Source: Cellulophaga sp. HaHaR_3_176
Lineage (GTDB): Bacteria; Bacteroidota; Bacteroidia; Flavobacteriales; Flavobacteriaceae
Assembly: GCF_019021925.1 (NCBI RefSeq)
Contig: NZ_CP058990.1
Coordinates: forward strand, 3,684,001-3,748,000
Direction: 5' to 3'
DNA: 64,000 bases
The first letter of the stretch is position 1; every line of letters starts with the position of its first letter. The notes under the pieces were generated by a model. The model was not told the DNA's origin and did no database searches. It worked only from the letters and a program-made list of their open reading frames with translations. Shown piece by piece: positions 1 to 64,000 of the stretch. The position numbers and the translations under genes are program-made.

Positions 1-674
1 ATTTCAGTAACTGGTTTTGGCGATACATAAGGTATACCTAGACCCAAACCTCTTACTATAAAAAGAGCTCCGATTACAATTACAAACACAGGAATCAATT
101 TTTGTATTTTTTGTTTAACTCCATTTTTTAAAATACTGCTAAAGTATATAGCAATAGTCATTAAAGGTATTGTTCCTGTTCCGAATAATATCATATATAA
201 CGATCCTTTAGAAGGCGACTCCATTGCAATTGCTCCAAAAAGTGCCATATAAACTAAGCCGCAAGGTAACAGGCCATTTAAAAACCCTATAGTTAAAAAA
301 GTGTCAGGTGTTTTCTTCTGTAATTCTTTCCCTAAACTACTTTTTATTCTCCCTATTACTTTATAAATTGGTTTTGAAAAATTAAATTCATTGAACTTTT
401 TATAAGGAATTAGCACAACTACAATCATTAAAATACCAATTGCAATAGATAATTTTTGTTGCATCCCGAATACAGATAATCCTTTGCCTAGAAAGCCAAA
501 TACTAGCCCTAGTATTCCATAAGCAAGTAGCCTGCCAAAATGGTAAATAAATATTTGAAAGAATTTTTTAGAGTTACTTGCTCTATCTACAGGAAGCATA
601 AAGGCAATGGGGCCACACATGCCTACGCAGTGCAAACTACCCATGAAACCTAATATGATAGCAGATAATAGCAT
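1..674 (-). CDS. TauE/SafE-family membrane protein (partial, 3' end outside window)
   Basis: The first 224 codons of an integral membrane protein are visible; the C-terminus lies before base 1. The start ATG (672-674) directly abuts the stop codon of the fixH-like gene. The N-terminus has the pattern GSLHCVGMCGP, which is typical of the sulfite exporter TauE/SafE (UreH-like) proteins that end cbb3 oxidase operons in Bacteroidota, and a second NGLLPCGLVYMAL segment repeats the Cys-Gly/Pro theme. About five to six hydrophobic segments can be seen. In other bacteria proteins of this group act in copper delivery or oxidase maturation (CcoH/SenC context). The role here is inferred from operon position, and the transported substrate cannot be told from sequence. 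Confidence 0.85.
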   Translation of the reverse strand, partial: MLLSAIILGFMGSLHCVGMCGPIAFMLPVDRASNSKKFFQIFIYHFGRLLAYGILGLVFGFLGKGLSVFGMQQKLSIAIGILMIVVVLIPYKKFNEFNFSKPIYKVIGRIKSSLGKELQKKTPDTFLTIGFLNGLLPCGLVYMALFGAIAMESPSKGSLYMILFGTGTIPLMTIAIYFSSILKNGVKQKIQKLIPVFVIVIGALFIVRGLGLGIPYVSPKPVTE

Positions 675-1121
675 TTAATAAGTGATGTTTTTTTTAAATA
701 AAAATTCCTCGTTTTTATATTCCCAAGCTACTTTAATGTCCCAACGACCATCTAACAAACGTTTGTCAGGTACGAGCAAATGTGAATTGGATAGACTTAT
801 AGGAAAGTCAAAATCCAAGTGTTTATTAGATGGTCTATACAGGGACACCGTTCCTTTTACCTTATTAAAATCTAAAGTTTCAGGAAATTTTAAAAGTAAT
901 CCTTCGGGTGTTTTTTCTGTGATAATATTTACATTGTGGTCGTTAGCATTGTTTTCAGCATCTATTTCTTTTTGATATCCTAGTTCTGCCTTATAATATT
1001 CTTCAGTAACCAAATCGTGATTTGCACTGTCGTCTAAATTCATTTTAACGACAAAGAATACAATAAAGCTTATAAAAGCAATAAATGCTAAAACGATTCC
1101 TGTTCCCCAATTTATTTTCAT
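675..1121 (-). CDS. ccoH: FixH/CcoH-like cbb3 oxidase assembly protein
   Basis: A 148-residue protein with one N-terminal membrane anchor (residues 7-27) followed by an Asp/Asn-rich linker and a small beta-rich periplasmic domain. This is the usual FixH layout (single TM plus about 110 residues outside). It sits between ccoG (27 bp upstream) and the TauE/SafE-like gene (no gap), as in other Bacteroidota oxidase clusters. FixH/CcoH proteins associate with CcoN during assembly of cbb3 oxidase. The extracytoplasmic domain is poorly conserved, so the assignment leans on size, topology and position. Confidence 0.85.
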   Translation of the reverse strand: MKINWGTGIVLAFIAFISFIVFFVVKMNLDDSANHDLVTEEYYKAELGYQKEIDAENNANDHNVNIITEKTPEGLLLKFPETLDFNKVKGTVSLYRPSNKHLDFDFPISLSNSHLLVPDKRLLDGRWDIKVAWEYKNEEFLFKKNITY

Positions 1122-1148
1122 AATTGTATTTTTAAATTAAATAGATTG

Positions 1149-2567
1149 CTACTTGTAACTTCTCGGAGCTAAAAAAGCAGTTGTAGTAGTTTCAATGAGT
1201 TTTTCACCACTATATACAGCTATCTTAAGTCTGTCTTTATCGCCACTTAAAGCCGAATTATTTATTTCAATAAATAAAGTCCCTTCTGCGATTTGCTGTG
1301 CAGGAACTAAAAAATTCTCATTTCTTACAAGTTTAATTTCTCCTTTGTGCGATAGTAATACAAAATGAACATCATCAATATCTTTAGAGGTTTTATTAAC
1401 TAACTTATACGTGTATACATTGCTAATAATATTATCAGCTTTATGTTCGTATAACTGACCGGGTAATCTTAGAATATTAGCTTCTAAATCGTTTCTTAAA
1501 AAAAGCATTCCTATAAGCATGCCTGTTAGTATTACAAGTATGGCTATGTAGCCTTTTAAACGAGGTGTAAGCTTAAATTTTTCTTTCTTTACAATTTCAT
1601 CTTCACTTGCGTACCTAATTAAACCTTTAGGTAGGTTTACTTTTTCCATGATACTATCACACTCATCAATACAAGCAGTACAATTAACACATTCTAGTTG
1701 TGTACCGTTTCTAATATCAATACCGGTAGGGCATACGTTAACACATTGAAAACAATCAATACAGTCACCATTACCTAAAGCAGATCGATCTTCATTTTTA
1801 CGGTATTTTTTTCTACCATTTTCACTTTCACCTCTTTTATGATCGTAAGCAACAACTATTGATTTGTTATCTAATAAAACACCTTGCATTCTACCATAAG
1901 GGCAGGCAATGATACAAACCTGCTCTCTAAACCATGCAAATACAAAATAAAATACTGCGGTAAATATTAGTAATGAAACTAACGTACTTAAATGATTAAA
2001 TGGACCATCAATTACATATCTAACTAAACGATCGCTACCTATTAGATACGCTAAAAATACATTTGCAATTAAAAAAGATATAACAAAAAAGATAAACCAT
2101 TTAAATACTCTTTTTCTAATTTTTTCAGCATTCCACTCTTGGCGATCTAATTTAATTTGAGCACCTCTATCTCCATCAATCCAATACTCAATTCTACGAA
2201 AAACCATTTCTAAGAATATAGTTTGGGGGCACATCCATCCGCAGAAAATACGACCAAAAGCAACGGTAAATAATGCAATAAAAACCACTCCAATAAGCAT
2301 GGATATTACAAACAAATGAAAATCTTGAGGCCAAAAAGGGAAACCGAAAATATTAAAGCGTCGTTCAAGTACATTGAACATTAAAAATTGATTCCCATTT
2401 ATTTTTATGAAAGGAGAAGCTAATAAAAAAATCAGTAAAACATAGCTTACATACTTACGATATTCGTACAGTTTACCACTAGGTTTTTTAGGGTATACCC
2501 AAGCCCTTTTACCTTCATCACTGATGGTGCCGATAGAATCTCTAAAATGTTCGCTGTCTTGAGCCAT
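1149..2567 (-). CDS. ccoG: cytochrome c oxidase accessory protein CcoG (FixG/RdxA)
   Basis: A 472-residue membrane iron-sulfur protein. Several transmembrane helices are seen in the first 210 residues (around 38-56, 85-108, 157-180 and 195-212) with one more near residue 340. Cys motifs include FCGWMCP in the membrane part and two ferredoxin-type clusters, CIDCFQCVNVCP and CVNCTACIDECD, in the cytoplasmic part. A C-terminal Ig-like domain follows, as in the FixG family. CcoG is needed for copper (Cu+) handling during cbb3 oxidase maturation in characterised bacteria. It lies in the same operon, 19 bp downstream of ccoP. Length and motifs are complete, so I see no sign of decay. Confidence 0.96.
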   Translation of the reverse strand: MAQDSEHFRDSIGTISDEGKRAWVYPKKPSGKLYEYRKYVSYVLLIFLLASPFIKINGNQFLMFNVLERRFNIFGFPFWPQDFHLFVISMLIGVVFIALFTVAFGRIFCGWMCPQTIFLEMVFRRIEYWIDGDRGAQIKLDRQEWNAEKIRKRVFKWFIFFVISFLIANVFLAYLIGSDRLVRYVIDGPFNHLSTLVSLLIFTAVFYFVFAWFREQVCIIACPYGRMQGVLLDNKSIVVAYDHKRGESENGRKKYRKNEDRSALGNGDCIDCFQCVNVCPTGIDIRNGTQLECVNCTACIDECDSIMEKVNLPKGLIRYASEDEIVKKEKFKLTPRLKGYIAILVILTGMLIGMLFLRNDLEANILRLPGQLYEHKADNIISNVYTYKLVNKTSKDIDDVHFVLLSHKGEIKLVRNENFLVPAQQIAEGTLFIEINNSALSGDKDRLKIAVYSGEKLIETTTTAFLAPRSYK

Positions 2568-2586
2568 TATTTTTATTTTTTGTACT

Positions 2587-3525
2587 CTAATTCATTACCA
2601 CACTAGTAGAGTCAACCACTTGTGCGGGTATTTCATTTGTAGGAGTATTTGGGTCAACCCATAAATCACCTTCTGCAGGTTTTGGGTTTGCAGGAGTTTT
2701 ACCATTAAGAGTTGTTAATACATAGCTGGCAACTTGTGCAATTTCAAGAGGTTTTAAGGTTTGTTTCCAAGCAATCATACCTTTACCATCTCTACCACCT
2801 TCTGAAATGGTATGGAATACATTTTTGACACCTCCACCCAATATCCAATATTGATCGGTAAGATTGGGTCCAATACCACCACCACCATCTGCCATATGGC
2901 ATGCTACACAGTTAGATTGAAATACTTTTTCGCCTGCTTTAATATCGGTAGCATCTGTTAATAATTCTACGGTGTTTTCATCAACAAGATCTTTTGCATT
3001 TTTCTTGTATTCTTCTATTTCTTTTTTAGCAATAGCAACTTCTTGTTCATATTCTAAAACTTGGTTATAATCATTAAATACATGAAAACGGATAAGGTAA
3101 ATAATACCAAAAACAATACTAGCGTAGAACATATAAACCCACCAAGGCGGTAATTTGTTATCTAGCTCTCTAATGCCATCATAGTCGTGATCTAAAACAA
3201 TTTCACTTTCTACCTCCATTGGTTTAGAGCCAAGCATTTTGTTATATGTTTTCTTAGCCCAAGTCCACTCTCTTTTTTTAGCTTTAGAGGCTAAATAACG
3301 CTCTTTAGCCTCTTCAGAAAGTGTTTGAAACATCACGTTCTCAATTGCACCTAAAATCAATTCAATTGCAATTGAAATTAATAGAACTAGCAATAAAAAC
3401 AACAGACTTATTGGGTAAGCAATAATTGCAGGTTTATCGCCGGAATCTATTGCATATTCCATTAACCCGAAAGTGATAAAGAAAACGACTGGAATTCTTA
3501 TCCACCAAAGCGATTTGTTTTTCAT
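2587..3525 (-). CDS. ccoP: cbb3-type cytochrome c oxidase subunit III (CcoP), mono-haem form
   Basis: A 312-residue dihaem-type subunit homologue, but only one haem c motif is visible, CVACH near residues 205-209, followed by the usual GIGPNL turn and an axial Met candidate in GKGMIAWKQ. Two N-terminal helices (about 10-25 and 35-58), a long cytoplasmic segment with PPWWVYMFY, and a third helix (about 130-147) precede the haem domain. Proteobacterial CcoP carries two haem c domains; the single-haem form is common in Bacteroidota. The gene overlaps ccoQ by 4 bp, implying coupled translation. The C-terminal tail is rich in Pro and Thr. It shuttles electrons to the CcoN catalytic subunit. Confidence 0.95.
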   Translation of the reverse strand: MKNKSLWWIRIPVVFFITFGLMEYAIDSGDKPAIIAYPISLLFLLLVLLISIAIELILGAIENVMFQTLSEEAKERYLASKAKKREWTWAKKTYNKMLGSKPMEVESEIVLDHDYDGIRELDNKLPPWWVYMFYASIVFGIIYLIRFHVFNDYNQVLEYEQEVAIAKKEIEEYKKNAKDLVDENTVELLTDATDIKAGEKVFQSNCVACHMADGGGGIGPNLTDQYWILGGGVKNVFHTISEGGRDGKGMIAWKQTLKPLEIAQVASYVLTTLNGKTPANPKPAEGDLWVDPNTPTNEIPAQVVDSTSVVMN

Positions 3526-3713
3526 AATTCTAAGTTTTGTTGGTTTTCTTTTTCTATTGGAAGCTCACTAACTTCTTTTATGTAATCTTTAGATGCTGTA
3601 AATACCCACCAAAAAAGAACTACAAAAAACACAAAGAAGATGAGCAATGATATCATTGGGTAAGTGGCAACGCCATCTATAGTTTCCATATACCCTTTTA
3701 CAAATTTGAACAT
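3522..3713 (-). CDS. ccoQ: CcoQ/FixQ-type small cbb3 oxidase subunit
   Basis: A 63-residue single-span protein: a short N-terminus with an amphipathic stretch, one hydrophobic helix (about residues 18-40, ending FWWVFTASKDYIKEV) and a charged tail. This is the size and topology of CcoQ/FixQ, which stabilises the assembled oxidase. It lies between ccoNO (7 bp away) and ccoP (4-bp overlap), which is decisive because the sequence itself is too short for a firm family call. Confidence 0.88.
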   Translation of the reverse strand: MFKFVKGYMETIDGVATYPMISLLIFFVFFVVLFWWVFTASKDYIKEVSELPIEKENQQNLEL

Positions 3714-3720
3714 GGTCTTG

Positions 3721-5922
3721 TTATTTATTTTCTGGGATTAATTCTCCTGTTTCTTTTATTTTAATATCTGTACCTAAGCGCTGCAAATAAGCAATCATTG
3801 CAACAATTTCGCGATCACGCATTTCAGTAAATTCTAAATTATTTTCTTTAGCATACTTTTTATCAGCTTCGTATGTTTTTGCAAAATCGGGATCAGCATA
3901 TAAATTATTCTCAATTTTAGTACCTTGAGTATCCATATTTGCTTGCGCATTTTTAACATCATCAGAAGTATAAGGCACACCTAAAGTGATCATCGCTTCC
4001 ATTTTACTCTCCGTATCAGATTTGTCAAGCTTATCACGAACAAGCCAAGAATAAGAAGGCATTATAGAGCCCGAAGAAGTACTCTGTGGATCGTACATGT
4101 GGTTTAAGTGCCAGTTGTCTGAGTACTTACCACCAACACGTAATAAATCGGGTCCAGTACGTTTACTTCCCCAAAGGAAAGGGTGATCGTATACAAATTC
4201 ACCTGCTTTAGCATACTCGCCATAACGTTCTACTTCACTTCTAAAAGGACGAACCATTTGTGAGTGACAGCCAACACAACCTTCACGTATGTATAAATCT
4301 CTACCTTCTAACTCTAAAGGCGTGTATGGTTTTACGCTTGTAATTGTTGGTATGTTCGATTTTACTAAAATGGTTGGTATAATTTGAACAACACCACCTA
4401 TTAAAATAGCTACAGTAGCTAGTATGGTTAATTGAACAGGTTTACGCTCTAACCAAGTGTGAAAAGTTTCTCCACTAATTCTTCTTTTTGATACACGTAC
4501 TAGAGCAGGTGCTTCAGCTAATTCATCTTCAACATCACTACCAGCTCTTATAGTCAGTACAACATTGTAAATCATCACACAAGCACCAATAATATACATA
4601 GTACCACCAATAGCACGCATCCAGTACATAGGCATTATTTCGGTCACAGTTTCTAAAAAGTTACCATATACTAAAGTACCGTTAGGGTTAAATTCCTTCC
4701 ACATTAATGCCTGTGTAAACCCAGCAACATACATTGGTAATGTGTAAAGTATAATCCCTAAGGTTCCAATCCAAAAGTGAAAATTTGCTAAACCAATGGA
4801 TGCCAGTTTTGTTTTAAACATTTTAGGAACTAACCAGTAGATCATCCCGAATGTCAAAAAGCCATTCCAAGCTAACGCACCTACATGCACGTGAGCAATA
4901 ATCCAATCACTAAAATGAGCAATTGCATTTACATTTTTAAGAGACAGTAATGGGCCTTCAAAAGTTGCCATACCGTAACCTGTAATAGCAACAACCATAA
5001 ATTTAAGCGTAGGGTCTGTTCTAACTTTATCCCAGGCACCACGTAATGTAAGTAAACCATTGATCATGCCACCCCATGATGGAGCTAATAACATAATAGA
5101 AAAAGCAACGCCTAAATTTTGAGCCCAATCTGGCAAAGCAGAGTATAATAAGTGATGTGGACCTGCCCAGATGTATATAAATATTAATGACCAAAAGTGA
5201 ACAATAGAAAGTTTATATGAATAAACAGGTCTGTTTGCTGCTTTAGGAATAAAGTAATACATTAAACCTAAAAAAGGCGTAGTCAAGAAAAATGCAACCG
5301 CATTATGTCCGTACCACCATTGTACCAAAGCATCTTGTACACCAGCGTAAACCGAATAACTTTTTAACCCGCTTACGGGTAGCTCTAAACTATTAAATAT
5401 GTGAAGTACTGCAACTGTAACAAACGTAGCAAGGTAAAACCAAAGAGCAACATATAAATGACGTTGTCTTCTTTTAATCATTGTACCTATTAGGTTAACC
5501 CCGAAAGCAACCCAAACTACAGCGATAGCAATATCAATTGGCCATTCTAATTCAGCATACTCTTTAGAAGTTGTATACCCAAGTGGTAATGTAATTGCAG
5601 CAGCTACAATAATTAGTTGCCACCCCCAAAAATTAAAGCCACTTAAAAAGTCACTATACATACGTGCTTTAAGCAAACGTTGGGTAGAGTAATAAACACC
5701 TGCAAAAATAGCATTACCAATAAAGGCAAATATTACGGCATTGGTGTGTAGAGGTCTTAGTCTACCAAAACTTAACCACGAAATTCCGTCGGTTATATTT
5801 GGGAATAAAAACATGAAGGCAAGTAATAGACCTACCGACATACCAACAATGCCCCAAAACATAGTTGCGTAGAGGAACTTTTTAACGACTTTATTGTCGT
5901 AATAAAACTGCTGTACTTCCAT
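3721..5922 (-). CDS. ccoNO: cbb3 cytochrome c oxidase, fused subunits I and II (CcoN-CcoO)
   Basis: A 733-residue fusion. Residues 1 to about 480 form the 12-helix haem-copper oxidase subunit I, with conserved His ligands in RPLHTNAV (low-spin haem), WYGHNAVAF, AGPHHLLY and the paired-His helix FSDWIIAHVHVGALAWNG. After a linker with one helix (about 498-520), the CcoO part begins (ITSVKPYTPLELEGRDLY) and carries a haem c site CVGCH near residue 548, followed by QMVRPF and a distal Met-containing region. In most bacteria these are two separate genes; the fusion is typical of Bacteroidota. It reduces O2 at low oxygen tension and pumps protons. It is preceded by ccoS with a 6-bp gap and expressed from the Fnr-box promoter at 6149-6192. 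Confidence 0.97.
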   Translation of the reverse strand: MEVQQFYYDNKVVKKFLYATMFWGIVGMSVGLLLAFMFLFPNITDGISWLSFGRLRPLHTNAVIFAFIGNAIFAGVYYSTQRLLKARMYSDFLSGFNFWGWQLIIVAAAITLPLGYTTSKEYAELEWPIDIAIAVVWVAFGVNLIGTMIKRRQRHLYVALWFYLATFVTVAVLHIFNSLELPVSGLKSYSVYAGVQDALVQWWYGHNAVAFFLTTPFLGLMYYFIPKAANRPVYSYKLSIVHFWSLIFIYIWAGPHHLLYSALPDWAQNLGVAFSIMLLAPSWGGMINGLLTLRGAWDKVRTDPTLKFMVVAITGYGMATFEGPLLSLKNVNAIAHFSDWIIAHVHVGALAWNGFLTFGMIYWLVPKMFKTKLASIGLANFHFWIGTLGIILYTLPMYVAGFTQALMWKEFNPNGTLVYGNFLETVTEIMPMYWMRAIGGTMYIIGACVMIYNVVLTIRAGSDVEDELAEAPALVRVSKRRISGETFHTWLERKPVQLTILATVAILIGGVVQIIPTILVKSNIPTITSVKPYTPLELEGRDLYIREGCVGCHSQMVRPFRSEVERYGEYAKAGEFVYDHPFLWGSKRTGPDLLRVGGKYSDNWHLNHMYDPQSTSSGSIMPSYSWLVRDKLDKSDTESKMEAMITLGVPYTSDDVKNAQANMDTQGTKIENNLYADPDFAKTYEADKKYAKENNLEFTEMRDREIVAMIAYLQRLGTDIKIKETGELIPENK

Positions 5923-5928
5923 AATTAA

Positions 5929-6129
5929 TTATTTAAACTTTTTAAGTTGGATGGGTTTACTTTTTTTTGTTTCACTAGTTTTTTTAACTAGTTCATCTTC
6001 GAAAAGAATTCGAACAGATGGTGTGTAAGAATCATCGTATTGACCACTTTTTACTGAAATGATAAATGCAATAAAAAATAAAATTGCGACTGCAATACTT
6101 ATCGTTAATAAAATATAAATGACACTCAT
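5929..6129 (-). CDS. ccoS: cbb3 oxidase assembly protein CcoS
   Basis: A 66-residue protein with an N-terminal helix (residues 3-25, MSVIYILLTISIAVAILFF) followed by SVKSGQYDD, the hallmark of CcoS, and a Lys-rich tail. CcoS is needed to insert cofactors (haem b and Cu) into cbb3 oxidase. It is the first gene of the minus-strand oxidase operon. The start at 6129 lies about 13 nt downstream of the predicted transcription start from the promoter at 6149-6156. Many bacteria keep ccoS beside ccoI; here ccoI ends only about 75 bp upstream, on the same strand. Confidence 0.93.
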   Translation of the reverse strand: MSVIYILLTISIAVAILFFIAFIISVKSGQYDDSYTPSVRILFEDELVKKTSETKKSKPIQLKKFK

Positions 6130-6148
6130 ACCTACCTGAATTCTTTTG

Positions 6149-6192
6149 TAAAACTACGGTGGTGATTTAGGGTATAAAATGACATTTATCAG
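6149..6192 (-). promoter_or_regulatory. Fnr-box promoter of the cbb3 operon
   Basis: Read on the minus strand, a 14-bp dyad CTGATAAATGTCAT (6179-6192) lies upstream of TAGTTTTA (6149-6156), a 7/8 match to the Bacteroidota -10 consensus TAnnTTTG. No TTTG is seen at -33. The dyad centre (6185.5) is 36.5 bp from the 3' end of the -10 element, which places it near -42 of the inferred start site, the class II activator position of CRP/Fnr proteins. The same geometry is found at three other promoters in this window. Confidence 0.75.
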
Positions 6193-6202
6193 GTTTTATA
6201 AA

Positions 6203-8599
6203 TTATCTCAATTTTCTTCCTAAAATATTAGTAGCTATTGTCGTGAAAGCAACAATACTAATAGAACTCAAAGGCATTAATATTGCCGCGATAACAGGTT
6301 TTAATTGTCCTGTTGTAGCAAAATAAAGGCCAATAATATTATAGAGTAATGATAAAACAAAACTCCATTTTATAATTTTTATAGCTTTTTTTGATGCTAA
6401 AATATAAGTGTATAACTCTTGAAATTTAGTAGCATCTAAAATGGCATCACAGGCAGGAGAAAAAATAGTGACGTTTTCTGAAATAGCGATGCCAACGTTA
6501 CTTTGTGCTAAAGCACCTGCATCATTCAAACCATCACCAACCATAACTACTTTTTTGCCTTGGTTTTGTAAAGACTTTATAAACTCTAATTTATCTGAGG
6601 GTTTTTGGTTAAAATATAATGGTGTTAGTTTAGGTAGTAGTTGTTCTAATTTATTTTTTTCACCCTCATTATCACCAGATAAAATAGCTAGTTGCAAACT
6701 TTCGGACATTGTTTTAAAAAGATCTGATATACCTTCTCTATATTCATTTTTAAATATAAATCGACCTTTGTAATTATTGTTGCTACTAATATATACGGCA
6801 GTATTTTTAATAGAATCTTCAGCGGTGTTACCTACAAAATTTGCAGATCCAATTTTTATATGGCGGTTATTAATGGCTCCTTCAATACCTAACCCTATAT
6901 GTTCTTCATATTCATCAAGTGTTACAATGTCATTTGCCGAAAGTATGTTATATAAACTTCTGCTTAATGGGTGGTTTGATGCTCTTAATGTATTTTTTAA
7001 AAGTAATTCTTCTTCCTTTGTAAGTTCTAGACCCTCATAACTGGCTGTGCTTTTTTTAGCCGTGGTAATGGTGCCTGTTTTATCAAAAATTGCAGTGTCT
7101 ATTTGTGCTAATTGCTCTATGGTTTGTGTGTCTTTCAAATAGAATTTTTTTCTACCAAAAATGCGTAGCATATTACCTAAGGTAAAAGGAGACGCTAATG
7201 CAATCGCACACGGGCAAGCAATGATTAAAACAGCGGTAAATACGTTTATGGCTTTACTAGCATCGTAGAATAACCAGAATAAAGTTGCTGCAAAAGCAAT
7301 AGTTAATACAAAAATTGTAAAACGTTTACCAATACTATCTGTTAGGGTTTGAAATTTACTTGACTTATCTTCTTGAAAAACAGCATTACTCCATAGTTGG
7401 GTTAGGTAACTTTGAGAAACAGATTTTAATGCTTCCATTTCAATAGCGCCGTTTAATTGTTTCCCACCAGCAAAAATTTTGTTACCTGAGGTTTTATGAA
7501 CAGGTTCTGATTCTCCTGAAACAAAGCTATAATCTATAGTGGCGTTTCCATTTATTAAAATTCCATCAACAGGTATCAATTCTTCATTTCTGATGAGTAA
7601 TCGATCTCCTTTTTTTATATTATGTACCTGAATTGATTCCTCTTTTTTATCTGAAAGAATACGAGTTACAGCAATGGGGAAATAGGATTTGTAATCTCTT
7701 TCAAAAGAAAGAAATGAATATGTTTTTTGTTGAAAAAATTTACCTAAAAGAAGAAAAAATACAAGTCCTGTTAAGCTATCAAAAAAGCCAGACCCCCAAT
7801 CAAAAGTAATTTCTAAAGTACTTCTAATAAAAAGCACTAAAATACCTAAAGCAATAGGGACATCTATATTTAATAGTTTAGAACGAAGCCCTTTATAGGC
7901 AGATATAAAATAATCGTTTCCGGCATAGAAAACTACTGGCAATGATAAAATGAACATCAGCCATCTAAAAACGTCTTGGTATTGGTTTAACCAAAATTCA
8001 CCTCCAGTATTTTTACTTGTAGAAAGGTCAAAATACTCAGGGAATGATAAAAACATAACATTACCGAATGCAAAACCAGCAACACCTAATTTATAAATAA
8101 GAGTTCTATCGGCTCCTTTTTTTTTGTTATCAAAATCATCTAAAGATATGTAAGGTTCGTAGCCAATATGCGCTAATAAAAGTGCAACGGCTTTTAGCGA
8201 AGTTTTTTCTGTGTTATAAGATATTCTGATTGTTTTTTTAGGAAAATCAACCTGCGAATTACTAACAGCGGGGTTCAACTTATTTAAATTTTCTAAAATC
8301 CATATACATGAACTGCAATGAATATGTGGTATATATAAATTTACAATTTGCAGGTTATTATCATTAAACTCTGTAAGACGTTCAATTATAGATTCAGTTT
8401 CTAAAAAGTCATATTTACCTTCTGTTGCTTTGGGTGTGGCACCTGCAGCTGCTTGTATATCGTAGTAATAGGATAAATTGTTTGATGAAAAAATATCGTA
8501 TACGGTTTTGCAACCGTTACAGCAGAAGTTCTTATCATCAAAATATATTGGCTTTGTTTCGCAATTATCACCGCAATGATAACATTTTTTAGTTTCCAT
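6203..8599 (-). CDS. ccoI: copper-transporting P1B-type ATPase (CcoI-like)
   Basis: A heavy-metal P-type ATPase of 798 residues from the start chosen here (METKKCYHCG, 8599; an ATG at 8605 adds two residues). The N-terminus holds a Cys-rich metal-binding segment (CYHCG, CETKP, CCNGC), then an HMA domain with HCSSC. The membrane CPC motif is in ACPCAIALASP, the phosphorylation site is DKTGT, and GDGLNDA is the hinge motif. CcoI/FixI exports Cu+ for cbb3 oxidase assembly. A longer frame starting at 8659 is rejected because it would begin inside the Fnr dyad and upstream of the -10 element at 8623-8630. The gene is convergent with nothing and ends 74 bp before the ccoS start, so it is probably transcribed with its own promoter. 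Confidence 0.95.
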   Translation of the reverse strand: METKKCYHCGDNCETKPIYFDDKNFCCNGCKTVYDIFSSNNLSYYYDIQAAAGATPKATEGKYDFLETESIIERLTEFNDNNLQIVNLYIPHIHCSSCIWILENLNKLNPAVSNSQVDFPKKTIRISYNTEKTSLKAVALLLAHIGYEPYISLDDFDNKKKGADRTLIYKLGVAGFAFGNVMFLSFPEYFDLSTSKNTGGEFWLNQYQDVFRWLMFILSLPVVFYAGNDYFISAYKGLRSKLLNIDVPIALGILVLFIRSTLEITFDWGSGFFDSLTGLVFFLLLGKFFQQKTYSFLSFERDYKSYFPIAVTRILSDKKEESIQVHNIKKGDRLLIRNEELIPVDGILINGNATIDYSFVSGESEPVHKTSGNKIFAGGKQLNGAIEMEALKSVSQSYLTQLWSNAVFQEDKSSKFQTLTDSIGKRFTIFVLTIAFAATLFWLFYDASKAINVFTAVLIIACPCAIALASPFTLGNMLRIFGRKKFYLKDTQTIEQLAQIDTAIFDKTGTITTAKKSTASYEGLELTKEEELLLKNTLRASNHPLSRSLYNILSANDIVTLDEYEEHIGLGIEGAINNRHIKIGSANFVGNTAEDSIKNTAVYISSNNNYKGRFIFKNEYREGISDLFKTMSESLQLAILSGDNEGEKNKLEQLLPKLTPLYFNQKPSDKLEFIKSLQNQGKKVVMVGDGLNDAGALAQSNVGIAISENVTIFSPACDAILDATKFQELYTYILASKKAIKIIKWSFVLSLLYNIIGLYFATTGQLKPVIAAILMPLSSISIVAFTTIATNILGRKLR

Positions 8600-8622
8600 A
8601 AACATTTGCTTTGTACCGAGTA

Positions 8623-8630
8623 CAAAGTTG
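8623..8630 (-). promoter_or_regulatory. -10 element of ccoI
   Basis: CAACTTTG on the minus strand is a 7/8 match to TAnnTTTG. Its 3' end is 36.5 bp from the centre of the shared Fnr dyad (8653-8666). The implied transcript starts near 8617, leaving a leader of about 12-18 nt before the start codons at 8605 or 8599. Confidence 0.65.
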
Positions 8631-8652
8631 TGAATCAGCATTTTATTAAAAC

Positions 8653-8666
8653 ATGACATTTGTCAT
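8653..8666. promoter_or_regulatory. Fnr-type operator shared by ccoI and the fnr-like gene
   Basis: ATGACATTTGTCAT is a perfect dyad with 6-bp arms and a 2-bp spacer. It fits the CRP/Fnr pattern nTGAn-N4-nTCAn but uses TGAC where Escherichia coli Fnr uses TTGAT half-sites. It lies exactly midway between the -10 elements of two divergent promoters (8623-8630 minus, 8689-8696 plus), 36.5 bp from each, so one dimer could activate both. Confidence 0.78.
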
Positions 8667-8688
8667 ATTTAAGCTTTTTTATAACTTG

Positions 8689-8696
8689 TATCTTTG
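8689..8696 (+). promoter_or_regulatory. -10 element of the fnr-like gene
   Basis: TATCTTTG is a perfect TAnnTTTG. No TTTG occurs at the -33 position; the Fnr dyad takes its place, which suggests autoregulation by the Crp/Fnr protein encoded downstream. Confidence 0.7.
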
Positions 8697-8719
8697 TAGT
8701 GTCAGGTAAATAAAAGGGT

Positions 8720-9418
8720 ATGAGAGAAGGTAAAGAGTCTAGATGTGAACAATGTATAATTCGACAGTTCAATTCATTGCGTGCAATGAATAAAGAAGAG
8801 TTGAAAAAAATATCAGACACAAAGGTTACTCGATTGGTTAAAAAGGGAGAACCTATTTTTCAAGAAGGAGAAAAGTTGAATGGTGTTTTTTGTGTTAGAG
8901 AAGGTATTTCTAAGCTTTCTAAATTAAGCGCAAACGGAAAAGATCAAATAGTAAAACTGGCAACAAAAGGGCAGGTTTTAGGGCAACGATCTGTAATAGC
9001 TGAAGAAACTTCTAATCTGAGTGCTGTTGCTGTTAACGATATGGAGGTTTGCTTTATACCTAAAGATGGTATTATGACTACTTTAAATACAAATCCTAAT
9101 TTTGCAGTAGAAGTACTGAGGCATATGGCTCACGATTTAAAAGAGGCAGATGATGTTATTGTAAACATGTCACAAAAAACGGTTAAGCAACGTGTAGCGG
9201 AAGCTTTTTTATACATGAAAAAAAATTATGGAGAAGATAAAGAAGGTTTTTTAGTATTGACATTGTCTAGAGAAGATATCGCAAATGTAGTTGGTACAGC
9301 AACAGAATCATGTATTAGAATTATATCTGAATTTAAAAAGAAAGGATACATTAAAGCCTCTGGTAAAAAAATAGCAATTACAGATGTGAAGGGGCTTACT
9401 GAACTTATGGAGAGCTAG
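8720..9418 (+). CDS. Crp/Fnr-family transcriptional regulator
   Basis: A 232-residue CRP/Fnr protein: cyclic-nucleotide-binding-like beta-roll (about 28-140), dimerisation helix (about 145-170) and a winged HTH (about 172-232) with LSREDIANVVGTATESCIRIISEF. The recognition helix keeps the Glu and Arg of Fnr (E-x-x-x-R) but has Ile where Fnr has Ser, in line with the altered half-site seen in the operators. The N-terminus has CEQC (Cys 9 and 12), with other Cys near 58, 111 and 197. Whether these bind an Fe-S cluster cannot be decided here, because the E. coli Fnr spacing (four Cys, three N-terminal) is not reproduced. It is divergent from ccoI and shares its operator. It most likely switches on the cbb3 operon, ccoI, the stress protein and itself at low oxygen. 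Confidence 0.92.
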   Translation: MREGKESRCEQCIIRQFNSLRAMNKEELKKISDTKVTRLVKKGEPIFQEGEKLNGVFCVREGISKLSKLSANGKDQIVKLATKGQVLGQRSVIAEETSNLSAVAVNDMEVCFIPKDGIMTTLNTNPNFAVEVLRHMAHDLKEADDVIVNMSQKTVKQRVAEAFLYMKKNYGEDKEGFLVLTLSREDIANVVGTATESCIRIISEFKKKGYIKASGKKIAITDVKGLTELMES

Positions 9419-9438
9419 TTATCGAAAAAGAATAGAAC

Positions 9439-9482
9439 CTGATATTTGTCATAGTTTTTGTTTTTCATGTACTATACTTTTA
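9439..9482 (+). promoter_or_regulatory. Fnr-box promoter of the universal stress protein gene
   Basis: CTGATATTTGTCAT (9439-9452) is followed by TACTTTTA (9475-9482), a 7/8 match to the -10 consensus. Centre-to--10 distance is 36.5 bp, the same as at the other three sites. The dyad differs from that of the cbb3 operon only in its central bases when both are read in the direction of transcription. Confidence 0.72.
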
Positions 9483-9507
9483 CATTAAGTTATAAAATGA
9501 AAGAGTG

Positions 9508-10410
9508 ATGAAAAATGTTTTAATCCCTACAGACTTTTCTGAAAATGCCTGGAACGCAGTTAAATATGCAATTGAATTGTTTAAAGATGAACAATGTAAT
9601 TTTTATTTGCTAAACACATTTACGCCGAATATAGCAGCAAGCAGATTCATGGCTTCTGTAATGCCTGAAGAAACATCCGATGGTGAAAATAGTTCTAGAA
9701 AAGGCTTGAGTGCTCTAATAAATAAGATACAAAACGAAAACCCTGATCCTGCTCATCTTCACAATTTTAAAGCAATTTCTTCTTTTAGTTTTTTAGTTGA
9801 TGAGGTAAAGGAAGTTGTTGATACATATAATATCCACTTGGTTATTTTAGGCACAAAAGGAGCTTCAGGCCTTGCTGAGGTTTTTATGGGTAGTAATGCT
9901 GTTCGTATTATTAAAACGGTGAAAAATTGCCCCGTATTAGCGATACCTGCTAGTTTCGATTTTGAAAAGCCAAAAGAGATTGCATTCGCTACAGATTATA
10001 ATAGATTTTATACTTTTTCAGAATTACAGCCACTAATAGAGTTGGCACAAACCTTTAATGCAGTAATTAGAGTGGTACATGTGCAGCCAAAAATTAAGGC
10101 ATTAACAGAACTGCAAGAGTTTAATTTAAATATGCTGCGTAGATACCTAAGTGAAACAGAATATTTTATTCATACCATATCAGAAGTAAATTCGGTTTCT
10201 AAAACATTAGAAATTTTCACAAATGAGTTAGATGTTCATTTGTTAGCGATGCTAAACTACCAACATAGTTATATAGAACAAGTAACTAGAGAACCGATTG
10301 TGAAGAAAATAGCATTCCATACACAACTGCCGTTATTAGTGCTTCCTGAAATGGGAATAGGCATTACACAAAAAGCAAATATAGAAGGTGTTTTAAGCGC
10401 TAAAGTTTAA
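9508..10410 (+). CDS. universal stress protein, tandem UspA domains
   Basis: A 300-residue protein with two UspA folds. The first (about 1-150) begins MKNVLIPTDFSENAWNA and ends with the ATP-binding pattern GTKGASGLAEVFMGSNAVRIIK; the second (about 155-285) is degenerate and lacks a clear GxxG-type loop. I use the ATG at 9508; a GTG immediately before it could add one residue. Tandem-domain Usp proteins next to Fnr and NDH-2 genes are common in Flavobacteria. The upstream Fnr-type box links it to low-oxygen or redox stress. The molecular activity is unknown for this family beyond nucleotide binding. Confidence 0.92.
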   Translation: MKNVLIPTDFSENAWNAVKYAIELFKDEQCNFYLLNTFTPNIAASRFMASVMPEETSDGENSSRKGLSALINKIQNENPDPAHLHNFKAISSFSFLVDEVKEVVDTYNIHLVILGTKGASGLAEVFMGSNAVRIIKTVKNCPVLAIPASFDFEKPKEIAFATDYNRFYTFSELQPLIELAQTFNAVIRVVHVQPKIKALTELQEFNLNMLRRYLSETEYFIHTISEVNSVSKTLEIFTNELDVHLLAMLNYQHSYIEQVTREPIVKKIAFHTQLPLLVLPEMGIGITQKANIEGVLSAKV

Positions 10411-10477
10411 GAATAAAACATGTATTAAAATTATGTTATACGTTTTGTAATATCAAGAGTTTGATTTTTATATTCGT

Positions 10478-10485
10478 TATTTTTG
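10478..10485 (+). promoter_or_regulatory. -10 element of ndh
   Basis: TATTTTTG is a perfect TAnnTTTG, 17 bp before the NDH-2 start codon, giving a very short leader. No proper Fnr dyad is found at the spacing seen in the neighbouring genes. Confidence 0.5.
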
Positions 10486-10501
10486 ATTAAAATATTAGGA
10501 T

Positions 10502-11779
10502 ATGAATCTTCCGAATACAAATCAGAAAAGAATCGTTATAATTGGTGGCGGATTTGCCGGAATTTCAGTAGCAAAAAAGTTAAAAAACTTAGATGCACAA
10601 ATAGTAATGATTGATAGGCATAACTATCATACATTTCAGCCACTTTTATATCAAGTTTCTACGAGTGGTTTGGAGCCTGATTCTATTGCATATCCTATTC
10701 GAAAAGTTTTAAAAGAACTCGATAATTTTTTCTTTAGATTAGCGGAAGTCGAAAAGATAGATCCTAAAAAACAAGAAATAATTACAAGTATTGGAGCCTT
10801 ATCATATGATTATTTGGTGATGGCAACAGGTACTAAAACTAATTATTTCAATAACGAAAATATTGCTGAGAATGCAATGCCTATGAAAACTGTTCCACAG
10901 GCATTAAATATCAGAAGTTTAATTCTCCAAAATTTCGAAAAAGCAGATGATACTAAAACGATAGAAGAAAGAGCAGCATTGTTGAATTTTTGTATTGTAG
11001 GTGCGGGCCCAACAGGGGTAGAGTTAGCAGGAGCTTTAGCGGAATTAAAACAAAATGTTTTTCCGAAAGATTATAAGCATTTGAATATAGCGGAAATGCA
11101 AATTCATTTATTTGAAGGAGGAACCCGAGTATTGCCTCCAATGAGTGAGAAAGCTTCTAAAAAAGCAACTGAATTTTTAGAAAAACTAGGGGTTAAAATT
11201 CACTTAAACACAATTGTTGAAGATTACGACGGTAAGGTTGTTAAAATAAAAGGCGGTGAAATTTTAAAGTCTAATAACTTTATATGGACAGCAGGAGTTA
11301 CAGGCGCTGCCATTGATGGTTTTGAAGCTTCAAATTTAGTAGAAAGATTAAATAGATATAAAGTAAACTCTTTTAGTCAAGTAGAAGGGTATGCTAATAT
11401 TTTTGCGATAGGTGATATTGCGTATATGGCAACAGAGAGCTTTCCAAAAGGACACCCGCAAGTAGCCCAGCCTGCAATTCAACAAGGAGAAAATTTAGCA
11501 AAAAACCTTAAAAATATTTTAGATAATAAAAAACTAATTCCTTTTAAATATAACGATAAAGGTACGATGGCTACCGTAGGGAGAAATAAGGCAGTTGTTG
11601 ATTTAGAAAATTTAAAGTTCGGAGGTTTTCTAGCTTGGTTTATTTGGATGTTTGTACACCTGATGGCTTTAGTTGGTTTCAGAAATAAAGTAATTGTATT
11701 CTTTAACTGGGCGTATAATTATATTAATTACGATAAAGCAGCGAGACTAATAGTTAGGCCTTATACTACTAAGGAGTAA
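10502..11779 (+). CDS. ndh: type II NADH dehydrogenase (NDH-2)
   Basis: A 425-residue FAD enzyme of the NDH-2 family. FAD-binding GGGFAGISVAKKL lies at residues 14-26, the second dinucleotide fold VGAGPTGVELAGALAEL near 165-181, and the FAD motif IFAIGDIA near 300-307. The C-terminus has a hydrophobic stretch (FLAWFIWMFVHLMALVGF) that would anchor it on the cytoplasmic side of the membrane, followed by the NWAYNYINYDKAARLI tail common in Bacteroidota members. It oxidises NADH and reduces the quinone pool without pumping protons, feeding electrons towards terminal oxidases such as the cbb3 enzyme encoded nearby. Confidence 0.95.
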   Translation: MNLPNTNQKRIVIIGGGFAGISVAKKLKNLDAQIVMIDRHNYHTFQPLLYQVSTSGLEPDSIAYPIRKVLKELDNFFFRLAEVEKIDPKKQEIITSIGALSYDYLVMATGTKTNYFNNENIAENAMPMKTVPQALNIRSLILQNFEKADDTKTIEERAALLNFCIVGAGPTGVELAGALAELKQNVFPKDYKHLNIAEMQIHLFEGGTRVLPPMSEKASKKATEFLEKLGVKIHLNTIVEDYDGKVVKIKGGEILKSNNFIWTAGVTGAAIDGFEASNLVERLNRYKVNSFSQVEGYANIFAIGDIAYMATESFPKGHPQVAQPAIQQGENLAKNLKNILDNKKLIPFKYNDKGTMATVGRNKAVVDLENLKFGGFLAWFIWMFVHLMALVGFRNKVIVFFNWAYNYINYDKAARLIVRPYTTKE

Positions 11780-11816
11780 AACCTAAAAACTTTTCTGATA
11801 TATAGAAAACCTTTCA

Positions 11817-11824
11817 TATATTTG
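11817..11824 (+). promoter_or_regulatory. -10 element for candidate small RNA
   Basis: TATATTTG is a perfect TAnnTTTG. No plus-strand coding gene follows it before the terminator at 11915-11945, so it most likely drives a short non-coding transcript. Confidence 0.6.
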
Positions 11825-11829
11825 CAAAG

Positions 11830-11945
11830 TTGTGTTGTGCTTCGAAAGAAGTACAGTTGTGGTAACAACATTCTTATTAACTTTATCACTTAATAAAGAA
11901 TGTAGAAACCGATGAAAGGCTTTCCTAATTTGGGAGGCTTTTTTT
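11830..11945 (+). ncRNA. candidate structured small RNA (about 115 nt)
   Basis: Between a perfect -10 element and a terminator the sequence folds into consecutive hairpins with no reading frame. Hairpin 1: arms 11837-11843 and 11848-11854 with a GAAA tetraloop, extendable by one A-T and a G-T pair. Hairpin 2: GTTGT (11856-11860) and ACAAC (11865-11869) around GGTA. Hairpin 3: 7 bp (11869-11875 with 11896-11902) continued by 5 bp after a one-base bulge. The fourth is the terminator. It does not show the SRP, tmRNA, 6S or RNase P core features I would recognise. Start and end are inferred. Confidence 0.55.
11915..11945 (+). terminator. intrinsic terminator of the small RNA
   Basis: The arms AAAGGCTTTCC (11915-11925) and GGGAGGC plus T's (11932-11942) pair with two to three G-T wobbles around a 6-nt loop and run into a T tract of 7 bases (11939-11945). 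Confidence 0.65.
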
Positions 11946-11958
11946 GTTTTATAATAAT

Positions 11959-12270
11959 TTATTTTCCTGATTTATCTAAGTTAGCACGTTCAGGTTCTTC
12001 TAAATTATCTTTACTTTCCCCACCTTGCCCATACAAGCTATTTTCTTCATCTTTCAAACCTAAATTAGGCGTCAAGTTTACTTCGTGTCTTCCTGGAACA
12101 TCTAAATCTTCGCCAGTAAAATCAATGTTGTCTTTTCTATCTTGTAGTAACGAATCATCTCCAGTATCCATGCTTAGCCCTTTTTTTCCTAAAGCTTGCA
12201 AATCATCTTCGGTTACATTCGAATTATATTTTTTTGTTTCAACAACGTTTTTATTTCTACTCTTTTCCAT
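11959..12270 (-). CDS. conserved small acidic, disordered protein
   Basis: A 103-residue hydrophilic protein without signal peptide, Cys or predicted membrane segment. It is rich in Asp, Glu, Asn, Lys and Gly and looks intrinsically disordered. Recognisable segments are TEDDLQALGKKGLSMDTG and GRHEVNLTPNLGLKDEENS followed by LYGQGGESKDNLE; I have seen similar short motifs in Flavobacteriales hypothetical proteins, but no function is established. The opposite-strand open frame at 11912-12295 is rejected because it begins inside the small-RNA terminator and has Ser/Pro/Phe-rich shadow composition. The gene is isolated between the small RNA and hmgA. Confidence 0.7.
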   Translation of the reverse strand: MEKSRNKNVVETKKYNSNVTEDDLQALGKKGLSMDTGDDSLLQDRKDNIDFTGEDLDVPGRHEVNLTPNLGLKDEENSLYGQGGESKDNLEEPERANLDKSGK

Positions 12271-12457
12271 AGTTACTATTTTTAATAAATTATAAATGCA
12301 AGTTCTATAGTATTAGTAGGGTAGATTAACGCAGTTGCATTTTTTATTGCTTCGTTAGCTAAGTCGCCGATTGCCTGTTATGAAAAGCACTTGAAAAGCT
12401 GTTTTTTGTTTTAAAAAAGTCGTAAATTTATAGAGATTTAAATAAAGATATTCTAGG
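12271..12457. other. intergenic region upstream of hmgA and the acidic-protein gene
   Basis: Divergent promoters are expected here. A TAAATTTA (12423-12430, 7/8 to the -10 consensus) precedes hmgA. No strong dyad is seen. Confidence 0.4.
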
Positions 12458-13615
12458 ATGCCACTGTATCATAAGCAAGGAAAAATACCTCAAAAAAGAC
12501 ATACTATTTTTAAAAAATCAGATGGGACTTTACATTATGAGCAATTGTTTGGCACCATTGGTTTTGACGGAATGTCTTCTTTAATGTATCATTTACATAG
12601 ACCTACTCAGATAAAAGAAGTAGGAGAGTCTATTGATATTTCTCCGAAAGCAGCAGTGGAGCACAATATTAAGTCACGCTTATTAAAAGGCTTTCAAGTG
12701 CAACCTACAGATGATTATTTAGACAGTAGAGTTACGGTGCTATTTAATAATGATGTGCATGTAGGTTTAGCAGCACCTAAAAAATCGATGACGACGTATT
12801 TTTATAAAAATACAGACGCAGATGAGTTACTGTTTATTCATAAAGGAACAGGTATACTAAAAACCATGCTCGGTGAAATTCCGTTTGAATATGGAGATTA
12901 TTTAGTGATACCTCGTGGGATGATTTATCAAATACATTTTGATACCGAAGAGAATAGACTTTTGGTTACAGAAAGTTACCACCCTATTTATACGCCTAAA
13001 AGATACCGTAACTATTTCGGTCAGCATTTAGAACATTCTCCTTTTTGTGAGCGTGATTTTAAACTACCAGAAAATTTACAATCCTATGATGAGAAGGGTG
13101 AATTTTTAATGAAAGTGAAAAAGCAAGGTCAATTGCATCATTTAACCTATGCAACACATCCTTTTGATGTGGTAGGTTGGGATGGTTATAATTTTCCTTA
13201 CGGATTTTCTATCCATAATTTTGAGCCTATAACAGGAAGAGTACATCAACCACCACCAGTACATCAAACGTTTGAAACTAGTGCTTTCGTGGTATGTTCT
13301 TTTGTGCCAAGATTGTATGATTACCATCCGCAATCAATACCAGCGCCGTATAATCATTCTAATATAGATTCTGATGAGGTACTCTATTATGTTGACGGTG
13401 ATTTTATGAGTCGCAAAAGTATAGATCAGGGGTATATTTCATTGCATCCTGCGGGCATACCTCACGGTCCGCATCCAGGAACTTACGAAGCTAGCATCGG
13501 GAAATCTAAAACCGAAGAATTAGCGGTTATGATTGATACCTTTAAGCCTCTGAAATTAACACAAGCGGCTTTAGATATTGATGACGGTAAATATTACAAA
13601 TCTTGGATGGAATAG
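12458..13615 (+). CDS. hmgA: homogentisate 1,2-dioxygenase
   Basis: A 385-residue cupin-fold dioxygenase matching the compact Bacteroidota form of HmgA, which is shorter than the roughly 440-residue mammalian or proteobacterial enzymes. The N-terminal region has MPLYHKQGKIPQKRHTIFKK; the central part has DELLFIHKGTGILKT and GDYLVIPRG. The iron-binding region is in HPAGIPHGPHPG followed by the Glu of KTEELAVMIDTF. The enzyme opens the ring of homogentisate to maleylacetoacetate in tyrosine and phenylalanine degradation. The usual partner hppD is not in the window. It is convergent with hutG (4 bp between stops), so two amino-acid catabolic units meet here. Confidence 0.93.
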   Translation: MPLYHKQGKIPQKRHTIFKKSDGTLHYEQLFGTIGFDGMSSLMYHLHRPTQIKEVGESIDISPKAAVEHNIKSRLLKGFQVQPTDDYLDSRVTVLFNNDVHVGLAAPKKSMTTYFYKNTDADELLFIHKGTGILKTMLGEIPFEYGDYLVIPRGMIYQIHFDTEENRLLVTESYHPIYTPKRYRNYFGQHLEHSPFCERDFKLPENLQSYDEKGEFLMKVKKQGQLHHLTYATHPFDVVGWDGYNFPYGFSIHNFEPITGRVHQPPPVHQTFETSAFVVCSFVPRLYDYHPQSIPAPYNHSNIDSDEVLYYVDGDFMSRKSIDQGYISLHPAGIPHGPHPGTYEASIGKSKTEELAVMIDTFKPLKLTQAALDIDDGKYYKSWME

Positions 13616-13619
13616 GTTA

Positions 13620-14573
13620 TTATTTGTGATGCATCACATAATGTACTAATGAAGCAGCTAATTTAGCAGTTTGACCGTCTATATCATAGGTGGGATTCAT
13701 TTCTGCGATATCTAGACTTATTAGTTTTTTACTATCTATAATTACTTTTAGACTCTCTAAAACAATATTTGGTGCGAAGCCCATTGGAGAAGGCGCGCTT
13801 ACTCCAGGAGCATAAGCAGATGAGAATCCATCTAAATCTATTGTGGTGTACACGTAATCTACATCTTCTATAAATTGCATTAAGATGAGTTGCACATGCT
13901 CTAAATAGTGCATGTTAAAGTGCGCGGTTTCTAAATACATTACATGCAAGTCAGATGCTATTTCAAAAAGTTTTTTATCATTTGCGTCTTTTCTGATGCC
14001 TAAGCATAAGTATTCAAAAGTAGCGTTCTCTTTATTATGGTCTTGTGCTATTTGGTAGAAAGGAGTTCCAGATGTGCTTTCGCTTGAAGTAGAACGTAAA
14101 TCAAAATGTGCATCAAAATTTATAACACCTATTTTTTTATCACCTAGGTATTTTCTGATTCCTTTAAAATGACCGTAAGCGATATCATGACCGCCACCTA
14201 AAACTATCGGGAATGTTTTTTTAGCTAATAACAAACTTATGTTTTTAGCAAGTACTTCTTGTGTGGTTTCTAGATCTTCATTTAGGCAAACGATAGTTCC
14301 GCAATCAAGTAAAGTAGTTTCATCTGATAAATGATTTGGAAATTTAGCTAAGGATTGACGAATAGCGTCAGGACCATTTACGGCACCAATTCTACCATGA
14401 TTTCTTTTTACACCTTCATCACACGCATAGCCTAATAAGGCAATTGTTTTTTGATTTTGTGCTATTTCAATTTCATCAATAATAACACAGTGTACTTTTT
14501 CGTGCAGGTAAAGTTTTTGTTCAGAGGATCTACCAGACCATAATTCGGGGGTTGTTTTTTTGTATGCCAGCAT
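13620..14573 (-). CDS. hutG: formimidoylglutamase (arginase family)
   Basis: A 317-residue ureohydrolase-fold enzyme. Mn-binding motifs are visible: GGGHDIAYGHF, INFDAHFDLR and TIDLDGFSSAYAPG. These give the His and Asp ligands of the arginase superfamily. Operon context (last gene of hutH-I-U-G) points to formimidoylglutamase, which splits N-formimidoyl-L-glutamate to glutamate and formamide, rather than arginase or agmatinase. The gap to hutU is 5 bp. Confidence 0.92.
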   Translation of the reverse strand: MLAYKKTTPELWSGRSSEQKLYLHEKVHCVIIDEIEIAQNQKTIALLGYACDEGVKRNHGRIGAVNGPDAIRQSLAKFPNHLSDETTLLDCGTIVCLNEDLETTQEVLAKNISLLLAKKTFPIVLGGGHDIAYGHFKGIRKYLGDKKIGVINFDAHFDLRSTSSESTSGTPFYQIAQDHNKENATFEYLCLGIRKDANDKKLFEIASDLHVMYLETAHFNMHYLEHVQLILMQFIEDVDYVYTTIDLDGFSSAYAPGVSAPSPMGFAPNIVLESLKVIIDSKKLISLDIAEMNPTYDIDGQTAKLAASLVHYVMHHK

Positions 14574-14578
14574 ATTTA

Positions 14579-16579
14579 TTAAAATAAATTCTTAAGTAGG
14601 TTGTCATCTACTAAGTTAGGCAAAGTGACTCTTAATTCAGGATTTTTATCCATTTCTCGTTGAATTGCAAACAAAGCTTCATTATTTCTTGACCAACCTC
14701 TTCTAGCAATTCCATTGGTAACATCATAAAAAAGCATGCTTTTTAAGCGTTTAGCAGCTTCCTTAGAACCATCTATAACCATTCCAAATCCTCCATTGAT
14801 GACTTCGCCCCAACCAACACCACCGCCATTATGAATAGAAACCCAAGTAGCACCTCTGAAACTATCGCCAATAACATTTTGTATGGCCATATCTGCTGTG
14901 AATTTACTGCCGTCATAAATATTACTGGTTTCTCTAAAAGGAGAATCTGTACCACTCACATCATGATGGTCTCTTCCTAAAACAATAGGGGCAGAAATTT
15001 CACCAGTTGAAATAGCGGTATTAAAAGCATCCGCAATTTTTGATCTTCCCTCCGCATCTGCGTATAAAATTCTAGCTTGTGAACCCACCACAAGATTATT
15101 GCTGTTAGCCTCTTTGATCCAAGTAATATTGTCTTGTAATTGTTGTTGAATTTCTGTAGGAGCGGTGTTCTTTATATCTTCTAAAACGCGCTGAGCGATG
15201 GCATCTGTTTTTTGTAAATCTATAGGATTACCAGAAGTACATACCCATCTAAAAGGCCCAAAACCATAATCAAAACACATAGGGCCTAAAATATCTTGCA
15301 CATAAGACGGATACCTAAAATCGATTCCGTTTTTGGCCATAACCGCGGCACCTGCTCTAGAAGCTTCCAGTAGAAAAGCATTACCGTAATCAAAAAAATA
15401 AGTTCCTTTTGCCGTATGTTTATTAATGGCATCAATTTGTCTTCGTAATGATTCTTGAACCTTTTCTTTAAAAAGCTTGGGATTAACGACCATTAGTTCA
15501 TTAGCCTCTTCAAAAGAAATATCAACTGGATAATACCCACCTGCCCATGGATTATGTAATGAAGTTTGATCAGATCCTAGATGAATAAATATGTTCTCGT
15601 CATAAAATCGTTCCCAAGCGGTAACAATATTTCCTATAAATGCAATGGAAACCACTTCTTTTTCTTCTTGTGCTTTTTTAGTCCTGGCCACCAAATCATC
15701 TAAGTTGGTTACGAGAACATCTACCCAGCCTTGTTCATGTCTCTTTTTTGCTGCTGTAGCATTTACTTCTGCGCAGATGGTAATGCAACCAGCAATAGTT
15801 CCTGCTTTTGGTTGTGCGCCACTCATGCCGCCTAATCCTGCAGTTAAAAATATTTTCCCAGCCGGATTTTCATCAGTCTTCAGCACTTTTCTAAAAGCAT
15901 TCATGACGGTAATGGTAGTGCCGTGAACAATACCTTGTGGTCCAATATACATATAAGAGCCTGCAGTCATTTGACCATATTGTGTAACGCCTAACGCGTT
16001 ATATTTCTCCCAATCATCGGGTTTGGAATAATTAGGAATCATCATGCCATTGGTAGCTACAACTCTTGGTGCTTCTGTGGAAGAAGGGAAAAGCCCCATC
16101 GGGTGACCAGAATACATATGAAGAGTTTGTTCATTATTCATGGTAGCCAAATACTGCATGGTTAAAATGTATTGTGCCCAGTTTTGAAAAACAGCGCCAT
16201 TTCCACCGTAGGTAATTAGTTCTTCAGGATGTTGCGCTACGGCAGGATCTAAATTGTTTTGAATCATTAACATGATTCCTGCAGCTTGTGTTGAGGTATA
16301 GGGATATTCATTAATGGGTCGAGCATACATGGTATATTCGGGTTTGAATCTATGCATGTAGATTCTTCCGTATGTAGACAATTCAAAGGCAAACTCTTGA
16401 GCTAATTCTCCATGCCAAGCTTTTGGAAAATAACGTAAAGCATTTTTTATAGCTAATTGCTTCTCTTCAGAAGAAAGAATATCTTTTCTTTTTGGAGCGT
16501 GACTAAGGGCCGAATTATATTCTTTTTTAGCAGGTAATTCATTCGGAAGGCCTTGAAGAATTTGTTCTTTGAATGTCAT
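14579..16579 (-). CDS. hutU: urocanate hydratase
   Basis: A 666-residue urocanase. The NAD-binding region has FLTAGLGGMSGAQPKAG, and the conserved catalytic-region Cys lies in GPMCFDYGFGPFRWVCTSG (first Cys near residue 434). YGGNGAVFQNW, MYSGHPMGLFPSS and RDHHDVSGTDSPFRET are further family blocks. The enzyme turns urocanate into 4-imidazolone-5-propionate. It is roughly 100 residues longer than the classical enzyme of about 555 residues; the extra length appears spread over the N-terminus and internal loops, as in other Bacteroidota homologues. Start lies 1 bp after the stop of hutI. Confidence 0.97.
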   Translation of the reverse strand: MTFKEQILQGLPNELPAKKEYNSALSHAPKRKDILSSEEKQLAIKNALRYFPKAWHGELAQEFAFELSTYGRIYMHRFKPEYTMYARPINEYPYTSTQAAGIMLMIQNNLDPAVAQHPEELITYGGNGAVFQNWAQYILTMQYLATMNNEQTLHMYSGHPMGLFPSSTEAPRVVATNGMMIPNYSKPDDWEKYNALGVTQYGQMTAGSYMYIGPQGIVHGTTITVMNAFRKVLKTDENPAGKIFLTAGLGGMSGAQPKAGTIAGCITICAEVNATAAKKRHEQGWVDVLVTNLDDLVARTKKAQEEKEVVSIAFIGNIVTAWERFYDENIFIHLGSDQTSLHNPWAGGYYPVDISFEEANELMVVNPKLFKEKVQESLRRQIDAINKHTAKGTYFFDYGNAFLLEASRAGAAVMAKNGIDFRYPSYVQDILGPMCFDYGFGPFRWVCTSGNPIDLQKTDAIAQRVLEDIKNTAPTEIQQQLQDNITWIKEANSNNLVVGSQARILYADAEGRSKIADAFNTAISTGEISAPIVLGRDHHDVSGTDSPFRETSNIYDGSKFTADMAIQNVIGDSFRGATWVSIHNGGGVGWGEVINGGFGMVIDGSKEAAKRLKSMLFYDVTNGIARRGWSRNNEALFAIQREMDKNPELRVTLPNLVDDNLLKNLF

Positions 16580-16580
16580 C

Positions 16581-17849
16581 TTAATGTGTTTTGTGTTTAT
16601 CGAATATTAAGGCACCATTTTTAAAAACCATACACGGTTTAAAAGAACCTTGGTTGTATAAAATTTCATTGTAATCATTAGTATGAAACAATACAAAATC
16701 GGCCATAAGTCCTTCTTTTATTTGCCCTCGGTCTGTTAAGTTTAAGGCAGCTGCTGCACGATAAGTGATTCCTGCTAATACTTCGGCATTACTCAATTTT
16801 TCAAAAGTTTGAAGAATCGCAGCTTGGGTAAGCAAATCGCCCATAGGAGCAGAACCAGGATTGTGATCACTAGCAATGGCAACGGAACAACCTGCATCCA
16901 ATAATTTTCGGGCAGGTGTAAAAGCACAGCCTAAACCTATAGAAGCTCCGGGCAGGGCAGTAGCAATAACATTGCTTTTTGAAAGTAGTTCTATCTCTTT
17001 ATCGGTAGAGGCTTCTAAATGATCGGCACTAAGGGCTCCAAATTCTACCGCAACGGCACTACCATCTGTAGAGAATTGATCAGCGTGCACGGTAATGTCA
17101 AAACCCATCTCTTGAGCTTTTTTAAAGTAAGGCCTAATCTCTTCTTTAGAAAAAGCACTTTCTTCTATAAAAGCATCCATTCTATTGCTTAAATTTTCTT
17201 CTTTTAAAATGGGGAAAAGGGTGCTGCTTATTTCTTCTAAATATGCTGTATTTGTTCCCAAGAAATCTTTAGGTTTCATATGTGCCGCCAAGCAAGTAGG
17301 TATAAGATCTAGTGGAGTTTGTGCATTCGTAGTTTTAATAGCACGGAGCATTTTCAATTCTTCGGCAACAGACAGGCCATAGCCACTTTTTACTTCTAGC
17401 GTGGTAACCCCATTTTTTAAATGTTGTTTGCTTCTTTTAATGGTTTTTTTAATCAATTCTTCGGTTGAAGCCTTACGGGTGTGTGTTACAGTGTCCCATA
17501 TGCCACCACCTGCTTTAGCAATTTCTAAATAGGTTTTACCTGCATTACGCATGGCATAATCTTTAGCTCTAGAACCACCAAAACAAATATGTGTGTGGGC
17601 ATCTATAAAACCAGGTAGGCACACATGATCTCCTTGCAGAGTTGTAATCTCTGTTGTTTCATTATCTGCGTCTACTGCCATGTTTTTAAACAATCCTATG
17701 GTTTTTATTTTTCCGTCTTCTATCAGCATTCCTGCATCATCAATGATGGCAAGCTGCTCATCAGACAAAGCGCCTTTTAGTGGTAAGCCAGTCATGGTTA
17801 CCAACTGCTTAAAGGGACCTATAAGTTTCAATTTTTTCATGAGTATCAT
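16581..17849 (-). CDS. hutI: imidazolonepropionase
   Basis: A 422-residue amidohydrolase. Metal ligands are seen in GFIDAHTHICFGG (HxH) and in the central ITVHADQ and SADHLEAS blocks, with the late Asp in IASDHNPGSAP. It hydrolyses 4-imidazolone-5-propionate to N-formimidoyl-glutamate. The start may be 17849 (MILMKKL) or 17840 (MKKLKLIG); both are close to the preceding hutH stop, so the choice is open. Position between hutH and hutU supports the assignment within the histidine degradation operon. Confidence 0.95.
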   Translation of the reverse strand: MILMKKLKLIGPFKQLVTMTGLPLKGALSDEQLAIIDDAGMLIEDGKIKTIGLFKNMAVDADNETTEITTLQGDHVCLPGFIDAHTHICFGGSRAKDYAMRNAGKTYLEIAKAGGGIWDTVTHTRKASTEELIKKTIKRSKQHLKNGVTTLEVKSGYGLSVAEELKMLRAIKTTNAQTPLDLIPTCLAAHMKPKDFLGTNTAYLEEISSTLFPILKEENLSNRMDAFIEESAFSKEEIRPYFKKAQEMGFDITVHADQFSTDGSAVAVEFGALSADHLEASTDKEIELLSKSNVIATALPGASIGLGCAFTPARKLLDAGCSVAIASDHNPGSAPMGDLLTQAAILQTFEKLSNAEVLAGITYRAAAALNLTDRGQIKEGLMADFVLFHTNDYNEILYNQGSFKPCMVFKNGALIFDKHKTH

Positions 17850-17881
17850 TTTACTAAATTTCAGGGCAATAAAAAGCTATT

Positions 17882-19459
17882 TTAATATACTTCAAATTCA
17901 TGGGTGAATTTTGTTTTCAAAGAGATTCCTTCTTTTTCGCTGATGTTATCAATAACGTGAATGATGGTTTGGTCTTTAATCATTTGAATTCCTTTTTCTA
18001 TATCATCAGAAAAAACACGATCCTTATCTGCAAAAGCTACCTTTTTACGAATAGCCATGTGTATTGCCTCTAAAAAGACCCCTGATTTCATGGGTTTTCT
18101 AAATTCAAAAGCTTGTGCCGCAGTCAATAATTCTATCGCCAATATTTTCTCAACATTTTCAAGAACTTGCAATGCTTTTCTACCGCCAATAGACCCCATG
18201 CTTACATGGTCTTCTTGTCCTAATGATGTAGGAATGCTATCTGCACTAGAAGGGAAACATAAACCTTTATTCTCACTGGCTAAAGCTGCAGTGGTATACT
18301 GTAAAATCATATAACCAGAATTGATGCCGGTTTCTTTCATTAACAGTTTAGGCACACCAGGACTATTACCTTCTAAGGCTAAATAAATTCTTCGATCAGA
18401 AATATTCCCTAGTTCCGAAGCTGCTAAACATGCATAGTCTAAGGCCATTGCTAAAGGTTGGCCGTGAAAATTACCACCGCTAATGGTCAATTCTTCATCT
18501 ATAATTATAGGGTTATCCGTCACAGAATTTAATTCAACTTCTACTAATTCTTTTAAATGCAACCAAGCATTTCTTGAAGCGCCATGTACCTGAGGCATAC
18601 AACGTAAAGAATAAGGATCTTGAACCCGATCACAATCAATATGATCTTCCATAATCTCAGAGCCTTTTAATAATCGTTTAATACGTTTTGCTACGTGAAT
18701 GTTTCCTTTATAGGGGCGTAAGACATGTAATTCATTAAAAAATGGTTTCACAGAACCTTGCAAACCTTCAATCATCATAGCACCAATAATATCGGCTTGA
18801 GAAAGACAACTGTGTAACTTCTCAACCACCTTAACCGCATGTGCAGCAATAAACTGTGTTCCATTAATAAGTGCTAAACCTTCTTTAGGTCCTAATGTTA
18901 CGGAAGACAGACCCGTTTGCTTAAAAAGAACAGAAGTCTCCATAACCTTACCCTTATAGTTTACTTTCCCTAAACCAATCAAAGGTAAAAATAAATGAGA
19001 TAAAGGTGCTAAATCTCCTGAGGCTCCAACAGAACCTTGTGATGGCACAATAGGAATGGCATCATGGTCTATATGCCAAAGGATTCGGTCTAAAGTAGTT
19101 TCTGAAATACCTGAATACCCTTTGGCTAAAGACTGTGCTTTTAAAATTAACATCAACTTTGCAATTTCAGTAGCAATAGGCTCACCAACACCTACACTAT
19201 GACTTTTAAGAATATTGGATTGTAATATTTTCGTTTCTTCTTTAGAGATTTTGGTGGTACAAAGAGGCCCAAATCCTGTATTTATGCCATATACTGCTTT
19301 GCCCTTTACTACAATATTGGCTACGATTTGAGCACTTGCATTTATTTTTTCTCTTGTATTTGTAGAGAGTTCAATAGGGGTTTCTCCTTTTGCAATAGAA
19401 AGTGTAATGCTTGCAGTAAGCCAGTCTTCGCCAAGTTTAAAAATCTCTTTTGGTGTCAT
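17882..19459 (-). CDS. hutH: histidine ammonia-lyase
   Basis: A 525-residue lyase with the Ala-Ser-Gly triad that forms the MIO cofactor in GSVGASGDLAPLSH (near residue 145), and GINTGFGPL, SGGNFHGQPLA and QEDHVSMG further along. It removes ammonia from histidine to give urocanate. A Tyr/Phe-lyase activity cannot be fully ruled out from the fold alone, but the complete hut operon makes histidine the expected substrate. It is the first gene of the operon and is divergent from a LysR regulator, with an 85-bp gap carrying a clear -33/-10 promoter. Confidence 0.96.
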   Translation of the reverse strand: MTPKEIFKLGEDWLTASITLSIAKGETPIELSTNTREKINASAQIVANIVVKGKAVYGINTGFGPLCTTKISKEETKILQSNILKSHSVGVGEPIATEIAKLMLILKAQSLAKGYSGISETTLDRILWHIDHDAIPIVPSQGSVGASGDLAPLSHLFLPLIGLGKVNYKGKVMETSVLFKQTGLSSVTLGPKEGLALINGTQFIAAHAVKVVEKLHSCLSQADIIGAMMIEGLQGSVKPFFNELHVLRPYKGNIHVAKRIKRLLKGSEIMEDHIDCDRVQDPYSLRCMPQVHGASRNAWLHLKELVEVELNSVTDNPIIIDEELTISGGNFHGQPLAMALDYACLAASELGNISDRRIYLALEGNSPGVPKLLMKETGINSGYMILQYTTAALASENKGLCFPSSADSIPTSLGQEDHVSMGSIGGRKALQVLENVEKILAIELLTAAQAFEFRKPMKSGVFLEAIHMAIRKKVAFADKDRVFSDDIEKGIQMIKDQTIIHVIDNISEKEGISLKTKFTHEFEVY

Positions 19460-19485
19460 AGTTTTAAATCAGAATTTCATTCTTA

Positions 19486-19522
19486 TAAAACTATTGATTA
19501 AGTTTGATAATTACAAATATCA
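19486..19522 (-). promoter_or_regulatory. hutH promoter with overlapping dyad
   Basis: On the minus strand TTTG (19514-19517) and TAGTTTTA (19486-19493) are 20 bp apart, which fits the Bacteroidota -33/-10 layout (7/8 at -10). A dyad TGATA-N8-TATCA (19505-19522) covers the -33 element and is a candidate operator for the LysR protein encoded divergently, although it is not a textbook T-N11-A box. Confidence 0.55.
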
Positions 19523-19544
19523 TATATATCACTATTCAATAACT

Positions 19545-20438
19545 ATGGGTTATCAACTAGAGTTGCGTCATTTTCACTATTTTTTGGCAGTAGCCGATGA
19601 ATTACATTATAGAAAAGCTGCAGAAAAACTGTGTATTTCTCAACCTGGATTAAGCAGGCAAATTAAACAGATGGAAGAAATTTTAGCAACTCCCTTGTTT
19701 GTTCGGAATAAGAAAAAAGTAACGCTGACTCCAGCCGGGGAATACCTTAAAGCAGAAGTAGAGTTTATTGTAAACCATCTAGAAGTTACTAAAAAGCAAT
19801 TAAAATTGATATCGGATGGCGATTTTGGAGAGATTCGGATTGGATTTCTAGGGTCGGCCATGCAGACCGTAGTTCCTGATTTGTTGATTAAGTTACGCGA
19901 CAGTTTCCCGCAGATAAAGACCACGCTAGAAGAACTTTCAAATACGGCTCAAGTAAATGCCATTTTAAAGGATACTTTAGATATTGGTTTTGTAAGACTG
20001 GCAAGAGTGCCAGATGGTTTAGGTATTAAAACAGTGATGCAAGACACTTTTTCTCTCGTGCTTCCCAAAGAGCATCCTATTAATTCGGATAATTTTAAAA
20101 AGATGAATCAGTTTGCTGATGAAGAGTTTATACTGTTTTCACAGGATTATAGTGCCTTGTATTTTGATACCGTCATGAGTATTTGTGAAGACGCAGGATT
20201 TACGCCACGCGTTTCTCACAAATCGGTACATGCACAAACCATTTTTAAATTGGTGGAGAATAAGTTGGGTATTGCTATTGTACCTACATCACTGCAATAT
20301 GGTTTTGATATGGGGGTGAAATTTATCGAATTAAAAAAAATAAAGCAACGTGCTGAGCTGTCTGTTATTTGGAAAAAAGACAACCGAAACCCTACCCTTA
20401 AACATTGTTTAAATGTAGTGTTACATAAAAAATCTTGA
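19545..20438 (+). CDS. LysR-family transcriptional regulator
   Basis: A 297-residue LysR protein. The start MGYQLELRHFHYFLAVADEL is chosen because it gives the standard N-terminal winged HTH (residues 5-65, AAEKLCISQPGLSRQIKQME); the frame is open further upstream into hutH but without family resemblance. The co-inducer domain follows (about 92-297). It is divergent from hutH, and the shared 85-bp region has a dyad, so it probably controls the hut operon. The inducer would then be histidine or urocanate, by analogy only. Confidence 0.9.
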   Translation: MGYQLELRHFHYFLAVADELHYRKAAEKLCISQPGLSRQIKQMEEILATPLFVRNKKKVTLTPAGEYLKAEVEFIVNHLEVTKKQLKLISDGDFGEIRIGFLGSAMQTVVPDLLIKLRDSFPQIKTTLEELSNTAQVNAILKDTLDIGFVRLARVPDGLGIKTVMQDTFSLVLPKEHPINSDNFKKMNQFADEEFILFSQDYSALYFDTVMSICEDAGFTPRVSHKSVHAQTIFKLVENKLGIAIVPTSLQYGFDMGVKFIELKKIKQRAELSVIWKKDNRNPTLKHCLNVVLHKKS

Positions 20439-20531
20439 ATGTAAAATTTCCATAATGGTATAACAATTTAGAAAAACGGAAACATCATATTCATCAATCT
20501 TATAGAATTTTGCACTCTTAACGATACATAA

Positions 20532-21686
20532 ATGAATAAGATTAATAATTTTGGAATTGCAGTGATCCTTTTCACGAGTACACTTACCATTATGGTAGGT
20601 ACTGCCATTGCTCCATCATTAACGGAAATTGCTAAAAATTTAAATTTTTCATATAGCCCTGGATGGTTAATTACATTGCCTTCCCTTGGAGTGGTCGTTT
20701 TTGCATCTTCAGTAGGTAAATTAATAGACAGGATAGGCACCTTCAAATTACTGTGTTTGGGCTTAATTCCCTATGCTATTTTCGGTTTTTTAGGCGGGTT
20801 TATTACCAATACTTACTTGTTAATTTTAGATCGATTTTTATTAGGTCCTGCAGCGGTTGCAATACAAGTTGCTTTAATTACATACATCGCAGATTATTTT
20901 AAAGGTAAAGAGCGAATGAAATTAATTGCATGGCAAGGAATGTCTATAGAATTAGGTGGTGTTGTTTTCTTATCTCTTGGAGGTGTTTTAGGGGATTGGA
21001 ATTGGCGTTATCCTTTTGCTATTTATTTGGTAGCTTTTGTATGCTTGGTCTTCGTGTTTCTATTTTTACCGAAGGATGATAAAAGTAAAATAGATGATAA
21101 TCAGAAGGCAGATTTAAATATAGCCGAAACACCTAAACAGAAGAAAGAAGTACAACTAATTGTTTGGGGATCGTTGTTAGCTATGGCATTATTCTTTGTT
21201 AGTTTTGTTCGTTTGCCTCAGTATTTACCCACAGTGTTTGATTTTTCTGATAGTCAAGTGGGGTATTTTATGGCCTCAATTTCTTTAGTAGCGGTCTTGT
21301 CTGCAAGCCAAATGCCAAGAGTTACCGATAAACTAAATTCATACAATACCGTTATCAGTGGATTTGCATTTTTTGTTTTAGGTTATGTGTGTTTTGCTTT
21401 GGCGTCTTCAATGTTTCTTTTAATTGCAGGTATTTTGTGTATAGGAGTTGGTTTTGGTTTTACCATCCCTTTGCTTAATCACATGATTGTAGAAGCAAGT
21501 ACAATTAAAACACAAGGAAAGAATTTAGGACTTTCCTCTATGGGTATTTTTGCTGGCCAGTTTTTGTCTACGTTTATCGAATTTGTTTCTGATGATACCC
21601 GACTTATATTTGGAGTAGCCTCTGGTTTAGCTTTGGTAATAGCACTAATTTTCTTTTTCGCTTTTAAAAAAGTACGACTCATGTGA
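20532..21686 (+). CDS. major facilitator superfamily transporter
   Basis: A 384-residue MFS permease with about 12 hydrophobic segments, a cytoplasmic loop with charged residues in the middle (KDDKSKIDDNQKAD, about 184-200) and the motif GKLIDRIGTFK resembling MFS motif A between helices 2 and 3. The overall pattern resembles drug or siderophore efflux members rather than sugar transporters, but the substrate is not evident. It is followed closely by an AraC-type regulator on the same strand, suggesting regulated export. Confidence 0.85.
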   Translation: MNKINNFGIAVILFTSTLTIMVGTAIAPSLTEIAKNLNFSYSPGWLITLPSLGVVVFASSVGKLIDRIGTFKLLCLGLIPYAIFGFLGGFITNTYLLILDRFLLGPAAVAIQVALITYIADYFKGKERMKLIAWQGMSIELGGVVFLSLGGVLGDWNWRYPFAIYLVAFVCLVFVFLFLPKDDKSKIDDNQKADLNIAETPKQKKEVQLIVWGSLLAMALFFVSFVRLPQYLPTVFDFSDSQVGYFMASISLVAVLSASQMPRVTDKLNSYNTVISGFAFFVLGYVCFALASSMFLLIAGILCIGVGFGFTIPLLNHMIVEASTIKTQGKNLGLSSMGIFAGQFLSTFIEFVSDDTRLIFGVASGLALVIALIFFFAFKKVRLM

Positions 21687-21718
21687 TGTTTTGTAAATTG
21701 TTTTATATCTTTTCAACG

Positions 21719-22477
21719 ATGAAAAATTGGAAAGATAAAATCCATCTTGATACTACCTTTAAAAGTAAACCCCTCTTTGTTTCTGATAATGCCTTTGGTC
21801 TTTTTTTTGAAATGGATAAAGATAGGTGTGTCTATTTTAAACCATTAAATGAATCTTTTTCATCTTCACTACGCGAAAATAGTAAGGGTACTTTACTATA
21901 TTTTGAGAGGGAATTTATTGAAGAGGATGACGAAGAATATGCTTTAGATATTTTAAGTTTATTTAAACGCTCCCCAGAAGGTGTTTTCCAGATTGCCACA
22001 AAAGAACTTCCGGGAATCGTAGTGGTATTAGAATTGATAGAGGAAGAATATAATACACAGGAGAATGCGTATCTAATTCTTAAATCATTATTGAAAGTTT
22101 TGCTGTTAAAGTTAATCAGGCAACTACATAATGGCTATTTAAAGCAAGATGTGCATCAAAAACGGGTACTTCTTTTTTTACAGTTGATGGAACGTCATTA
22201 TCTGCAAGAAACGTCAGGGGGTTATTATGCGCAGCAAATGGGAATTAGTGAGAAAAGGCTGAATCAAATATTGAAAGATAAATTAGAATTGACCGCGAAA
22301 CAAGTAATTCAACAACGTCAAGTAACAGAAATAAAAAGGATGATAAAGCAAAATGCTATCACCTTAAAAGAAATGGCATTTTATTTCGGATTTGAATCTT
22401 TAAGTAGTTTTTCACGCTTCTTTAAACGTCATACCTTAAAAAGTCCCTCCCAATTTAAAGCAGAATTTGAGCCTTAG
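21719..22477 (+). CDS. AraC-family transcriptional regulator
   Basis: A 252-residue regulator. I use the ATG at 21719 (MKNWKDKIHLD); an upstream in-frame ATG at 21683 would overlap the MFS stop and adds a hydrophobic, unlikely N-terminus. The C-terminal 100 residues are a double HTH of the AraC type: GISEKRLNQILKDKL and ITLKEMAFYFGFESLSSFSRFFKRH, followed by SPSQFK. The N-terminal domain binds an unknown ligand. Proximity to the MFS gene suggests control of that transporter. Confidence 0.88.
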   Translation: MKNWKDKIHLDTTFKSKPLFVSDNAFGLFFEMDKDRCVYFKPLNESFSSSLRENSKGTLLYFEREFIEEDDEEYALDILSLFKRSPEGVFQIATKELPGIVVVLELIEEEYNTQENAYLILKSLLKVLLLKLIRQLHNGYLKQDVHQKRVLLFLQLMERHYLQETSGGYYAQQMGISEKRLNQILKDKLELTAKQVIQQRQVTEIKRMIKQNAITLKEMAFYFGFESLSSFSRFFKRHTLKSPSQFKAEFEP

Positions 22478-22534
22478 CAGAGGGGTTTATTTTAAAATTC
22501 TGTTAAGCAAAGCAACAATATATCCCTTTAGGGC

Positions 22535-22542
22535 TAACTTTG
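22535..22542 (+). promoter_or_regulatory. -10 element of the nitroreductase gene
   Basis: TAACTTTG is a perfect TAnnTTTG. It covers the upstream start codon candidate at 22540 and so fixes the real start at 22561. Confidence 0.6.
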
Positions 22543-22560
22543 ATAAAGAAAAAAACAACT

Positions 22561-23112
22561 ATGATATTTGATGTGATACGAAAGAGAAGATCGGTTTTTC
22601 CTGCTCAATATAATGATACACCTGTTGCTAAGGAAGATATTTTAAAAGTATTAGAAGCTGCTAATTGGGCACCTAGCCACCGAAAAACAGAACCATGGCG
22701 TTTTAAAGTGATGCAAGGGGATACGCTAGAAAAATTAGGGCTGTTCCTTTCTTTGAAATATTTAGAGACAGATCCGAGTCCGAAAGAATTTAAAGCTAAG
22801 AAAATTATAGAAAACCCTAAAAAAGCTTCTGCTATAATAGCCATTTGTATGCAACGCGACCCTGTGAAAAGTGTTCCAGAATGGGAAGAGGTAGCTGCAG
22901 TAGCTATGGCGGTACAAAACATGTGGTTGGCGTGTACGGAATTAGGCATTGGAGCCTATTGGAGTTCTCCAGCTTTAGTAAAGCATATGGGAGATTTCTT
23001 TGAAATGAACCATGAAGAAGCATGTTTAGGCTTTTTCTATATGGGAAATTATGATCAAGAAATACCAGATTCTGCAAGAGGCCCTATTGAAGATAAAACT
23101 GTTTGGTTGTAG
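22561..23112 (+). CDS. nitroreductase-family flavoprotein
   Basis: A 183-residue protein of the nitroreductase family: N-terminal IRKRRSVFPAQY with the flavin-phosphate-binding Arg pair, NWAPSHRKTEPWRFKV, and ELGIGAYWSSPALV near the C-terminus. These proteins bind FMN and reduce nitro groups, quinones or related substrates with NAD(P)H. The start MIFDVIRKRRS is chosen from the promoter and from family alignment. The gene stops 3 bp before the converging DUF456 gene. The physiological substrate is unknown. Confidence 0.9.
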   Translation: MIFDVIRKRRSVFPAQYNDTPVAKEDILKVLEAANWAPSHRKTEPWRFKVMQGDTLEKLGLFLSLKYLETDPSPKEFKAKKIIENPKKASAIIAICMQRDPVKSVPEWEEVAAVAMAVQNMWLACTELGIGAYWSSPALVKHMGDFFEMNHEEACLGFFYMGNYDQEIPDSARGPIEDKTVWL

Positions 23113-23114
23113 TA

Positions 23115-23630
23115 CTATTTAAAGTAAGGAAAAAGTGCTTCTTTGTATTCCCAAGCCTTAGCGATAAAGAGTCCTAAAAATACAATAGACACCATAAATT
23201 TTAAAAAGGTTCCTGTAATAAATCCTAAAAAAGATCCGAAAGCCGCTTTAAGAGCGGTTTTTTTGTCGGCTTTATTTAATAGCTCTCCTATAAAAGCACC
23301 CACAAAAGGCCAAATTATAATCCCGAATACACCCAATACAGGAAATAGTAATGCGACAAGAAGTCCTAAAGTGGTACCGATCATCCCTGCTTTACTACCG
23401 CCAAATTTCTTTGTTCCCATGGCAGGAATAATATAATCTAAAGCAAAAACAAATAGTGCAATAGCCAGAGTGATACCTAAAAACCACCAGTCTTGCGGAA
23501 TAACGCTTGTTAAAAATAGGAGTAGAAGCCCTAACCAACTTATAGGTGGGCCAGGGAGCACAGGTAAAAAGCTTCCGATGATACCTGCAAGCATAAAAAT
23601 GAAACCAAAGAGTAGTAACGTAATATCCAT
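23115..23630 (-). CDS. DUF456 membrane protein
   Basis: A 171-residue, very hydrophobic protein with about five membrane segments and the DUF456 signature: GSFLPVLPGPPISWLGLLLL near residues 19-38 and a Gly-rich middle (KKFGGSKAGMIGTTLGLLVALLFP). It has GxxxG-type helices. The function of DUF456 is unknown. It is convergent with the nitroreductase gene. Confidence 0.9.
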   Translation of the reverse strand: MDITLLLFGFIFMLAGIIGSFLPVLPGPPISWLGLLLLFLTSVIPQDWWFLGITLAIALFVFALDYIIPAMGTKKFGGSKAGMIGTTLGLLVALLFPVLGVFGIIIWPFVGAFIGELLNKADKKTALKAAFGSFLGFITGTFLKFMVSIVFLGLFIAKAWEYKEALFPYFK

Positions 23631-23704
23631 TTAAGGGTGTTTGTTTAGTGAGACGAAAATTACGATGCTTTGTTACATCGACATCATTTTTTTTTAAGTT
23701 TTTC

Positions 23705-23761
23705 AACTAATTTATTAGTTTGAACTAATTATTTAGTTATATTTGAACTAACAAGTTAGTT
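23705..23761. promoter_or_regulatory. three tandem BlaI-type operators and promoter
   Basis: Three 16-bp inverted repeats share AACTAA and TTAGTT arms: AACTAATTTATTAGTT (23705-23720), AACTAATTATTTAGTT (23723-23738) and AACTAACAAGTTAGTT (23746-23761). Centres are 18 and 23 bp apart. A perfect -10 element TATATTTG (23738-23745) fits exactly between sites 2 and 3. BlaI/MecI proteins bind inverted repeats of this size as dimers, so the BlaI homologue encoded just downstream is the expected repressor. Confidence 0.78.
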
Positions 23762-23844
23762 GAAAGCTATTTTTAGTTTGATAGTAGGGTACTAATTTAA
23801 GTGTTTAACCAGTGTTAATAAATACTGAAACAAGTTTAAGATAC

Positions 23845-24207
23845 ATGAAACAATTGACAAAGGCAGAAGAAGAGGTAATGCAGGTATTGTGGCAATTAGA
23901 AAAGTGCAATGTTGCGGCTATTATTGAAGAGTTGCCAGAACCAAAACCAGCTTACAATACAGTATCTACTATTGTACGGATCTTAGAGAGTAAAGGTTTT
24001 GTAAATCATGAACAAGAGGGGAAAGGCTATTTATATTTTCCATTATTGAAGAAAGCAGACTACAGCAATCAATCTATCAACAAGCTAGTAGATGGTTATT
24101 TTCAAGGATCTTTTAAAAGTATGGTGTCATTTTTCATGAAAAAGAATGATATGAATTTATCCGAACTAGAATCGATATTAAAAGAAATTAAAAAGGAGGA
24201 AAAATGA
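23845..24207 (+). CDS. BlaI/MecI/CopY-family repressor
   Basis: A 120-residue winged-helix protein. The start MKQLTKAEEEVMQVLW is chosen by family alignment (another in-frame start lies 11 codons earlier). The HTH is in YNTVSTIVRILESKGFVNHEQ, with the dimerisation tail in the last 45 residues. BlaI proteins repress their own operon and are inactivated when the M56 partner is triggered. The gene overlaps the M56 peptidase gene by 4 bp (ATGA), the standard sensor-repressor arrangement. Target operators lie at 23705-23761. There is no beta-lactamase gene nearby, so the regulon is unknown. Confidence 0.95.
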   Translation: MKQLTKAEEEVMQVLWQLEKCNVAAIIEELPEPKPAYNTVSTIVRILESKGFVNHEQEGKGYLYFPLLKKADYSNQSINKLVDGYFQGSFKSMVSFFMKKNDMNLSELESILKEIKKEEK

Positions 24208-25682
24208 TACAGTATATTTTAGAAAGCATCGCTTTTCAGCTTTTGTTTTTAATCGTTTATGATCTTTTTCTAAAAAAAGAAACCTTTTTTCAATGGAACA
24301 GAGTGTACCTTATTGGCACATATGTTTTGTCACTAGTTTTGCCTTGGATAAAAATTGAAGCTTTAAAGACAAAAGTATCAGAAACTACTTTTAGCTATCC
24401 AGAGTTTTTATGGAATAGAAATGATCTTGAAGTCTCTGGGGTTTCAGGAACTAATGATTTAGTAAGTTGGTTTACAATTGTATTAATAGCGGGGATGGTC
24501 ATCGCAGCATTCATCTTTGTATTTAAATTATATCAGATAAAACAATTAAAGGATAAGGGCACCATTCAATATTTGAATGATTTTACACAAATCGTCATCA
24601 GAAACAGTGAAATTGCATTTTCTTTCTTTAAATCTGTTTTTCTAGGAGATAAAGTATTGGATAAGGATTATGAGAGCATTGTAGCGCATGAGCTGGTTCA
24701 TATTCGTCAAGGGCATTCGTATGACTTGGTCTTTTTTGAACTGCTTCGCATTATCAATTGGTTTAACCCTTTAGTGTATGTATACCAAAATAGAATATCA
24801 GAATTACATGAGTTTATAGCGGATGCTCAGGTCTCTAAAACCAACAAAAAAGAACAATACCAACTGTTATTGTCTCAAGTTTTTCAAACAGAGAATATTT
24901 CATTTATCAATCCATTTTTTAAATCATCATTAATCAAAAAACGAATCGTTATGTTACAAAAATCAAAATCAAAGCGTGTATTTCAGTTAAAGTATTTAGT
25001 ATTAGTACCATTAGTTATTGGAATGCTTTTTTATACCTCCTGCGAAAGTGAGGTAAAGACAGATGAGGTAGAAAGCTCCTCTTTAAAGATGTCTTCTGTT
25101 GATGAGTTTCTCTTGGAAGTAGGGGACTTGGATAATTTATCTGAAGAGGAGAAAAAGGAACAAACTAATTTCTTTAATGAAGTTGACGCTTATAAAAAAG
25201 TCGGACTTTTTACAATAAAAGATACAAAAGGTAAAGAAATCCAAATCAAAACAAATGCTGAAGGTATTGAGTCTGTAAATGTGATCAAGGGAGGTAATAC
25301 CCTTTCAAAGGAAGAAATAGATTATGATAATGCTGCAGATGTGCCATTTATGGTTGTAGATGAAACTCCGGTTTTTCCAGGTTGTGAAGATGCTGAAGAT
25401 CAAAGAGCTTGTTTTAAAGAAAAAATGTTTCAACATATAAATAAGAATTTTAGATACCCAGAAGAAGCTCAAGAACAAGATATTCAAGGTAAAGTAAATA
25501 TTTTATTTACAATTGATGAAACTGGAACTATAGCGGGTTTAAAAATGCGTGGTCCAGATAAGTTATTAGAAGCAGAGGCTGAACGTATCATTTCTTTATT
25601 ACCGAAAATGACACCTGGTAAGCAAGATGGGAAAATAGTTCGTGTGCCATTTTCTATTCCTATTACTTTTAAGTTGCAGTAA
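24204..25682 (+). CDS. M56 (BlaR1-like) metallopeptidase with TonB C-terminal domain
   Basis: A 492-residue membrane sensor. Hydrophobic helices occur near residues 5-22, 32-50, 90-112 and 266-283. The zinc peptidase motif HELVH is near residue 163 in the second cytoplasmic part. After the last helix, where CESE begins the external part, the periplasmic region ends in a TonB-type domain (about 400-492: FRYPEEAQEQDIQGKVNILFTI and following). Instead of the penicillin-binding sensor of classical BlaR1, this one carries a TonB-like domain, a layout common in Bacteroidota. It would cleave or trigger loss of the BlaI repressor upon a signal. The ligand is unknown. Confidence 0.92.
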   Translation: MIQYILESIAFQLLFLIVYDLFLKKETFFQWNRVYLIGTYVLSLVLPWIKIEALKTKVSETTFSYPEFLWNRNDLEVSGVSGTNDLVSWFTIVLIAGMVIAAFIFVFKLYQIKQLKDKGTIQYLNDFTQIVIRNSEIAFSFFKSVFLGDKVLDKDYESIVAHELVHIRQGHSYDLVFFELLRIINWFNPLVYVYQNRISELHEFIADAQVSKTNKKEQYQLLLSQVFQTENISFINPFFKSSLIKKRIVMLQKSKSKRVFQLKYLVLVPLVIGMLFYTSCESEVKTDEVESSSLKMSSVDEFLLEVGDLDNLSEEEKKEQTNFFNEVDAYKKVGLFTIKDTKGKEIQIKTNAEGIESVNVIKGGNTLSKEEIDYDNAADVPFMVVDETPVFPGCEDAEDQRACFKEKMFQHINKNFRYPEEAQEQDIQGKVNILFTIDETGTIAGLKMRGPDKLLEAEAERIISLLPKMTPGKQDGKIVRVPFSIPITFKLQ

Positions 25683-25702
25683 AATTAGAAGACAACATCA
25701 AG

Positions 25703-25728
25703 GCCAAAGTAATTTCTTTGGCTTTTTT
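25703..25728 (+). terminator. intrinsic terminator of the blaI-M56 operon
   Basis: Perfect 7-bp stem GCCAAAG (25703-25709) and CTTTGGC (25716-25722), loop TAATTT, then six T's. Confidence 0.9.
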
Positions 25729-25832
25729 GTTGCTTAAAAATAAATAATGATTAGTACTAAAAAAGGAAATTCACTTTACAACCAATTAAATACCTTAAAA
25801 AGTTGTAATTTTCGGCAAAGATTTTGGCGCAC

Positions 25833-26309
25833 ATGCGTATAGTAATAGTTTTTCTTAGTTTTTTCCTACTTATATCCTGTGATTTGTTTACTTCAAAAGA
25901 GGAGAAAACACAGCGATTGATAGAATCTGAGATTCAGAGTATTGATTTTAATGATTTAGATCAATTTCCACTTTTTGAAAATTGTAGTGAGGCTAATTCT
26001 AAAGAAAATAATAAAGCATGTTTTCAAGAAACCTTATTAAATCACTTTTCAGCTTCACTAGAAGGTTTTGAGTTTATTCTTAAAAAAGAAATTTTAGATA
26101 CGCTGTATGTCGATTTTTTAATGGATAAAAAAGGAGAGATATCAGTTTTAGATATTGAAAATAATGCTATTGTAAGCGAACAAATACCAGAATTTGATGC
26201 TATAATAACAAACTGTCTATTAACATTACCTCAAGCATCTCCGGCATTAAAAAGAGGAATACCTGTTAAGGCTAAATTTAGAGTTCCGATAGTACTCAAT
26301 ACCAAATAA
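25833..26309 (+). CDS. small lipoprotein related to the M56 TonB-type domain
   Basis: A 158-residue secreted protein. The start MRIVIVFLSFFLLISC gives a lipoprotein signal with Cys at residue 16 of this start. The mature part has FPLFENCSEANSKENNKACFQE, which parallels the FPGCEDAEDQRACFKE segment just before the TonB domain of the neighbouring M56 protein, and ends VKAKFRVPIVLN, parallel to VRVPFSIPITFKL. It is therefore a stand-alone copy of that C-terminal module. A TTG three codons upstream is possible but unneeded. Function unknown; a partner or decoy of the sensor is an inference. Confidence 0.8.
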   Translation: MRIVIVFLSFFLLISCDLFTSKEEKTQRLIESEIQSIDFNDLDQFPLFENCSEANSKENNKACFQETLLNHFSASLEGFEFILKKEILDTLYVDFLMDKKGEISVLDIENNAIVSEQIPEFDAIITNCLLTLPQASPALKRGIPVKAKFRVPIVLNTK

Positions 26310-26317
26310 TAATACAC

Positions 26318-26872
26318 TTGGCAAACGAAAAAATAATTTTAGGAATAGATCCAGGTACTACTATTATGGGTTTTGGACTTATAAAAGTGGTGAATAAAAA
26401 GATGGAATTTATGCAAATGAACGAACTTCTTTTGCAAAAGTATAATGACCCTTATGTAAAACTAAAATTGATTTTTGAGCGCACCATTGAACTTATAGAT
26501 ACTTATCACCCAGATGAAATTGCTATTGAAGCGCCATTTTTTGGAAAAAATGTACAGTCAATGTTAAAATTGGGTCGTGCCCAAGGTGTGGCTATGGCGG
26601 CAGGTTTATCAAGAGAAATACCTATAACAGAATATCTTCCTAAAAAAATTAAAATGGCAGTTACAGGCAACGGTAATGCAAGTAAAGAGCAGGTAGCTAA
26701 AATGTTACAAAGTATGCTCGGGCTAAAAACATTACCTAAAAACTTAGATAGTACCGACGGTTTAGCAGCTGCAGTTTGTCATTTTTATAATGAAGGAAGA
26801 ATAGAAGTGGGTAAAAGCTATACGGGTTGGGATGCTTTTGTAAAACAGAATGAAAAGAGAGTAAAAAAGTAA
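26318..26872 (+). CDS. ruvC: Holliday junction resolvase RuvC
   Basis: A 184-residue RuvC. The N-terminal ILGIDPGTTIMGFGLI carries the first catalytic Asp; EIAIEAPFFGKN the Glu; and LDSTDGLAAAVCHFYN the C-terminal Asp/His region. It resolves Holliday junctions with RuvA and RuvB. The start is TTG at 26318, nine bases after the lipoprotein stop; no ATG closer to the domain start is available. Membership of an operon with the lipoprotein is possible but the genes have unrelated roles. Confidence 0.96.
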   Translation: MANEKIILGIDPGTTIMGFGLIKVVNKKMEFMQMNELLLQKYNDPYVKLKLIFERTIELIDTYHPDEIAIEAPFFGKNVQSMLKLGRAQGVAMAAGLSREIPITEYLPKKIKMAVTGNGNASKEQVAKMLQSMLGLKTLPKNLDSTDGLAAAVCHFYNEGRIEVGKSYTGWDAFVKQNEKRVKK

Positions 26873-26926
26873 TTTTTTAATCAAACTAAATTGGTCAATT
26901 CTGTATTGATCACTGAATATTTATAA

Positions 26927-28060
26927 ATGTCAGGAATTTACATTCACATTCCCTTTTGCAAGCAAGCTTGCCATTATTGCGATTTTCATTTTTCGACCAG
27001 TATGGGAAAGAAAGATGCAATGATTACGGCGATACAAAAAGAATTAAAACTTCGAAAAAATGAATGTAAAAACGAAATTGTAGAAACCATTTATTTTGGA
27101 GGCGGAACACCTTCTGTGCTTTCATTGGCTGAAATAAATTCAATCATTGAAGCCGTTTATGTAAATTATTCAGTTGTTGATAGTCCAGAAATTACATTAG
27201 AAGCTAACCCTGATGACTTGTCTGAAGCAAAAATAATAGAGTTGTCAGAGAGTAGTGTAAACAGATTAAGTATCGGTATTCAATCTTTTTATGAAGAAGA
27301 TTTGAAATTGATGAATCGAGCACATAATGCTGAAGAAGCTCAAAACTCATTAACACTTGCAACGCGTTATTTTGATAATATTTCTATTGATTTGATTTAC
27401 GGAATGCCTGATATGACAAGTGAGCGTTGGACGAAAAACATAGATAAGGCACTGTCTTTTAATATTCCACATATTTCGAGTTATGCACTTACGGTAGAAC
27501 CAAAAACAGCATTAGATTCTTTTATTAAAAAAGGTTTAATAAAGCCTGTAGATGATGAGGTTGCTCAACAACATTTCAATATTCTTCTTCAAAAAATGGA
27601 AGAAAATGGATTTGAAAATTATGAGATATCTAATTTTGGTAAGCCAGGTCATTTTTCTAAAAATAATACGGCATATTGGTTAGGAAAAAAATATATAGGT
27701 ATAGGCCCCTCTGCACATTCTTTCGACGGAATTCGAAGAGGCTGGAATATCAATAATAATATGAAATATATAAAAGCAATTGAAAATAACGACCTTCCGA
27801 TGGAAGAAGAGGTATTATCAAAAACCGATAGATATAACGAATATATTATGACAGGTTTGCGTACTGTTTGGGGGGTTTCTTTAGAAAGAATCGCTTTGGA
27901 GTTTGGTGAAAACTACCATAAATACTTGTTAAAACAAGCTGACAAATATATTCAAGAAGAACTTTTAATGCTAAAAAATGATACTCTTTTAACTACAAAA
28001 AAAGGAAAATTTCTAGCAGATGGGATTGCAGCAAATCTTTTTATGATTAACTTGTCGTAG
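26927..28060 (+). CDS. hemW: radical SAM haem chaperone HemW
   Basis: A 377-residue protein of the HemN/HemW radical SAM family. GIYIHIPFCKQACHYCDFHF has the Cys-x3-Cys-x2-Cys cluster motif, and the next residue after the third Cys is Asp-Phe, as in HemW rather than coproporphyrinogen dehydrogenase HemN. Other blocks are IYFGGGTPSVL and NRLSIGIQSF. HemW binds and delivers haem to respiratory proteins; it is often misnamed oxygen-independent coproporphyrinogen oxidase. Length is normal for the family. Confidence 0.92.
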   Translation: MSGIYIHIPFCKQACHYCDFHFSTSMGKKDAMITAIQKELKLRKNECKNEIVETIYFGGGTPSVLSLAEINSIIEAVYVNYSVVDSPEITLEANPDDLSEAKIIELSESSVNRLSIGIQSFYEEDLKLMNRAHNAEEAQNSLTLATRYFDNISIDLIYGMPDMTSERWTKNIDKALSFNIPHISSYALTVEPKTALDSFIKKGLIKPVDDEVAQQHFNILLQKMEENGFENYEISNFGKPGHFSKNNTAYWLGKKYIGIGPSAHSFDGIRRGWNINNNMKYIKAIENNDLPMEEEVLSKTDRYNEYIMTGLRTVWGVSLERIALEFGENYHKYLLKQADKYIQEELLMLKNDTLLTTKKGKFLADGIAANLFMINLS

Positions 28061-28074
28061 TTAACACTACCAAT

Positions 28075-28824
28075 TTGAAAGCAAGTATAAAACACAAAAA
28101 AAAACTTTACAATGTAGATTTTTCTAAGCCTTTAGATATTTCTATTCCGATAACTGGAGCTACTACAAATGTAAATGCATGGTACATTAAAAATCCAGAA
28201 ATTACTCCGCATACAGAAGATAAATTTGTTGGAAAAGTATCAGAAGGAGCATCTACTAATTTTAATGATGTTTGGTTTAATCCACATGCACATGGTACGC
28301 ATACAGAGTGTGTTGGGCATATTACAGAAGAATTTCATTCTGTAAATCAAAATTTGAAACAATTTTTCTTTTTAGCAGAAGTAATAACGATAGCCCCTGA
28401 AAGAAATAATGGTGATTTCGTGATTTCTAAAAAACAATTACAATATGCTTTAAAAGATTGTAAATGTGAGGCGGTTGTTATTAGAACATTGCCAAACATA
28501 ATTGATAAACTACAAAAGCAATACTCAAATACAAACCCGCCTTACTTATTGGAAGAGGCCGCATTATATTTGGTAGAATTAGGAGTAGAACACCTGCTTG
28601 TAGATTTACCTTCGGTAGATAAAGAGAAAGATGGTGGTGCTTTAGTATCGCATAATGCTTTTTGGAATACAGCAGGTAAAATTCGTTTTAACGCCACAAT
28701 TACAGAGTTTGTTTATGTTAATAATGCGATTAAAGATGGGGGTTACATATTAAATATTCAAGTTGCAGCTTTCGAGAATGATGCTAGTCCAAGTAGGCCT
28801 GTTTTATATAAAATAGAAGCATAA
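28075..28824 (+). CDS. cyclase/kynurenine formamidase-like metal-dependent protein
   Basis: A 249-residue protein of the cyclase family (KynB-like). The metal-binding block FNPHAHGTHTECVGH (about 72-86) matches HxGTHxDxxxH, with a Cys-containing variation after Thr. The second block is HLLVDLPSVD. The family contains kynurenine formamidase and isatin hydrolase; which reaction applies here is unclear and no tryptophan degradation genes are seen nearby. The start codon is TTG (28075). It overlaps the DUF4260 gene by 1 bp, suggesting co-translation. Confidence 0.82.
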   Translation: MKASIKHKKKLYNVDFSKPLDISIPITGATTNVNAWYIKNPEITPHTEDKFVGKVSEGASTNFNDVWFNPHAHGTHTECVGHITEEFHSVNQNLKQFFFLAEVITIAPERNNGDFVISKKQLQYALKDCKCEAVVIRTLPNIIDKLQKQYSNTNPPYLLEEAALYLVELGVEHLLVDLPSVDKEKDGGALVSHNAFWNTAGKIRFNATITEFVYVNNAIKDGGYILNIQVAAFENDASPSRPVLYKIEA

Positions 28825-29174
28825 TGAAAGCTATATTGAAATTAGAAGAGTTAGTACAGTTTTTATTAGGGATATATTTATTTGGCTTGCTTGATTACCC
28901 GTGGTGGTCGTTTTTGATATTAATCCTTATGCCAGATATCGGAATGGTAGGTTACTTATTCAATACTAAAATAGGCGCAATACTCTATAATGTTTTTCAT
29001 CATAAAGGATTAGCGTTAATTATATATATAATAGGTTGTTATCTTTCAATACCTTTGTGTCAATTAATAGGTGTAATTTTATTTAGCCATGCAGCATTGG
29101 ATCGTATTTTTGGTTATGGTTTAAAATTCAATAAAGGATTTAAATTTACACATTTAGGAGAAATAGGGAAATAA
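28824..29174 (+). CDS. DUF4260 membrane protein
   Basis: A 116-residue hydrophobic protein with about four helices. It shows the DUF4260 pattern PWWSFLILILMPDIGMVGYLFN, then YNVFHHKG and FSHAALDRIFGYGLKF. Function unknown. It overlaps the preceding gene's stop and is 2 bp before DUF4230, so it belongs to a five-gene run of small genes (28075-30602). Confidence 0.88.
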   Translation: MKAILKLEELVQFLLGIYLFGLLDYPWWSFLILILMPDIGMVGYLFNTKIGAILYNVFHHKGLALIIYIIGCYLSIPLCQLIGVILFSHAALDRIFGYGLKFNKGFKFTHLGEIGK

Positions 29175-29176
29175 GA

Positions 29177-29827
29177 ATGGATAATATATTTGATACTTTT
29201 CTAGGCTTAATATTAGGTGCAATTGCAACGTATTGGGCATATTCTTTTTTTAGAAAAAAGAAAAGCAAAGAACTGACAGTAGTACAGTCACACGTTTTAT
29301 TAGAGAAAATTAAAAGCGTTTGTAAACTTATCTCTGTTGAAGGTGATTTTGCCGAAATATATAGATATGAAAATACAAAAGAGCGTTTTTTAAGTTTAGT
29401 TTCTAGCAAAAAAAAGGCTTTAATTGTCATAAATGCTAAAGCTCAAATAGGATACGATTTAAAAAAAGTAGGATTGAAAGCAGATAATGAGTCGAAGAAA
29501 ATAATACTTACAGATTTTCCGCAACCCGAAATATTATCTATAGAGCCAGAGTTAGATTTTTACGATATAAAAAACGGTATGTTTAATTCTTTTACGCCAG
29601 ATGATTTAACGGTATTAAATCAAGAAGCAAAACAACATATAAGAGATAAAATTCCTGAGAGTGGTTTAATGGAAACAGCCCGTAGTGAAGCTATAGAAGC
29701 TATTTTGCTAATAGAGTCAATCGTTGAAACCATAGGTTGGAAATTAGATTATACAGCTTTGAAAATAGAAGCAAAAGAGCAATTAAGCGAAAGAAAAACC
29801 AAACTGAATAGATTTTTAGAAAGATGA
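29177..29827 (+). CDS. DUF4230 protein, membrane-anchored
   Basis: A 216-residue protein with one N-terminal helix (about 4-22, FLGLILGAIATYWAYSFF) then a soluble domain of the DUF4230 type: KVGLKADNESKKIILTDFPQPEIL and EPELDFYDIKNGMFNSF. The function of DUF4230 is unknown. It overlaps the next gene by 4 bp. Confidence 0.88.
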   Translation: MDNIFDTFLGLILGAIATYWAYSFFRKKKSKELTVVQSHVLLEKIKSVCKLISVEGDFAEIYRYENTKERFLSLVSSKKKALIVINAKAQIGYDLKKVGLKADNESKKIILTDFPQPEILSIEPELDFYDIKNGMFNSFTPDDLTVLNQEAKQHIRDKIPESGLMETARSEAIEAILLIESIVETIGWKLDYTALKIEAKEQLSERKTKLNRFLER

Positions 29828-30234
29828 AGATAAAGAGCATAGTAACAGTTGTAATTATATTATTATTCTCCGTGCTTAGTAGCTACGGGCAAACAAAAAC
29901 TACCATGAAAGACTTTGATTCTAACTACGCGCATACCGTTTATTTTTGGTTAAATAACCCTGATAGTAAAGAAGGTTGTAAAGCTTTTGAAGTTTCTCTT
30001 CGAAAGTTTTTAGACAATTCAGCATATGCAAAAACTAAATTTATAGGTGTGCCACCAAGGGCAAGTAGAGAAGTTGTTGATGGGTCATTTACATATTCTT
30101 TAATTGTAACTTTTGAATCGGCAGATGCACAGCAAGAATATCAAAAAGAAGCGCCACATTTATTATTTATAGAAGAATCAAGTAAGCTTTGGAATAAAGT
30201 AATTGTATACGATTCTAAAGCTATTATAGAATAA
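29824..30234 (+). CDS. secreted Dabb-like (alpha/beta barrel) protein
   Basis: A 136-residue protein with a signal peptide (residues 1-22, ending SSYGQ) followed by a compact ferredoxin-like fold of the stress-responsive A/B barrel (Dabb) type: YAHTVYFWLNNPDSKEGCKAFE, FIGVPPRASREVV and YSLIVTFESADAQQEYQ. Ligands of this family are unknown in Bacteroidota. It is translationally coupled to DUF4230. Confidence 0.78.
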   Translation: MKIKSIVTVVIILLFSVLSSYGQTKTTMKDFDSNYAHTVYFWLNNPDSKEGCKAFEVSLRKFLDNSAYAKTKFIGVPPRASREVVDGSFTYSLIVTFESADAQQEYQKEAPHLLFIEESSKLWNKVIVYDSKAIIE

Positions 30235-30239
30235 TAGAA

Positions 30240-30602
30240 ATGAACATAGAGGAATTTAGAGCTTACTGCATTGCTAAAAAAGGAATTACAGAAGAGTTTC
30301 CTTTTGATGAAAACACTTTAGTGTTTAAAGTAATGGGTAAAATGTTTGCTTTAACTTCTTTAGAAAAACTACCCTCTCAAGTAAATTTAAAGTGCAACCC
30401 TGAAAAGGCTATTGAATTACGAGAAACTTATGATGGTGCAGTGTTGCCAGGCTACCATATGAGTAAAGTACATTGGAATACATTATTATTAGAAAATTTA
30501 CCTTCAAAACTTATTTTAGAACTTGTTGATCATTCTTATGATCTTGTGGTTTCTAAATTAACAAAAAAACTTCAGGAGCAATTAGCAGAGTTGAAAGAAT
30601 AG
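30240..30602 (+). CDS. MmcQ/YjbR-family protein
   Basis: A 120-residue protein with the CyaY-like fold described for MmcQ/YjbR: EEFPFDENTLVFKVMGKMFAL, VNLKCNPEKAIELRE and YHMSKVHWNTLLLE. Such proteins have been called DNA-binding, but the function is not well established. It is the last gene of the run that begins at 28075; a promoter and terminator-bounded non-coding stretch follow. Confidence 0.9.
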   Translation: MNIEEFRAYCIAKKGITEEFPFDENTLVFKVMGKMFALTSLEKLPSQVNLKCNPEKAIELRETYDGAVLPGYHMSKVHWNTLLLENLPSKLILELVDHSYDLVVSKLTKKLQEQLAELKE

Positions 30603-30704
30603 GCTTGTATAACCTTATTTTTTGTTTATCTATACTAATCTGCTATTTAACTATAGTTCTGAGGTCGCTCGGCTAAAACTTTCATAAAAAAAGTATTGCT
30701 AATG

Positions 30705-30712
30705 TACCTTTA
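30705..30712 (+). promoter_or_regulatory. -10 element for second candidate small RNA
   Basis: TACCTTTA (7/8 to TAnnTTTG) with a TTTC (30680-30683) 21 bp upstream that matches three of four bases of the -33 TTTG. Confidence 0.45.
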
Positions 30713-30717
30713 CAGAA

Positions 30718-30840
30718 GAAATGATGATTATATCAATTCAACGAAATTAATAAGATGCCTTTTTCCCCTAAATCTTATTCATTGTAGGTTCCCCCCGAAC
30801 CTTAATATGGCAAGAGATCAGCGAGAGCTGATCTTTTTGT
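30718..30840 (+). ncRNA. candidate structured small RNA (about 120 nt)
   Basis: Downstream of a promoter-like sequence are three consecutive hairpins and no convincing gene. Hairpin 1: AATAAGAT (30749-30756) and ATCTTATT (30772-30779). Hairpin 2: AGGTTC (30786-30791) and GAACCT (30797-30802) around a loop of five C's. Hairpin 3 is the terminator at 30815-30839. The exposed C-run loop is the sort of site that could pair with G-rich mRNA. A 61-codon open frame here is rejected because it runs through the terminator. Ends are inferred. Confidence 0.45.
30815..30839 (+). terminator. intrinsic terminator
   Basis: AGATCAGC (30815-30822) and GCTGATCT (30827-30834), GAGA tetraloop, then five T's. 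Confidence 0.85.
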
Positions 30841-30926
30841 TTTTAACATATTCAATCATAACTATTAGCATTAGTTTCTAGAGTAAGAAACTATATCTTT
30901 ACATTTCATTTCACAGATTTTTATTA

Positions 30927-32699
30927 ATGGAAGATTTACATTCATTTTACTCCAGTAAAGTAGCGACTTATAAAGAGCAATTATCAAAAATAAAAGGGCA
31001 GTTGTTTGCTTCCAGCATGATACGTTTAGTTGTCTTTTTAGCTGCAGGTGTGGCTATTTTTTTTGTTAGAGACTCTGCTAATATGATTCTAAGTGTTATC
31101 GGTGCTGCAATTGTTCTATTCTTATTTTTGGTTTCTAGGCATTCTAATTTACAGTACAAAAGAGATAAGCTACTCGCGCAAATAAAAATTAATGAAACAG
31201 AAATTAAAGTTTTAAAAAGAGATTTTCATGACTTGTCAGATGGTGAAGAACATAAAAAGCCTATTCATTATTTTAGTCAAGATATAGATTTGTTTGGTAA
31301 AGGGTCTTTTTATCAATATGCTAACAGAACAGTTTTACCGCAAGGGAGCGAGAATTTAGCACATCTTTTTACAGAAAATACAATTCATGATATAGCAGAA
31401 AAGCAAGAAGCAATAAATGAATTAGCAGCATTAGTAGATTGGAGGCAAGAGTTTTCTGCAATAGGGTCTTTAGTGCAAACAGAAACAGCATATACAGCCA
31501 TTTTAAAATGGTTACAAAACTATAAAAGGTTTTTGTCTAAACCTTTAAAAATAGTGCCGATAGTATTTACCAGTATTTCCATTTTAGCATTTATTGGTTT
31601 TTTTATAATTCCGCTTTCTTTTTTTGTGATACTACTTGTATTTATTGCAGGTTTGGCTATTACCGGAATTTATGTTAAAAAAATAAATCAATTATCATTC
31701 GATACTGGAAAAATACAAACGACATTTCAGCAATATCAAAAGTTAATTTTAGAAATTGAAAATATTGAATTTAAGTCTGATTTGCTTAAACAAAAAAGAG
31801 AAGCAATTTTAAATACAAATGAAAAAACTTCTGAAGTTTTACATGAATTCTCAAGAATTTTAGGTGCTTTAGATCAGCGTAATAATATGATTTTTGGCTT
31901 AATAGGTAATGGTTTTTTTCTTTGGGATATTTACCAATCGTACAAAATTGAAGATTGGATTTCAAAACACAGTACTAAGGTTGAAGGTTGGTTTTCAACT
32001 ATTGCCTTTTTTGATGCTTATAATAGTTTAGCTAATTTTAAATACAATCATCCTAGTTATGTTTTTCCAAAAATAACAGAAAACATGAGTGTTCTAAAAT
32101 CTATAGGAGCTGGCCATCCGTTATTAAACCCAGAAAAGAGTGTTCTAAATGATATAGATATAGATAGTGAAGAGTTTTTCATTATTACGGGAGCGAACAT
32201 GGCAGGTAAAAGTACGTTTTTAAGAACAGTCTCTTTACAAATTGTAATGGCAAATATGGGTTTACCTGTTTGTGCAAAAAATGTAGAATATAACCCTATA
32301 AAATTAATAACGAGTATGCGAACTACAGATTCTTTAACGGATGATGAGTCGTACTTCTTTTCAGAATTAAAGCGCTTGCGTTTTATTGTTGATGAAATAA
32401 AAACAGATCGATATTTTATTGTCTTAGATGAAATTTTAAAAGGAACAAATAGTACTGATAAGGCTATAGGTTCTAGAAAATTTGTAGAAAAATTGATAGG
32501 GTCAAAAGCAACAGGTATTATAGCAACACATGATTTAAGTTTGTGTGAAGCAGCAAATGATTTGCCGCAGGTGAAAAATCATTATTTTGATGCAGAAATT
32601 ATTGATGATGAGCTGCATTTTGATTACAAGTTTAAAGATGGTATTTGTCAAAATATGAATGCTTCTTTTTTATTGAAAAAAATGCAAATAGTAGATTAA
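30927..32699 (+). CDS. membrane-anchored MutS-like ATPase
   Basis: A 590-residue protein with the MutS ATPase domain at its C-terminus: Walker A GANMAGKSTFLRT (about 422-434), MRTTDSLTDDESYFFSE, FIVLDEILKGTNSTDKA (Walker B) and IATHDLSLCE. It has two pairs of hydrophobic helices (about 31-69 and 208-250), which canonical MutS lacks, and no mismatch-recognition domain with Phe-x-Glu. It is therefore a membrane MutS paralogue, typical of Bacteroidota, not the mismatch repair protein. Its substrate is unknown. The central region (about 110-330) resembles the lever/clamp of MutS. Confidence 0.88.
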   Translation: MEDLHSFYSSKVATYKEQLSKIKGQLFASSMIRLVVFLAAGVAIFFVRDSANMILSVIGAAIVLFLFLVSRHSNLQYKRDKLLAQIKINETEIKVLKRDFHDLSDGEEHKKPIHYFSQDIDLFGKGSFYQYANRTVLPQGSENLAHLFTENTIHDIAEKQEAINELAALVDWRQEFSAIGSLVQTETAYTAILKWLQNYKRFLSKPLKIVPIVFTSISILAFIGFFIIPLSFFVILLVFIAGLAITGIYVKKINQLSFDTGKIQTTFQQYQKLILEIENIEFKSDLLKQKREAILNTNEKTSEVLHEFSRILGALDQRNNMIFGLIGNGFFLWDIYQSYKIEDWISKHSTKVEGWFSTIAFFDAYNSLANFKYNHPSYVFPKITENMSVLKSIGAGHPLLNPEKSVLNDIDIDSEEFFIITGANMAGKSTFLRTVSLQIVMANMGLPVCAKNVEYNPIKLITSMRTTDSLTDDESYFFSELKRLRFIVDEIKTDRYFIVLDEILKGTNSTDKAIGSRKFVEKLIGSKATGIIATHDLSLCEAANDLPQVKNHYFDAEIIDDELHFDYKFKDGICQNMNASFLLKKMQIVD

Positions 32700-32718
32700 T
32701 ACGTATTAAAAATAAAAA

Positions 32719-33723
32719 ATGGATTCACTTACGCAAATTGTACTTGGAGCAGCAGTAGGTGAAGCTGTATTGGGTAAAAAAGTTGGTAATAAAGCGATGC
32801 TTTTTGGAGCTATAGCAGGCACAATACCTGACTTAGATGTTTTTACACGTTTTTTAACTAATGATCCAATTACAGCAATTGAGTGGCATAGAGGTTTTAG
32901 TCATTCTATACTATTCTCTATTATTTTTGCACCAATATTTGGATGGTTAACGTATAAACTTCTACCTAAAAAAGAAGCTACATGGAAAGGCTGGTCATGG
33001 TTAATGTTTTGGGGGCTCTTTACACATCCTATATTAGATTCTTTTACTACTTGGGGCACGCAACTTTTTTGGCCATTTGAAATGCGTTTAGCTTTTCAAA
33101 ATATTTTTGTAATAGATCCTCTTTATACACTTCCTTTTTTGTTTTTTCTTATTCTGGCAATGTTTCAGAAAAGATCATCTGTAAAAAGAAGGAAATACAA
33201 TACTTGGGGTTTAGTTATAAGTATAACGTATATGGCTATAACCTTGGTTTTGAAAGGTGTTGCTTATCAGAAATTCACGACAGCACTGGCAAACCAACAA
33301 ATACCTTACGTAGATATTGATACACGCCCAAGCCCCTTTAATACCATTTTATGGACTGCAAATATTGAAACAGAAGATGCATATTTAATTGCTAATTACT
33401 CTTTTTTCGATTCTAAACCAATTGCTTTTGAAAGCTATCCTAAAAATTATCAGGCATTAGGCACTTTAGCTGAAAATGATAAAGTAAAACGCCTGATTGC
33501 TATTTGTGAAGGATGGTATATTATTTCAGAAAATGAAGGAGAACTTTATTTTAATGATCTTCGATTTGGCCTTATAAGTATGGATCCTAAAGAAAAGCAA
33601 TTTGCATTTAGCTATCAGTTAAAAGAAGCCAATGGTACGTTAGAAGTTTTAGAAAACCAAAGATTAAGTGCAGATGCTAAAAAACTACTATCTGAACTTT
33701 GGAAACGTATTTGGGGCAATTAA
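32719..33723 (+). CDS. YdjM/DUF457-type membrane metal-dependent hydrolase
   Basis: A 334-residue protein. The N-terminal MDSLTQIVLGAAVGEAVLGKK, GAIAGTIPDLDVF and EWHRGFSHSILFS blocks carry the Asp/His set of the membrane-bound metal-dependent hydrolase family (LexA-regulated YdjM relatives). Helices occupy about residues 60-180, followed by a soluble C-terminal domain. The substrate is unknown. It follows the MutS-like gene by 19 bp on the same strand and is convergent with DUF4407. Confidence 0.9.
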   Translation: MDSLTQIVLGAAVGEAVLGKKVGNKAMLFGAIAGTIPDLDVFTRFLTNDPITAIEWHRGFSHSILFSIIFAPIFGWLTYKLLPKKEATWKGWSWLMFWGLFTHPILDSFTTWGTQLFWPFEMRLAFQNIFVIDPLYTLPFLFFLILAMFQKRSSVKRRKYNTWGLVISITYMAITLVLKGVAYQKFTTALANQQIPYVDIDTRPSPFNTILWTANIETEDAYLIANYSFFDSKPIAFESYPKNYQALGTLAENDKVKRLIAICEGWYIISENEGELYFNDLRFGLISMDPKEKQFAFSYQLKEANGTLEVLENQRLSADAKKLLSELWKRIWGN

Positions 33724-33729
33724 AAAGTG

Positions 33730-34830
33730 TTATAAATTTTTAACTTGTAATTTATGAAAAGCATCTGCTTGCAACTTTAGTAATTCTTCAGCTTTTTGTT
33801 TTTTATAGGTATATATGGCTTCTTCTTCACTAATATCAGCATAAATTTTATTATTTAATGATTCATCTGTAGCCACAAGTAACTCGCGTTGTTTCACTTT
33901 TTGAGTCACCCAAGATTTAACAACACTTTCCTCTTCTTCCAATTTATAATCATAAGTACCTTTAGGCGATAGAAGTTTCGCAATGATAGGTGAAGTTTCT
34001 ATTGCAAGAAAAAGTAAAAAAATAAAGAACGGTGGCAACCATGGTAGTTTGTTTAATGCGGTAATTCTGGCCATTAGTCCATCAAAACCGTCAATAATAG
34101 GCTGAGAATCTGTTACCGAAGTGGTATATTCTGTTTGGAGAGTGGTAATCTGAGATTCTATTCCAGTAATTTTAATAGCATTTATCTCCTTTAGTTCTCT
34201 GAGTTCTTTTAGCGCCGCATCATGCTTATCTCTTTTTTCTGCGTATACTGGGCCTTTTCCTAAAAGCTTTGTTCCTGCCGTCCCTTCTGCTTCAGAAATG
34301 TAAGTGTCATATAAGGCATTAGTTTCTGATTCTTGATTTGCAATTTCTGTTTTTAAGGCTTCAATGTCTTTATGCAAGGCATCAATACTAGGATAGTACT
34401 GTAGTGCAATTTGATCCTTATTAGCTAGTGTCAATTCGTTTTTTTGTTCTAAAAGGACTTGATTAATTTCCTTTTCAAAAATTTTCATTTCTAGCGGCTT
34501 AGAAATTACAATAGCTATAATGACGGCTAAAATAATACGTGGTGTTGCTTGTAAAAATTCACTTCCAAACGTATCTCTTTTTCGTATCGTAGAAACAATA
34601 AATCGGTCTAAGTTAAAAATTAACAAGCCCCAAACAAGGCCAAAGAAAATGGAAGTATACATGTTGTCAAAAACAGTGAATAAAGCATAGCTGCTAGCAA
34701 TAAATGCCATTACGGCGGTGAAAAATACCGTAGCTCCTATTCCTGCATATTTATTGCGTTCTCCTTGAGAACATTCGGTCAGTATTTCAGAATCGGCTCC
34801 TGAGCACAGGATAAAAAAACGTTGTAACAT
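33730..34830 (-). CDS. DUF4407 membrane protein with coiled coil
   Basis: A 366-residue protein with two close N-terminal helix pairs (about 30-48, 57-75 and 95-112), a long central coiled coil (about 115-245, rich in Glu, Lys, Leu and Gln) and a helix near 255-280 with PWLPPFFIFLLFLAIETSPII. This is the DUF4407 layout. Function unknown; the topology suggests a long periplasmic or cytoplasmic coiled-coil arm. Divergent neighbours are not obviously related. Confidence 0.9.
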   Translation of the reverse strand: MLQRFFILCSGADSEILTECSQGERNKYAGIGATVFFTAVMAFIASSYALFTVFDNMYTSIFFGLVWGLLIFNLDRFIVSTIRKRDTFGSEFLQATPRIILAVIIAIVISKPLEMKIFEKEINQVLLEQKNELTLANKDQIALQYYPSIDALHKDIEALKTEIANQESETNALYDTYISEAEGTAGTKLLGKGPVYAEKRDKHDAALKELRELKEINAIKITGIESQITTLQTEYTTSVTDSQPIIDGFDGLMARITALNKLPWLPPFFIFLLFLAIETSPIIAKLLSPKGTYDYKLEEEESVVKSWVTQKVKQRELLVATDESLNNKIYADISEEEAIYTYKKQKAEELLKLQADAFHKLQVKNL

Positions 34831-34944
34831 AATTGATTTGATTTTTGATTGATGAGTAACTAATGTACAAATTCTATTTGAAAAATTATGTTAAACAATA
34901 GCAAGACTAATGTTAGTAGTCGTTTAGGTGAATCTGTTACATAA

Positions 34945-34975
34945 AAAAAGCCTTCAAATTTCTTGAAGGCTTTTT
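34945..34975 (-). terminator. bidirectional terminator below the 35060 gene
   Basis: 13-bp perfect stem AAAAAGCCTTCAA (34945-34957) and its complement (34963-34975) around ATTTC. On the minus strand it is followed by T's and lies about 85 bp after the stop of the 35060-35506 gene. Confidence 0.85.
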
Positions 34976-35059
34976 AAATAGTGGGATTTTTTATTTTTTT
35001 CAACTGAAGCAGTTAAAATTTTAGTTGAATTTTTTTCTGGTAATTAAATATTTGATAAT

Positions 35060-35506
35060 TTATTTTTCTTCTTCAGAATCCTTTCCAAAGTAGGTAGTAT
35101 ATATTCCATAAAGGATAATAAGACCTAGTAGGCCTAGAATTATTTTTCCACCAATACGATCAAAAAATGAGGCAGAAGCTTCTTCAGAAATTTTAATATT
35201 AGCGGCTGCTGCAATTGTCTTTATTTCATCAGCTGATAATTCAACATAAGTTTCATCATCTACATAACCGGCATAAATTACTTCTGTATTATTATAAGGT
35301 AGCCAAACAATATGACTGATAGTATACATTTTACCTATATCAAAATATCTTCCATCTTCTATTTGATATTCTTCAGTATCTGGTAAGTCTGCAACTTTAA
35401 CAATTCTTTGCTCGTCTCCATAAGGAATAGGAATTCTTGCTCTTGCAATTGCAGAATTTAATCCGAAAAACAAAAGCCCGACAGTAAGTAGTGTGCTTAA
35501 TTTCAT
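35060..35506 (-). CDS. secreted or membrane protein of unknown function
   Basis: A 148-residue protein with a signal peptide (residues 1-21, LNSAIARA), a soluble part (about 22-110, including EEYQIEDGRYFDIGKMYTISHIVWLPYNNTEV split over two strands of a likely beta fold) and a C-terminal helix (about 121-138, KIILGLLGLIILYGIYTTYF) before a Lys/Glu tail. The topology suggests a periplasmic domain held by the C-terminal anchor. I do not recognise the family. It is transcribed alone and ends at a strong terminator. Confidence 0.75.
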   Translation of the reverse strand: MKLSTLLTVGLLFFGLNSAIARARIPIPYGDEQRIVKVADLPDTEEYQIEDGRYFDIGKMYTISHIVWLPYNNTEVIYAGYVDDETYVELSADEIKTIAAAANIKISEEASASFFDRIGGKIILGLLGLIILYGIYTTYFGKDSEEEK

Positions 35507-35708
35507 TGGTTTGTTATTTATATTTAGGTTTTAAATGTATAAAAAATAATCGCTAAAACTTATACTTTAATAAAAATTTAGTTGCGTTTTATCGAAAATA
35601 TTCACACTTGAGAAGGTGAAATTAGCATTTGTGAGATAAGGTTGAGATAAAGTACCACTAGTATCATCAATTTTTTTAAGTTTGTAAGTATAAAATATTA
35701 AGAACAAA

Positions 35709-36287
35709 ATGAGCATATTAGAAGAGTTAGTTGAAAGAAGTGGTAATAAGTGCGAACTATGTACTTCTACAGAAGATTTAAAAGTATATGAAGTTCCACC
35801 TGTTTCAATAAGCGGAATTGATAGTAGCCTTTTAGCATGCGGAGTTTGTGTAGATCAAATAGAAAATCCTGATAGTACAGATGCCAACCATTGGAGGTGT
35901 TTGAATGATAGTATGTGGAGCGAGTATGATACGGTTAAAGTTGTTGCTTGGAGAATGCTTTCTCGTTTAAAAAGTGAAGGTTGGCCTAAAGATTTGCTAG
36001 ATATGATTTACTTAGAAGATGAAACTTTAAAGTTTGCAAAAGCTACTGGCGAGGGTTTAGCAGAAGCAGATAAAATTATTCATAGAGATGTAAATGGTGT
36101 CATTTTAGAAAACGGTGATAGTGTTGTTTTAATTAAGGATTTGAAAATAAAAGGATCAAGTCAAGTTGCTAAGCAAGGTACTGCAATTCGCAGAATTTCA
36201 TTAGATCGTGAAAATGCAGAATTTATTGAGGGTAAAGTGGGGCCTACAATGACTGTAATCATAACAAAATACGTTAAGAAATTATAA
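35709..36287 (+). CDS. PhnA (YjdM)-family zinc-ribbon protein
   Basis: A 192-residue protein. The N-terminus has a zinc ribbon (CELCTS ... ACGVC), and the C-terminal 70 residues (RDVNGVILENGDSVVLIKDL and KIKGSSQVAKQGTAIRRI) match the PhnA/YjdM domain. Despite the name, E. coli PhnA is not established as a phosphonate enzyme. The middle (residues 55-110) has the HWRCLNDSMWSEYDTVKVVAW segment typical of the longer Bacteroidota form. Single gene. Confidence 0.9.
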   Translation: MSILEELVERSGNKCELCTSTEDLKVYEVPPVSISGIDSSLLACGVCVDQIENPDSTDANHWRCLNDSMWSEYDTVKVVAWRMLSRLKSEGWPKDLLDMIYLEDETLKFAKATGEGLAEADKIIHRDVNGVILENGDSVVLIKDLKIKGSSQVAKQGTAIRRISLDRENAEFIEGKVGPTMTVIITKYVKKL

Positions 36288-36293
36288 TTTATA

Positions 36294-36374
36294 GCGTTAG
36301 GGGTCGTAGTGAAAAGCCCGCAGCCGTTTTGCGGTGAGTACTTGTAACGTATAGTCCGACCTTTAGGTAACGCC
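36294..36374 (+). repeat. REP-like intergenic palindrome
   Basis: An 81-base element, more G+C-rich than its surroundings, with nested inverted arms: GCGTTA (36294-36299) with TAACGC (36368-36373); GGTCG (36302-36306) with CGACC (36357-36361); and CCGCA (36318-36322) with TGCGG (36330-36334). The GTCGTAGTGAAAAGCCCGC segment resembles dispersed palindromic units I have met in other Flavobacteria genomes. Only one copy is seen here, so dispersal cannot be confirmed. Confidence 0.6.
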
Positions 36375-36380
36375 ATAAAT

Positions 36381-36412
36381 AAAAGTCCGTTCTCTTAGGA
36401 AAACGGACTTTT
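36381..36412. terminator. bidirectional intrinsic terminator
   Basis: 11-bp perfect stem AAAAGTCCGTT (36381-36391) and AACGGACTTTT (36402-36412), between the convergent PhnA-like and NYN genes. Confidence 0.88.
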
Positions 36413-36420
36413 ATTTTTAG

Positions 36421-37179
36421 CTATTTTTTTTTAGGATTGTGCTTTTGTTTGATGCGAACAAAGATTAATTTATTTCTGCTTTTAGAATTTTCACGTTGCT
36501 CAAGCTCAAAAATATCGATTGATTTTATAAGCGGTGTGAGTTTCTCAAAGCCATAGTTTCTAGAATCGAAATTAGGTTGCTTTTTTTGCAAGAGACTCCC
36601 TACGTCACCAAGAAAAGCCCAGCCATCATCATCAGAAACATCAGCTATGGTGGTTTTTATAAGTTGAATATCTTTTCTGGTGATTTTATCAACAGTGTCT
36701 TTGTTTTCATCTTTTTCAGTATCATTTTCAAGACGTTCTGTTTTCGATTTTAAAATTTCGATATAAATAAATTTATCACAAGCTACTATAAATGGGTTTG
36801 GTGTTTTTTTCTCTCCAATACCTATAACCTTCATGCCAGCTTCTCTTAAACGAGTAGCTAAACGAGTAAAATCACTATCACTTGAGACTAAGCAAAAGCC
36901 ATTTACTTTTTCAGAATACAGAATATCCATGGCATCAATAATCATAGCAGAATCAGTTGCATTTTTACCAGTTGTATAGCCGTATTGCTGAATAGGTGTT
37001 ATCGCATTTTCAAGCAACAAATTTTTCCATTTTGTTAAATTGGGTTTCGTCCAATCTCCATATATTCTTTTAATCGTTGGATTACCGTATTTAGCAATCT
37101 CCTCCATCATTTCTTTTACTTGTGCAGAGGGTATATTATCGCCATCAATTAGTACTGCTAAATTTATATTTGAATCCAT
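36421..37179 (-). CDS. NYN-domain protein with C-terminal OST-HTH/LOTUS-like domain
   Basis: A 252-residue protein. The NYN nuclease fold (about 5-150) shows AVLIDGDNIPSAQ (first Asp), YGDWTKPN, NATDSAMIIDAMDILYS and VSSDSDFTRLATRLREAG, giving the Asp cluster of PIN-like RNases. The C-terminus (about 170-245) has LLQKKQPNFDSRNYGFEKL, typical of OST-HTH/LOTUS RNA-binding domains. LabA/DUF88 relatives are common. It probably acts on RNA, but no target is known. Confidence 0.88.
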   Translation of the reverse strand: MDSNINLAVLIDGDNIPSAQVKEMMEEIAKYGNPTIKRIYGDWTKPNLTKWKNLLLENAITPIQQYGYTTGKNATDSAMIIDAMDILYSEKVNGFCLVSSDSDFTRLATRLREAGMKVIGIGEKKTPNPFIVACDKFIYIEILKSKTERLENDTEKDENKDTVDKITRKDIQLIKTTIADVSDDDGWAFLGDVGSLLQKKQPNFDSRNYGFEKLTPLIKSIDIFELEQRENSKSRNKLIFVRIKQKHNPKKK

Positions 37180-37232
37180 TTTGCGTTATTTTATATTAAA
37201 ACAGTGTTGTGTTAAGTGATAAAATTCTAAAA

Positions 37233-38633
37233 TTATATTTTATTATTTTCAGATAATTCAGTGAAATATTGATAAAAATAAGGGATGGTTTCAATTCCTT
37301 TTAGATAATTCCATACTCCGAAATGTTCGTTAGGGGAATGTATGGCATCGCTATTCAAACCAAAGCCCATTAATATGGTTTTACTTTCTAACTCTTTTTC
37401 GAAAAGCGCAACAATTGGGATGCTACCTCCACTACGTTGTGGAATTGGTTTTTTACCAAAAGTAGCTTCGTATGCTTTTGATGCAGCTTGGTAACCAATT
37501 GTATTTGTTGGAGTTACGTAGCCTTGTCCGCCATGGTGTGGCGTAACTTCAACTGTTACACCTTCAGGAGCGATACTTTCAAAATGAGTTTTAAATAATT
37601 CTGTAATCTCTTTCCAATCTTGATTAGGTACTAATCGCATTGATATTTTAGCGAAAGCTTCGCTGGCAATTACAGTTTTAGCACCTTCACCTATATAACC
37701 ACCCCAAATACCGTTAACATCTAAAGTTGGACGGATTGCGTTGCGTTCATTAGTAGTGTATCCTTTTTCACCATATACAGCATTTATTTTTAATGCATCT
37801 TTATAGGCGTCAAGACTAAATGGTGCTTTTGCCATTTCAGAACGTTCTTCAGTTGATAAATTTTCAACCTTATCATAAAAGCCTGGTATGGTAATATAGT
37901 TATTGTCATCATGTAAACTAGCAATCATTTTGGCTAGTATATTAATAGGGTTTGCAACTGCGCCACCATATAAACCAGAATGTAAATCTCGATTAGGGCC
38001 AGTAACTTTTACCTCTACATAACTTAAACCACGTAAACCTGTAGTAATAGATGGTACATCATTGGCAATCATTCCTGTATCTGATATTAAAATAATATCA
38101 TTAGCAAGTTTCTCTTTATTGTTTGCTACAAAAATGGCTAAGTTGTTACTGCCGACTTCTTCTTCGCCTTCAATCATGAATTTCACATTACATGGTAATT
38201 GGTTAGTTTTTACCATAAATTCTAATGCTTTTACATGCATGAACATTTGCCCTTTATCATCGCAAGCACCACGAGCAAAAATTGCACCTTCAGGGTGTAA
38301 ATCTGTTTTTTTAATAACAGGTTCGAAAGGCGGAGAGGTCCATAAATTGATAGGATCTGCTGGCTGTACATCATAATGACCATAAACTAGTACTGTTGGA
38401 AGCTCTGGATTTATTATTTTTTCACCATATACTATCGGGTATCCATCGGTCTCACAAATTTCTACACTATCACAACCCGCAGCAGAAAGTGCGTTTTTTA
38501 CGGCTTCTGCTGTATCTAAAACATCTTGTGTATATGCGGTGTCGGCGCTTACAGATGGTATTTTTAGTAGTTCTATTAACTCTTTTAAAAAACGTTCTTT
38601 GTGCTCAGAAATATAATTATCTATACTTTCCAT
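37233..38633 (-). CDS. M20-family dipeptidase
   Basis: A 466-residue metallopeptidase of the M20 (CNDP-like) type. VLVYGHYDVQPAD holds the first metal His and the Asp after two residues, IEGEEEVGSNN the catalytic Glu and metal Glu, and the dimerisation (lid) domain lies about 200-375 with LHSGLYGGAVANP. The late metal ligand is in the C-terminal NSDAIHSPNEHFG. It hydrolyses di- and tripeptides in the cytoplasm. The chromosome around it carries no specific operon. Confidence 0.92.
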   Translation of the reverse strand: MESIDNYISEHKERFLKELIELLKIPSVSADTAYTQDVLDTAEAVKNALSAAGCDSVEICETDGYPIVYGEKIINPELPTVLVYGHYDVQPADPINLWTSPPFEPVIKKTDLHPEGAIFARGACDDKGQMFMHVKALEFMVKTNQLPCNVKFMIEGEEEVGSNNLAIFVANNKEKLANDIILISDTGMIANDVPSITTGLRGLSYVEVKVTGPNRDLHSGLYGGAVANPINILAKMIASLHDDNNYITIPGFYDKVENLSTEERSEMAKAPFSLDAYKDALKINAVYGEKGYTTNERNAIRPTLDVNGIWGGYIGEGAKTVIASEAFAKISMRLVPNQDWKEITELFKTHFESIAPEGVTVEVTPHHGGQGYVTPTNTIGYQAASKAYEATFGKKPIPQRSGGSIPIVALFEKELESKTILMGFGLNSDAIHSPNEHFGVWNYLKGIETIPYFYQYFTELSENNKI

Positions 38634-38710
38634 TCTATAATTTTAGGATAATATAAAACTACAAAAAAGAAGTTTTTTCAACTAAGTATTTCTAAATTGA
38701 TTTTTTAATT

Positions 38711-38718
38711 TATATTTG
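38711..38718 (+). promoter_or_regulatory. -10 element of the tRNA-Leu gene
   Basis: TATATTTG, a perfect TAnnTTTG, 55 bp before the tRNA. Confidence 0.55.
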
Positions 38719-38772
38719 CACTCCTTTAGCGGAAGAAAATTTATTTTTTCAACTTAAAAAAGGGTGATTAAT

Positions 38773-38854
38773 GCAGGCGTGGTGGAATTGGTAGACACGC
38801 TAGACTTAGGATCTAGTGCCTTGCGGTGTGAGAGTTCGAGTCTCTCCGCCTGTA
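38773..38854 (+). tRNA. tRNA-Leu (anticodon UAG)
   Basis: Acceptor arm GCAGGCG with CGCCTGT, D-arm with GGAATTGGTAGACAC, anticodon stem CTAGA/TCTAG around the loop CTTAGGA (anticodon TAG), variable arm of class II length, and TpsiC arm GTTCGAGTC. The 3' CCA is not encoded. The gene reads CUA codons. Confidence 0.97.
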
Positions 38855-38860
38855 CGAACA

Positions 38861-38890
38861 AAAAGCCGAAGATGAAAATCTTCGGCTTTT
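38861..38890 (+). terminator. terminator of tRNA-Leu
   Basis: 13-bp stem from AAAAGCCGAAGAT (38861-38873) and its complement (38878-38890) around GAAA, followed by T's. Confidence 0.9.
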
Positions 38891-39143
38891 TTGTTTTTAA
38901 AAGTATGTGGTTTTAAAAATTACTCACTCTAAGAGTAAGAGTATGTTTAGATACTTTTTTGTTGTCTAAAATAAAATCAATCTAATTTTCTTCATTTAAA
39001 ACGCAATTTCATATAAAAATAACTTATAGCCTTTCAATTGTTACACTTTTAAAATAAGGGGGGTGTTTATGAGAAATTGCAAGATTTATAGTGGAAAAAA
39101 TAAGTAGTTGACAATGTTTTTCTTTTTTATGAAAAAAATAACA
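38891..39143. other. AT-rich gap between tRNA-Leu and the susC promoter
   Basis: No reading frame, RNA or clear dyad is seen. Confidence 0.5.
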
Positions 39144-39187
39144 TATATTTGGTTTACTAAAGTGGTAAACCAATTTGGGTAACCAAA
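39144..39187 (+). promoter_or_regulatory. susC promoter with palindromic operator
   Basis: TATATTTG (39144-39151) is a perfect -10 element. Overlapping its end is a perfect inverted repeat TTGGTTTAC (39149-39157) and GTAAACCAA (39165-39173) with a 7-bp spacer, and a second IR TTTGG-GTAA-CCAAA (39174-39187) follows. The predicted start site falls inside the first dyad, so a repressor bound there would block transcription. No regulator gene is nearby. Confidence 0.68.
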
Positions 39188-39346
39188 GAATAAAACTCAA
39201 TATTAATTAATATAAACTTAAAAAAATGACAGTAAAGGAGAAAGAATAAAACTAAAAAAGAGGGAAAGTAACTACTCAATCCTTTTATTTTTAATCAATT
39301 CTATGAAAGATTAGAAGAAATTCGAACATTTTTAACGCTTTAAAAT

Positions 39347-39371
39347 AATCTTATTTATTTGAAATAAGATT
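39347..39371 (+). other. hairpin in the susC leader
   Basis: A perfect 10-bp inverted repeat AATCTTATTT (39347-39356) and AAATAAGATT (39362-39371) around ATTTG, in the roughly 315-nt untranslated leader. No T tract follows, so it is not a terminator. The leader also has a short hairpin (TAGGA with TCCTA, about 39413-39434) near its end. Confidence 0.55.
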
Positions 39372-39472
39372 AAATACAACTAAAAAATAAGTTGTGGAAA
39401 AGTAAGGCGTAGTATAGGAAATTTTTATCCTACTTTATTAAGCTCAACGGAATTAACGTAACAAAATCACAA

Positions 39473-42400
39473 ATGAAATTTAAAACTAAACTTTTATTAA
39501 TAGCGATAGCACTGTTAAATATATCGCTTTATGCACAAGACAGTTACCAATTATCTGGTGTTGTTTCTGATGCAAATAATGTGCCTATTCCTGGTGCAAA
39601 CGTTGTAATAGCTAACACTACAAAAGGTACAGCTACTGACTTTGATGGTAATTTTGAAATTACAGTAACTAAAGGAGATGTAATTAATTTTTCTTCTATT
39701 GGATACAGTAACAAATCAGTAACTATAACAGATCAAAAAACATTAAGCATTTCATTAAGTGAAGATGCAAGTCTTCTTGAAGAGGTTGTTGTTGTTGGTT
39801 ATGGTAGTCAAAAAAAGAGTGATATTACAGGATCTGTTTCTTCAGTTAAATCAGAAGAGTTAAATGCATTTCCTGTATTAAATGCAGAACAAGCACTTCA
39901 AGGTCGTGCTGCTGGTGTTGTTGTACAATCAAACAACGGTGGTGAGCCAGGTGCTCCTATTAGTATTAAGATTAGAGGTAACACTTCAATTAATGCAAGT
40001 AGTTCGCCACTAATTGTTGTTGATGGGTTTGTTGGTGCTACAATGCCGCAAGCAAACGATATTCAATCTATGGAAGTATTGAAAGATGCTTCTGCAACTG
40101 CTATATATGGTTCTAGAGGATCAAATGGTGTTGTATTAGTTACAACTAAAAAAGGTAGAAGTGGTAAATTATCTGTAGAACTTAATACTACATACGCAGT
40201 TCAAAATACTTCAAATAAATTAGATTTATTGAATGCGAATGAATTTGCAAATTACCAAAACCAAATTAGAGCTAACAATGGTATTACAGCAGTTTATCCT
40301 CAGGGTACAGCTGATACAGATTGGCAAGATTTAATTTATAAAAGTGGTAGTACAGTAAATCATCAACTTTCTTTTTCAGGAGGTTCAGAGAAAATTAACT
40401 TTTATACTTCAGCTAACTACTTTAAGCAAGATGGTATTTTAGTTAATTCTGATTTTGAAAGACTTACTTTTTTATCTAATGTTGATGCTCAGTTAACTGA
40501 TAAGTTAAAAATGGGTATGAATCTTTTCGGAAGTAGAGGTACTAAAAATGGTGCAGCTACTCAGTCAAATGGTTCTGTTTCTGCAGGTGGAGATGATGTT
40601 ATTACATTAGCTCTTAGATATGCGCCAGACCAAGCTGTTTATAATGAAGATGGGACTTATACTTTTGGTAACACTGTAGGAGATCCTGTTGATAACCCAT
40701 TTGCAGTTGCAACAGAAAGAGTAGATGAAACTAAAACAGATATTTTTAGAGCAAATTTTTATGCTAACTATGATATCATTGAAAACCTTTCTTTTAAAAC
40801 AACATTTGGTTTTAGTACAGAAAATAACACTAGAGGTATTTATCAGCCATCAGTTTTACAACAAACTGCAGGTGGTGAAAGCGGAAGAGCTTCAGTTGAG
40901 CAAAACAAAAAAACAAATGTTTTAAGCGAAAATTACTTAACATATAAAAAAGAAATAGGAAAAGGTAATTTAACGTTATTAGCTGGTTATTCTTACCAGA
41001 ACACTGTTTCAGAGAATTTTTATTCAGAAGCAACAGGTTTTATTTCAGATGCTTTTTCTTACTATGGTTTAGGTTCTGCAACAAATATATTACAACCTGA
41101 TTCTTCTATATCAGAGGTTGAGATCCAATCTCAATTTGGTAGAGTTAATTATGATTTTGATGATAGATATTTATTAACTGCTACAGTAAGAAGAGATGGT
41201 GCTTCTAATTTCGCAGCTAATGAAAAATATGCTATTTTTCCTTCAGCAGCTTTAGGTTGGAAAATTTCTAATGAAAACTTTTTAAAAGATAGTGAGACTA
41301 TTTCTAACTTAAAATTAAGAGCAAGTTACGGTGTAACTGGTAACCCATCTATTGGTGCTTACGAGTCTTTAGCTAGGTTTGAAACTCTTTATGCTTCTAG
41401 TAATGGTGCAACTGTAAGTGCTATTACACCAGAACAAGCAGCTAATCCAAATTTGAAATGGGAATCTTCTTACCAACAAAACTTTGGTCTTGATTTAGGT
41501 TTGTTTAATAATATAGTTACTCTTTCTTTAGATTATTATGATATTGATACTAGAGATTTGATTTTAACTAACAATACTATTACTGAATATTTAGGATATA
41601 CGGGTGATGATATTTTAGCGAACATTGGAGAGATAAACAATAAAGGTTTTGAACTTGCTTTAAATACTAGAAATATAACTAACGATAACTTTAGTTGGAG
41701 TACAGATTTCAATATAGCTTTTACTAAAAATGAAGTTGTAAGTTTAGCGAATGATGCTGATTTGTTTTTTGATGCTACGCCAAGTTACTTCAGTCATGAT
41801 AGAAGTTATGTTTTAAGAGTAGGTGAAGAGGTTGGTCTTTTCTGGGGTTATGAGTATGCAGGAGTTTACCAAGGTGGTGATTTGCCAGCAGGTACATCAA
41901 CATTAGCTGGTGGTGTAGCAGGTGATCCGTTATTTGCTGATAATGATGATAGTGGAGATATTACTGAAGCAGATAGAACAACAATCGGTAATCCTAATGC
42001 AGATTTTACATTTGGTTTCACAAACAACTTTAGCTACAAAAACTGGGATTTAAGTATCTTTTTTCAAGGTTCTCAAGGTGGTGATATTTTTAATTTGACT
42101 AATGTTCAATTAACAAATGGAGATGCTAATACTACTAAAGATAACTTTAATAGTGCTTGGACACCTACAAATACTGACACAAACACTCCTAGAGTTGGTA
42201 ACAACAGTAGTAGAGAAATATCTTCTCGTTTTGTTGAAGACGGTAGTTATGTTAGATTAAAAAACATAGCAGTTGGTTATAACTTACCATTTGATGTTGT
42301 TGAAAAATTAGGAATGGATAATGTGAGATTCTCTTTAAGTGCACAAAACTTATTGACATTTACAAATTATTCTGGTTTAGATCCTGAAGTAAGCTTTTTT

Positions 42401-42508
42401 GGTTCTGGTGGAGATAATAATACATCAGCAAATACAGCTCAAGGTTTTGATTTTGGAAATTATCCAACTGTAAAATCTATCAACTTTAGCCTTAACCTTA
42501 AATTTTAA
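39473..42508 (+). CDS. SusC-family TonB-dependent transporter
   Basis: A 1011-residue outer-membrane receptor. Signal peptide (residues 1-21, ending LYAQD), a carboxypeptidase-regulatory-like domain (SGVVSDANNVPIPGANVVIA and following, about 25-100), the plug domain (SVKSEELNAFPVLNAEQALQ ... ATAIYGSRGSNGVVLVTTKKG, about 120-240) and a 22-strand barrel ending NFSLNLKF. It imports oligosaccharides or other large nutrients with SusD as lid, driven by TonB. No glycosidase, sulfatase, peptidase or regulator gene flanks it, so the substrate is unknown. Confidence 0.95.
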   Translation: MKFKTKLLLIAIALLNISLYAQDSYQLSGVVSDANNVPIPGANVVIANTTKGTATDFDGNFEITVTKGDVINFSSIGYSNKSVTITDQKTLSISLSEDASLLEEVVVVGYGSQKKSDITGSVSSVKSEELNAFPVLNAEQALQGRAAGVVVQSNNGGEPGAPISIKIRGNTSINASSSPLIVVDGFVGATMPQANDIQSMEVLKDASATAIYGSRGSNGVVLVTTKKGRSGKLSVELNTTYAVQNTSNKLDLLNANEFANYQNQIRANNGITAVYPQGTADTDWQDLIYKSGSTVNHQLSFSGGSEKINFYTSANYFKQDGILVNSDFERLTFLSNVDAQLTDKLKMGMNLFGSRGTKNGAATQSNGSVSAGGDDVITLALRYAPDQAVYNEDGTYTFGNTVGDPVDNPFAVATERVDETKTDIFRANFYANYDIIENLSFKTTFGFSTENNTRGIYQPSVLQQTAGGESGRASVEQNKKTNVLSENYLTYKKEIGKGNLTLLAGYSYQNTVSENFYSEATGFISDAFSYYGLGSATNILQPDSSISEVEIQSQFGRVNYDFDDRYLLTATVRRDGASNFAANEKYAIFPSAALGWKISNENFLKDSETISNLKLRASYGVTGNPSIGAYESLARFETLYASSNGATVSAITPEQAANPNLKWESSYQQNFGLDLGLFNNIVTLSLDYYDIDTRDLILTNNTITEYLGYTGDDILANIGEINNKGFELALNTRNITNDNFSWSTDFNIAFTKNEVVSLANDADLFFDATPSYFSHDRSYVLRVGEEVGLFWGYEYAGVYQGGDLPAGTSTLAGGVAGDPLFADNDDSGDITEADRTTIGNPNADFTFGFTNNFSYKNWDLSIFFQGSQGGDIFNLTNVQLTNGDANTTKDNFNSAWTPTNTDTNTPRVGNNSSREISSRFVEDGSYVRLKNIAVGYNLPFDVVEKLGMDNVRFSLSAQNLLTFTNYSGLDPEVSFFGSGGDNNTSANTAQGFDFGNYPTVKSINFSLNLKF

Positions 42509-42532
42509 TAAATAATTTAAAAAATAAAATAA

Positions 42533-44062
42533 ATGAAAACATATAAATATTTATTCTTATTGATAGGGTTATCAATTGTAGGATGCTCAGATTTAGAAGA
42601 AGAACCTGTAGGGTTATTAGCTCCAGATGGTTTTTTTAAAACAACAAATGATATTCAAACAGCAGTTGATGGTGCACTTACGCATAGTATCAACGAGCAG
42701 TTTTGGGGAAGAAAACTTTCTATAGCATTAATGCTACGTTCAGACCTTGTAAGTCTTGCTTCTAACGAAACAAGAAGAGTAGAGCATAATGAGTTTACTA
42801 CTTTAGCGAGTAATGGAATGATTAGCGAATTTTGGCCAAGAACTTACCAAGGTATCGCAGCAGCAAACCAAGCTATTGCAGGTGCTGAAGATGTAGAGGT
42901 TTCTGATGATATCAAAAACCCAGTAACTGCACAAGCTTATTTCGCAAGAGCATTTTACTATTTTCATTTGGTAAGATTATTTGGAGATGTTCCTTATATT
43001 GATGAGCCAATAACAGATGTAGATGCAGCAACTTCTATCTCTAGAACTCCAGCGGCAGAAGTATATGCAAACATTATTGAAGATTTAAAATTTGCTAAAG
43101 CTTGGTTACCTAATACAACAGCGTCAAGAGCAATACCTTCTAAGGGAGCAGCAAGTTCTTATTTATCTCTGGTTTATTTAACTATGGGAGATTGGGAAAA
43201 TGCTTTTAACGAATCTGAAGAAGTTATTACAAATAGCGGAATTTACAATTTAGGTTTAGATCCTAATTTCCAAAATTTATTTAATGCAAATGAAATTGAT
43301 GCATCTATAGAACCAATATTTTCTATTGATTACAATAATTTTGAGGCAGAAGATAATGCTTACGATCAAGTTGCTCCAATGACAGGTATTAGAGGAGATG
43401 ACAGAAACTTAGGTGGTGGATGGTCAGTTGCGGTTCCAACTCTTGCTGTATATACAACATGGGATGCTGGTGATTACAGAAGAGCTGTTAGTATGGATGA
43501 CGAAGCTTCAATTGGTGGTGTTATTGTTGATTTTACTCAATTTGACATAAGTGGACATGAATTTGCTAAAAATAATCCATATGTAGCAAAATATATGCGT
43601 TTCCCTGGTGCTTTTGCTCGTGCTAATGCTAGAGCAACAAGCCATAATTATTCTATGATTAGATATGCTGAAGTATTGTTAATAGCAGCAGAAGCTGCTG
43701 TAGAATTAGGAGATAACGCTTCTGCACTTAAATATGTAAATCAAGTAAGAGAAAGAGCAAGAATGGGTGGTTTAACACAGACTGGTGCTGGTGTTGAAGT
43801 AGAAGTTGCTCCTGGTGCTGTACCTGCGGATTTAACAGGAACGGTAACTGTTAATGATATTTTAGAAGAGCGTAAGTACGAGTTCGCTTTTGAAGGTATT
43901 AGATGGTATGATATTGCAAGAAGAAAAATTGGTGATCAAGTATTTAGTGCTTCAGGGTTAGAAGGTGCTAAACCATTCTTTAATGCAGATGATTATTTAT
44001 TACCATTACCAGAAGATGAGTTGGAAAGAAACCCTAACTTAACTCAGAACCCTGGCTATTAA
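42533..44062 (+). CDS. SusD/RagB-family nutrient-binding lipoprotein
   Basis: A 509-residue surface lipoprotein; lipobox IGLSIVGC (Cys at residue 18). It has TPR-like helices with FARAFYYFHLVRLFGDVPY and the C-terminal RYAEVLLIAAEAAVELG, and VNQVRERARMGG followed by EERKYEFAFEGIRWYDIARRKIGD, all hallmarks of SusD/RagB. It caps the SusC barrel and binds the nutrient. The gene is 24 bp after susC and ends the operon, as shown by the terminator at 44115-44150. Confidence 0.95.
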   Translation: MKTYKYLFLLIGLSIVGCSDLEEEPVGLLAPDGFFKTTNDIQTAVDGALTHSINEQFWGRKLSIALMLRSDLVSLASNETRRVEHNEFTTLASNGMISEFWPRTYQGIAAANQAIAGAEDVEVSDDIKNPVTAQAYFARAFYYFHLVRLFGDVPYIDEPITDVDAATSISRTPAAEVYANIIEDLKFAKAWLPNTTASRAIPSKGAASSYLSLVYLTMGDWENAFNESEEVITNSGIYNLGLDPNFQNLFNANEIDASIEPIFSIDYNNFEAEDNAYDQVAPMTGIRGDDRNLGGGWSVAVPTLAVYTTWDAGDYRRAVSMDDEASIGGVIVDFTQFDISGHEFAKNNPYVAKYMRFPGAFARANARATSHNYSMIRYAEVLLIAAEAAVELGDNASALKYVNQVRERARMGGLTQTGAGVEVEVAPGAVPADLTGTVTVNDILEERKYEFAFEGIRWYDIARRKIGDQVFSASGLEGAKPFFNADDYLLPLPEDELERNPNLTQNPGY

Positions 44063-44114
44063 ATATATTAATATAGTTTTGATTAACTATATAAAATTTT
44101 TTGAGTTAGTTTAA

Positions 44115-44150
44115 AAAATTCACTGGTCTTATTTAAGATCAGTGAATTTT
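44115..44150 (+). terminator. terminator of the susCD operon
   Basis: A long stem with one mismatch: AAAATTCACTG-G-TCTTA with TAAGA-T-CAGTGAATTTT, about 16 bp, followed by TGTTTTTT. Confidence 0.85.
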
Positions 44151-44234
44151 TGTTTTTTATAAGCTTTTTTTTTAAACAAATATTAATTGATCTAAGCTTG
44201 ATTTAATAACGATATTAAGGTTTTAGTGCACGAG

Positions 44235-44290
44235 TAGGTTTAACCCAAAGCACCTTTCGATAATTCGAAAGGTGCTTTGGGTTAAACCTA
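44235..44290. repeat. 26-bp perfect inverted repeat, 4-nt loop
   Basis: Both arms are exact over 26 bp (44235-44260 and 44265-44290) around TAAT. The arm contains CCCAAAGCACC. A tract of seven T's at 44294-44300 follows after a few bases, so it may be a second terminator for susCD, but the length and perfect match are unusual for a terminator. Confidence 0.9.
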
Positions 44291-44325
44291 TATATTTTTT
44301 TAGAATGTTTTATTCATATAACTAA

Positions 44326-44355
44326 AAGCGCTTCGTAAATATTTACGAAGCGCTT
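44326..44355. repeat. 30-bp perfect palindrome
   Basis: AAGCGCTTCGTAAAT (44326-44340) followed directly by its reverse complement (44341-44355). Read on the minus strand it is followed by TTTTAG and lies 31 bp after the stop of the 44387-45025 gene, so a terminator for the minus-strand operon is the simplest reading. Confidence 0.85.
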
Positions 44356-44386
44356 AAACTAACTAACTCAATTTTTATTTAAGGTA

Positions 44387-45025
44387 TTATCTTACCATTT
44401 TTAGCTCTGTTTTATCGGGTTTAAACATATTTGATATTGTCATAAATACCATAGCTAAGATAGCTGCGCCACCTAAAAGCCAACCTATATAGGCATATGA
44501 ACTATCAGATTTATTTGCATCTAATACCTTAAATTTATTGCCATCTGTGTAAAGATTTAATGTGTGTTCGTTATCGTTGTTTAGAACAAAACGGTCCTTA
44601 CTAAAATCTTTTTTTAAAAGTATAAGTGCGCTTTGGTTTTTATTGATGTCTTTAAATGCTGCATTTTTTACTTGTATAGATTGTATGTTTGAGGGAATAC
44701 CAAATACTTGAAAAACTACTTTTGTTTCATGACCTAGTTTTACGATACCAGAACCTAAAGTGATGTTATTTCCATTGATATTAATCGAAAAATTACTTTT
44801 AATGTGTTTCAATACCATTTCCTGAAATTCTTCAGGAGTTTTGTACGGTGTGTCAGTAAAATTGGTTTTTATTTCGTGTTGAAAAGCAGTCAAAGAAGAA
44901 CTAATTTGTAATATCCAGACATTATCTTCTTTTTCGACTAACATTGTAGTAGATACATCTGCTTGATGTGCTTTAGTTATCATTGTAAAGAATAATAGGC
45001 CAATAAATAGAATTTTTTTATACAT
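44387..45025 (-). CDS. extracytoplasmic protein with C-terminal anchor, unknown function
   Basis: A 212-residue protein: signal peptide (residues 1-19, ending TKAH), an external domain (about 20-175) and a C-terminal helix (about 178-197, YIGWLLGGAAILAMVFMTISNMF) with a short basic tail. The mature N-terminus HQADVSTTMLVEKEDNVWILQISS has the short-strand pattern of the DUF6702-like group, a weak resemblance only. It is the last gene of the EF-hand/CotH/YHYH operon, 11 bp after YHYH. Confidence 0.75.
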   Translation of the reverse strand: MYKKILFIGLLFFTMITKAHQADVSTTMLVEKEDNVWILQISSSLTAFQHEIKTNFTDTPYKTPEEFQEMVLKHIKSNFSININGNNITLGSGIVKLGHETKVVFQVFGIPSNIQSIQVKNAAFKDINKNQSALILLKKDFSKDRFVLNNDNEHTLNLYTDGNKFKVLDANKSDSSYAYIGWLLGGAAILAMVFMTISNMFKPDKTELKMVR

Positions 45026-45036
45026 AAGTTTTTTTC

Positions 45037-46026
45037 TTAATTAACGTATGCGCCATTAATACAGTTGATAAAGCTATTACTACCTGCTGCTGCTACATGG
45101 TAATGATATCCTCTAATATCATCAGTATGTCCTCTACAATCATCTAAGTCTTTAGGTTCTTCTCCATCAGCATCTAATCGCGCATAAATGCCAAAACCAT
45201 CCATAGCATAACCTATCATTGATGCGTGCTCATCTTCTTGTTCAAGTTGGGTAGATACACCTGTAGCTGCATGGTAATGATACCCGGCATTTAAATTAAT
45301 ATGCCCTCCTGCATCATCGAAAGGGGCTAGTGTGTAAGCACCTAAAATAGCGTCTGTTGGTGCTGGAGCATCAAAAACGATTCCATTAAACGCAATCCCT
45401 CTTTGTGATGGACCATTGCTACCTACTCCTGGAGGTCCGAAACCGCCAAATTCTGTAGAGGTAGATTGTTTAACAGGTGTGATTGGTATAAGGTAAGTCT
45501 GTGTAATATCATCTAAGTAAGAAGGTAGACACTCAACACAAAAATTTTCATATTCTTCTCCGACATTTGGGTCAGCAGCATTTGCGCAATCCTCTTGGGT
45601 ATCTGTAGTATAAATATCTCCATTTGTATCATACATTTGCCATTTGGTGTCGTTATAAAATGCTGCCATGTTTTCAATAAAAGCTCCATCTACATCATAT
45701 ACTTCTCCGTTTTCTAACCAAATTCCGCCTTTATCAGCTCCATCAGAAATATTATCAGGACACCATGGTCCCATTTCATGATCTGCAGGTGTGCTAGTTG
45801 CTACAATTTGGTAACAATCAGTAGTAGTGCCGTCAGATAAAGTACAAGGTACTGTTGTTACAGTAACAGAACCATCACTTGTTAAAAATAAAGATTGATC
45901 AACATTTACGACTGTAGAATCATCTACTGTAATGATTTGGTCAGTTTCAGAACTATCATTACTACAACTGATACAGGACATTAACATAAATGAACTATTC
46001 AGGAAAAAAAGAGATATGTGTTTCAT
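45037..46026 (-). CDS. YHYH-domain secreted protein
   Basis: A 329-residue protein with a lipoprotein-type signal (LMSCISCSNDSS, first Cys near residue 18). Two copies of the YHYH motif are present: AGYHYHAATGVS and RGYHYHVAAAGS, spaced about 65 residues apart, with MIGYAMDGFGIYARLDADG between them. Ten or more Cys suggest disulfides. YHYH proteins are found on bacterial surfaces and beside CotH-like genes, but their activity is unknown. The start codon is preceded directly by a run of 17 A's on the coding strand. Confidence 0.88.
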   Translation of the reverse strand: MKHISLFFLNSSFMLMSCISCSNDSSETDQIITVDDSTVVNVDQSLFLTSDGSVTVTTVPCTLSDGTTTDCYQIVATSTPADHEMGPWCPDNISDGADKGGIWLENGEVYDVDGAFIENMAAFYNDTKWQMYDTNGDIYTTDTQEDCANAADPNVGEEYENFCVECLPSYLDDITQTYLIPITPVKQSTSTEFGGFGPPGVGSNGPSQRGIAFNGIVFDAPAPTDAILGAYTLAPFDDAGGHINLNAGYHYHAATGVSTQLEQEDEHASMIGYAMDGFGIYARLDADGEEPKDLDDCRGHTDDIRGYHYHVAAAGSNSFINCINGAYVN

Positions 46027-46043
46027 TTTTTTTTTTTTTTTTT
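46027..46043 (-). repeat. A17 homopolymer directly before the YHYH start codon
   Basis: Seventeen A's on the coding strand run straight into the ATG. Long homopolymers are length-variable during replication, and the position is where ribosome binding occurs, so length changes could tune translation. Confidence 0.85.
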
Positions 46044-46061
46044 AATTTAGGGGTGATTAAT

Positions 46062-47529
46062 TTATTTACTTAAATAATTGGTTGCAGCTGTATTTCGTTG
46101 TGATACATGTGAATTTAATTCACTTATTGCAGCTTGAAAATCAGAACTATTGTTTAAAAAAGTATAACCAGGTAATTCGGTTGTAGCATAAGACTCTATT
46201 AAATTTGCGTAGTTACTGTAGGTTAATTGCATTGTATTTTCATTAAATGCATTATTTATAATATCATTTACATAGGAATCATATTTTGCTTTGTAAACCG
46301 AATCTTGATACAGGTAACCAATCAAAGGCCATTGTGCGTTATTTAAATCTGAAAAATCAAGAGCTAATGAACCATCCATGTTGCCTGTTTGTAGCGCTTC
46401 ATTATTATCCCAAGGGATCCAATTTAATTTACCGCTATCGAGATTGTTGTACAAAAAGTAGTTGTGAGTCATTCTACCATAGGTATCCCAATTTTGTATT
46501 ACTGTATTAACAGCCAAATAATTCAAAAAAACATCAGTATCAAAAACCGTTTCTAAATTTTCTCTCCAAGCTGCAGTATCAGTTGTTCTTGTTTCGTCGT
46601 GTAGTGCGGTAAATAAGTTCTGAATATCTGACCAATCAGCATCATCCTCATTTGTTTTCTTTACAAAAACATCTTTAGTAAAAGAGTTTTCAGCAAAAGT
46701 AGCTCCATCACCATCAGGCTTATATAGGTTTCCGTCATTATCAGAAAATTGAGTGTCAATTACGGTGTCATCAACTTCTTCAACAAGTGTGTAAAGTCCA
46801 AAATAAGTAGGTCCATCTCCATGGTCTACATAAACTGTATAAAAAGCAGTATGAGAACTAGCTAAGCCAGCTGTTCTGAAAATGTCTGCGGCAACCTTTT
46901 CGCGTAACATTGATTTATCATTGTAATTATTTTTTAAACTAAGTTTTTTAAATCCATAAAAACGTTGATTATCAATTTGCGGATATTCATCTTCAAATTC
47001 ATCAAAATCTAACTTGAACGACAATTTTAAATTACCAGCTTGCCAAGTAGATTGTAAACTAGAATTTCCTTTAAATCTAACGCCAACTTTGTACCATTCT
47101 TTATCATTATAGAACACCTCAGCAGGAACAAAAATTGGATCTTCTTCTGGGAAAAAACTTACACCTCCAGGGCCACCTTGCCCTGGACCATTATTAGAAC
47201 CTGAAGATCCAAATTCGCCATAAAGTTCTGTCATATCCGTCATCATACTCTCCCAACGATCTTCAGTAATTACGATATCTAATCGTTTTACTTCATTGTC
47301 TTCAAAAATTTCATCAAAATTTGGATCTGCACTTTTACTATGCGTTTCAGTTGTCCAATCTGTAGTTTCAAAATCAGAATCGTCAAAAGTTATAGTTTCA
47401 GTATCACTATCTATAATAGATTCTGCTTCTGTAATTTCATCATCGTTGCAAGCTATTAAAACGATTATTACTAGGTAAACAGAAATTTTTTTTATGATAG
47501 TAATTTTTTTTTTTGTCTTTAAGCTCCAT
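46062..47529 (-). CDS. CotH-kinase-like surface lipoprotein; start out of frame by 1 nt
   Basis: An in-frame stretch of about 480 codons from 47504 encodes a hydrophobic signal with lipobox (VIIVLIAC), an acidic linker, and then the CotH fold: VGVRFKGNSSLQSTWQAGNL, KKLSLKNNYNDKSMLREKVA and LNWIPWDNNEALQ. No ATG in this frame precedes the signal. ATG at 47529 (MELKDKKK) is one nucleotide out of frame because of an 11-A run at 47504-47514; ten A's would give MELKDKKKITIIKKISVYL, a good lipoprotein signal. CotH-like kinases transfer phosphate in spore coats in other phyla; activity here is unknown. The gene sits 25 bp after the EF-hand gene. Confidence 0.8.
47504..47514 (-). repeat. A11 tract that shifts the CotH reading frame
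   Basis: Eleven A's (coding strand) follow MELKD; another run of eight A's lies at 47486-47493. Loss of one A restores the frame. RNA-polymerase slippage on long A tracts is known in A+T-rich bacteria, so either the assembly has one A too many, or expression depends on slippage or phase variation. Confidence 0.8.
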
Positions 47530-47554
47530 TTTGAGATGATTTAATTAACGTTAA

Positions 47555-47854
47555 TTATTTGTTGCTAGGTCTTTCTTTTCTAGTTGGTTTAGGAGCATTT
47601 TCTACTTCTTCTCTAGATAAAAAACCATCTTCATCAGTATCAATTTTTGTAAAATCATTTTTCAAAGGCCCTTTAACTTCTTTTTGAGAAAGCAAACCGT
47701 CTTCGTCTTTATCCATTTGTTTGAAAATTTCATCTACAGTAGGTGGTTCCTGTCCTTGTCGTCCGCCTCCTGAATTTTGAGCGTTCATATTATAAGAAGT
47801 AAATATGCTTATTACGGCAACTAACATGGCTACTTTTAATCCTTTATTCTTCAT
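47555..47854 (-). CDS. small secreted EF-hand protein
   Basis: A 99-residue protein with a signal peptide (residues 1-25, ending NMNAQ) and two EF-hand loops, DKDEDGLLSQKE (about 51-62) and DTDEDGFLSREE (about 73-84), each with Asp at positions 1, 3 and 5 and Glu at 12. It should bind Ca2+. First gene of the minus-strand operon with CotH, YHYH and the anchored protein. Homologues often occur with CotH and YHYH genes in Bacteroidota; a calcium-dependent surface function is an inference. Confidence 0.85.
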   Translation of the reverse strand: MKNKGLKVAMLVAVISIFTSYNMNAQNSGGGRQGQEPPTVDEIFKQMDKDEDGLLSQKEVKGPLKNDFTKIDTDEDGFLSREEVENAPKPTRKERPSNK

Positions 47855-48496
47855 GATATTATGTTTTAAATATTATTAATGCCTCAAAAGTCGTAGAAAG
47901 TGTAATACAAAATAGCAGCAATCAGCGAATGGTGTTTTGTTTTAAGCGAATGCCGATAAATTTTCATTAAATCATTTGAAAGTAAAGAGTATTAGTAAAA
48001 AGATAGAGTAATTAAGGGATGTATTAGGAACTTTTTTTTTACACTATATAGTTAATGAAACCTTTTTTTTGTAGAAATGATAGATTTGTGTATTTATTCT
48101 TAATTATAAGAAAGAAAAAACTTATTTAATTTTTAAAGTATTTTTCTATTTAAAATACCGTTCATAGTATTTTATTAGCAGTTCATCTATACTGATTAGC
48201 TCTTTAAATGTAAAATAAATAATCAAACATATTATTTAAATACCTTTGTTTCAGGTAATTGATTTGATTAAATTATTTAATTCTAATTCTAGATTCATTG
48301 AGAATTATAATTTTTTTAAAGAATTGCTAATTTTTAATTATCATAAGTAAAAGTTTACACATTTAAATCTATTTTTCACAACAATTTATTCAAATAAAAT
48401 ATTAACAGTGAAATAATTTAATGAATAAAAAGTTTGATTAATAGAGAAAATTCTTACAAAAAATAATCCTTTTCTTTTTAACCTAAATTTTAAATT
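47855..48496. other. divergent intergenic region (642 bp)
   Basis: Very A+T-rich, no gene. It must contain the promoters of the EF-hand operon and of the fibre cluster. A perfect -10 element TACCTTTG is at 48241-48248 (plus), which would give a leader of about 245 nt. A 7-bp inverted repeat GTATTTT/AAAATAC is at 48138-48158. Confidence 0.5.
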
Positions 48497-49135
48497 ATGA
48501 AATCTATTAAATTTTTACCTATTTTCCTTTTTTGTGCAGCAACACAAGTTGGTTTATCTCAAGATAACAACGATACAAATATAGCTACGCACCCTTTTAA
48601 TGTTTCTATACCAGAGGTTGCGCTTTTAGATGTACATGATGCAAATACAGGGTTAGAGGTTGCTGATATTACTTTTGATATGGCAACAGCAACAACTACA
48701 GGAACAAACTCAGAAGCAGGTTTGTACGATTTTGGAGCGTTAAATTATACTGATTTATGGATTAACTATACTAGTGTAACTGGTAGTGGTGGTTCTGGTT
48801 TTGATGTGACACGACAAATTGATGTTCAAATGGAGGCTGGTAGTACATTTCCTTTAGCTTTCGATTTAAGAATTACACCTGAAGCTCCAGTAGTCGTAGC
48901 TAATGGAGGTACGGTTGATTCTGCTGGTACGGTAACAGCAGGTGGTGTGGCATTAGGTGTTACAACAGCAATAGGTACTGATGCAACACTTGTAAATAGT
49001 ATTGAGAGTGTTTATACAGGAGATGAGACACAAGGTGTGAGATTGACATATACATTAGAGCAAAATGGAAACTTTGCAGATTACCAAGCAGGTTTGTATC
49101 AAGCAGTATTAAGATATACTTTATCTGATCTTTAA
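48497..49135 (+). CDS. secreted beta-rich subunit 1 (pilin-like)
   Basis: A 212-residue protein with a signal peptide (residues 1-21, GLSQD). The mature part starts with an alternating hydrophobic strand HPFNVSIPEVALLDV, then TDLWINYTS, a Gly/Thr-rich middle, and IESVYTGDETQGVRLTYTLE, ending YQAVLRYTLSDL. The same landmarks occur in the 52769 protein, so the two are paralogues. No Cys, no membrane helix after the signal. I infer a structural subunit of the fibre or coat assembled by the downstream usher-like protein. It is followed by an attenuator-like hairpin, as major pilin genes often are. No named family recognised. Confidence 0.75.
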   Translation: MKSIKFLPIFLFCAATQVGLSQDNNDTNIATHPFNVSIPEVALLDVHDANTGLEVADITFDMATATTTGTNSEAGLYDFGALNYTDLWINYTSVTGSGGSGFDVTRQIDVQMEAGSTFPLAFDLRITPEAPVVVANGGTVDSAGTVTAGGVALGVTTAIGTDATLVNSIESVYTGDETQGVRLTYTLEQNGNFADYQAGLYQAVLRYTLSDL

Positions 49136-49147
49136 GATAAGAATGGT

Positions 49148-49187
49148 TGAAGGTCTTAATTTTAATAGACCTTCAGCCTCTTTTTTT
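49148..49187 (+). terminator. attenuator or terminator after subunit 1
   Basis: 9-bp stem TGAAGGTCT (49148-49156, approximately) and AGACCTTCA (49167-49175), then GCCTC and a run of seven T's (49181-49187). It lies inside the cluster, so it probably lowers transcription of the downstream genes relative to subunit 1. Confidence 0.7.
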
Positions 49188-49222
49188 AACCTATATAACC
49201 ACACCATATAACCACCTTTATT

Positions 49223-50008
49223 ATGAAAACAGTATGCCTAATTATTTTCTCTCTTTTTTCAGTATACTTTTCATTGGCAAACGTTTCAGTAGTTAATGGT
49301 TTAACTCATGTTTATTCAGGAGCCTCAGGAGATCTTATTACAGGTGAGGTTATATTAATAAACTATTCTTCAGTAGAACAGCGTGTTAAATTTAAGATTG
49401 GTGAAGCGATTTATTCTTGTAATGAAAGTCGAATTTTTAGTTTTGATAAAACTCACGAGTATTCTTCATCAGCTTGGATTAATAGTAATGTTAACGAGCG
49501 AGTTTTGGCCCCTAAAGAACAATATGTATTAAAATTTACAATTCAAATTCCGAAAGACGAAGTTTTGAGAGGTTCATTTTGGTCAGTTCTTATGGTATCT
49601 GTAGATAACCCTATAAAAGAAGAAATGTTTAAGAATGAAATAGGGCTTAATACAAAAATTCAATATGCAGTTGGTTTAATTACAAATGTAAATACTGTTG
49701 ATGATGTTAATATAGATTTTAATGAAGTTAAATCTAACAAGGCATTAAATGATAGTAAAGATCTGAAAATTTCAATGAAGAATAATGGCTTATTTTCAGA
49801 GGCTGTTACATTAACATTGGAAGTTTATAACCAACAAGGAACAAAAATTAAAGAATATAAATCAAGAAGACTTTTAGTTTTTCCAAGTCTTTGTAGAGAT
49901 TATCAAATTAATATTTCCGATTTACCAAAAGGGGAATATGAGTGCGTTCTACTTGCAGATGCAAGAGAAAGCTTTATCGGTACAAACGTTAAGTTAAACA
50001 TCGATTAA
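49223..50008 (+). CDS. periplasmic chaperone-like protein
   Basis: A 261-residue protein with a signal peptide (residues 1-19, YFSLANV). Two Ig-like beta domains can be read: about 20-145, with GDLITGEVILINYSSVEQRVKFK, an AWINSNV segment, VLAPKEQYVLKFTIQIPKDEVLRGSFW, and about 150-261 ending with YECVLLADARESFIG. The order strand/loop/FTIxIP-x-x-x-GxFW resembles fimbrial chaperones and also WxL-interacting-type (DUF916) proteins. The subunit-binding Arg/Lys pair of PapD is not obvious. Position between a subunit and the usher-like gene is the chaperone slot of chaperone-usher clusters. Function inferred. Confidence 0.65.
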   Translation: MKTVCLIIFSLFSVYFSLANVSVVNGLTHVYSGASGDLITGEVILINYSSVEQRVKFKIGEAIYSCNESRIFSFDKTHEYSSSAWINSNVNERVLAPKEQYVLKFTIQIPKDEVLRGSFWSVLMVSVDNPIKEEMFKNEIGLNTKIQYAVGLITNVNTVDDVNIDFNEVKSNKALNDSKDLKISMKNNGLFSEAVTLTLEVYNQQGTKIKEYKSRRLLVFPSLCRDYQINISDLPKGEYECVLLADARESFIGTNVKLNID

Positions 50009-50045
50009 ATATTATTGGTACAAGATAACCATCAAGCCAATTCAA

Positions 50046-52766
50046 ATGTATAAAGGAATAATCCTATTTTTCATAATCTTTTTATCTAGCTTTTGCGTGT
50101 TAGCGCAGGTAGATATTCGCTTAAAAAGTAACGATGTTATTGCGAATATGACTCCTGAGTCTAAACATACAATAGTGTTTGAGGTACAAAACATGTCAGA
50201 AGACATGCAGTTTGTACGTACGATTTTAGATTTGGAAAACGATTGGGAAATTATTTCAGGTGGTTTTGTTGGTGATTTAAAGCCTTTAGAAAGAAAATTA
50301 GTATTTATAACAGTTTATGTTCCTGGTAAAACTAAACCAGGAGATAGGTTTGTTAAATTACATTTAATAACTTCTAAAAAAGCTATTTTGAAATCCTTAC
50401 CTATAAAATTAACAGTACCTGATAATCATCAGATAATTGTAAATAAACTGTCATCACCCGAATTAGTAATAGCAGGAGAAACTATTGAGACTGTATTTGA
50501 AATAAGAAATAGAGGGAATGTGACAGAAAAACTAGAGTTAGTTTCTGAAAATGATATTGTTGGTGGTTCTATTAGAGAAATAAAGCCAGACTCAACATTA
50601 GTTATTACTTTAATTAAAGAAACAGATGATAGAAATGAAGTAATTAGATCTGAAAATATATTTTTAAATGTAATAAGAAAAGAGCCTTCAAAACAAGTTA
50701 TAAGGGGGTATGCCGTAACTAAGGTTTACCCTACTAAAATGAAAAGGGAAGATGCTTATTTTAGATTGCCAGTAGAAGCTAGTTTTTATCTTAATAGCTT
50801 TAATTCACCTGATGTTAATTATTCTTCTTATTTATTAGAAGCTAAAGGAGAAGGTTTTTTAGATTTGAATAGCGAGCATTATTTTAATTTTTTAATTAGA
50901 ACTCCAAATCAAAGAACGGTAAATAGGTTTGGTATGAATGACCAATACACAATGTCTTACCGTTTTAAAGAAGATTTTAATGTAATAATTGGAGATTATA
51001 GTTATAGGGCAAATAGATTAGGTTTTGTTAGTAGATACGGTTTTGGTTTTAAATACGATAGTAAAATTAAAAACTGGAATCTTATTGCATTTTACTCTAA
51101 ACCAAGATTTGATAATCTGTATACAGAATCTATAGTAGGTGTAAAAGTTTTGAATAATATATCAGAATCTTTAAATGTAGGTATTTCGTTATCTCACTCT
51201 AAAGAAAATCAATTAGTACAAACGAATATAGGCAATGAGCTTATTAATCAAACAGGGCAAATAGCTGTTTTCGAAACTAATTATAAAACTAAAAATACAA
51301 CTATTAATCATGAGTCTTCAGTAAGTTTTACGGGTTTAAATAATGATCAGGCACATGATTTAAGGGTAAATCAAAAAATTCAGAACTTTATTTACACAGG
51401 TAATGTAACAGTAGTTGGTAAAAACTACTTTGGGGGTCTTAGTAATAGTTTTAGGTACTCAAATAACATTCGTTATTTTCTGAAAAAATGGGGGGTAAGC
51501 GCTGGGCAAGCATTATCTAAAGTTAATGAAAGATACAATCCTCAATTTTCTTTGCCAGAACCTTATTATGAAAACTATTTTATTTCTGCAAATTATAGAA
51601 TAAATCAAAAACATTATACGAATGTTAGGTTTAGCAATGTATTACGTGAAGATAAACAAGAAATAAAAAGTTATTTTTATAAAGAATATGGTTTAGATTA
51701 TTCATACAGATATTTGTATCAGGGGCTTAGTTTAAGTTTTACAGGTCGAGTAGCTAAAACAAAAAACATGTTGAGTTTAGATAATACATATAGAAATACG
51801 TATGGTAATAATTTAAGTGCGTCTTACCAAGTGTCTCCATTTATTGGTTTTAGAGGTAATATAAATCAAAATTATACGAATAGATATGGTGTTGATGGTA
51901 ATGCAACAAATTATTATAATTATGGACTTGGTTTTAATTTAAATCATAAAGGAAGGTTTCATTTATCAGTAACTTATAATAGTGGTTTTAGCCCAGAAGA
52001 TGATTATCTGCAAAGAGATTTTATTAATTTAAATTTTGGAGCACAGATAGATAAATCTCATAAAATTTCGGCAAGACTTAATTATTACGAAAATCCTTTT
52101 TCAAGAAATAATAAAGAACTTTTTAGTTTTTTAAAATATACATATTCATTTGGTGCGCCAATAAAAAGAATTTACTGGCAAGGTTCAGTTAATGGGTCAG
52201 TTTTTACGAATGATGGAGAGGTTAATGTGAGTAAAATTAAAATAATAGCTTCTGGCAAAAATGTTTATTCTGATGATTTTGGAAATTTTGAATTAAAGAA
52301 TTTATCTGAAGGTAAAAATTATGTAATGATAGATGACGCTACTCTGCCAATGGGTATAGTAACTGTTCAGAAAATGCCTTTAGAAGTTGATATAGTAAAA
52401 AATGAGCAAGCCTCGTTGAATATAGAGTTGGTAAGGTCTGGTACAATTAAAGGAGAATTGAAAATATTTAATTCAAATGATGAAGTTGATAATGTTGGTT
52501 TAGAAAGTCATTTAAAAATAGAAGGAAAAGATAATACGTATTATACAGAAAGTGATAGAAATGGACTTTTTACTCTTAAATCAATTGTGCCTGGAGATTA
52601 TGTAATATCTGTAATGCGACTTAAAAAAGGTAGTGATCTGAAAACAGTAAATAAAATTCAGAACATTAAAGTAAACAAAGGTGAAGTGCATTCTGTTGAG
52701 GTTTTCTTGAAAAGAAAAGAAAGAACAATTAAGTTTAAATCTTCAAACTTTAACGTAAAGCTATAA
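50046..52766 (+). CDS. usher-like outer-membrane barrel
   Basis: A 906-residue protein: signal peptide (residues 1-21), two Ig-like domains (about 22-128 and 132-235), a long region of alternating aromatic beta strands (about 240-720) and two C-terminal carboxypeptidase-regulatory or SpaA-like domains (about 730-795 and 800-900). The early barrel contains VIIGDYSYRANRLGFVSRYG, which resembles the GD-x-F-x-S-x-x-x-G motif of fimbrial ushers. Size, two N-terminal and two C-terminal domains flanking a barrel, and adjacency to chaperone-like and subunit genes fit a usher. A TonB plug is absent. I do not recognise a named family and cannot exclude a different export barrel. Subunit 2 starts 2 bp after its stop. 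Confidence 0.68.
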   Translation: MYKGIILFFIIFLSSFCVLAQVDIRLKSNDVIANMTPESKHTIVFEVQNMSEDMQFVRTILDLENDWEIISGGFVGDLKPLERKLVFITVYVPGKTKPGDRFVKLHLITSKKAILKSLPIKLTVPDNHQIIVNKLSSPELVIAGETIETVFEIRNRGNVTEKLELVSENDIVGGSIREIKPDSTLVITLIKETDDRNEVIRSENIFLNVIRKEPSKQVIRGYAVTKVYPTKMKREDAYFRLPVEASFYLNSFNSPDVNYSSYLLEAKGEGFLDLNSEHYFNFLIRTPNQRTVNRFGMNDQYTMSYRFKEDFNVIIGDYSYRANRLGFVSRYGFGFKYDSKIKNWNLIAFYSKPRFDNLYTESIVGVKVLNNISESLNVGISLSHSKENQLVQTNIGNELINQTGQIAVFETNYKTKNTTINHESSVSFTGLNNDQAHDLRVNQKIQNFIYTGNVTVVGKNYFGGLSNSFRYSNNIRYFLKKWGVSAGQALSKVNERYNPQFSLPEPYYENYFISANYRINQKHYTNVRFSNVLREDKQEIKSYFYKEYGLDYSYRYLYQGLSLSFTGRVAKTKNMLSLDNTYRNTYGNNLSASYQVSPFIGFRGNINQNYTNRYGVDGNATNYYNYGLGFNLNHKGRFHLSVTYNSGFSPEDDYLQRDFINLNFGAQIDKSHKISARLNYYENPFSRNNKELFSFLKYTYSFGAPIKRIYWQGSVNGSVFTNDGEVNVSKIKIIASGKNVYSDDFGNFELKNLSEGKNYVMIDDATLPMGIVTVQKMPLEVDIVKNEQASLNIELVRSGTIKGELKIFNSNDEVDNVGLESHLKIEGKDNTYYTESDRNGLFTLKSIVPGDYVISVMRLKKGSDLKTVNKIQNIKVNKGEVHSVEVFLKRKERTIKFKSSNFNVKL

Positions 52767-52768
52767 AC

Positions 52769-53362
52769 ATGAAAAAAGTAATGTTCTTATTAGTTATAGT
52801 TTTTAGTTCAATGTATTCTTTTGGTCAAGAAACACTAGATGCTAGTGACCCGAATTCATTTATTTTTGGAGGGGATCAAGGTTTTCATTTTTTAACAATG
52901 AATTTGTTAGATATTAATTTGATTGATGTAGAACCAGAATTTAATAATGCGGTTTCATTTGCAATAGACCCTTCTACATTAGAGGCTGGTGAGCCTATTT
53001 TTTCTGGTGCAGGAGGCGCTATAAATGAAGATTTATGGCTTAATATAACGTCTAGAACAAACGGTGTGGCTACATATAATGCTTTCGTATCTTCAAATCA
53101 ACCAGTGCCAGCTGGCTTTGAATTAAAAGTTGAAATTTTAAATGCTCAAAGTGTTGGAGGAACTGGAATTACAGGAAATGCAGTATTAGGCGAAATTATA
53201 ATTTCAGATACGCCTGCTGTAATTATTACAGGTATAGAAAAAGGATATACTGATGATGGTGTTAATAAAGGCTTTCAGTTAAGGTATGTAATAAATAACT
53301 CAGGAGGAGGGAGTTTGCCTGTTGGGTTTGAGATTGTTTATGAATTAATAGTACAGAATTAA
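52769..53362 (+). CDS. secreted beta-rich subunit 2 (pilin-like)
   Basis: A 197-residue protein with a signal peptide (residues 1-19, YSFGQE). It parallels subunit 1: an N-terminal strand HFLTMNLLDINLIDV, then NEDLWLNITS, and IEKGYTDDGVNKGFQLRYVI, ending IVYELIVQN. No Cys. The N-terminal alternating strand in both proteins could act as a donor strand in subunit polymerisation, which is an inference. It is coupled to the usher-like gene (2-bp gap) and is 11 bp before the next subunit gene. Confidence 0.75.
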   Translation: MKKVMFLLVIVFSSMYSFGQETLDASDPNSFIFGGDQGFHFLTMNLLDINLIDVEPEFNNAVSFAIDPSTLEAGEPIFSGAGGAINEDLWLNITSRTNGVATYNAFVSSNQPVPAGFELKVEILNAQSVGGTGITGNAVLGEIIISDTPAVIITGIEKGYTDDGVNKGFQLRYVINNSGGGSLPVGFEIVYELIVQN

Positions 53363-53373
53363 AAATATTTATA

Positions 53374-53949
53374 ATGAAAAAGTATATCGCATATAGTATT
53401 CTTTTTTTTACAGCAAATATTTGCTTTGGTCAGTTGTTGCCAGGTACTTTATACGGTACGGCAGGGCCAACATATTCACAATCTCTTTCTGATGTAGTTA
53501 AAGAAGCAGGAGAAGATGATGGTAGTATAGCGTACGAAAATGGAGCAAGTGCTGTGCAAATAAGCTTTTATTTAGACCCAAGTAATTTACGAAGCTCTTC
53601 TCAAAATTGTGCTAATAATGTATATAAGTATAAAGTTTTCATGCATACTCAAAATGCACCAGAAGGTTTAGTTTTAGAGGCAAGAACATTTTCAAATGCA
53701 GGAAACAGGTTTCCGGCAAGTGCAAACTACGATCTTTTTCCAGCAAATGGTCCAAGAGATTTATATCCAGAAAACGGAGGTAGTTATATCGCTATTCCTA
53801 ATGAGGATTCTGCAGCAATAAAAGTTTTTGAATTTACAGGCTGTAGAACTAATATTCCTATACAGTTTAGGGTTGCAGCAAGTGCTTTGAGTGATTCTGG
53901 TACTAGTAATACAGAAGTTTATTATACTGTTGTTGGAAGTTTAAATTAA
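53374..53949 (+). CDS. secreted beta-rich subunit 3 (possible tip protein)
   Basis: A 191-residue protein with a signal peptide (residues 1-19, ICFGQL). The mature part ends FRVAASALSDSGTSNTEVYYTVVGSLN and has two Cys (about 72 and 161) that could pair, unlike subunits 1 and 2. Central segments YKYKVFMHTQNAPEGLVLEAR and YPENGGSYIAIPNED are beta-type. It is a divergent subunit, perhaps the tip or base of the structure; homology to the other two is weak. Last gene of the cluster; a hairpin follows at 53954-53975. Confidence 0.65.
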   Translation: MKKYIAYSILFFTANICFGQLLPGTLYGTAGPTYSQSLSDVVKEAGEDDGSIAYENGASAVQISFYLDPSNLRSSSQNCANNVYKYKVFMHTQNAPEGLVLEARTFSNAGNRFPASANYDLFPANGPRDLYPENGGSYIAIPNEDSAAIKVFEFTGCRTNIPIQFRVAASALSDSGTSNTEVYYTVVGSLN

Positions 53950-53953
53950 AAAA

Positions 53954-53975
53954 AAAGCCCATTTTAAAGGGCTTT
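53954..53975 (+). terminator. weak terminator hairpin after the fibre cluster
   Basis: AAAGCCC (53954-53960) with GGGCTTT (53969-53975), 8-nt loop, only three T's after the stem. Confidence 0.6.
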
Positions 53976-54042
53976 AGTCATTTACTAAAATAGTAAGTAG
54001 GTGTAACTTCATCATTTTATATGGCAGTCTCATATTCTTTTA

Positions 54043-54168
54043 TTAAATTATTTTTAGGCCAAATAAAATAAGGCAAACAATAACAGCAATAAGAATAAGA
54101 ATTAAAACGCCAACCATAAGAGTTAGGAATCCGTTTAGCACTTTAGTGCTAAGAGTTACATCTTCCAT
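54043..54168 (-). CDS. 41-residue single-span membrane protein
   Basis: A short open frame: MEDVTLSTKVLNGFLTLMVG followed by a hydrophobic stretch to the C-terminus (VLILILIAVIVCLILFGLKII). A possible -10 element lies upstream on the minus strand (TAACTTTA or TACCTTTT). Small size and lack of comparison make it uncertain, but the codon pattern is consistent and no other gene overlaps it. It lies between the fibre cluster and kdtA. Confidence 0.5.
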   Translation of the reverse strand: MEDVTLSTKVLNGFLTLMVGVLILILIAVIVCLILFGLKII

Positions 54169-54285
54169 AAATGATTCATTTTACCTAAAGTTATAAATAA
54201 AAGGTATAACTGAATTAGAAAGGGTGTTAAACTCGTTAAAGCACTGATTTATCAGTGTGTTTGTATTGATTTTAATATTTTTTAT

Positions 54286-55533
54286 TCAATTGAAATTCTG
54301 TAAAACCTTTTTTAAATATTCTAATATTATTTTTGTAGCACCTTTATTTTGAGCAATATATGTTGAATTTATGCTTTTAGTTTGGCTGTAATATGTAGCG
54401 TCAGTAATTAACTTATTTGTAACCGTTGTGAATTCAGAAAGGTTAGATATTGAAGTAATACCTTTTTTTGTAACTAAATCTTCTGCCTCTTTAAAACCTG
54501 AAAATTTAGGGCCAATTATAACTGGTATCGAATAAACTGCAGGTTCTAGTGTGTTATGAAGTCCTGTAGCGAAACCACCACCAACATATGCAATATCAGC
54601 ATAATTATATATTTTAGTTAAAATTCCAATAGTGTCAATAATAAAAACATCATAGTTTTCTGAGTTTTTTATGGGTAGGTCGGAATATAAAATGGTCTTC
54701 TTTTTGATTGATGAAGCAAGTTTTGAAACAGCTTCTTTCTTAATTGTATGTGGGGCGAAAATAAATTTTATATTTTTTTCACTATTATTAATATAGTCAA
54801 CTAAAATTTTTTCATCCTCAGGCCAAGTACTTCCTGCAACAATACAAAATTCATTTTGTTTGAACTGTTCTATAAAATCTAATGTATTGTCTTGTTCTAG
54901 TATTTTTAAAACCCTGTCAAATCTAGTATCTCCGCTAAGTGTTACATTGTTCAAGTTTAAGCTTTCTAATAGCTTTTTAGAGTTTTTGTCTTGCACAAAA
55001 AAGTGATTAAAGTTATGCAAGCTTTTTCTCATAAAACCTCCATAGTTTTTAAAGAAAATTTGTTTTTTGTTAAAGATTGCAGAAGCTAAAATAGTGTGGG
55101 TGTGATTACTTTTTAATGCAGATAAATAGTTCGGCCATATCTCATATTTAACAAAAATGGCTAGTTTAGGATTTGTTAACTGAACAAATTTTGTAGCATT
55201 GTTTATAGTGTCTAGAGGTAGGTAGGTAATAAGATCAGCAACTGCTGAGTTTTTTTTCACCTCATAACCAGATGGTGAAAAAAATGTGATAATAATTTTA
55301 TGGGATGGGTAATTTTTTTTGAGCTCTTCTATAATAGGTAAGCCTTGTTCAAACTCGCCTAATGAAGCAGTGTGAACCCAAATTACATCGTGTTCATTTA
55401 ATTTTGCTTCTTTTAAAGTTTTAAAAACATCTTTTCTGCCATTAACAAACAAGCCAATTTTAGCATTGAAAAAGGCAATGATGCTTAAAAAAAAACCAGC
55501 AATGTACACGAAACAATTATATATAAAACGCAC
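54286..55533 (-). CDS. kdtA: 3-deoxy-D-manno-octulosonate (Kdo) transferase
   Basis: A 415-residue GT-B glycosyltransferase of the KdtA/WaaA family. It has an N-terminal hydrophobic segment (about 4-24), then VWVHTASLGEFEQGLPIIEEL-like catalytic Glu region (Glu in SLGEFEQ), FVKYEIWPNYL, FIFAPHTIKKE and YVGGGFATGLHNTLEPA. It adds Kdo to lipid A at the inner membrane. Length is normal. Convergent with the fibre cluster; divergent from the aminotransferase. Confidence 0.94.
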   Translation of the reverse strand: MRFIYNCFVYIAGFFLSIIAFFNAKIGLFVNGRKDVFKTLKEAKLNEHDVIWVHTASLGEFEQGLPIIEELKKNYPSHKIIITFFSPSGYEVKKNSAVADLITYLPLDTINNATKFVQLTNPKLAIFVKYEIWPNYLSALKSNHTHTILASAIFNKKQIFFKNYGGFMRKSLHNFNHFFVQDKNSKKLLESLNLNNVTLSGDTRFDRVLKILEQDNTLDFIEQFKQNEFCIVAGSTWPEDEKILVDYINNSEKNIKFIFAPHTIKKEAVSKLASSIKKKTILYSDLPIKNSENYDVFIIDTIGILTKIYNYADIAYVGGGFATGLHNTLEPAVYSIPVIIGPKFSGFKEAEDLVTKKGITSISNLSEFTTVTNKLITDATYYSQTKSINSTYIAQNKGATKIILEYLKKVLQNFN

Positions 55534-55627
55534 TTGATTTTTGTTTGTTGCTAAAATACGTTTCTTTAAATAAATACATTGGGTGCTTAGTCTACTTTTT
55601 GTAATTTTACATCTCTAATTATACAAA

Positions 55628-56782
55628 ATGCGAAAAATTCAAATGGTTGATCTAAAAGGTCAATACGAAGCCATTAAAGAACAAGTAAACTCTTCATTTG
55701 CTACTATTTTAGAAAATTCATCTTTTATAAATGGACCAGAAGTTCATGGTTTTCAAAAAGATTTAGAGAGTTATTTAGATGTAAAACATGTTATCCCTTG
55801 TGCTAATGGTACCGATGCATTGCAGATTGCAATGATGGGTTTAGGTTTAAAGCCAGGAGATGAGGTTATTACTGCTGATTTTACTTTTGCGGCAACTGTA
55901 GAGGTGATTGCTTTGTTGCAATTAACACCAGTTTTAGTAGATGTTTTACCTGATACGTTTAATATAGATCCAAAAGCAATTGAAAAAGCAATTACACCAA
56001 AAACAAAAGCAATTGTGCCTGTTCATTTATTCGGGCAGTGTGCAAATATGGATGCTATATTAGAAATAGCAGCGAAACATAACTTATTTGTAATTGAAGA
56101 TAATGCACAAGCAATTGGAGCAAATTATAAAAATAATAAAGACGGAAAATTGAAAGCAGGTACCATAGGTCATGTAGCGGCTACATCATTTTTTCCTTCA
56201 AAAAATTTAGGAGCTTACGGAGATGGAGGTGCTATTTTTACTAATGATGATGAGCTTGCACACACATTAAGAGGTGTTGTTAATCACGGAATGTATGAGC
56301 GTTACCATCATGATGTTGTTGGTGTAAACTCTCGTTTAGATAGTTTGCAGGCAGCAGTGCTTAGGGCTAAATTGCCACTATTAGATACTTATAATAGTAA
56401 GCGAAGAGATGCTGCTCGTAAATACACAAAAGCTTTAAAGGGTATTGAGGGTGTTATTACGCCAGAAACAGTAAATGGCTGTGGTGAAATTTGCGATACT
56501 TGTGATTGCCATGTTTTTCATCAATACACATTAAAGATTACAAATGGAAAAAGAGATGCATTAGTAAAGCATTTAGCGGATAAAGAAATTCCATGTGGTG
56601 TTTATTATCCTATTCCTTTACATAAACAAAAGGCATATGTGGATGATCGATACAATGACAGCGATTTTCCTGTTACAAATCAATTAGTTCAGCAAGTTAT
56701 TTCATTACCAATGCATACGGAATTAGATGATGAGCAGATTGCCTATATTACAGATGCTATTATCGGTTTTATTAAAAATTAG
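55628..56782 (+). CDS. DegT/DnrJ/EryC1/StrS-family sugar aminotransferase
   Basis: A 384-residue PLP enzyme. The PLP Lys is in SFFPSKNLGAYGDGGA; other blocks are NGTDALQIAMMGLGLK, VPVHLFGQCANMDAI, EDNAQAIGA and NHGMYERYHHDVVGVNSRLD. It transfers an amino group to a nucleotide-keto-sugar, for polysaccharide or glycoprotein building. An unusual short Cys-rich stretch CGEICDTCDCHVF (about 284-296) lies on a loop that is normally Cys-poor. Followed by galE, 54 bp away. Confidence 0.93.
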   Translation: MRKIQMVDLKGQYEAIKEQVNSSFATILENSSFINGPEVHGFQKDLESYLDVKHVIPCANGTDALQIAMMGLGLKPGDEVITADFTFAATVEVIALLQLTPVLVDVLPDTFNIDPKAIEKAITPKTKAIVPVHLFGQCANMDAILEIAAKHNLFVIEDNAQAIGANYKNNKDGKLKAGTIGHVAATSFFPSKNLGAYGDGGAIFTNDDELAHTLRGVVNHGMYERYHHDVVGVNSRLDSLQAAVLRAKLPLLDTYNSKRRDAARKYTKALKGIEGVITPETVNGCGEICDTCDCHVFHQYTLKITNGKRDALVKHLADKEIPCGVYYPIPLHKQKAYVDDRYNDSDFPVTNQLVQQVISLPMHTELDDEQIAYITDAIIGFIKN

Positions 56783-56795
56783 ATTTTTAAAAATT

Positions 56796-56803
56796 TAGCT
56801 TTG
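56796..56803 (+). promoter_or_regulatory. -10 element of galE
   Basis: TAGCTTTG is a perfect TAnnTTTG, about 33 bp before the galE start, so galE may also have its own promoter. Confidence 0.5.
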
Positions 56804-56836
56804 GCATTACTACGCTATAACCATTAAAATAAGTGC

Positions 56837-57853
56837 ATGAAAATATTAGTTACCGGAGGATTAGGCTTTATAGGGTCGCATACTGTTGTTGAGTTGCAAA
56901 ACCAAGGTTTTGAAGTTCTTATAATTGATGATTTGTCTAATTCATCGGAAAAAGTTATTGATGGTATTGTTGCAATAACGGGTAAGAAGCCGTTATTTGA
57001 AAAAATTGACTTAAAAGAGAAGTCTAAAGTAGAAAATTTCTTTAAAAAGCATACAGATGTAAAGGGTGTTATACATTTCGCAGCATCTAAAGCTGTTGGA
57101 GAAAGTGTAGAGAAACCATTGTTGTACTACGAGAACAATATAGGTACATTGGTTTATCTTTTGAAAGAATTGGCGAAGAAAAATAAAGCTAGTTTTATTT
57201 TCAGCTCATCTTGTACTGTTTATGGGCAAGCTGATAAAATGCCAATTACAGAAGATGCGCCAGTGAAAACAGCGGAATCTCCATATGGGAATACAAAACA
57301 AATGGGAGAAGAAATTATTGCAGATACTTGTAAAGTAGTACCTGCATTAAATGCAATAGCATTGCGTTATTTTAATCCTATGGGTGCTCATCCTAGTGCA
57401 GAAATAGGCGAATTGCCAATTGGAGTGCCTCAAAATTTAGTTCCGTTTATTACGCAAACAGGAGTTGGTATGCGAGAACAGTTATCTGTTTTTGGAGATG
57501 ATTACCCAACTATTGATGGTACTTGTGTAAGAGATTATATACATGTAGTAGATTTAGCCAAAGCACATGTTATAGCGTTAAAAAGGTTGTTAGAAGATAA
57601 AAATGATGCTAATTACGAAGTTTTTAATTTAGGTACAGGTAAGGGAAGTACTGTTTTAGAGGTGGTAAAAAGTTTTGAAAAAGTTTCAGGTAAAAAACTG
57701 AATTATAAAATTGTAGATAAAAGAGCAGGAGATATAATAGAGGCTTATGCTAATACCGAAAAAGCAAATAAAGTACTAGGTTGGAAAGCTGAATCTACCT
57801 TAGATGAAGCAATGAAATCTGCTTGGGACTGGGAGGTTAAAATACGTAGTTAA
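56837..57853 (+). CDS. galE: UDP-glucose 4-epimerase
   Basis: A 338-residue short-chain dehydrogenase-type epimerase. ILVTGGLGFIGSHTVVEL is the NAD-binding start, SSSCTVYG the Ser/Thr active site, and SPYGNTKQMGEE the YxxxK motif. The block RYFNPMGAHPSAEIGE is typical of GalE. It interconverts UDP-glucose and UDP-galactose. A terminator follows. Confidence 0.95.
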   Translation: MKILVTGGLGFIGSHTVVELQNQGFEVLIIDDLSNSSEKVIDGIVAITGKKPLFEKIDLKEKSKVENFFKKHTDVKGVIHFAASKAVGESVEKPLLYYENNIGTLVYLLKELAKKNKASFIFSSSCTVYGQADKMPITEDAPVKTAESPYGNTKQMGEEIIADTCKVVPALNAIALRYFNPMGAHPSAEIGELPIGVPQNLVPFITQTGVGMREQLSVFGDDYPTIDGTCVRDYIHVVDLAKAHVIALKRLLEDKNDANYEVFNLGTGKGSTVLEVVKSFEKVSGKKLNYKIVDKRAGDIIEAYANTEKANKVLGWKAESTLDEAMKSAWDWEVKIRS

Positions 57854-57881
57854 GTATTTTTTTAAATTATTAATTCATATA

Positions 57882-57919
57882 AAAAGAGCAAAAGTAGTTT
57901 CATCTACTTTTGCTCTTTT
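57882..57919 (+). terminator. terminator after galE
   Basis: 16-bp stem AAAAGAGCAAAAGTAG (57882-57897) and its complement (57904-57919) around TTTCAT, running into T's. Confidence 0.9.
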
Positions 57920-57974
57920 TTGTTAAATAATGTGAAAGGAGAACTAAATTAGTAGATGCTATCGTAATTACTAT

Positions 57975-58331
57975 ATGATGGTTAATTTTTTAGATACTAA
58001 AACATTATTAGATGCCTCTGTTGAAGAGAACTTATATGATAATTTAGTAGCACAACTTACTAAAGATTTTGGGTTGGCTAATATAGCTATAGATATACCT
58101 TTTAAAGTTTCTCCTAAAAACCTTAAAACAATACTCCATCAAAAAGTATATAGGTTAATGATGGAGCGTTTTTCTGAATATTTAAACTTGCTTTATATTA
58201 TAGATGTTCCAGAAAAAAAGGTAAAAGAAATTAAAGTAGAAGATGTTGTTAAAATAGCAGATGAAGTATCTTTTCTAATATTAAAACGAGAATTCCAAAA
58301 AGTCTGGTTCAGAAATAAATATGCTATTTAA
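57975..58331 (+). CDS. conserved hypothetical protein of Flavobacteriales
   Basis: A 118-residue, helix-rich soluble protein with no signal. It has MMVNFLDTKTLLDASVEENL, KNLKTILHQKVYRLMMERFSEYLNLLYIIDVPE and a basic end. No family recognised. The stop overlaps the converging barrel gene by 4 bp. It may start at 57978. Confidence 0.65.
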   Translation: MMVNFLDTKTLLDASVEENLYDNLVAQLTKDFGLANIAIDIPFKVSPKNLKTILHQKVYRLMMERFSEYLNLLYIIDVPEKKVKEIKVEDVVKIADEVSFLILKREFQKVWFRNKYAI

Positions 58332-58858
58332 AAGTAAATTCTAACAAAAGGAATTAAAGCATCAGAATAAATACTTCTTTCATCATGGAGCACATTATAT
58401 TTTAACCCAACTGTAAAATTCTTATTTACATACCCAGCTCCTAGGTATAATGCGGGGCTCCAGTAATTATCTTTAAAATTTGTTCCATTAAAAGCAAACG
58501 ATCTATTTATTCGTAATTGCTCTAATTCTCCTGATAGTTGAATCGCAGGGATGATATTGTATAATGATATCAAACTCCCACCATAAGCAGTGAGTTTATT
58601 GTTGTCAAACTTTGCGTAACTAAAGTTTAATTGTACCCCAGCAGCAAATTGATCATTTACTTGATAAATAGCACTTGGAGAAATCGAACCATTAAAGTAG
58701 TTGTTGCCAAACCCTAGTCCAATTCCACCTCCATATCTAACATTTTTCCAGAATTCAGAGCTATTATTTGTGTTTTGAGACAAGCAAGGTTTGATTGCAA
58801 ATATCAAAATCACAATAAAAAGCATTTTTTTCAAGCTTAAATCAACCATTTTATTCAT
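58328..58858 (-). CDS. small outer-membrane beta-barrel protein
   Basis: A 176-residue protein with a signal peptide (starting MNKMVDLSLKKMLFIVILIF, or internal MVDLSLKK at 58849; cleavage near CLSQ). The mature part has about eight alternating strands (RYGGGIGLGFGNNYF, AAGVQLNFSYAKF, WSPALYLGAGYVNKNF and VGLKYNVLHD) ending RIYF, typical of small 8-stranded barrels. Related proteins next to sucA have been called alpha-ketoglutarate decarboxylase, which I consider a misannotation since no catalytic features are present. Its role is unknown. Confidence 0.75.
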   Translation of the reverse strand: MNKMVDLSLKKMLFIVILIFAIKPCLSQNTNNSSEFWKNVRYGGGIGLGFGNNYFNGSISPSAIYQVNDQFAAGVQLNFSYAKFDNNKLTAYGGSLISLYNIIPAIQLSGELEQLRINRSFAFNGTNFKDNYWSPALYLGAGYVNKNFTVGLKYNVLHDERSIYSDALIPFVRIYF

Positions 58859-58916
58859 TATTGTTATTTTTCTTTAATATTAGTATCTAATATATGACTA
58901 GAAATCTTAAAAGTTG

Positions 58917-58924
58917 TATTTTTG
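58917..58924 (+). promoter_or_regulatory. -10 element of sucA
   Basis: TATTTTTG, perfect TAnnTTTG; about 36 bp before the sucA start codon. Confidence 0.55.
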
Positions 58925-58959
58925 ATTAAATTTTATTCACAGGGAAGAGAAAATTATTT

Positions 58960-61749
58960 ATGGATAAATATTCCTTTTTAAACGCTGCACATACTTCATT
59001 TTTAGCAGAGTTATATGACAAGTATTTAGTTAGTCCGGATAGTGTTGAGCCAAGTTGGCGAGCATTTTTTCAAGGATTTGATTTTGGTCAAGAGAGTTTA
59101 TTAGACGAATTAGACTTGCCTGCACAGGCAGCAACGTCAAATTCCTCAACTGTTTCTGAGATGCCTCAGTCACTTCAGAAAGAGTTTCAGGTAATTCGTT
59201 TAATAGATGGTTACAGATCTCGCGGACATTTGTTTACAAAAACAAATCCAGTTCGAGAGAGAAGAAAATATGAACCAACATTATCTATTGAAAACTTTGG
59301 ACTAGCAACATCTGATTTGAAAACGGTTTTTACTGCAGGAGAAATTCTAGGTATAGGGCCAAGCTCATTAGAAGATATTATAAAGCATTTGACAAATATA
59401 TATTGCGACGCAATTGGTGTTGAATATATGTATATCAGAAATCCAGAACGTATAGAGTGGATTCAAAACTGGTTGAATGTAAATGATAATCACCCTAATT
59501 ATGGTGATGATAGAAAGAAAAATATTCTTCGAAAATTAAATCAAGCGGTATCGTTTGAAAGTTTTTTACATACAAAATATGTAGGTCAAAAACGTTTTTC
59601 ATTAGAAGGTAATGAGTCGCTAATACCATCATTGGATGCTGTTGTTGAAAGAGCAGCTGAAATGGGTGTTGAGCAATTTGTTATGGGTATGGCTCATAGG
59701 GGTAGATTGAATGTGTTAACCAATATTTTTGGTAAAGCAGCAAAAGATATTTTTAGTGAGTTTGATGGTAAAGATTACGAACAAGTAATTTTTGACGGAG
59801 ATGTTAAATATCATTTAGGTTGGACCTCTGATAGAATGTCTGATAATGGTAATAAAATAAAAATGAATATCGCTCCAAATCCTTCTCATTTAGAGACTGT
59901 AGGCGCTGTAGTTGAGGGTATTACAAGAGCAAAGCAAGATGCTCATTATAAAGATGATTTTTCTAAAGTACTACCAATAGTAGTACATGGTGATGCTGCA
60001 ATAGCTGGTCAAGGCTTAGTATACGAAGTAATACAGATGGCTAGTTTGGATGGTTATAAAACCGGAGGAACCATACATATGGTTGTAAATAATCAAATTG
60101 GTTTTACAACAAATTATTTAGATGCAAGAAGTTCTACCTATTGTACTGATGTTGGTAAAGTTACTCTAAGTCCTGTTTTACATGTTAATGCTGATGATGT
60201 AGAGGCTGTAGTACATGCTTCTTTATTTGCGTTAGAATATAGAATGCGTTTTCAAAGAGATGTATTTATAGATTTACTTGGGTACCGTAAGTATGGGCAT
60301 AACGAAGGTGATGAGCCTCGTTTTACGCAACCTAAGCTTTATAAAGCAATTGCTAAGCATGAAAATCCAAGAGATATTTATGCGGCTAAACTAATTGCAG
60401 AAGGTATAATTGATGAAAATTATATTGGCAAATTAGAGCAAGAATATAAAGATTCACTTGAAACAGAATTAGAAGACTCTCGTAAAGAAGATAAAACTGT
60501 AATCACGCCATTTATGGCTGATGAATGGAAAGGTTTTGTGAGAGTTCAAGAAGATGAAATGGCTAAGCCAATTGATACTTCTTATAATAAAAAAGGACTT
60601 GTTGAAATAGCAGAGTCATTAACCTCATTACCAAAAGACAAAAAGTTCTTAAGAAAGGTAGATAAGTTAGTTGCTGATCGTAAGAAAATGTTTTTTGAGT
60701 CTGATAAGTTAGACTGGGCAATGGGTGAGCTTTTGGCTTACGGGTCGTTGTTGCAAGAAGGTTATGGTGTAAGAATGTCTGGTCAAGATGTTGAACGTGG
60801 TACCTTCTCTCACCGTCATGCAGTGGTTAAGGTAGAAGATAGTGAGGAAGAAGTAATTCCTTTAAATCTTATAAAGAATAAAAAAGGAGATTTTCAAATT
60901 TATAACTCACATCTATCAGAGTATGGTGTTGTAGGTTTCGATTATGGATACTCTATGGCAAGCCCGAATACGCTTACAATTTGGGAAGCGCAATTTGGAG
61001 ATTTTAGCAATGGTGCTCAAATCATGATTGATCAATATATTTCTGCTGCTGAGGACAAGTGGAAACTTCAAAATGGTTTGGTAATGTTGTTGCCGCATGG
61101 TTATGAGGGTCAAGGTGCTGAGCATTCTTCAGCCCGTATGGAGCGTTTCTTGCAATTATGTGCAAGTGATAATATGTTTATAGCAGATGTCACGACACCT
61201 GCGAATATGTTTCACTTGTTAAGAAGGCAAATGAAAGCTAATTATAGAAAACCTTTAGTTGTTTTTACTCCGAAAAGTTTATTGCGTCATCCAAAAGCAG
61301 TTTCTTCAATAGAAGAATTTGAAAAAGGAGGCTTCCAAGAAATTATTGATGATAAAACAGCAGTTGTTAAAAACATTAAAACGTTAGTTTTCTGTACAGG
61401 TAAATTTTATTATGATTTACTAGCGGCTCGAGAAGAAAATTCTAGAGAAGATGTGGCACTTGTTCGTGTAGAGCAATTATTCCCACTTCCTGCATCTAAG
61501 ATGACAGAGTTGATTAAAAAGTATAATGCCGATGACATTGTTTGGGCTCAAGAAGAACCTAGAAACATGGGGGCTTGGAGTCATATAATGATGCATTATA
61601 GTGAGGCGAGTAAGCTTAGGGTGGCATCAAGAAGATTCTATGCTTCGCCCGCAGCAGGTAGTTCGGTTCGTTCGAAAAGACGTCATCAAGAGGTTATTGA
61701 TTATGTTTTCGATAAGACTAAGGATAATATGATTCGTCCGACGAAATAA
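58960..61749 (+). CDS. sucA: 2-oxoglutarate dehydrogenase E1 component
   Basis: A 929-residue thiamine diphosphate enzyme. The N-terminus MDKYSFLNAAHTSFLAELYDKY is the E2-binding segment. Central blocks are GMAHRGRLNVLTNIFGK, HLGWTSDRM, GDAAIAGQGLVYE and DVFIDLLGYRKYGHNEGDEP (TPP/Mg2+ region). The C-terminal part has EAQFGDFSNGAQIMIDQYIS and HGYEGQGAEHSSARMERFLQ. It decarboxylates 2-oxoglutarate in the TCA cycle and passes the succinyl group to E2. Normal length. Followed by sucB after 56 bp. Confidence 0.97.
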   Translation: MDKYSFLNAAHTSFLAELYDKYLVSPDSVEPSWRAFFQGFDFGQESLLDELDLPAQAATSNSSTVSEMPQSLQKEFQVIRLIDGYRSRGHLFTKTNPVRERRKYEPTLSIENFGLATSDLKTVFTAGEILGIGPSSLEDIIKHLTNIYCDAIGVEYMYIRNPERIEWIQNWLNVNDNHPNYGDDRKKNILRKLNQAVSFESFLHTKYVGQKRFSLEGNESLIPSLDAVVERAAEMGVEQFVMGMAHRGRLNVLTNIFGKAAKDIFSEFDGKDYEQVIFDGDVKYHLGWTSDRMSDNGNKIKMNIAPNPSHLETVGAVVEGITRAKQDAHYKDDFSKVLPIVVHGDAAIAGQGLVYEVIQMASLDGYKTGGTIHMVVNNQIGFTTNYLDARSSTYCTDVGKVTLSPVLHVNADDVEAVVHASLFALEYRMRFQRDVFIDLLGYRKYGHNEGDEPRFTQPKLYKAIAKHENPRDIYAAKLIAEGIIDENYIGKLEQEYKDSLETELEDSRKEDKTVITPFMADEWKGFVRVQEDEMAKPIDTSYNKKGLVEIAESLTSLPKDKKFLRKVDKLVADRKKMFFESDKLDWAMGELLAYGSLLQEGYGVRMSGQDVERGTFSHRHAVVKVEDSEEEVIPLNLIKNKKGDFQIYNSHLSEYGVVGFDYGYSMASPNTLTIWEAQFGDFSNGAQIMIDQYISAAEDKWKLQNGLVMLLPHGYEGQGAEHSSARMERFLQLCASDNMFIADVTTPANMFHLLRRQMKANYRKPLVVFTPKSLLRHPKAVSSIEEFEKGGFQEIIDDKTAVVKNIKTLVFCTGKFYYDLLAAREENSREDVALVRVEQLFPLPASKMTELIKKYNADDIVWAQEEPRNMGAWSHIMMHYSEASKLRVASRRFYASPAAGSSVRSKRRHQEVIDYVFDKTKDNMIRPTK

Positions 61750-61805
61750 ATAGAAGCAATCAAAAAATAATAAAAATACAGGTTACAAATTAAAATTATA
61801 AGATA

Positions 61806-63020
61806 ATGATTTTAGAAATGAAAGTTCCTTCACCAGGGGAGTCTATAACAGAAGTAGAAATTGCAGCTTGGTTAGTTCAAGATGGTGATTATGTTGAAAA
61901 AGACCAAGCAATTGCTGAGGTTGATTCAGATAAGGCTACATTAGAATTACCTGCTGAAGAAAGTGGAATAATCACTTTAAAAGCAGAAGAAGGTGATGCT
62001 GTAGCAGTTGGTGAAGTAGTTTGTTTAATTGATACTAGTGCTGAAAAGCCTAGTGGTTCAGCTAAGCCAGCAACTGAAGAACCAAAAAAAGAAGCTAAGA
62101 AAGAGGAGAAAGCTCCTGAGCCTGTAAAAGTAAAAGAAACATATGCATCAGGAACAGCGTCTCCTGCAGCTAAAAAAATACTTGCCGAAAAAGGAATTGA
62201 AGCAGGAGCAGTAAATGGATCAGGAAAAGATGGTAGAATTACTAAAGAAGATGCAGTAAGTGCTGTTCCTTCTATGGGAACTCCTACCGGTGGTAATAGA
62301 GGAGAAAGTAGATCTAAATTGTCTATGTTGCGTAGAAAAGTAGCAGAGCGTTTGGTTTCAGTTAAAAATGAAACGGCTATGTTAACTACTTTTAACGAAG
62401 TAGATATGTCTCCTATATTCGAGCTTAGAAAGCAATATAAAGAAGATTTTAAAAGTAAGCACGGAGTTGGATTAGGCTTTATGTCATTCTTTACAAAAGC
62501 AGTAGTTAGGGCGTTAGAGCTTTATCCTTCTGTAAACTCTATGATAGATGGTAAGGAAATGATTTCTTACGATTTTTGCGATGTTAGTATTGCAGTATCA
62601 GGACCAAAAGGATTAATGGTTCCTGTTATTAGAAATGCTGAAAACTTAACTTTTAGAGGGGTAGAAGCAGAAGTTAAAAGGCTTGCAATTAGAGCTAGAG
62701 ATGGAGGTATTACTGTTGATGAAATGACGGGTGGTACTTTTACAATTACTAACGGAGGTGTTTTTGGGTCAATGTTATCAACTCCAATCATAAACCCTCC
62801 ACAAAGTGCAATTTTAGGAATGCACAATATTGTAGAGAGACCAATTGTTAGAGATGGCGAAATTGTAATTGCACCTATAATGTATGTGGCTTTATCTTAT
62901 GATCATAGAATAATTGATGGTAAAGAGTCTGTAGGTTTCTTAGTAGCGGTTAAAGAAGCATTAGAAAATCCAGTAGAATTACTGATGAATAATAATGTAA
63001 ATAAAGGTTTAGAATTGTAA
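61806..63020 (+). CDS. sucB: dihydrolipoyl succinyltransferase (E2 of 2-oxoglutarate dehydrogenase)
   Basis: A 404-residue E2. Lipoyl domain with the lipoylated Lys at residue 43 in EVDSDKATLELP; a Pro/Ala/Lys-rich hinge (about 78-108); an E1/E3-binding domain (ASPAAKKILAEKGIEAG) and an acyltransferase domain ending YVALSYDHRIIDGKESVGF, with the catalytic His/Asp in DHRIIDGKE. It acts with SucA and dihydrolipoamide dehydrogenase (E3 gene not in the window). Confidence 0.96.
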   Translation: MILEMKVPSPGESITEVEIAAWLVQDGDYVEKDQAIAEVDSDKATLELPAEESGIITLKAEEGDAVAVGEVVCLIDTSAEKPSGSAKPATEEPKKEAKKEEKAPEPVKVKETYASGTASPAAKKILAEKGIEAGAVNGSGKDGRITKEDAVSAVPSMGTPTGGNRGESRSKLSMLRRKVAERLVSVKNETAMLTTFNEVDMSPIFELRKQYKEDFKSKHGVGLGFMSFFTKAVVRALELYPSVNSMIDGKEMISYDFCDVSIAVSGPKGLMVPVIRNAENLTFRGVEAEVKRLAIRARDGGITVDEMTGGTFTITNGGVFGSMLSTPIINPPQSAILGMHNIVERPIVRDGEIVIAPIMYVALSYDHRIIDGKESVGFLVAVKEALENPVELLMNNNVNKGLEL

Positions 63021-63040
63021 TTTTTACCTTTTAATAAATA

Positions 63041-63073
63041 AAAAAGCCTGAAGATAAAATCTTCAGGCTTTTT
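63041..63073 (+). terminator. terminator after sucB
   Basis: 15-bp stem AAAAAGCCTGAAGAT (63041-63055) and its complement (63059-63073), loop AAA, followed by T's. Bidirectional for the converging peroxidase gene. Confidence 0.88.
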
Positions 63074-63095
63074 TATTTATACATAATCGAGTTGT

Positions 63096-64000
63096 TTAAT
63101 TACAACCCATATCCTCTTTAGAAGTGGGGTCTGCATTAGGGAAACATAAACCTGTCGGTAATGATGCAGGATCATATCTTTTTAAGTCGTTGTCATGTAA
63201 ACTCTTCTCTATAAATTCAGTAATTAAAGTGATTTCATTGTCATTAAGGCCTAAAGGGGAAAATTTATCAGATACCATCTCATTAGGTACTTCGTTATTT
63301 TGTTTAACACCATTATTTTTATATTCAATAACTTCTCTTACGCTTGTAAAGTTACCTCCGTGCCCTAAGAATTGTACATCTGCTAAATTGTAAAGTTGTG
63401 GTACTTTAAATTTGTAGTTGTCAGTAGGGTTGTTCGTAAAACCTCCTCGACCTTTTTTTGTAACCTCGTCAGTTATACCATGTACACCTGAGCCCGAAAG
63501 GTCATTCATGCCTAATGTATAAAAATTTTCAGAGTTAAGTGCAGGTCCAGAATGACATTCGTAACATCTGGCTTTCCCAAAAAATAATAAAGCACCTTTT
63601 TTTTCATTTTTATTCATTGCTCTAGTGTCACCTTTTAGCCAGTTCTGAAAATCTGTATTATTAGCAAGTAGCGTTCTTTCATAAGCAGCAATTGCTAGGC
63701 CAGCAGTTGTTATTGAGTATCTTTCAGATTTATCTACTTCTGGAAAAGCATTATCAAATAACTTAACATACTTGTTTTCATCACAAAAAGCTTTATCTAT
63801 TCCCATTCTGTGAACAGATAGGCCTGCAATAGCCTGGGTTTCTACACCTTCAAAACCTAAAATATTTACAGCTTTTGGTGTTCCTTCAGTCCAATTTGCT
63901 TCTGTACCAATATTATCATCAGTAGCTCCAAATTGACCATTCCAAAGCATTAGTTTTTGGTAAGCAGAATTCAAGACTGTCGGAGATCGTATAGGTTGTA
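63096..64000 (-). CDS. di-haem cytochrome c peroxidase/MauG-family protein (partial)
   Basis: The C-terminal part (about 301 codons) of a periplasmic di-haem protein; the coding frame continues past base 64000, so the N-terminus and the first haem motif are missing. The visible part begins QPIRSPTVLNSAYQKLMLW and has the second haem c motif CYECHSGPALN (about residue 135 of the visible part), GMNDLSGSG and the C-terminal LTEFIEKSLHDNDLKRYDP. The internal TTG that begins the longest frame is not the real start. It reduces H2O2 or, in MauG-like cases, oxidises a protein partner. Convergent with sucB. Confidence 0.9.
   Translation of the reverse strand, partial: QPIRSPTVLNSAYQKLMLWNGQFGATDDNIGTEANWTEGTPKAVNILGFEGVETQAIAGLSVHRMGIDKAFCDENKYVKLFDNAFPEVDKSERYSITTAGLAIAAYERTLLANNTDFQNWLKGDTRAMNKNEKKGALLFFGKARCYECHSGPALNSENFYTLGMNDLSGSGVHGITDEVTKKGRGGFTNNPTDNYKFKVPQLYNLADVQFLGHGGNFTSVREVIEYKNNGVKQNNEVPNEMVSDKFSPLGLNDNEITLITEFIEKSLHDNDLKRYDPASLPTGLCFPNADPTSKEDMGCN

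Follow-up and report, generated by a model that had tools for sequence, protein, structure and literature searches.

What do five adjacent, co-directional genes of Cellulophaga sp. HaHaR_3_176 assemble? They lie within a 64,000-nucleotide stretch of its genome (hereafter the window), and an initial annotation read them as a fibre or coat system comprising a subunit, a chaperone-like protein, an usher-like barrel and two further subunits, all with signal peptides. Calling ORFs in the window recovered all five genes at the predicted positions (Table 1), starting with subunit A, followed by a terminator-like hairpin, the chaperone, the usher-like barrel and finally subunits B and C, and by eye each protein begins with a signal-peptide-like segment. 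The window proteins gave no naming match in Pfam, NCBIfam or PDB sequence searches, and NCBIfam matches for nine proteins from related loci all stayed below threshold. We propose, with a probability of roughly 0.75, that this locus specifies a self-contained system for assembling surface fibres, of a chaperone–usher-like class; the best reading is an undescribed class of this kind with a WxLIP-like chaperone.

Table 1. Features of the five-gene locus, in window positions
Feature	Positions	Strand	Evidence
Subunit A, proposed major subunit, 212 aa	48497..49135	+	ORF, homologue profiles, structure model, weak pilin-like fold matches
Proposed donor strand of subunit A, residues 34-38	48596..48610	+	Hydrophobicity pattern in family alignment
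Intrinsic terminator-like hairpin with T run, in the gap from the subunit A gene to the chaperone gene	49145..49187	+	
WxLIP/PapD-like chaperone, 261 aa	49223..50008	+	Profile comparisons
Usher-like outer-membrane protein, 906 aa	50046..52766	+	Model, Foldseek, profiles
N-terminal Ig-like domains of usher-like protein, residues 24-228	50115..50729	+	Structure model
26-strand barrel region, residues 238-708	50757..52169	+	Structure model, Foldseek
C-terminal CarboxypepD_reg/SpaA-like domains, residues 713-890	52182..52715	+	Pfam, homologues, structure model
Subunit B, homologue of A, 197 aa	52769..53362	+	Profile and profile–profile comparison
Subunit C, proposed minor subunit, 191 aa	53374..53949	+	ORF; weak link to B

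The gene set recurs in other genomes. Among 299 genomes of the same family, ten matches to the barrel gene were counted as true (above 90 bits), and all ten are preceded by a chaperone gene and followed by B/C-like genes, so the 906-residue gene was not found there without chaperone and subunit genes; an A-like gene lies directly upstream at eight of these loci. Across the phylum Bacteroidota the chaperone family is present in 126 of 395 genomes. At 30 of 39 chaperone loci hand-picked from across the phylum, a protein matched by the barrel profile is encoded no more than 4.5 kb away on the same strand, and three further loci of the 39 gain a barrel protein by profile–profile comparison. Plasmids of Deinococcus carry similar gene sets.

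Structure prediction for the 906-residue protein reproduced the proposed layout, with two N-terminal Ig-like beta domains, 26 consecutive strands and two C-terminal beta domains within the residues given in Table 1. The CarboxypepD_reg and SpaA matches proposed for the C-terminus fall below Pfam cut-offs in the window protein and recur in 30 and 27 of its 31 homologues, respectively (E ≤ 0.1). A barrel motif described at the outset as GD-x-Y-x6-GF at the start of the barrel is present, but reads GD-x2-Y-x5-GF (residues 316–327) and falls after strand 5 and before strand 6, some 80 residues in.

Foldseek placed FimD/PapC ushers at ranks 1–9 for the barrel model, a likeness to chaperone–usher systems (classical FimC/FimD, archaic Csu, alternative ECP and CFA/I), which comprise the same kinds of gene: subunits, a two-Ig chaperone and a large barrel flanked by N- and C-terminal domains. 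FimD and PapC have a plug domain inserted in the barrel; the predicted window protein differs in having two N-terminal Ig domains, 26 strands and no inserted globular plug domain between residues 238 and 708. The usher model PF00577 is not among the listed Pfam matches of the window protein and its 31 homologues, and gave no match at E ≤ 0.001 in the organism’s own genome. Unlike chaperone–usher systems, the family also yields no PF00577 match over cut-off in the 395 phylum genomes; sub-threshold matches occur in four of them, each in a large gene adjoining this chaperone, which is a likeness inside the family. VIA-align rows for the usher-like protein span residues 237–704 only, so families missing there may still be present. 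In profile–profile comparison a window-led barrel profile scored at most 2.2 against eight K-12 ushers; a profile of seven f84-type ushers scored at most 10.7 against single K-12 ushers and 84.4 against their joint profile.

Two other uses of such a barrel must be weighed. It might serve substrate uptake or electron transfer, as a TonB-dependent or MtrB-like protein with periplasmic partners, which we consider very improbable. The model is a large barrel without a TonB plug, its N-terminal part being beta domains with no plug-like alpha/beta domain; Pfam plug families match neither the window protein nor appear among the 25 listed of 35 families matched by the 31 homologues; and no cytochrome gene was seen by eye in the loci read. 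Alternatively, the barrel might export A, B and C individually as soluble or single surface proteins, with the chaperone keeping them export-ready. The lack of an usher-type plug in the model would suit this reading, as would the fact that the system is known here from genes and models only, but it appears quite improbable given that A and B are homologous, that A has a donor-strand-like tail and that several related loci hold more than one subunit gene, as in fibres.

The chaperone appears to connect two bacterial surface systems usually treated as unrelated. Its family-wide profile scored 96.4–97.8 against three of three WxLIPs (DUF916+DUF3324) as single sequences, the best of 145 decoys reaching 21.0, and the chaperone profile aligns with three Enterococcus WxLIPs over 229–250 columns and both domains. 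The family-wide profile also ranked five of nine fimbrial chaperones of E. coli K-12 (36.8–89.3) higher than any of the 145 decoys, with EcpB the best (89.3 over 199 columns) and FimC at 0.6; the window-type chaperone alone scored 0.7. On sequence profiles, then, the family appears related to WxLIPs and, more weakly, to fimbrial chaperones, a partial likeness to chaperone–usher systems that is best to EcpB. The window chaperone has no Pfam match to DUF916 or DUF3324, and WxLIP_HBD is matched by 16 of 33 chaperone homologues (E ≤ 0.1). None of the 22 scanned relatives outside A2 exceeds both WxLIP cut-offs, and six exceed one; L077 is over that for HBD, with a PGBD match below cut-off and in the correct order.

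This strongest match, to WxLIP, also suits a WxL-like surface coat, in which a WxLIP-like protein would stay bound to A, B and C while the barrel anchors or exports them without polymerising. The model outlined in PMC10599100 presents WxLIP as a lasting surface partner of WxL, and a strand contributed by WxLIP completes the WxL sandwich in its AlphaFold2 complex. We nonetheless regard a coat as unlikely: read by eye in the alignment, the window-type chaperone terminates immediately after domain two and lacks a C-terminal membrane helix; A has a free alternating tail; and by sequence the subunits show no kinship with two WxL proteins. The barrel gene likewise sets the locus apart from the WxL/WxLIP clusters of Gram-positive bacteria. 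The initial annotation had offered either a distant chaperone–usher type or a barrel-bearing WxL-like module; the evidence from the chaperone backs elements of both, and the implied relation between the subunits and WxL found no sequence support.

Mfa2 matches to the chaperone raise a further candidate, a type V pilus of FimA/Mfa1-like kind to which a barrel was added, and which would be at home in the same phylum. These matches are weak: 15.2 bits for the window chaperone (cut-off 21.2), six of 33 homologues at E ≤ 0.1, and 21.7 bits for a D. deserti relative, just above the cut-off. Type V pilins are lipoproteins. The window subunits have no FimA/Mfa1 family match in Pfam at E ≤ 1 and no lipobox by eye, and a dedicated barrel gene is present here, unlike in type V pili; we think such a pilus highly implausible.

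On our main reading the subunits would serve a chaperone–usher-like system. A profile of A finds B at 4e-11 and the two reach a profile–profile probability of 100, bearing out the kinship proposed for the first and fourth proteins from shared landmarks; C is linked weakly to B (probability 74.9). Residues 34–38 of A read F-N-V-S-I in the window and L-x-V-x-V in the family, and lie outside any strand in the structure model. The hydrophobic fraction in the family is 1.00, 0.97 and 1.00 at columns 34, 36 and 38, and 0.28, 0.06, 0.14 and 0.03 at columns 33, 35, 37 and 39; we propose that this alternation resembles that of donor strands. Twelve of the top 13 Foldseek rows for A are chaperone–usher fimbrial chains, counting the CS20 row, which we take to be one, although the fold match is weak. 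In profile–profile comparison A scored at most 1.4 against 12 K-12 pilins and two WxL proteins, a difference from both systems, and no Pfam WxL domain was found in 36 homologues of A. Two of ten subunits tested from related loci, L167 and L149, are members of DUF4402 (PF14352; 82.8 and 40.6 bits, cut-off 25.2), while the window subunits have no DUF4402 match at E ≤ 1.

We hypothesize that each protein is exported through its signal peptide, and that a two-domain periplasmic chaperone, soluble and related to WxLIP and to PapD/EcpB-type chaperones, binds the subunits by filling the missing strand in their incomplete beta-sandwich. The usher-like barrel would take up chaperone–subunit complexes, the N-terminal tail of an incoming subunit (residues 34–38 in A) would displace the chaperone strand in its neighbour, and the growing fibre would exit through the barrel. 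Following the A gene is a hairpin of 12 pairs, one of them G-U, with a T run; the stretch 49133–49195 has a z of −6.16, and such a hairpin follows the A gene in 11 of 12 loci tested. A may be the major subunit, made in excess because some transcripts would end at the terminator and never reach the chaperone gene; the minor subunits (adaptor, tip or base) would be B and C.

We place even odds on a wider class of which these loci would be members. A further chaperone–usher class, spread in Bacteroidota and present in Deinococcus, would use WxLIP as its chaperone, and Gram-positive WxLIP/WxL would represent this donor-strand chemistry in its monoderm branch, with WxLIP a membrane-tethered subunit chaperone, WxL a pilin-like subunit and DUF4402 proteins subunits of the class. 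If so, about one-third of the sampled phylum genomes encode a part of an additional assembly route, a bridging family ties Gram-positive WxL clusters to chaperone–usher pili, and DUF4402 (subunit) and DUF916/DUF3324 (chaperone) gain proposed jobs. WxLIP is then predicted to act by donor-strand complementation, in agreement with the AlphaFold2 WxLIP–WxL complex as presented in PMC10599100. Titles and abstracts of the literature searched contain no description of this system, but an earlier account is possible, as bioRxiv and most subscription journals fell outside that scope; the same search found no literature on DUF4402.

Some further matches occur in the chaperone family. Homologues weakly match generic Ig models and T9SS sorting domains (Por_Secre_tail in 14 of 33 and CHU_C in 8 of 33, E ≤ 0.1); identity with either was set aside, the matches being below cut-off in one fully listed table. 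The fn3_5 model is over its cut-off in L076, L079 and L167. In PapD, Arg8 and Lys112 form an anchor. We do not claim that the family keeps this anchor, because by eye the window chaperone has His and Gly at these places; L140 has basic residues at both in the PapD-profile alignment.

The five co-directional genes that the initial annotation had proposed as an undescribed chaperone-usher-like fibre or coat system in Bacteroidota are present on the + strand in the open reading frame (ORF) listing of the window, and the idea of a chaperone-usher-like system holds and widens. The most likely reading of the module is a chaperone-usher-like fibre system whose chaperone resembles WxLIP, a Gram-positive surface protein with DUF916 and DUF3324. 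We do not file it under the PF00577 usher pathway or the WxL clusters because for each a defining feature was looked for here and found missing, which lowers the claim of membership and not the claim of working alike. None of the five proteins has a naming match above cut-off in Pfam or NCBIfam, the 906-residue barrel protein has no convincing PDB relative by sequence (best E 0.99), and no report of fibres of such a system was found in the literature searched.

Coordinates of the module and adjoining features in the window
Feature	Position	Strand	Details
DUF6702, YHYH, CotH and EF-hand proteins	44387–47854	-	grouped, adjoining the module on the opposite strand
CotH kinase gene	46062–47561	-	PF08757, 236.9 bits
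Five-gene module	48497–53949	+	
Subunit A	48497–49135	+	212 aa
Stretch with stable fold	49133–49195		folding z -6.16
Terminator-like hairpin	49145–49187		12-pair stem (one G-U) and T run, in the A–chaperone gap
Chaperone	49223–50008	+	261 aa
Usher-like barrel	50046–52766	+	906 aa
Subunit B	52769–53362	+	197 aa
Subunit C	53374–53949	+	191 aa

The barrel gene is present in one copy in its own genome, where a PF00577 usher is absent at E ≤ 0.001; named homologues, on which its assignment to Bacteroidota rests, include proteins from Pseudozobellia (54% identity) and Maribacter (59%). A barrel profile of 31 sequences matched 39 of 299 same-family genomes at E ≤ 0.001, 29 of them with scores below 30 bits and nearly always at C-terminal positions. 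True relatives (at least 94 bits) were found in only 10 of the 299, the window's own genome included, indicating that the gene set is accessory. The set also travels together, since all ten have a chaperone gene upstream of the barrel and B- and C-like genes downstream (only weakly for C in locus L053, 1e-3). In eight the chaperone is directly preceded by an A-like gene; in the other two (L050, L052) that gene lies elsewhere in the locus. In one relative (L045, genome G113) the barrel frame carries two stop codons, one TAG and one TAA, and this copy therefore looks interrupted; a 414-aa ORF sits between its chaperone and an 835-aa barrel piece. In barrel homologues (L002 and others) a Cys close to the end of the signal peptide is common, with the lipobox called by eye, as is either a long linker or additional Ig repeats at the N-terminus. 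Kinase and response-regulator-like genes, named by eye, adjoin several of the relatives' loci.

Of 12 loci tested, 11 have such a hairpin in the A–chaperone gap, four of them with one mismatch; in our own scan it was equalled by 0 or 1 of 200 single-base shuffles per locus. The locus lacking it, L051, has a gap of only 10 bases; L053, where the genes overlap, was left out. Stem sequences differ between loci. We read the hairpin as a putative device for producing A in excess.

Evidence linking the barrel to ushers came from a PF00577 search across 395 genomes of the phylum, which matched four, all below the 27.1-bit cut-off (24.3, 23.7, 22.1 and 18.7 bits). All four belong to one family (f84), and in each the matching large gene directly adjoins a gene of this WxLIP-like chaperone family and matches the type II barrel profile (3.5e-78 to 7.1e-43); hmmscan repeats the PF00577 match in two of the four proteins. 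As an unbiased test, this search provides an independent link of the system to ushers. In HH-suite comparisons, whose values here and below are pairwise and not database-calibrated, a profile of seven f84-type proteins scored 84.4 over 208 columns against the K-12 usher profile and 99.9 over 765 columns against the window-led barrel profile (L081, one of the seven, is in both). Against this f84-type profile the window-type barrel profile alone scored only 37.4. The window is therefore joined to FimD transitively, with steps from window type to type II (100 over 814 columns), from type II to f84 (100), and from f84 to the FimD family (84.4). C-terminal SPOR domains (PF05036) occur in three of four f84-type usher-like proteins (L171, L172, L174) and would point to binding of peptidoglycan in this branch.

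The chaperone is fairly read as a member of a WxLIP-like family, with a partial and weaker link to PapD-type chaperones. Among 33 aligned chaperone sequences, 16 match WxLIP_HBD (PF11797) at E ≤ 0.1 (best 9.8e-7) and two WxLIP_PGBD (PF06030); other matches at that threshold are Por_Secre_tail (14/33), CHU_C (8/33) and Mfa2 (6/33). The window chaperone matched neither WxLIP domain at E ≤ 1 in the Pfam scan. Six of 22 further relatives outside this set pass a WxLIP cut-off, four for PGBD (cut-off 27.3: L056 38.6, L057 29.8, L076 32.2, L079 28.4) and two for HBD (cut-off 28.9: L077 36.2, L129 30.8). L077, with the same gene order as the window, also has a PGBD match below cut-off (22.5) in the right domain order. 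The D. deserti relative scores just above the Mfa2 cut-off (21.7 versus 21.2), with no WxLIP match in the Pfam scan. Among control genomes, a WxLIP_PGBD match also occurs in the outer-sheathed bacterium Thermotoga maritima.

As a control for generic Ig similarity, a 92-sequence family profile was compared with single sequences of three Enterococcus WxLIPs, nine E. coli K-12 fimbrial chaperones and 145 decoys (secreted-looking ORFs from the same loci). The WxLIPs scored 97.8, 96.5 and 96.4 over 229–250 columns and the top decoy 21.0. The K-12 chaperones ranged from EcpB (89.3, 199 columns), YadV (74.8), YcbF (65.2), SfmC (57.4) and YehC (36.8) to ElfD (12.2), YraI (11.0), YbgP (2.5) and FimC (0.6). 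The window-type chaperone profile alone gave 95.9 (203 columns) for WxLIP and 0.7 for PapD, and a K-12 PapD-family profile matched four of 39 wide-sample chaperones (best L140, 9e-9). The type II chaperone profile also scored 95.6 against the N-terminal Ig domains of the usher itself. WxLIP has two Ig-like domains and a membrane helix, and in AlphaFold2 complexes a strand of WxLIP slots into a gap in WxL, making the WxL sandwich complete (PMC10599100); the main text of that paper does not contain the terms chaperone, donor, Gram-negative or Bacteroid. Filling a missing strand is the job of a donor-strand chaperone, and we infer that the WxLIP–WxL model, as published there, would amount to the same.

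The predicted model of subunit A (pLDDT 86.2, pTM 0.77) has CfaB (E 0.014, probability 0.95) and PapE (E 0.033) as top PDB matches in Foldseek, with no match at E < 0.001. Chaperone-usher fimbrial chains make up 12 of the top 13 rows, counting CS20 as such a fimbria. VIA-align gave TLP-1a at 7.1, with CfaE, CfaB, FimH and PapA among rows at 5.6–6.5 and no row at 8 or more. The mature N-terminus has a polar linker followed by L-x-V-x-V; across up to 36 sequences, columns 34/36/38 are hydrophobic at 1.00/0.97/1.00 and columns 33/35/37/39 at 0.28/0.06/0.14/0.03. Residues 34–38 lie outside any strand in the model, and alternating hydrophobic residues are characteristic of N-terminal donor strands (PMC4654587). 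Subunit B is homologous to A (profile-profile 100) and the C–B link is weak (74.9), signal peptides being left in for both values. Profile-profile comparison of A with WxL proteins and K-12 pilins detected no sequence relationship, and DUF4402 was found in two of 10 subunits tested from related loci. Runs of subunit genes (~180 aa each) beside a single chaperone in L076, L078, L079 and L082 are perhaps alternative subunits.

A broad chaperone profile of 25 sequences matched 126 of the 395 phylum genomes, in 55 of 171 genera. From these matches 40 places were hand-picked to span many families; L142, with no chaperone ORF under 380 aa, was dropped, and 39 loci remain. In 30 of the 39, a barrel-profile protein (E < 1e-3) is encoded on the chaperone's strand no more than 4.5 kb away, within 60 bases in 22 and downstream in 28; in 16 the match spans 85% or more of one profile and in eight no more than 30%. 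Profile-profile comparison placed a barrel in three more (L155 96.1, L159 95.1, L167 94.3). Of the other 34 large decoys none exceeded 48.8, a score confined to C-terminal positions. Among the six remaining loci, L133 has an open frame running to the contig edge, L148, L152 and L153 have a 918–995 aa ORF on the opposite strand, and L137 and L166 have no such large ORF in the stretch. The FimD profile had no match in the 39 loci at E ≤ 0.05. The chaperone-family gene of L137 (G681), around which neither a barrel nor a subunit gene turned up in the sequence read, is a possible orphan. A similar order of subunit-like, chaperone-like and large genes recurs in three Deinococcus plasmid stretches. 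Against the window-led barrel profile, the 839-aa protein of D. deserti scored 98.5 over 745 columns, and the other two large proteins align over only 144 (93.2) and 159 columns (89.5).

Beside the module, the frame of the CotH kinase gene is open upstream of its first ATG/GTG/TTG at 47246. This upstream part holds a lipoprotein-signal-like stretch and no standard start codon, and the start is therefore unusual or altered.
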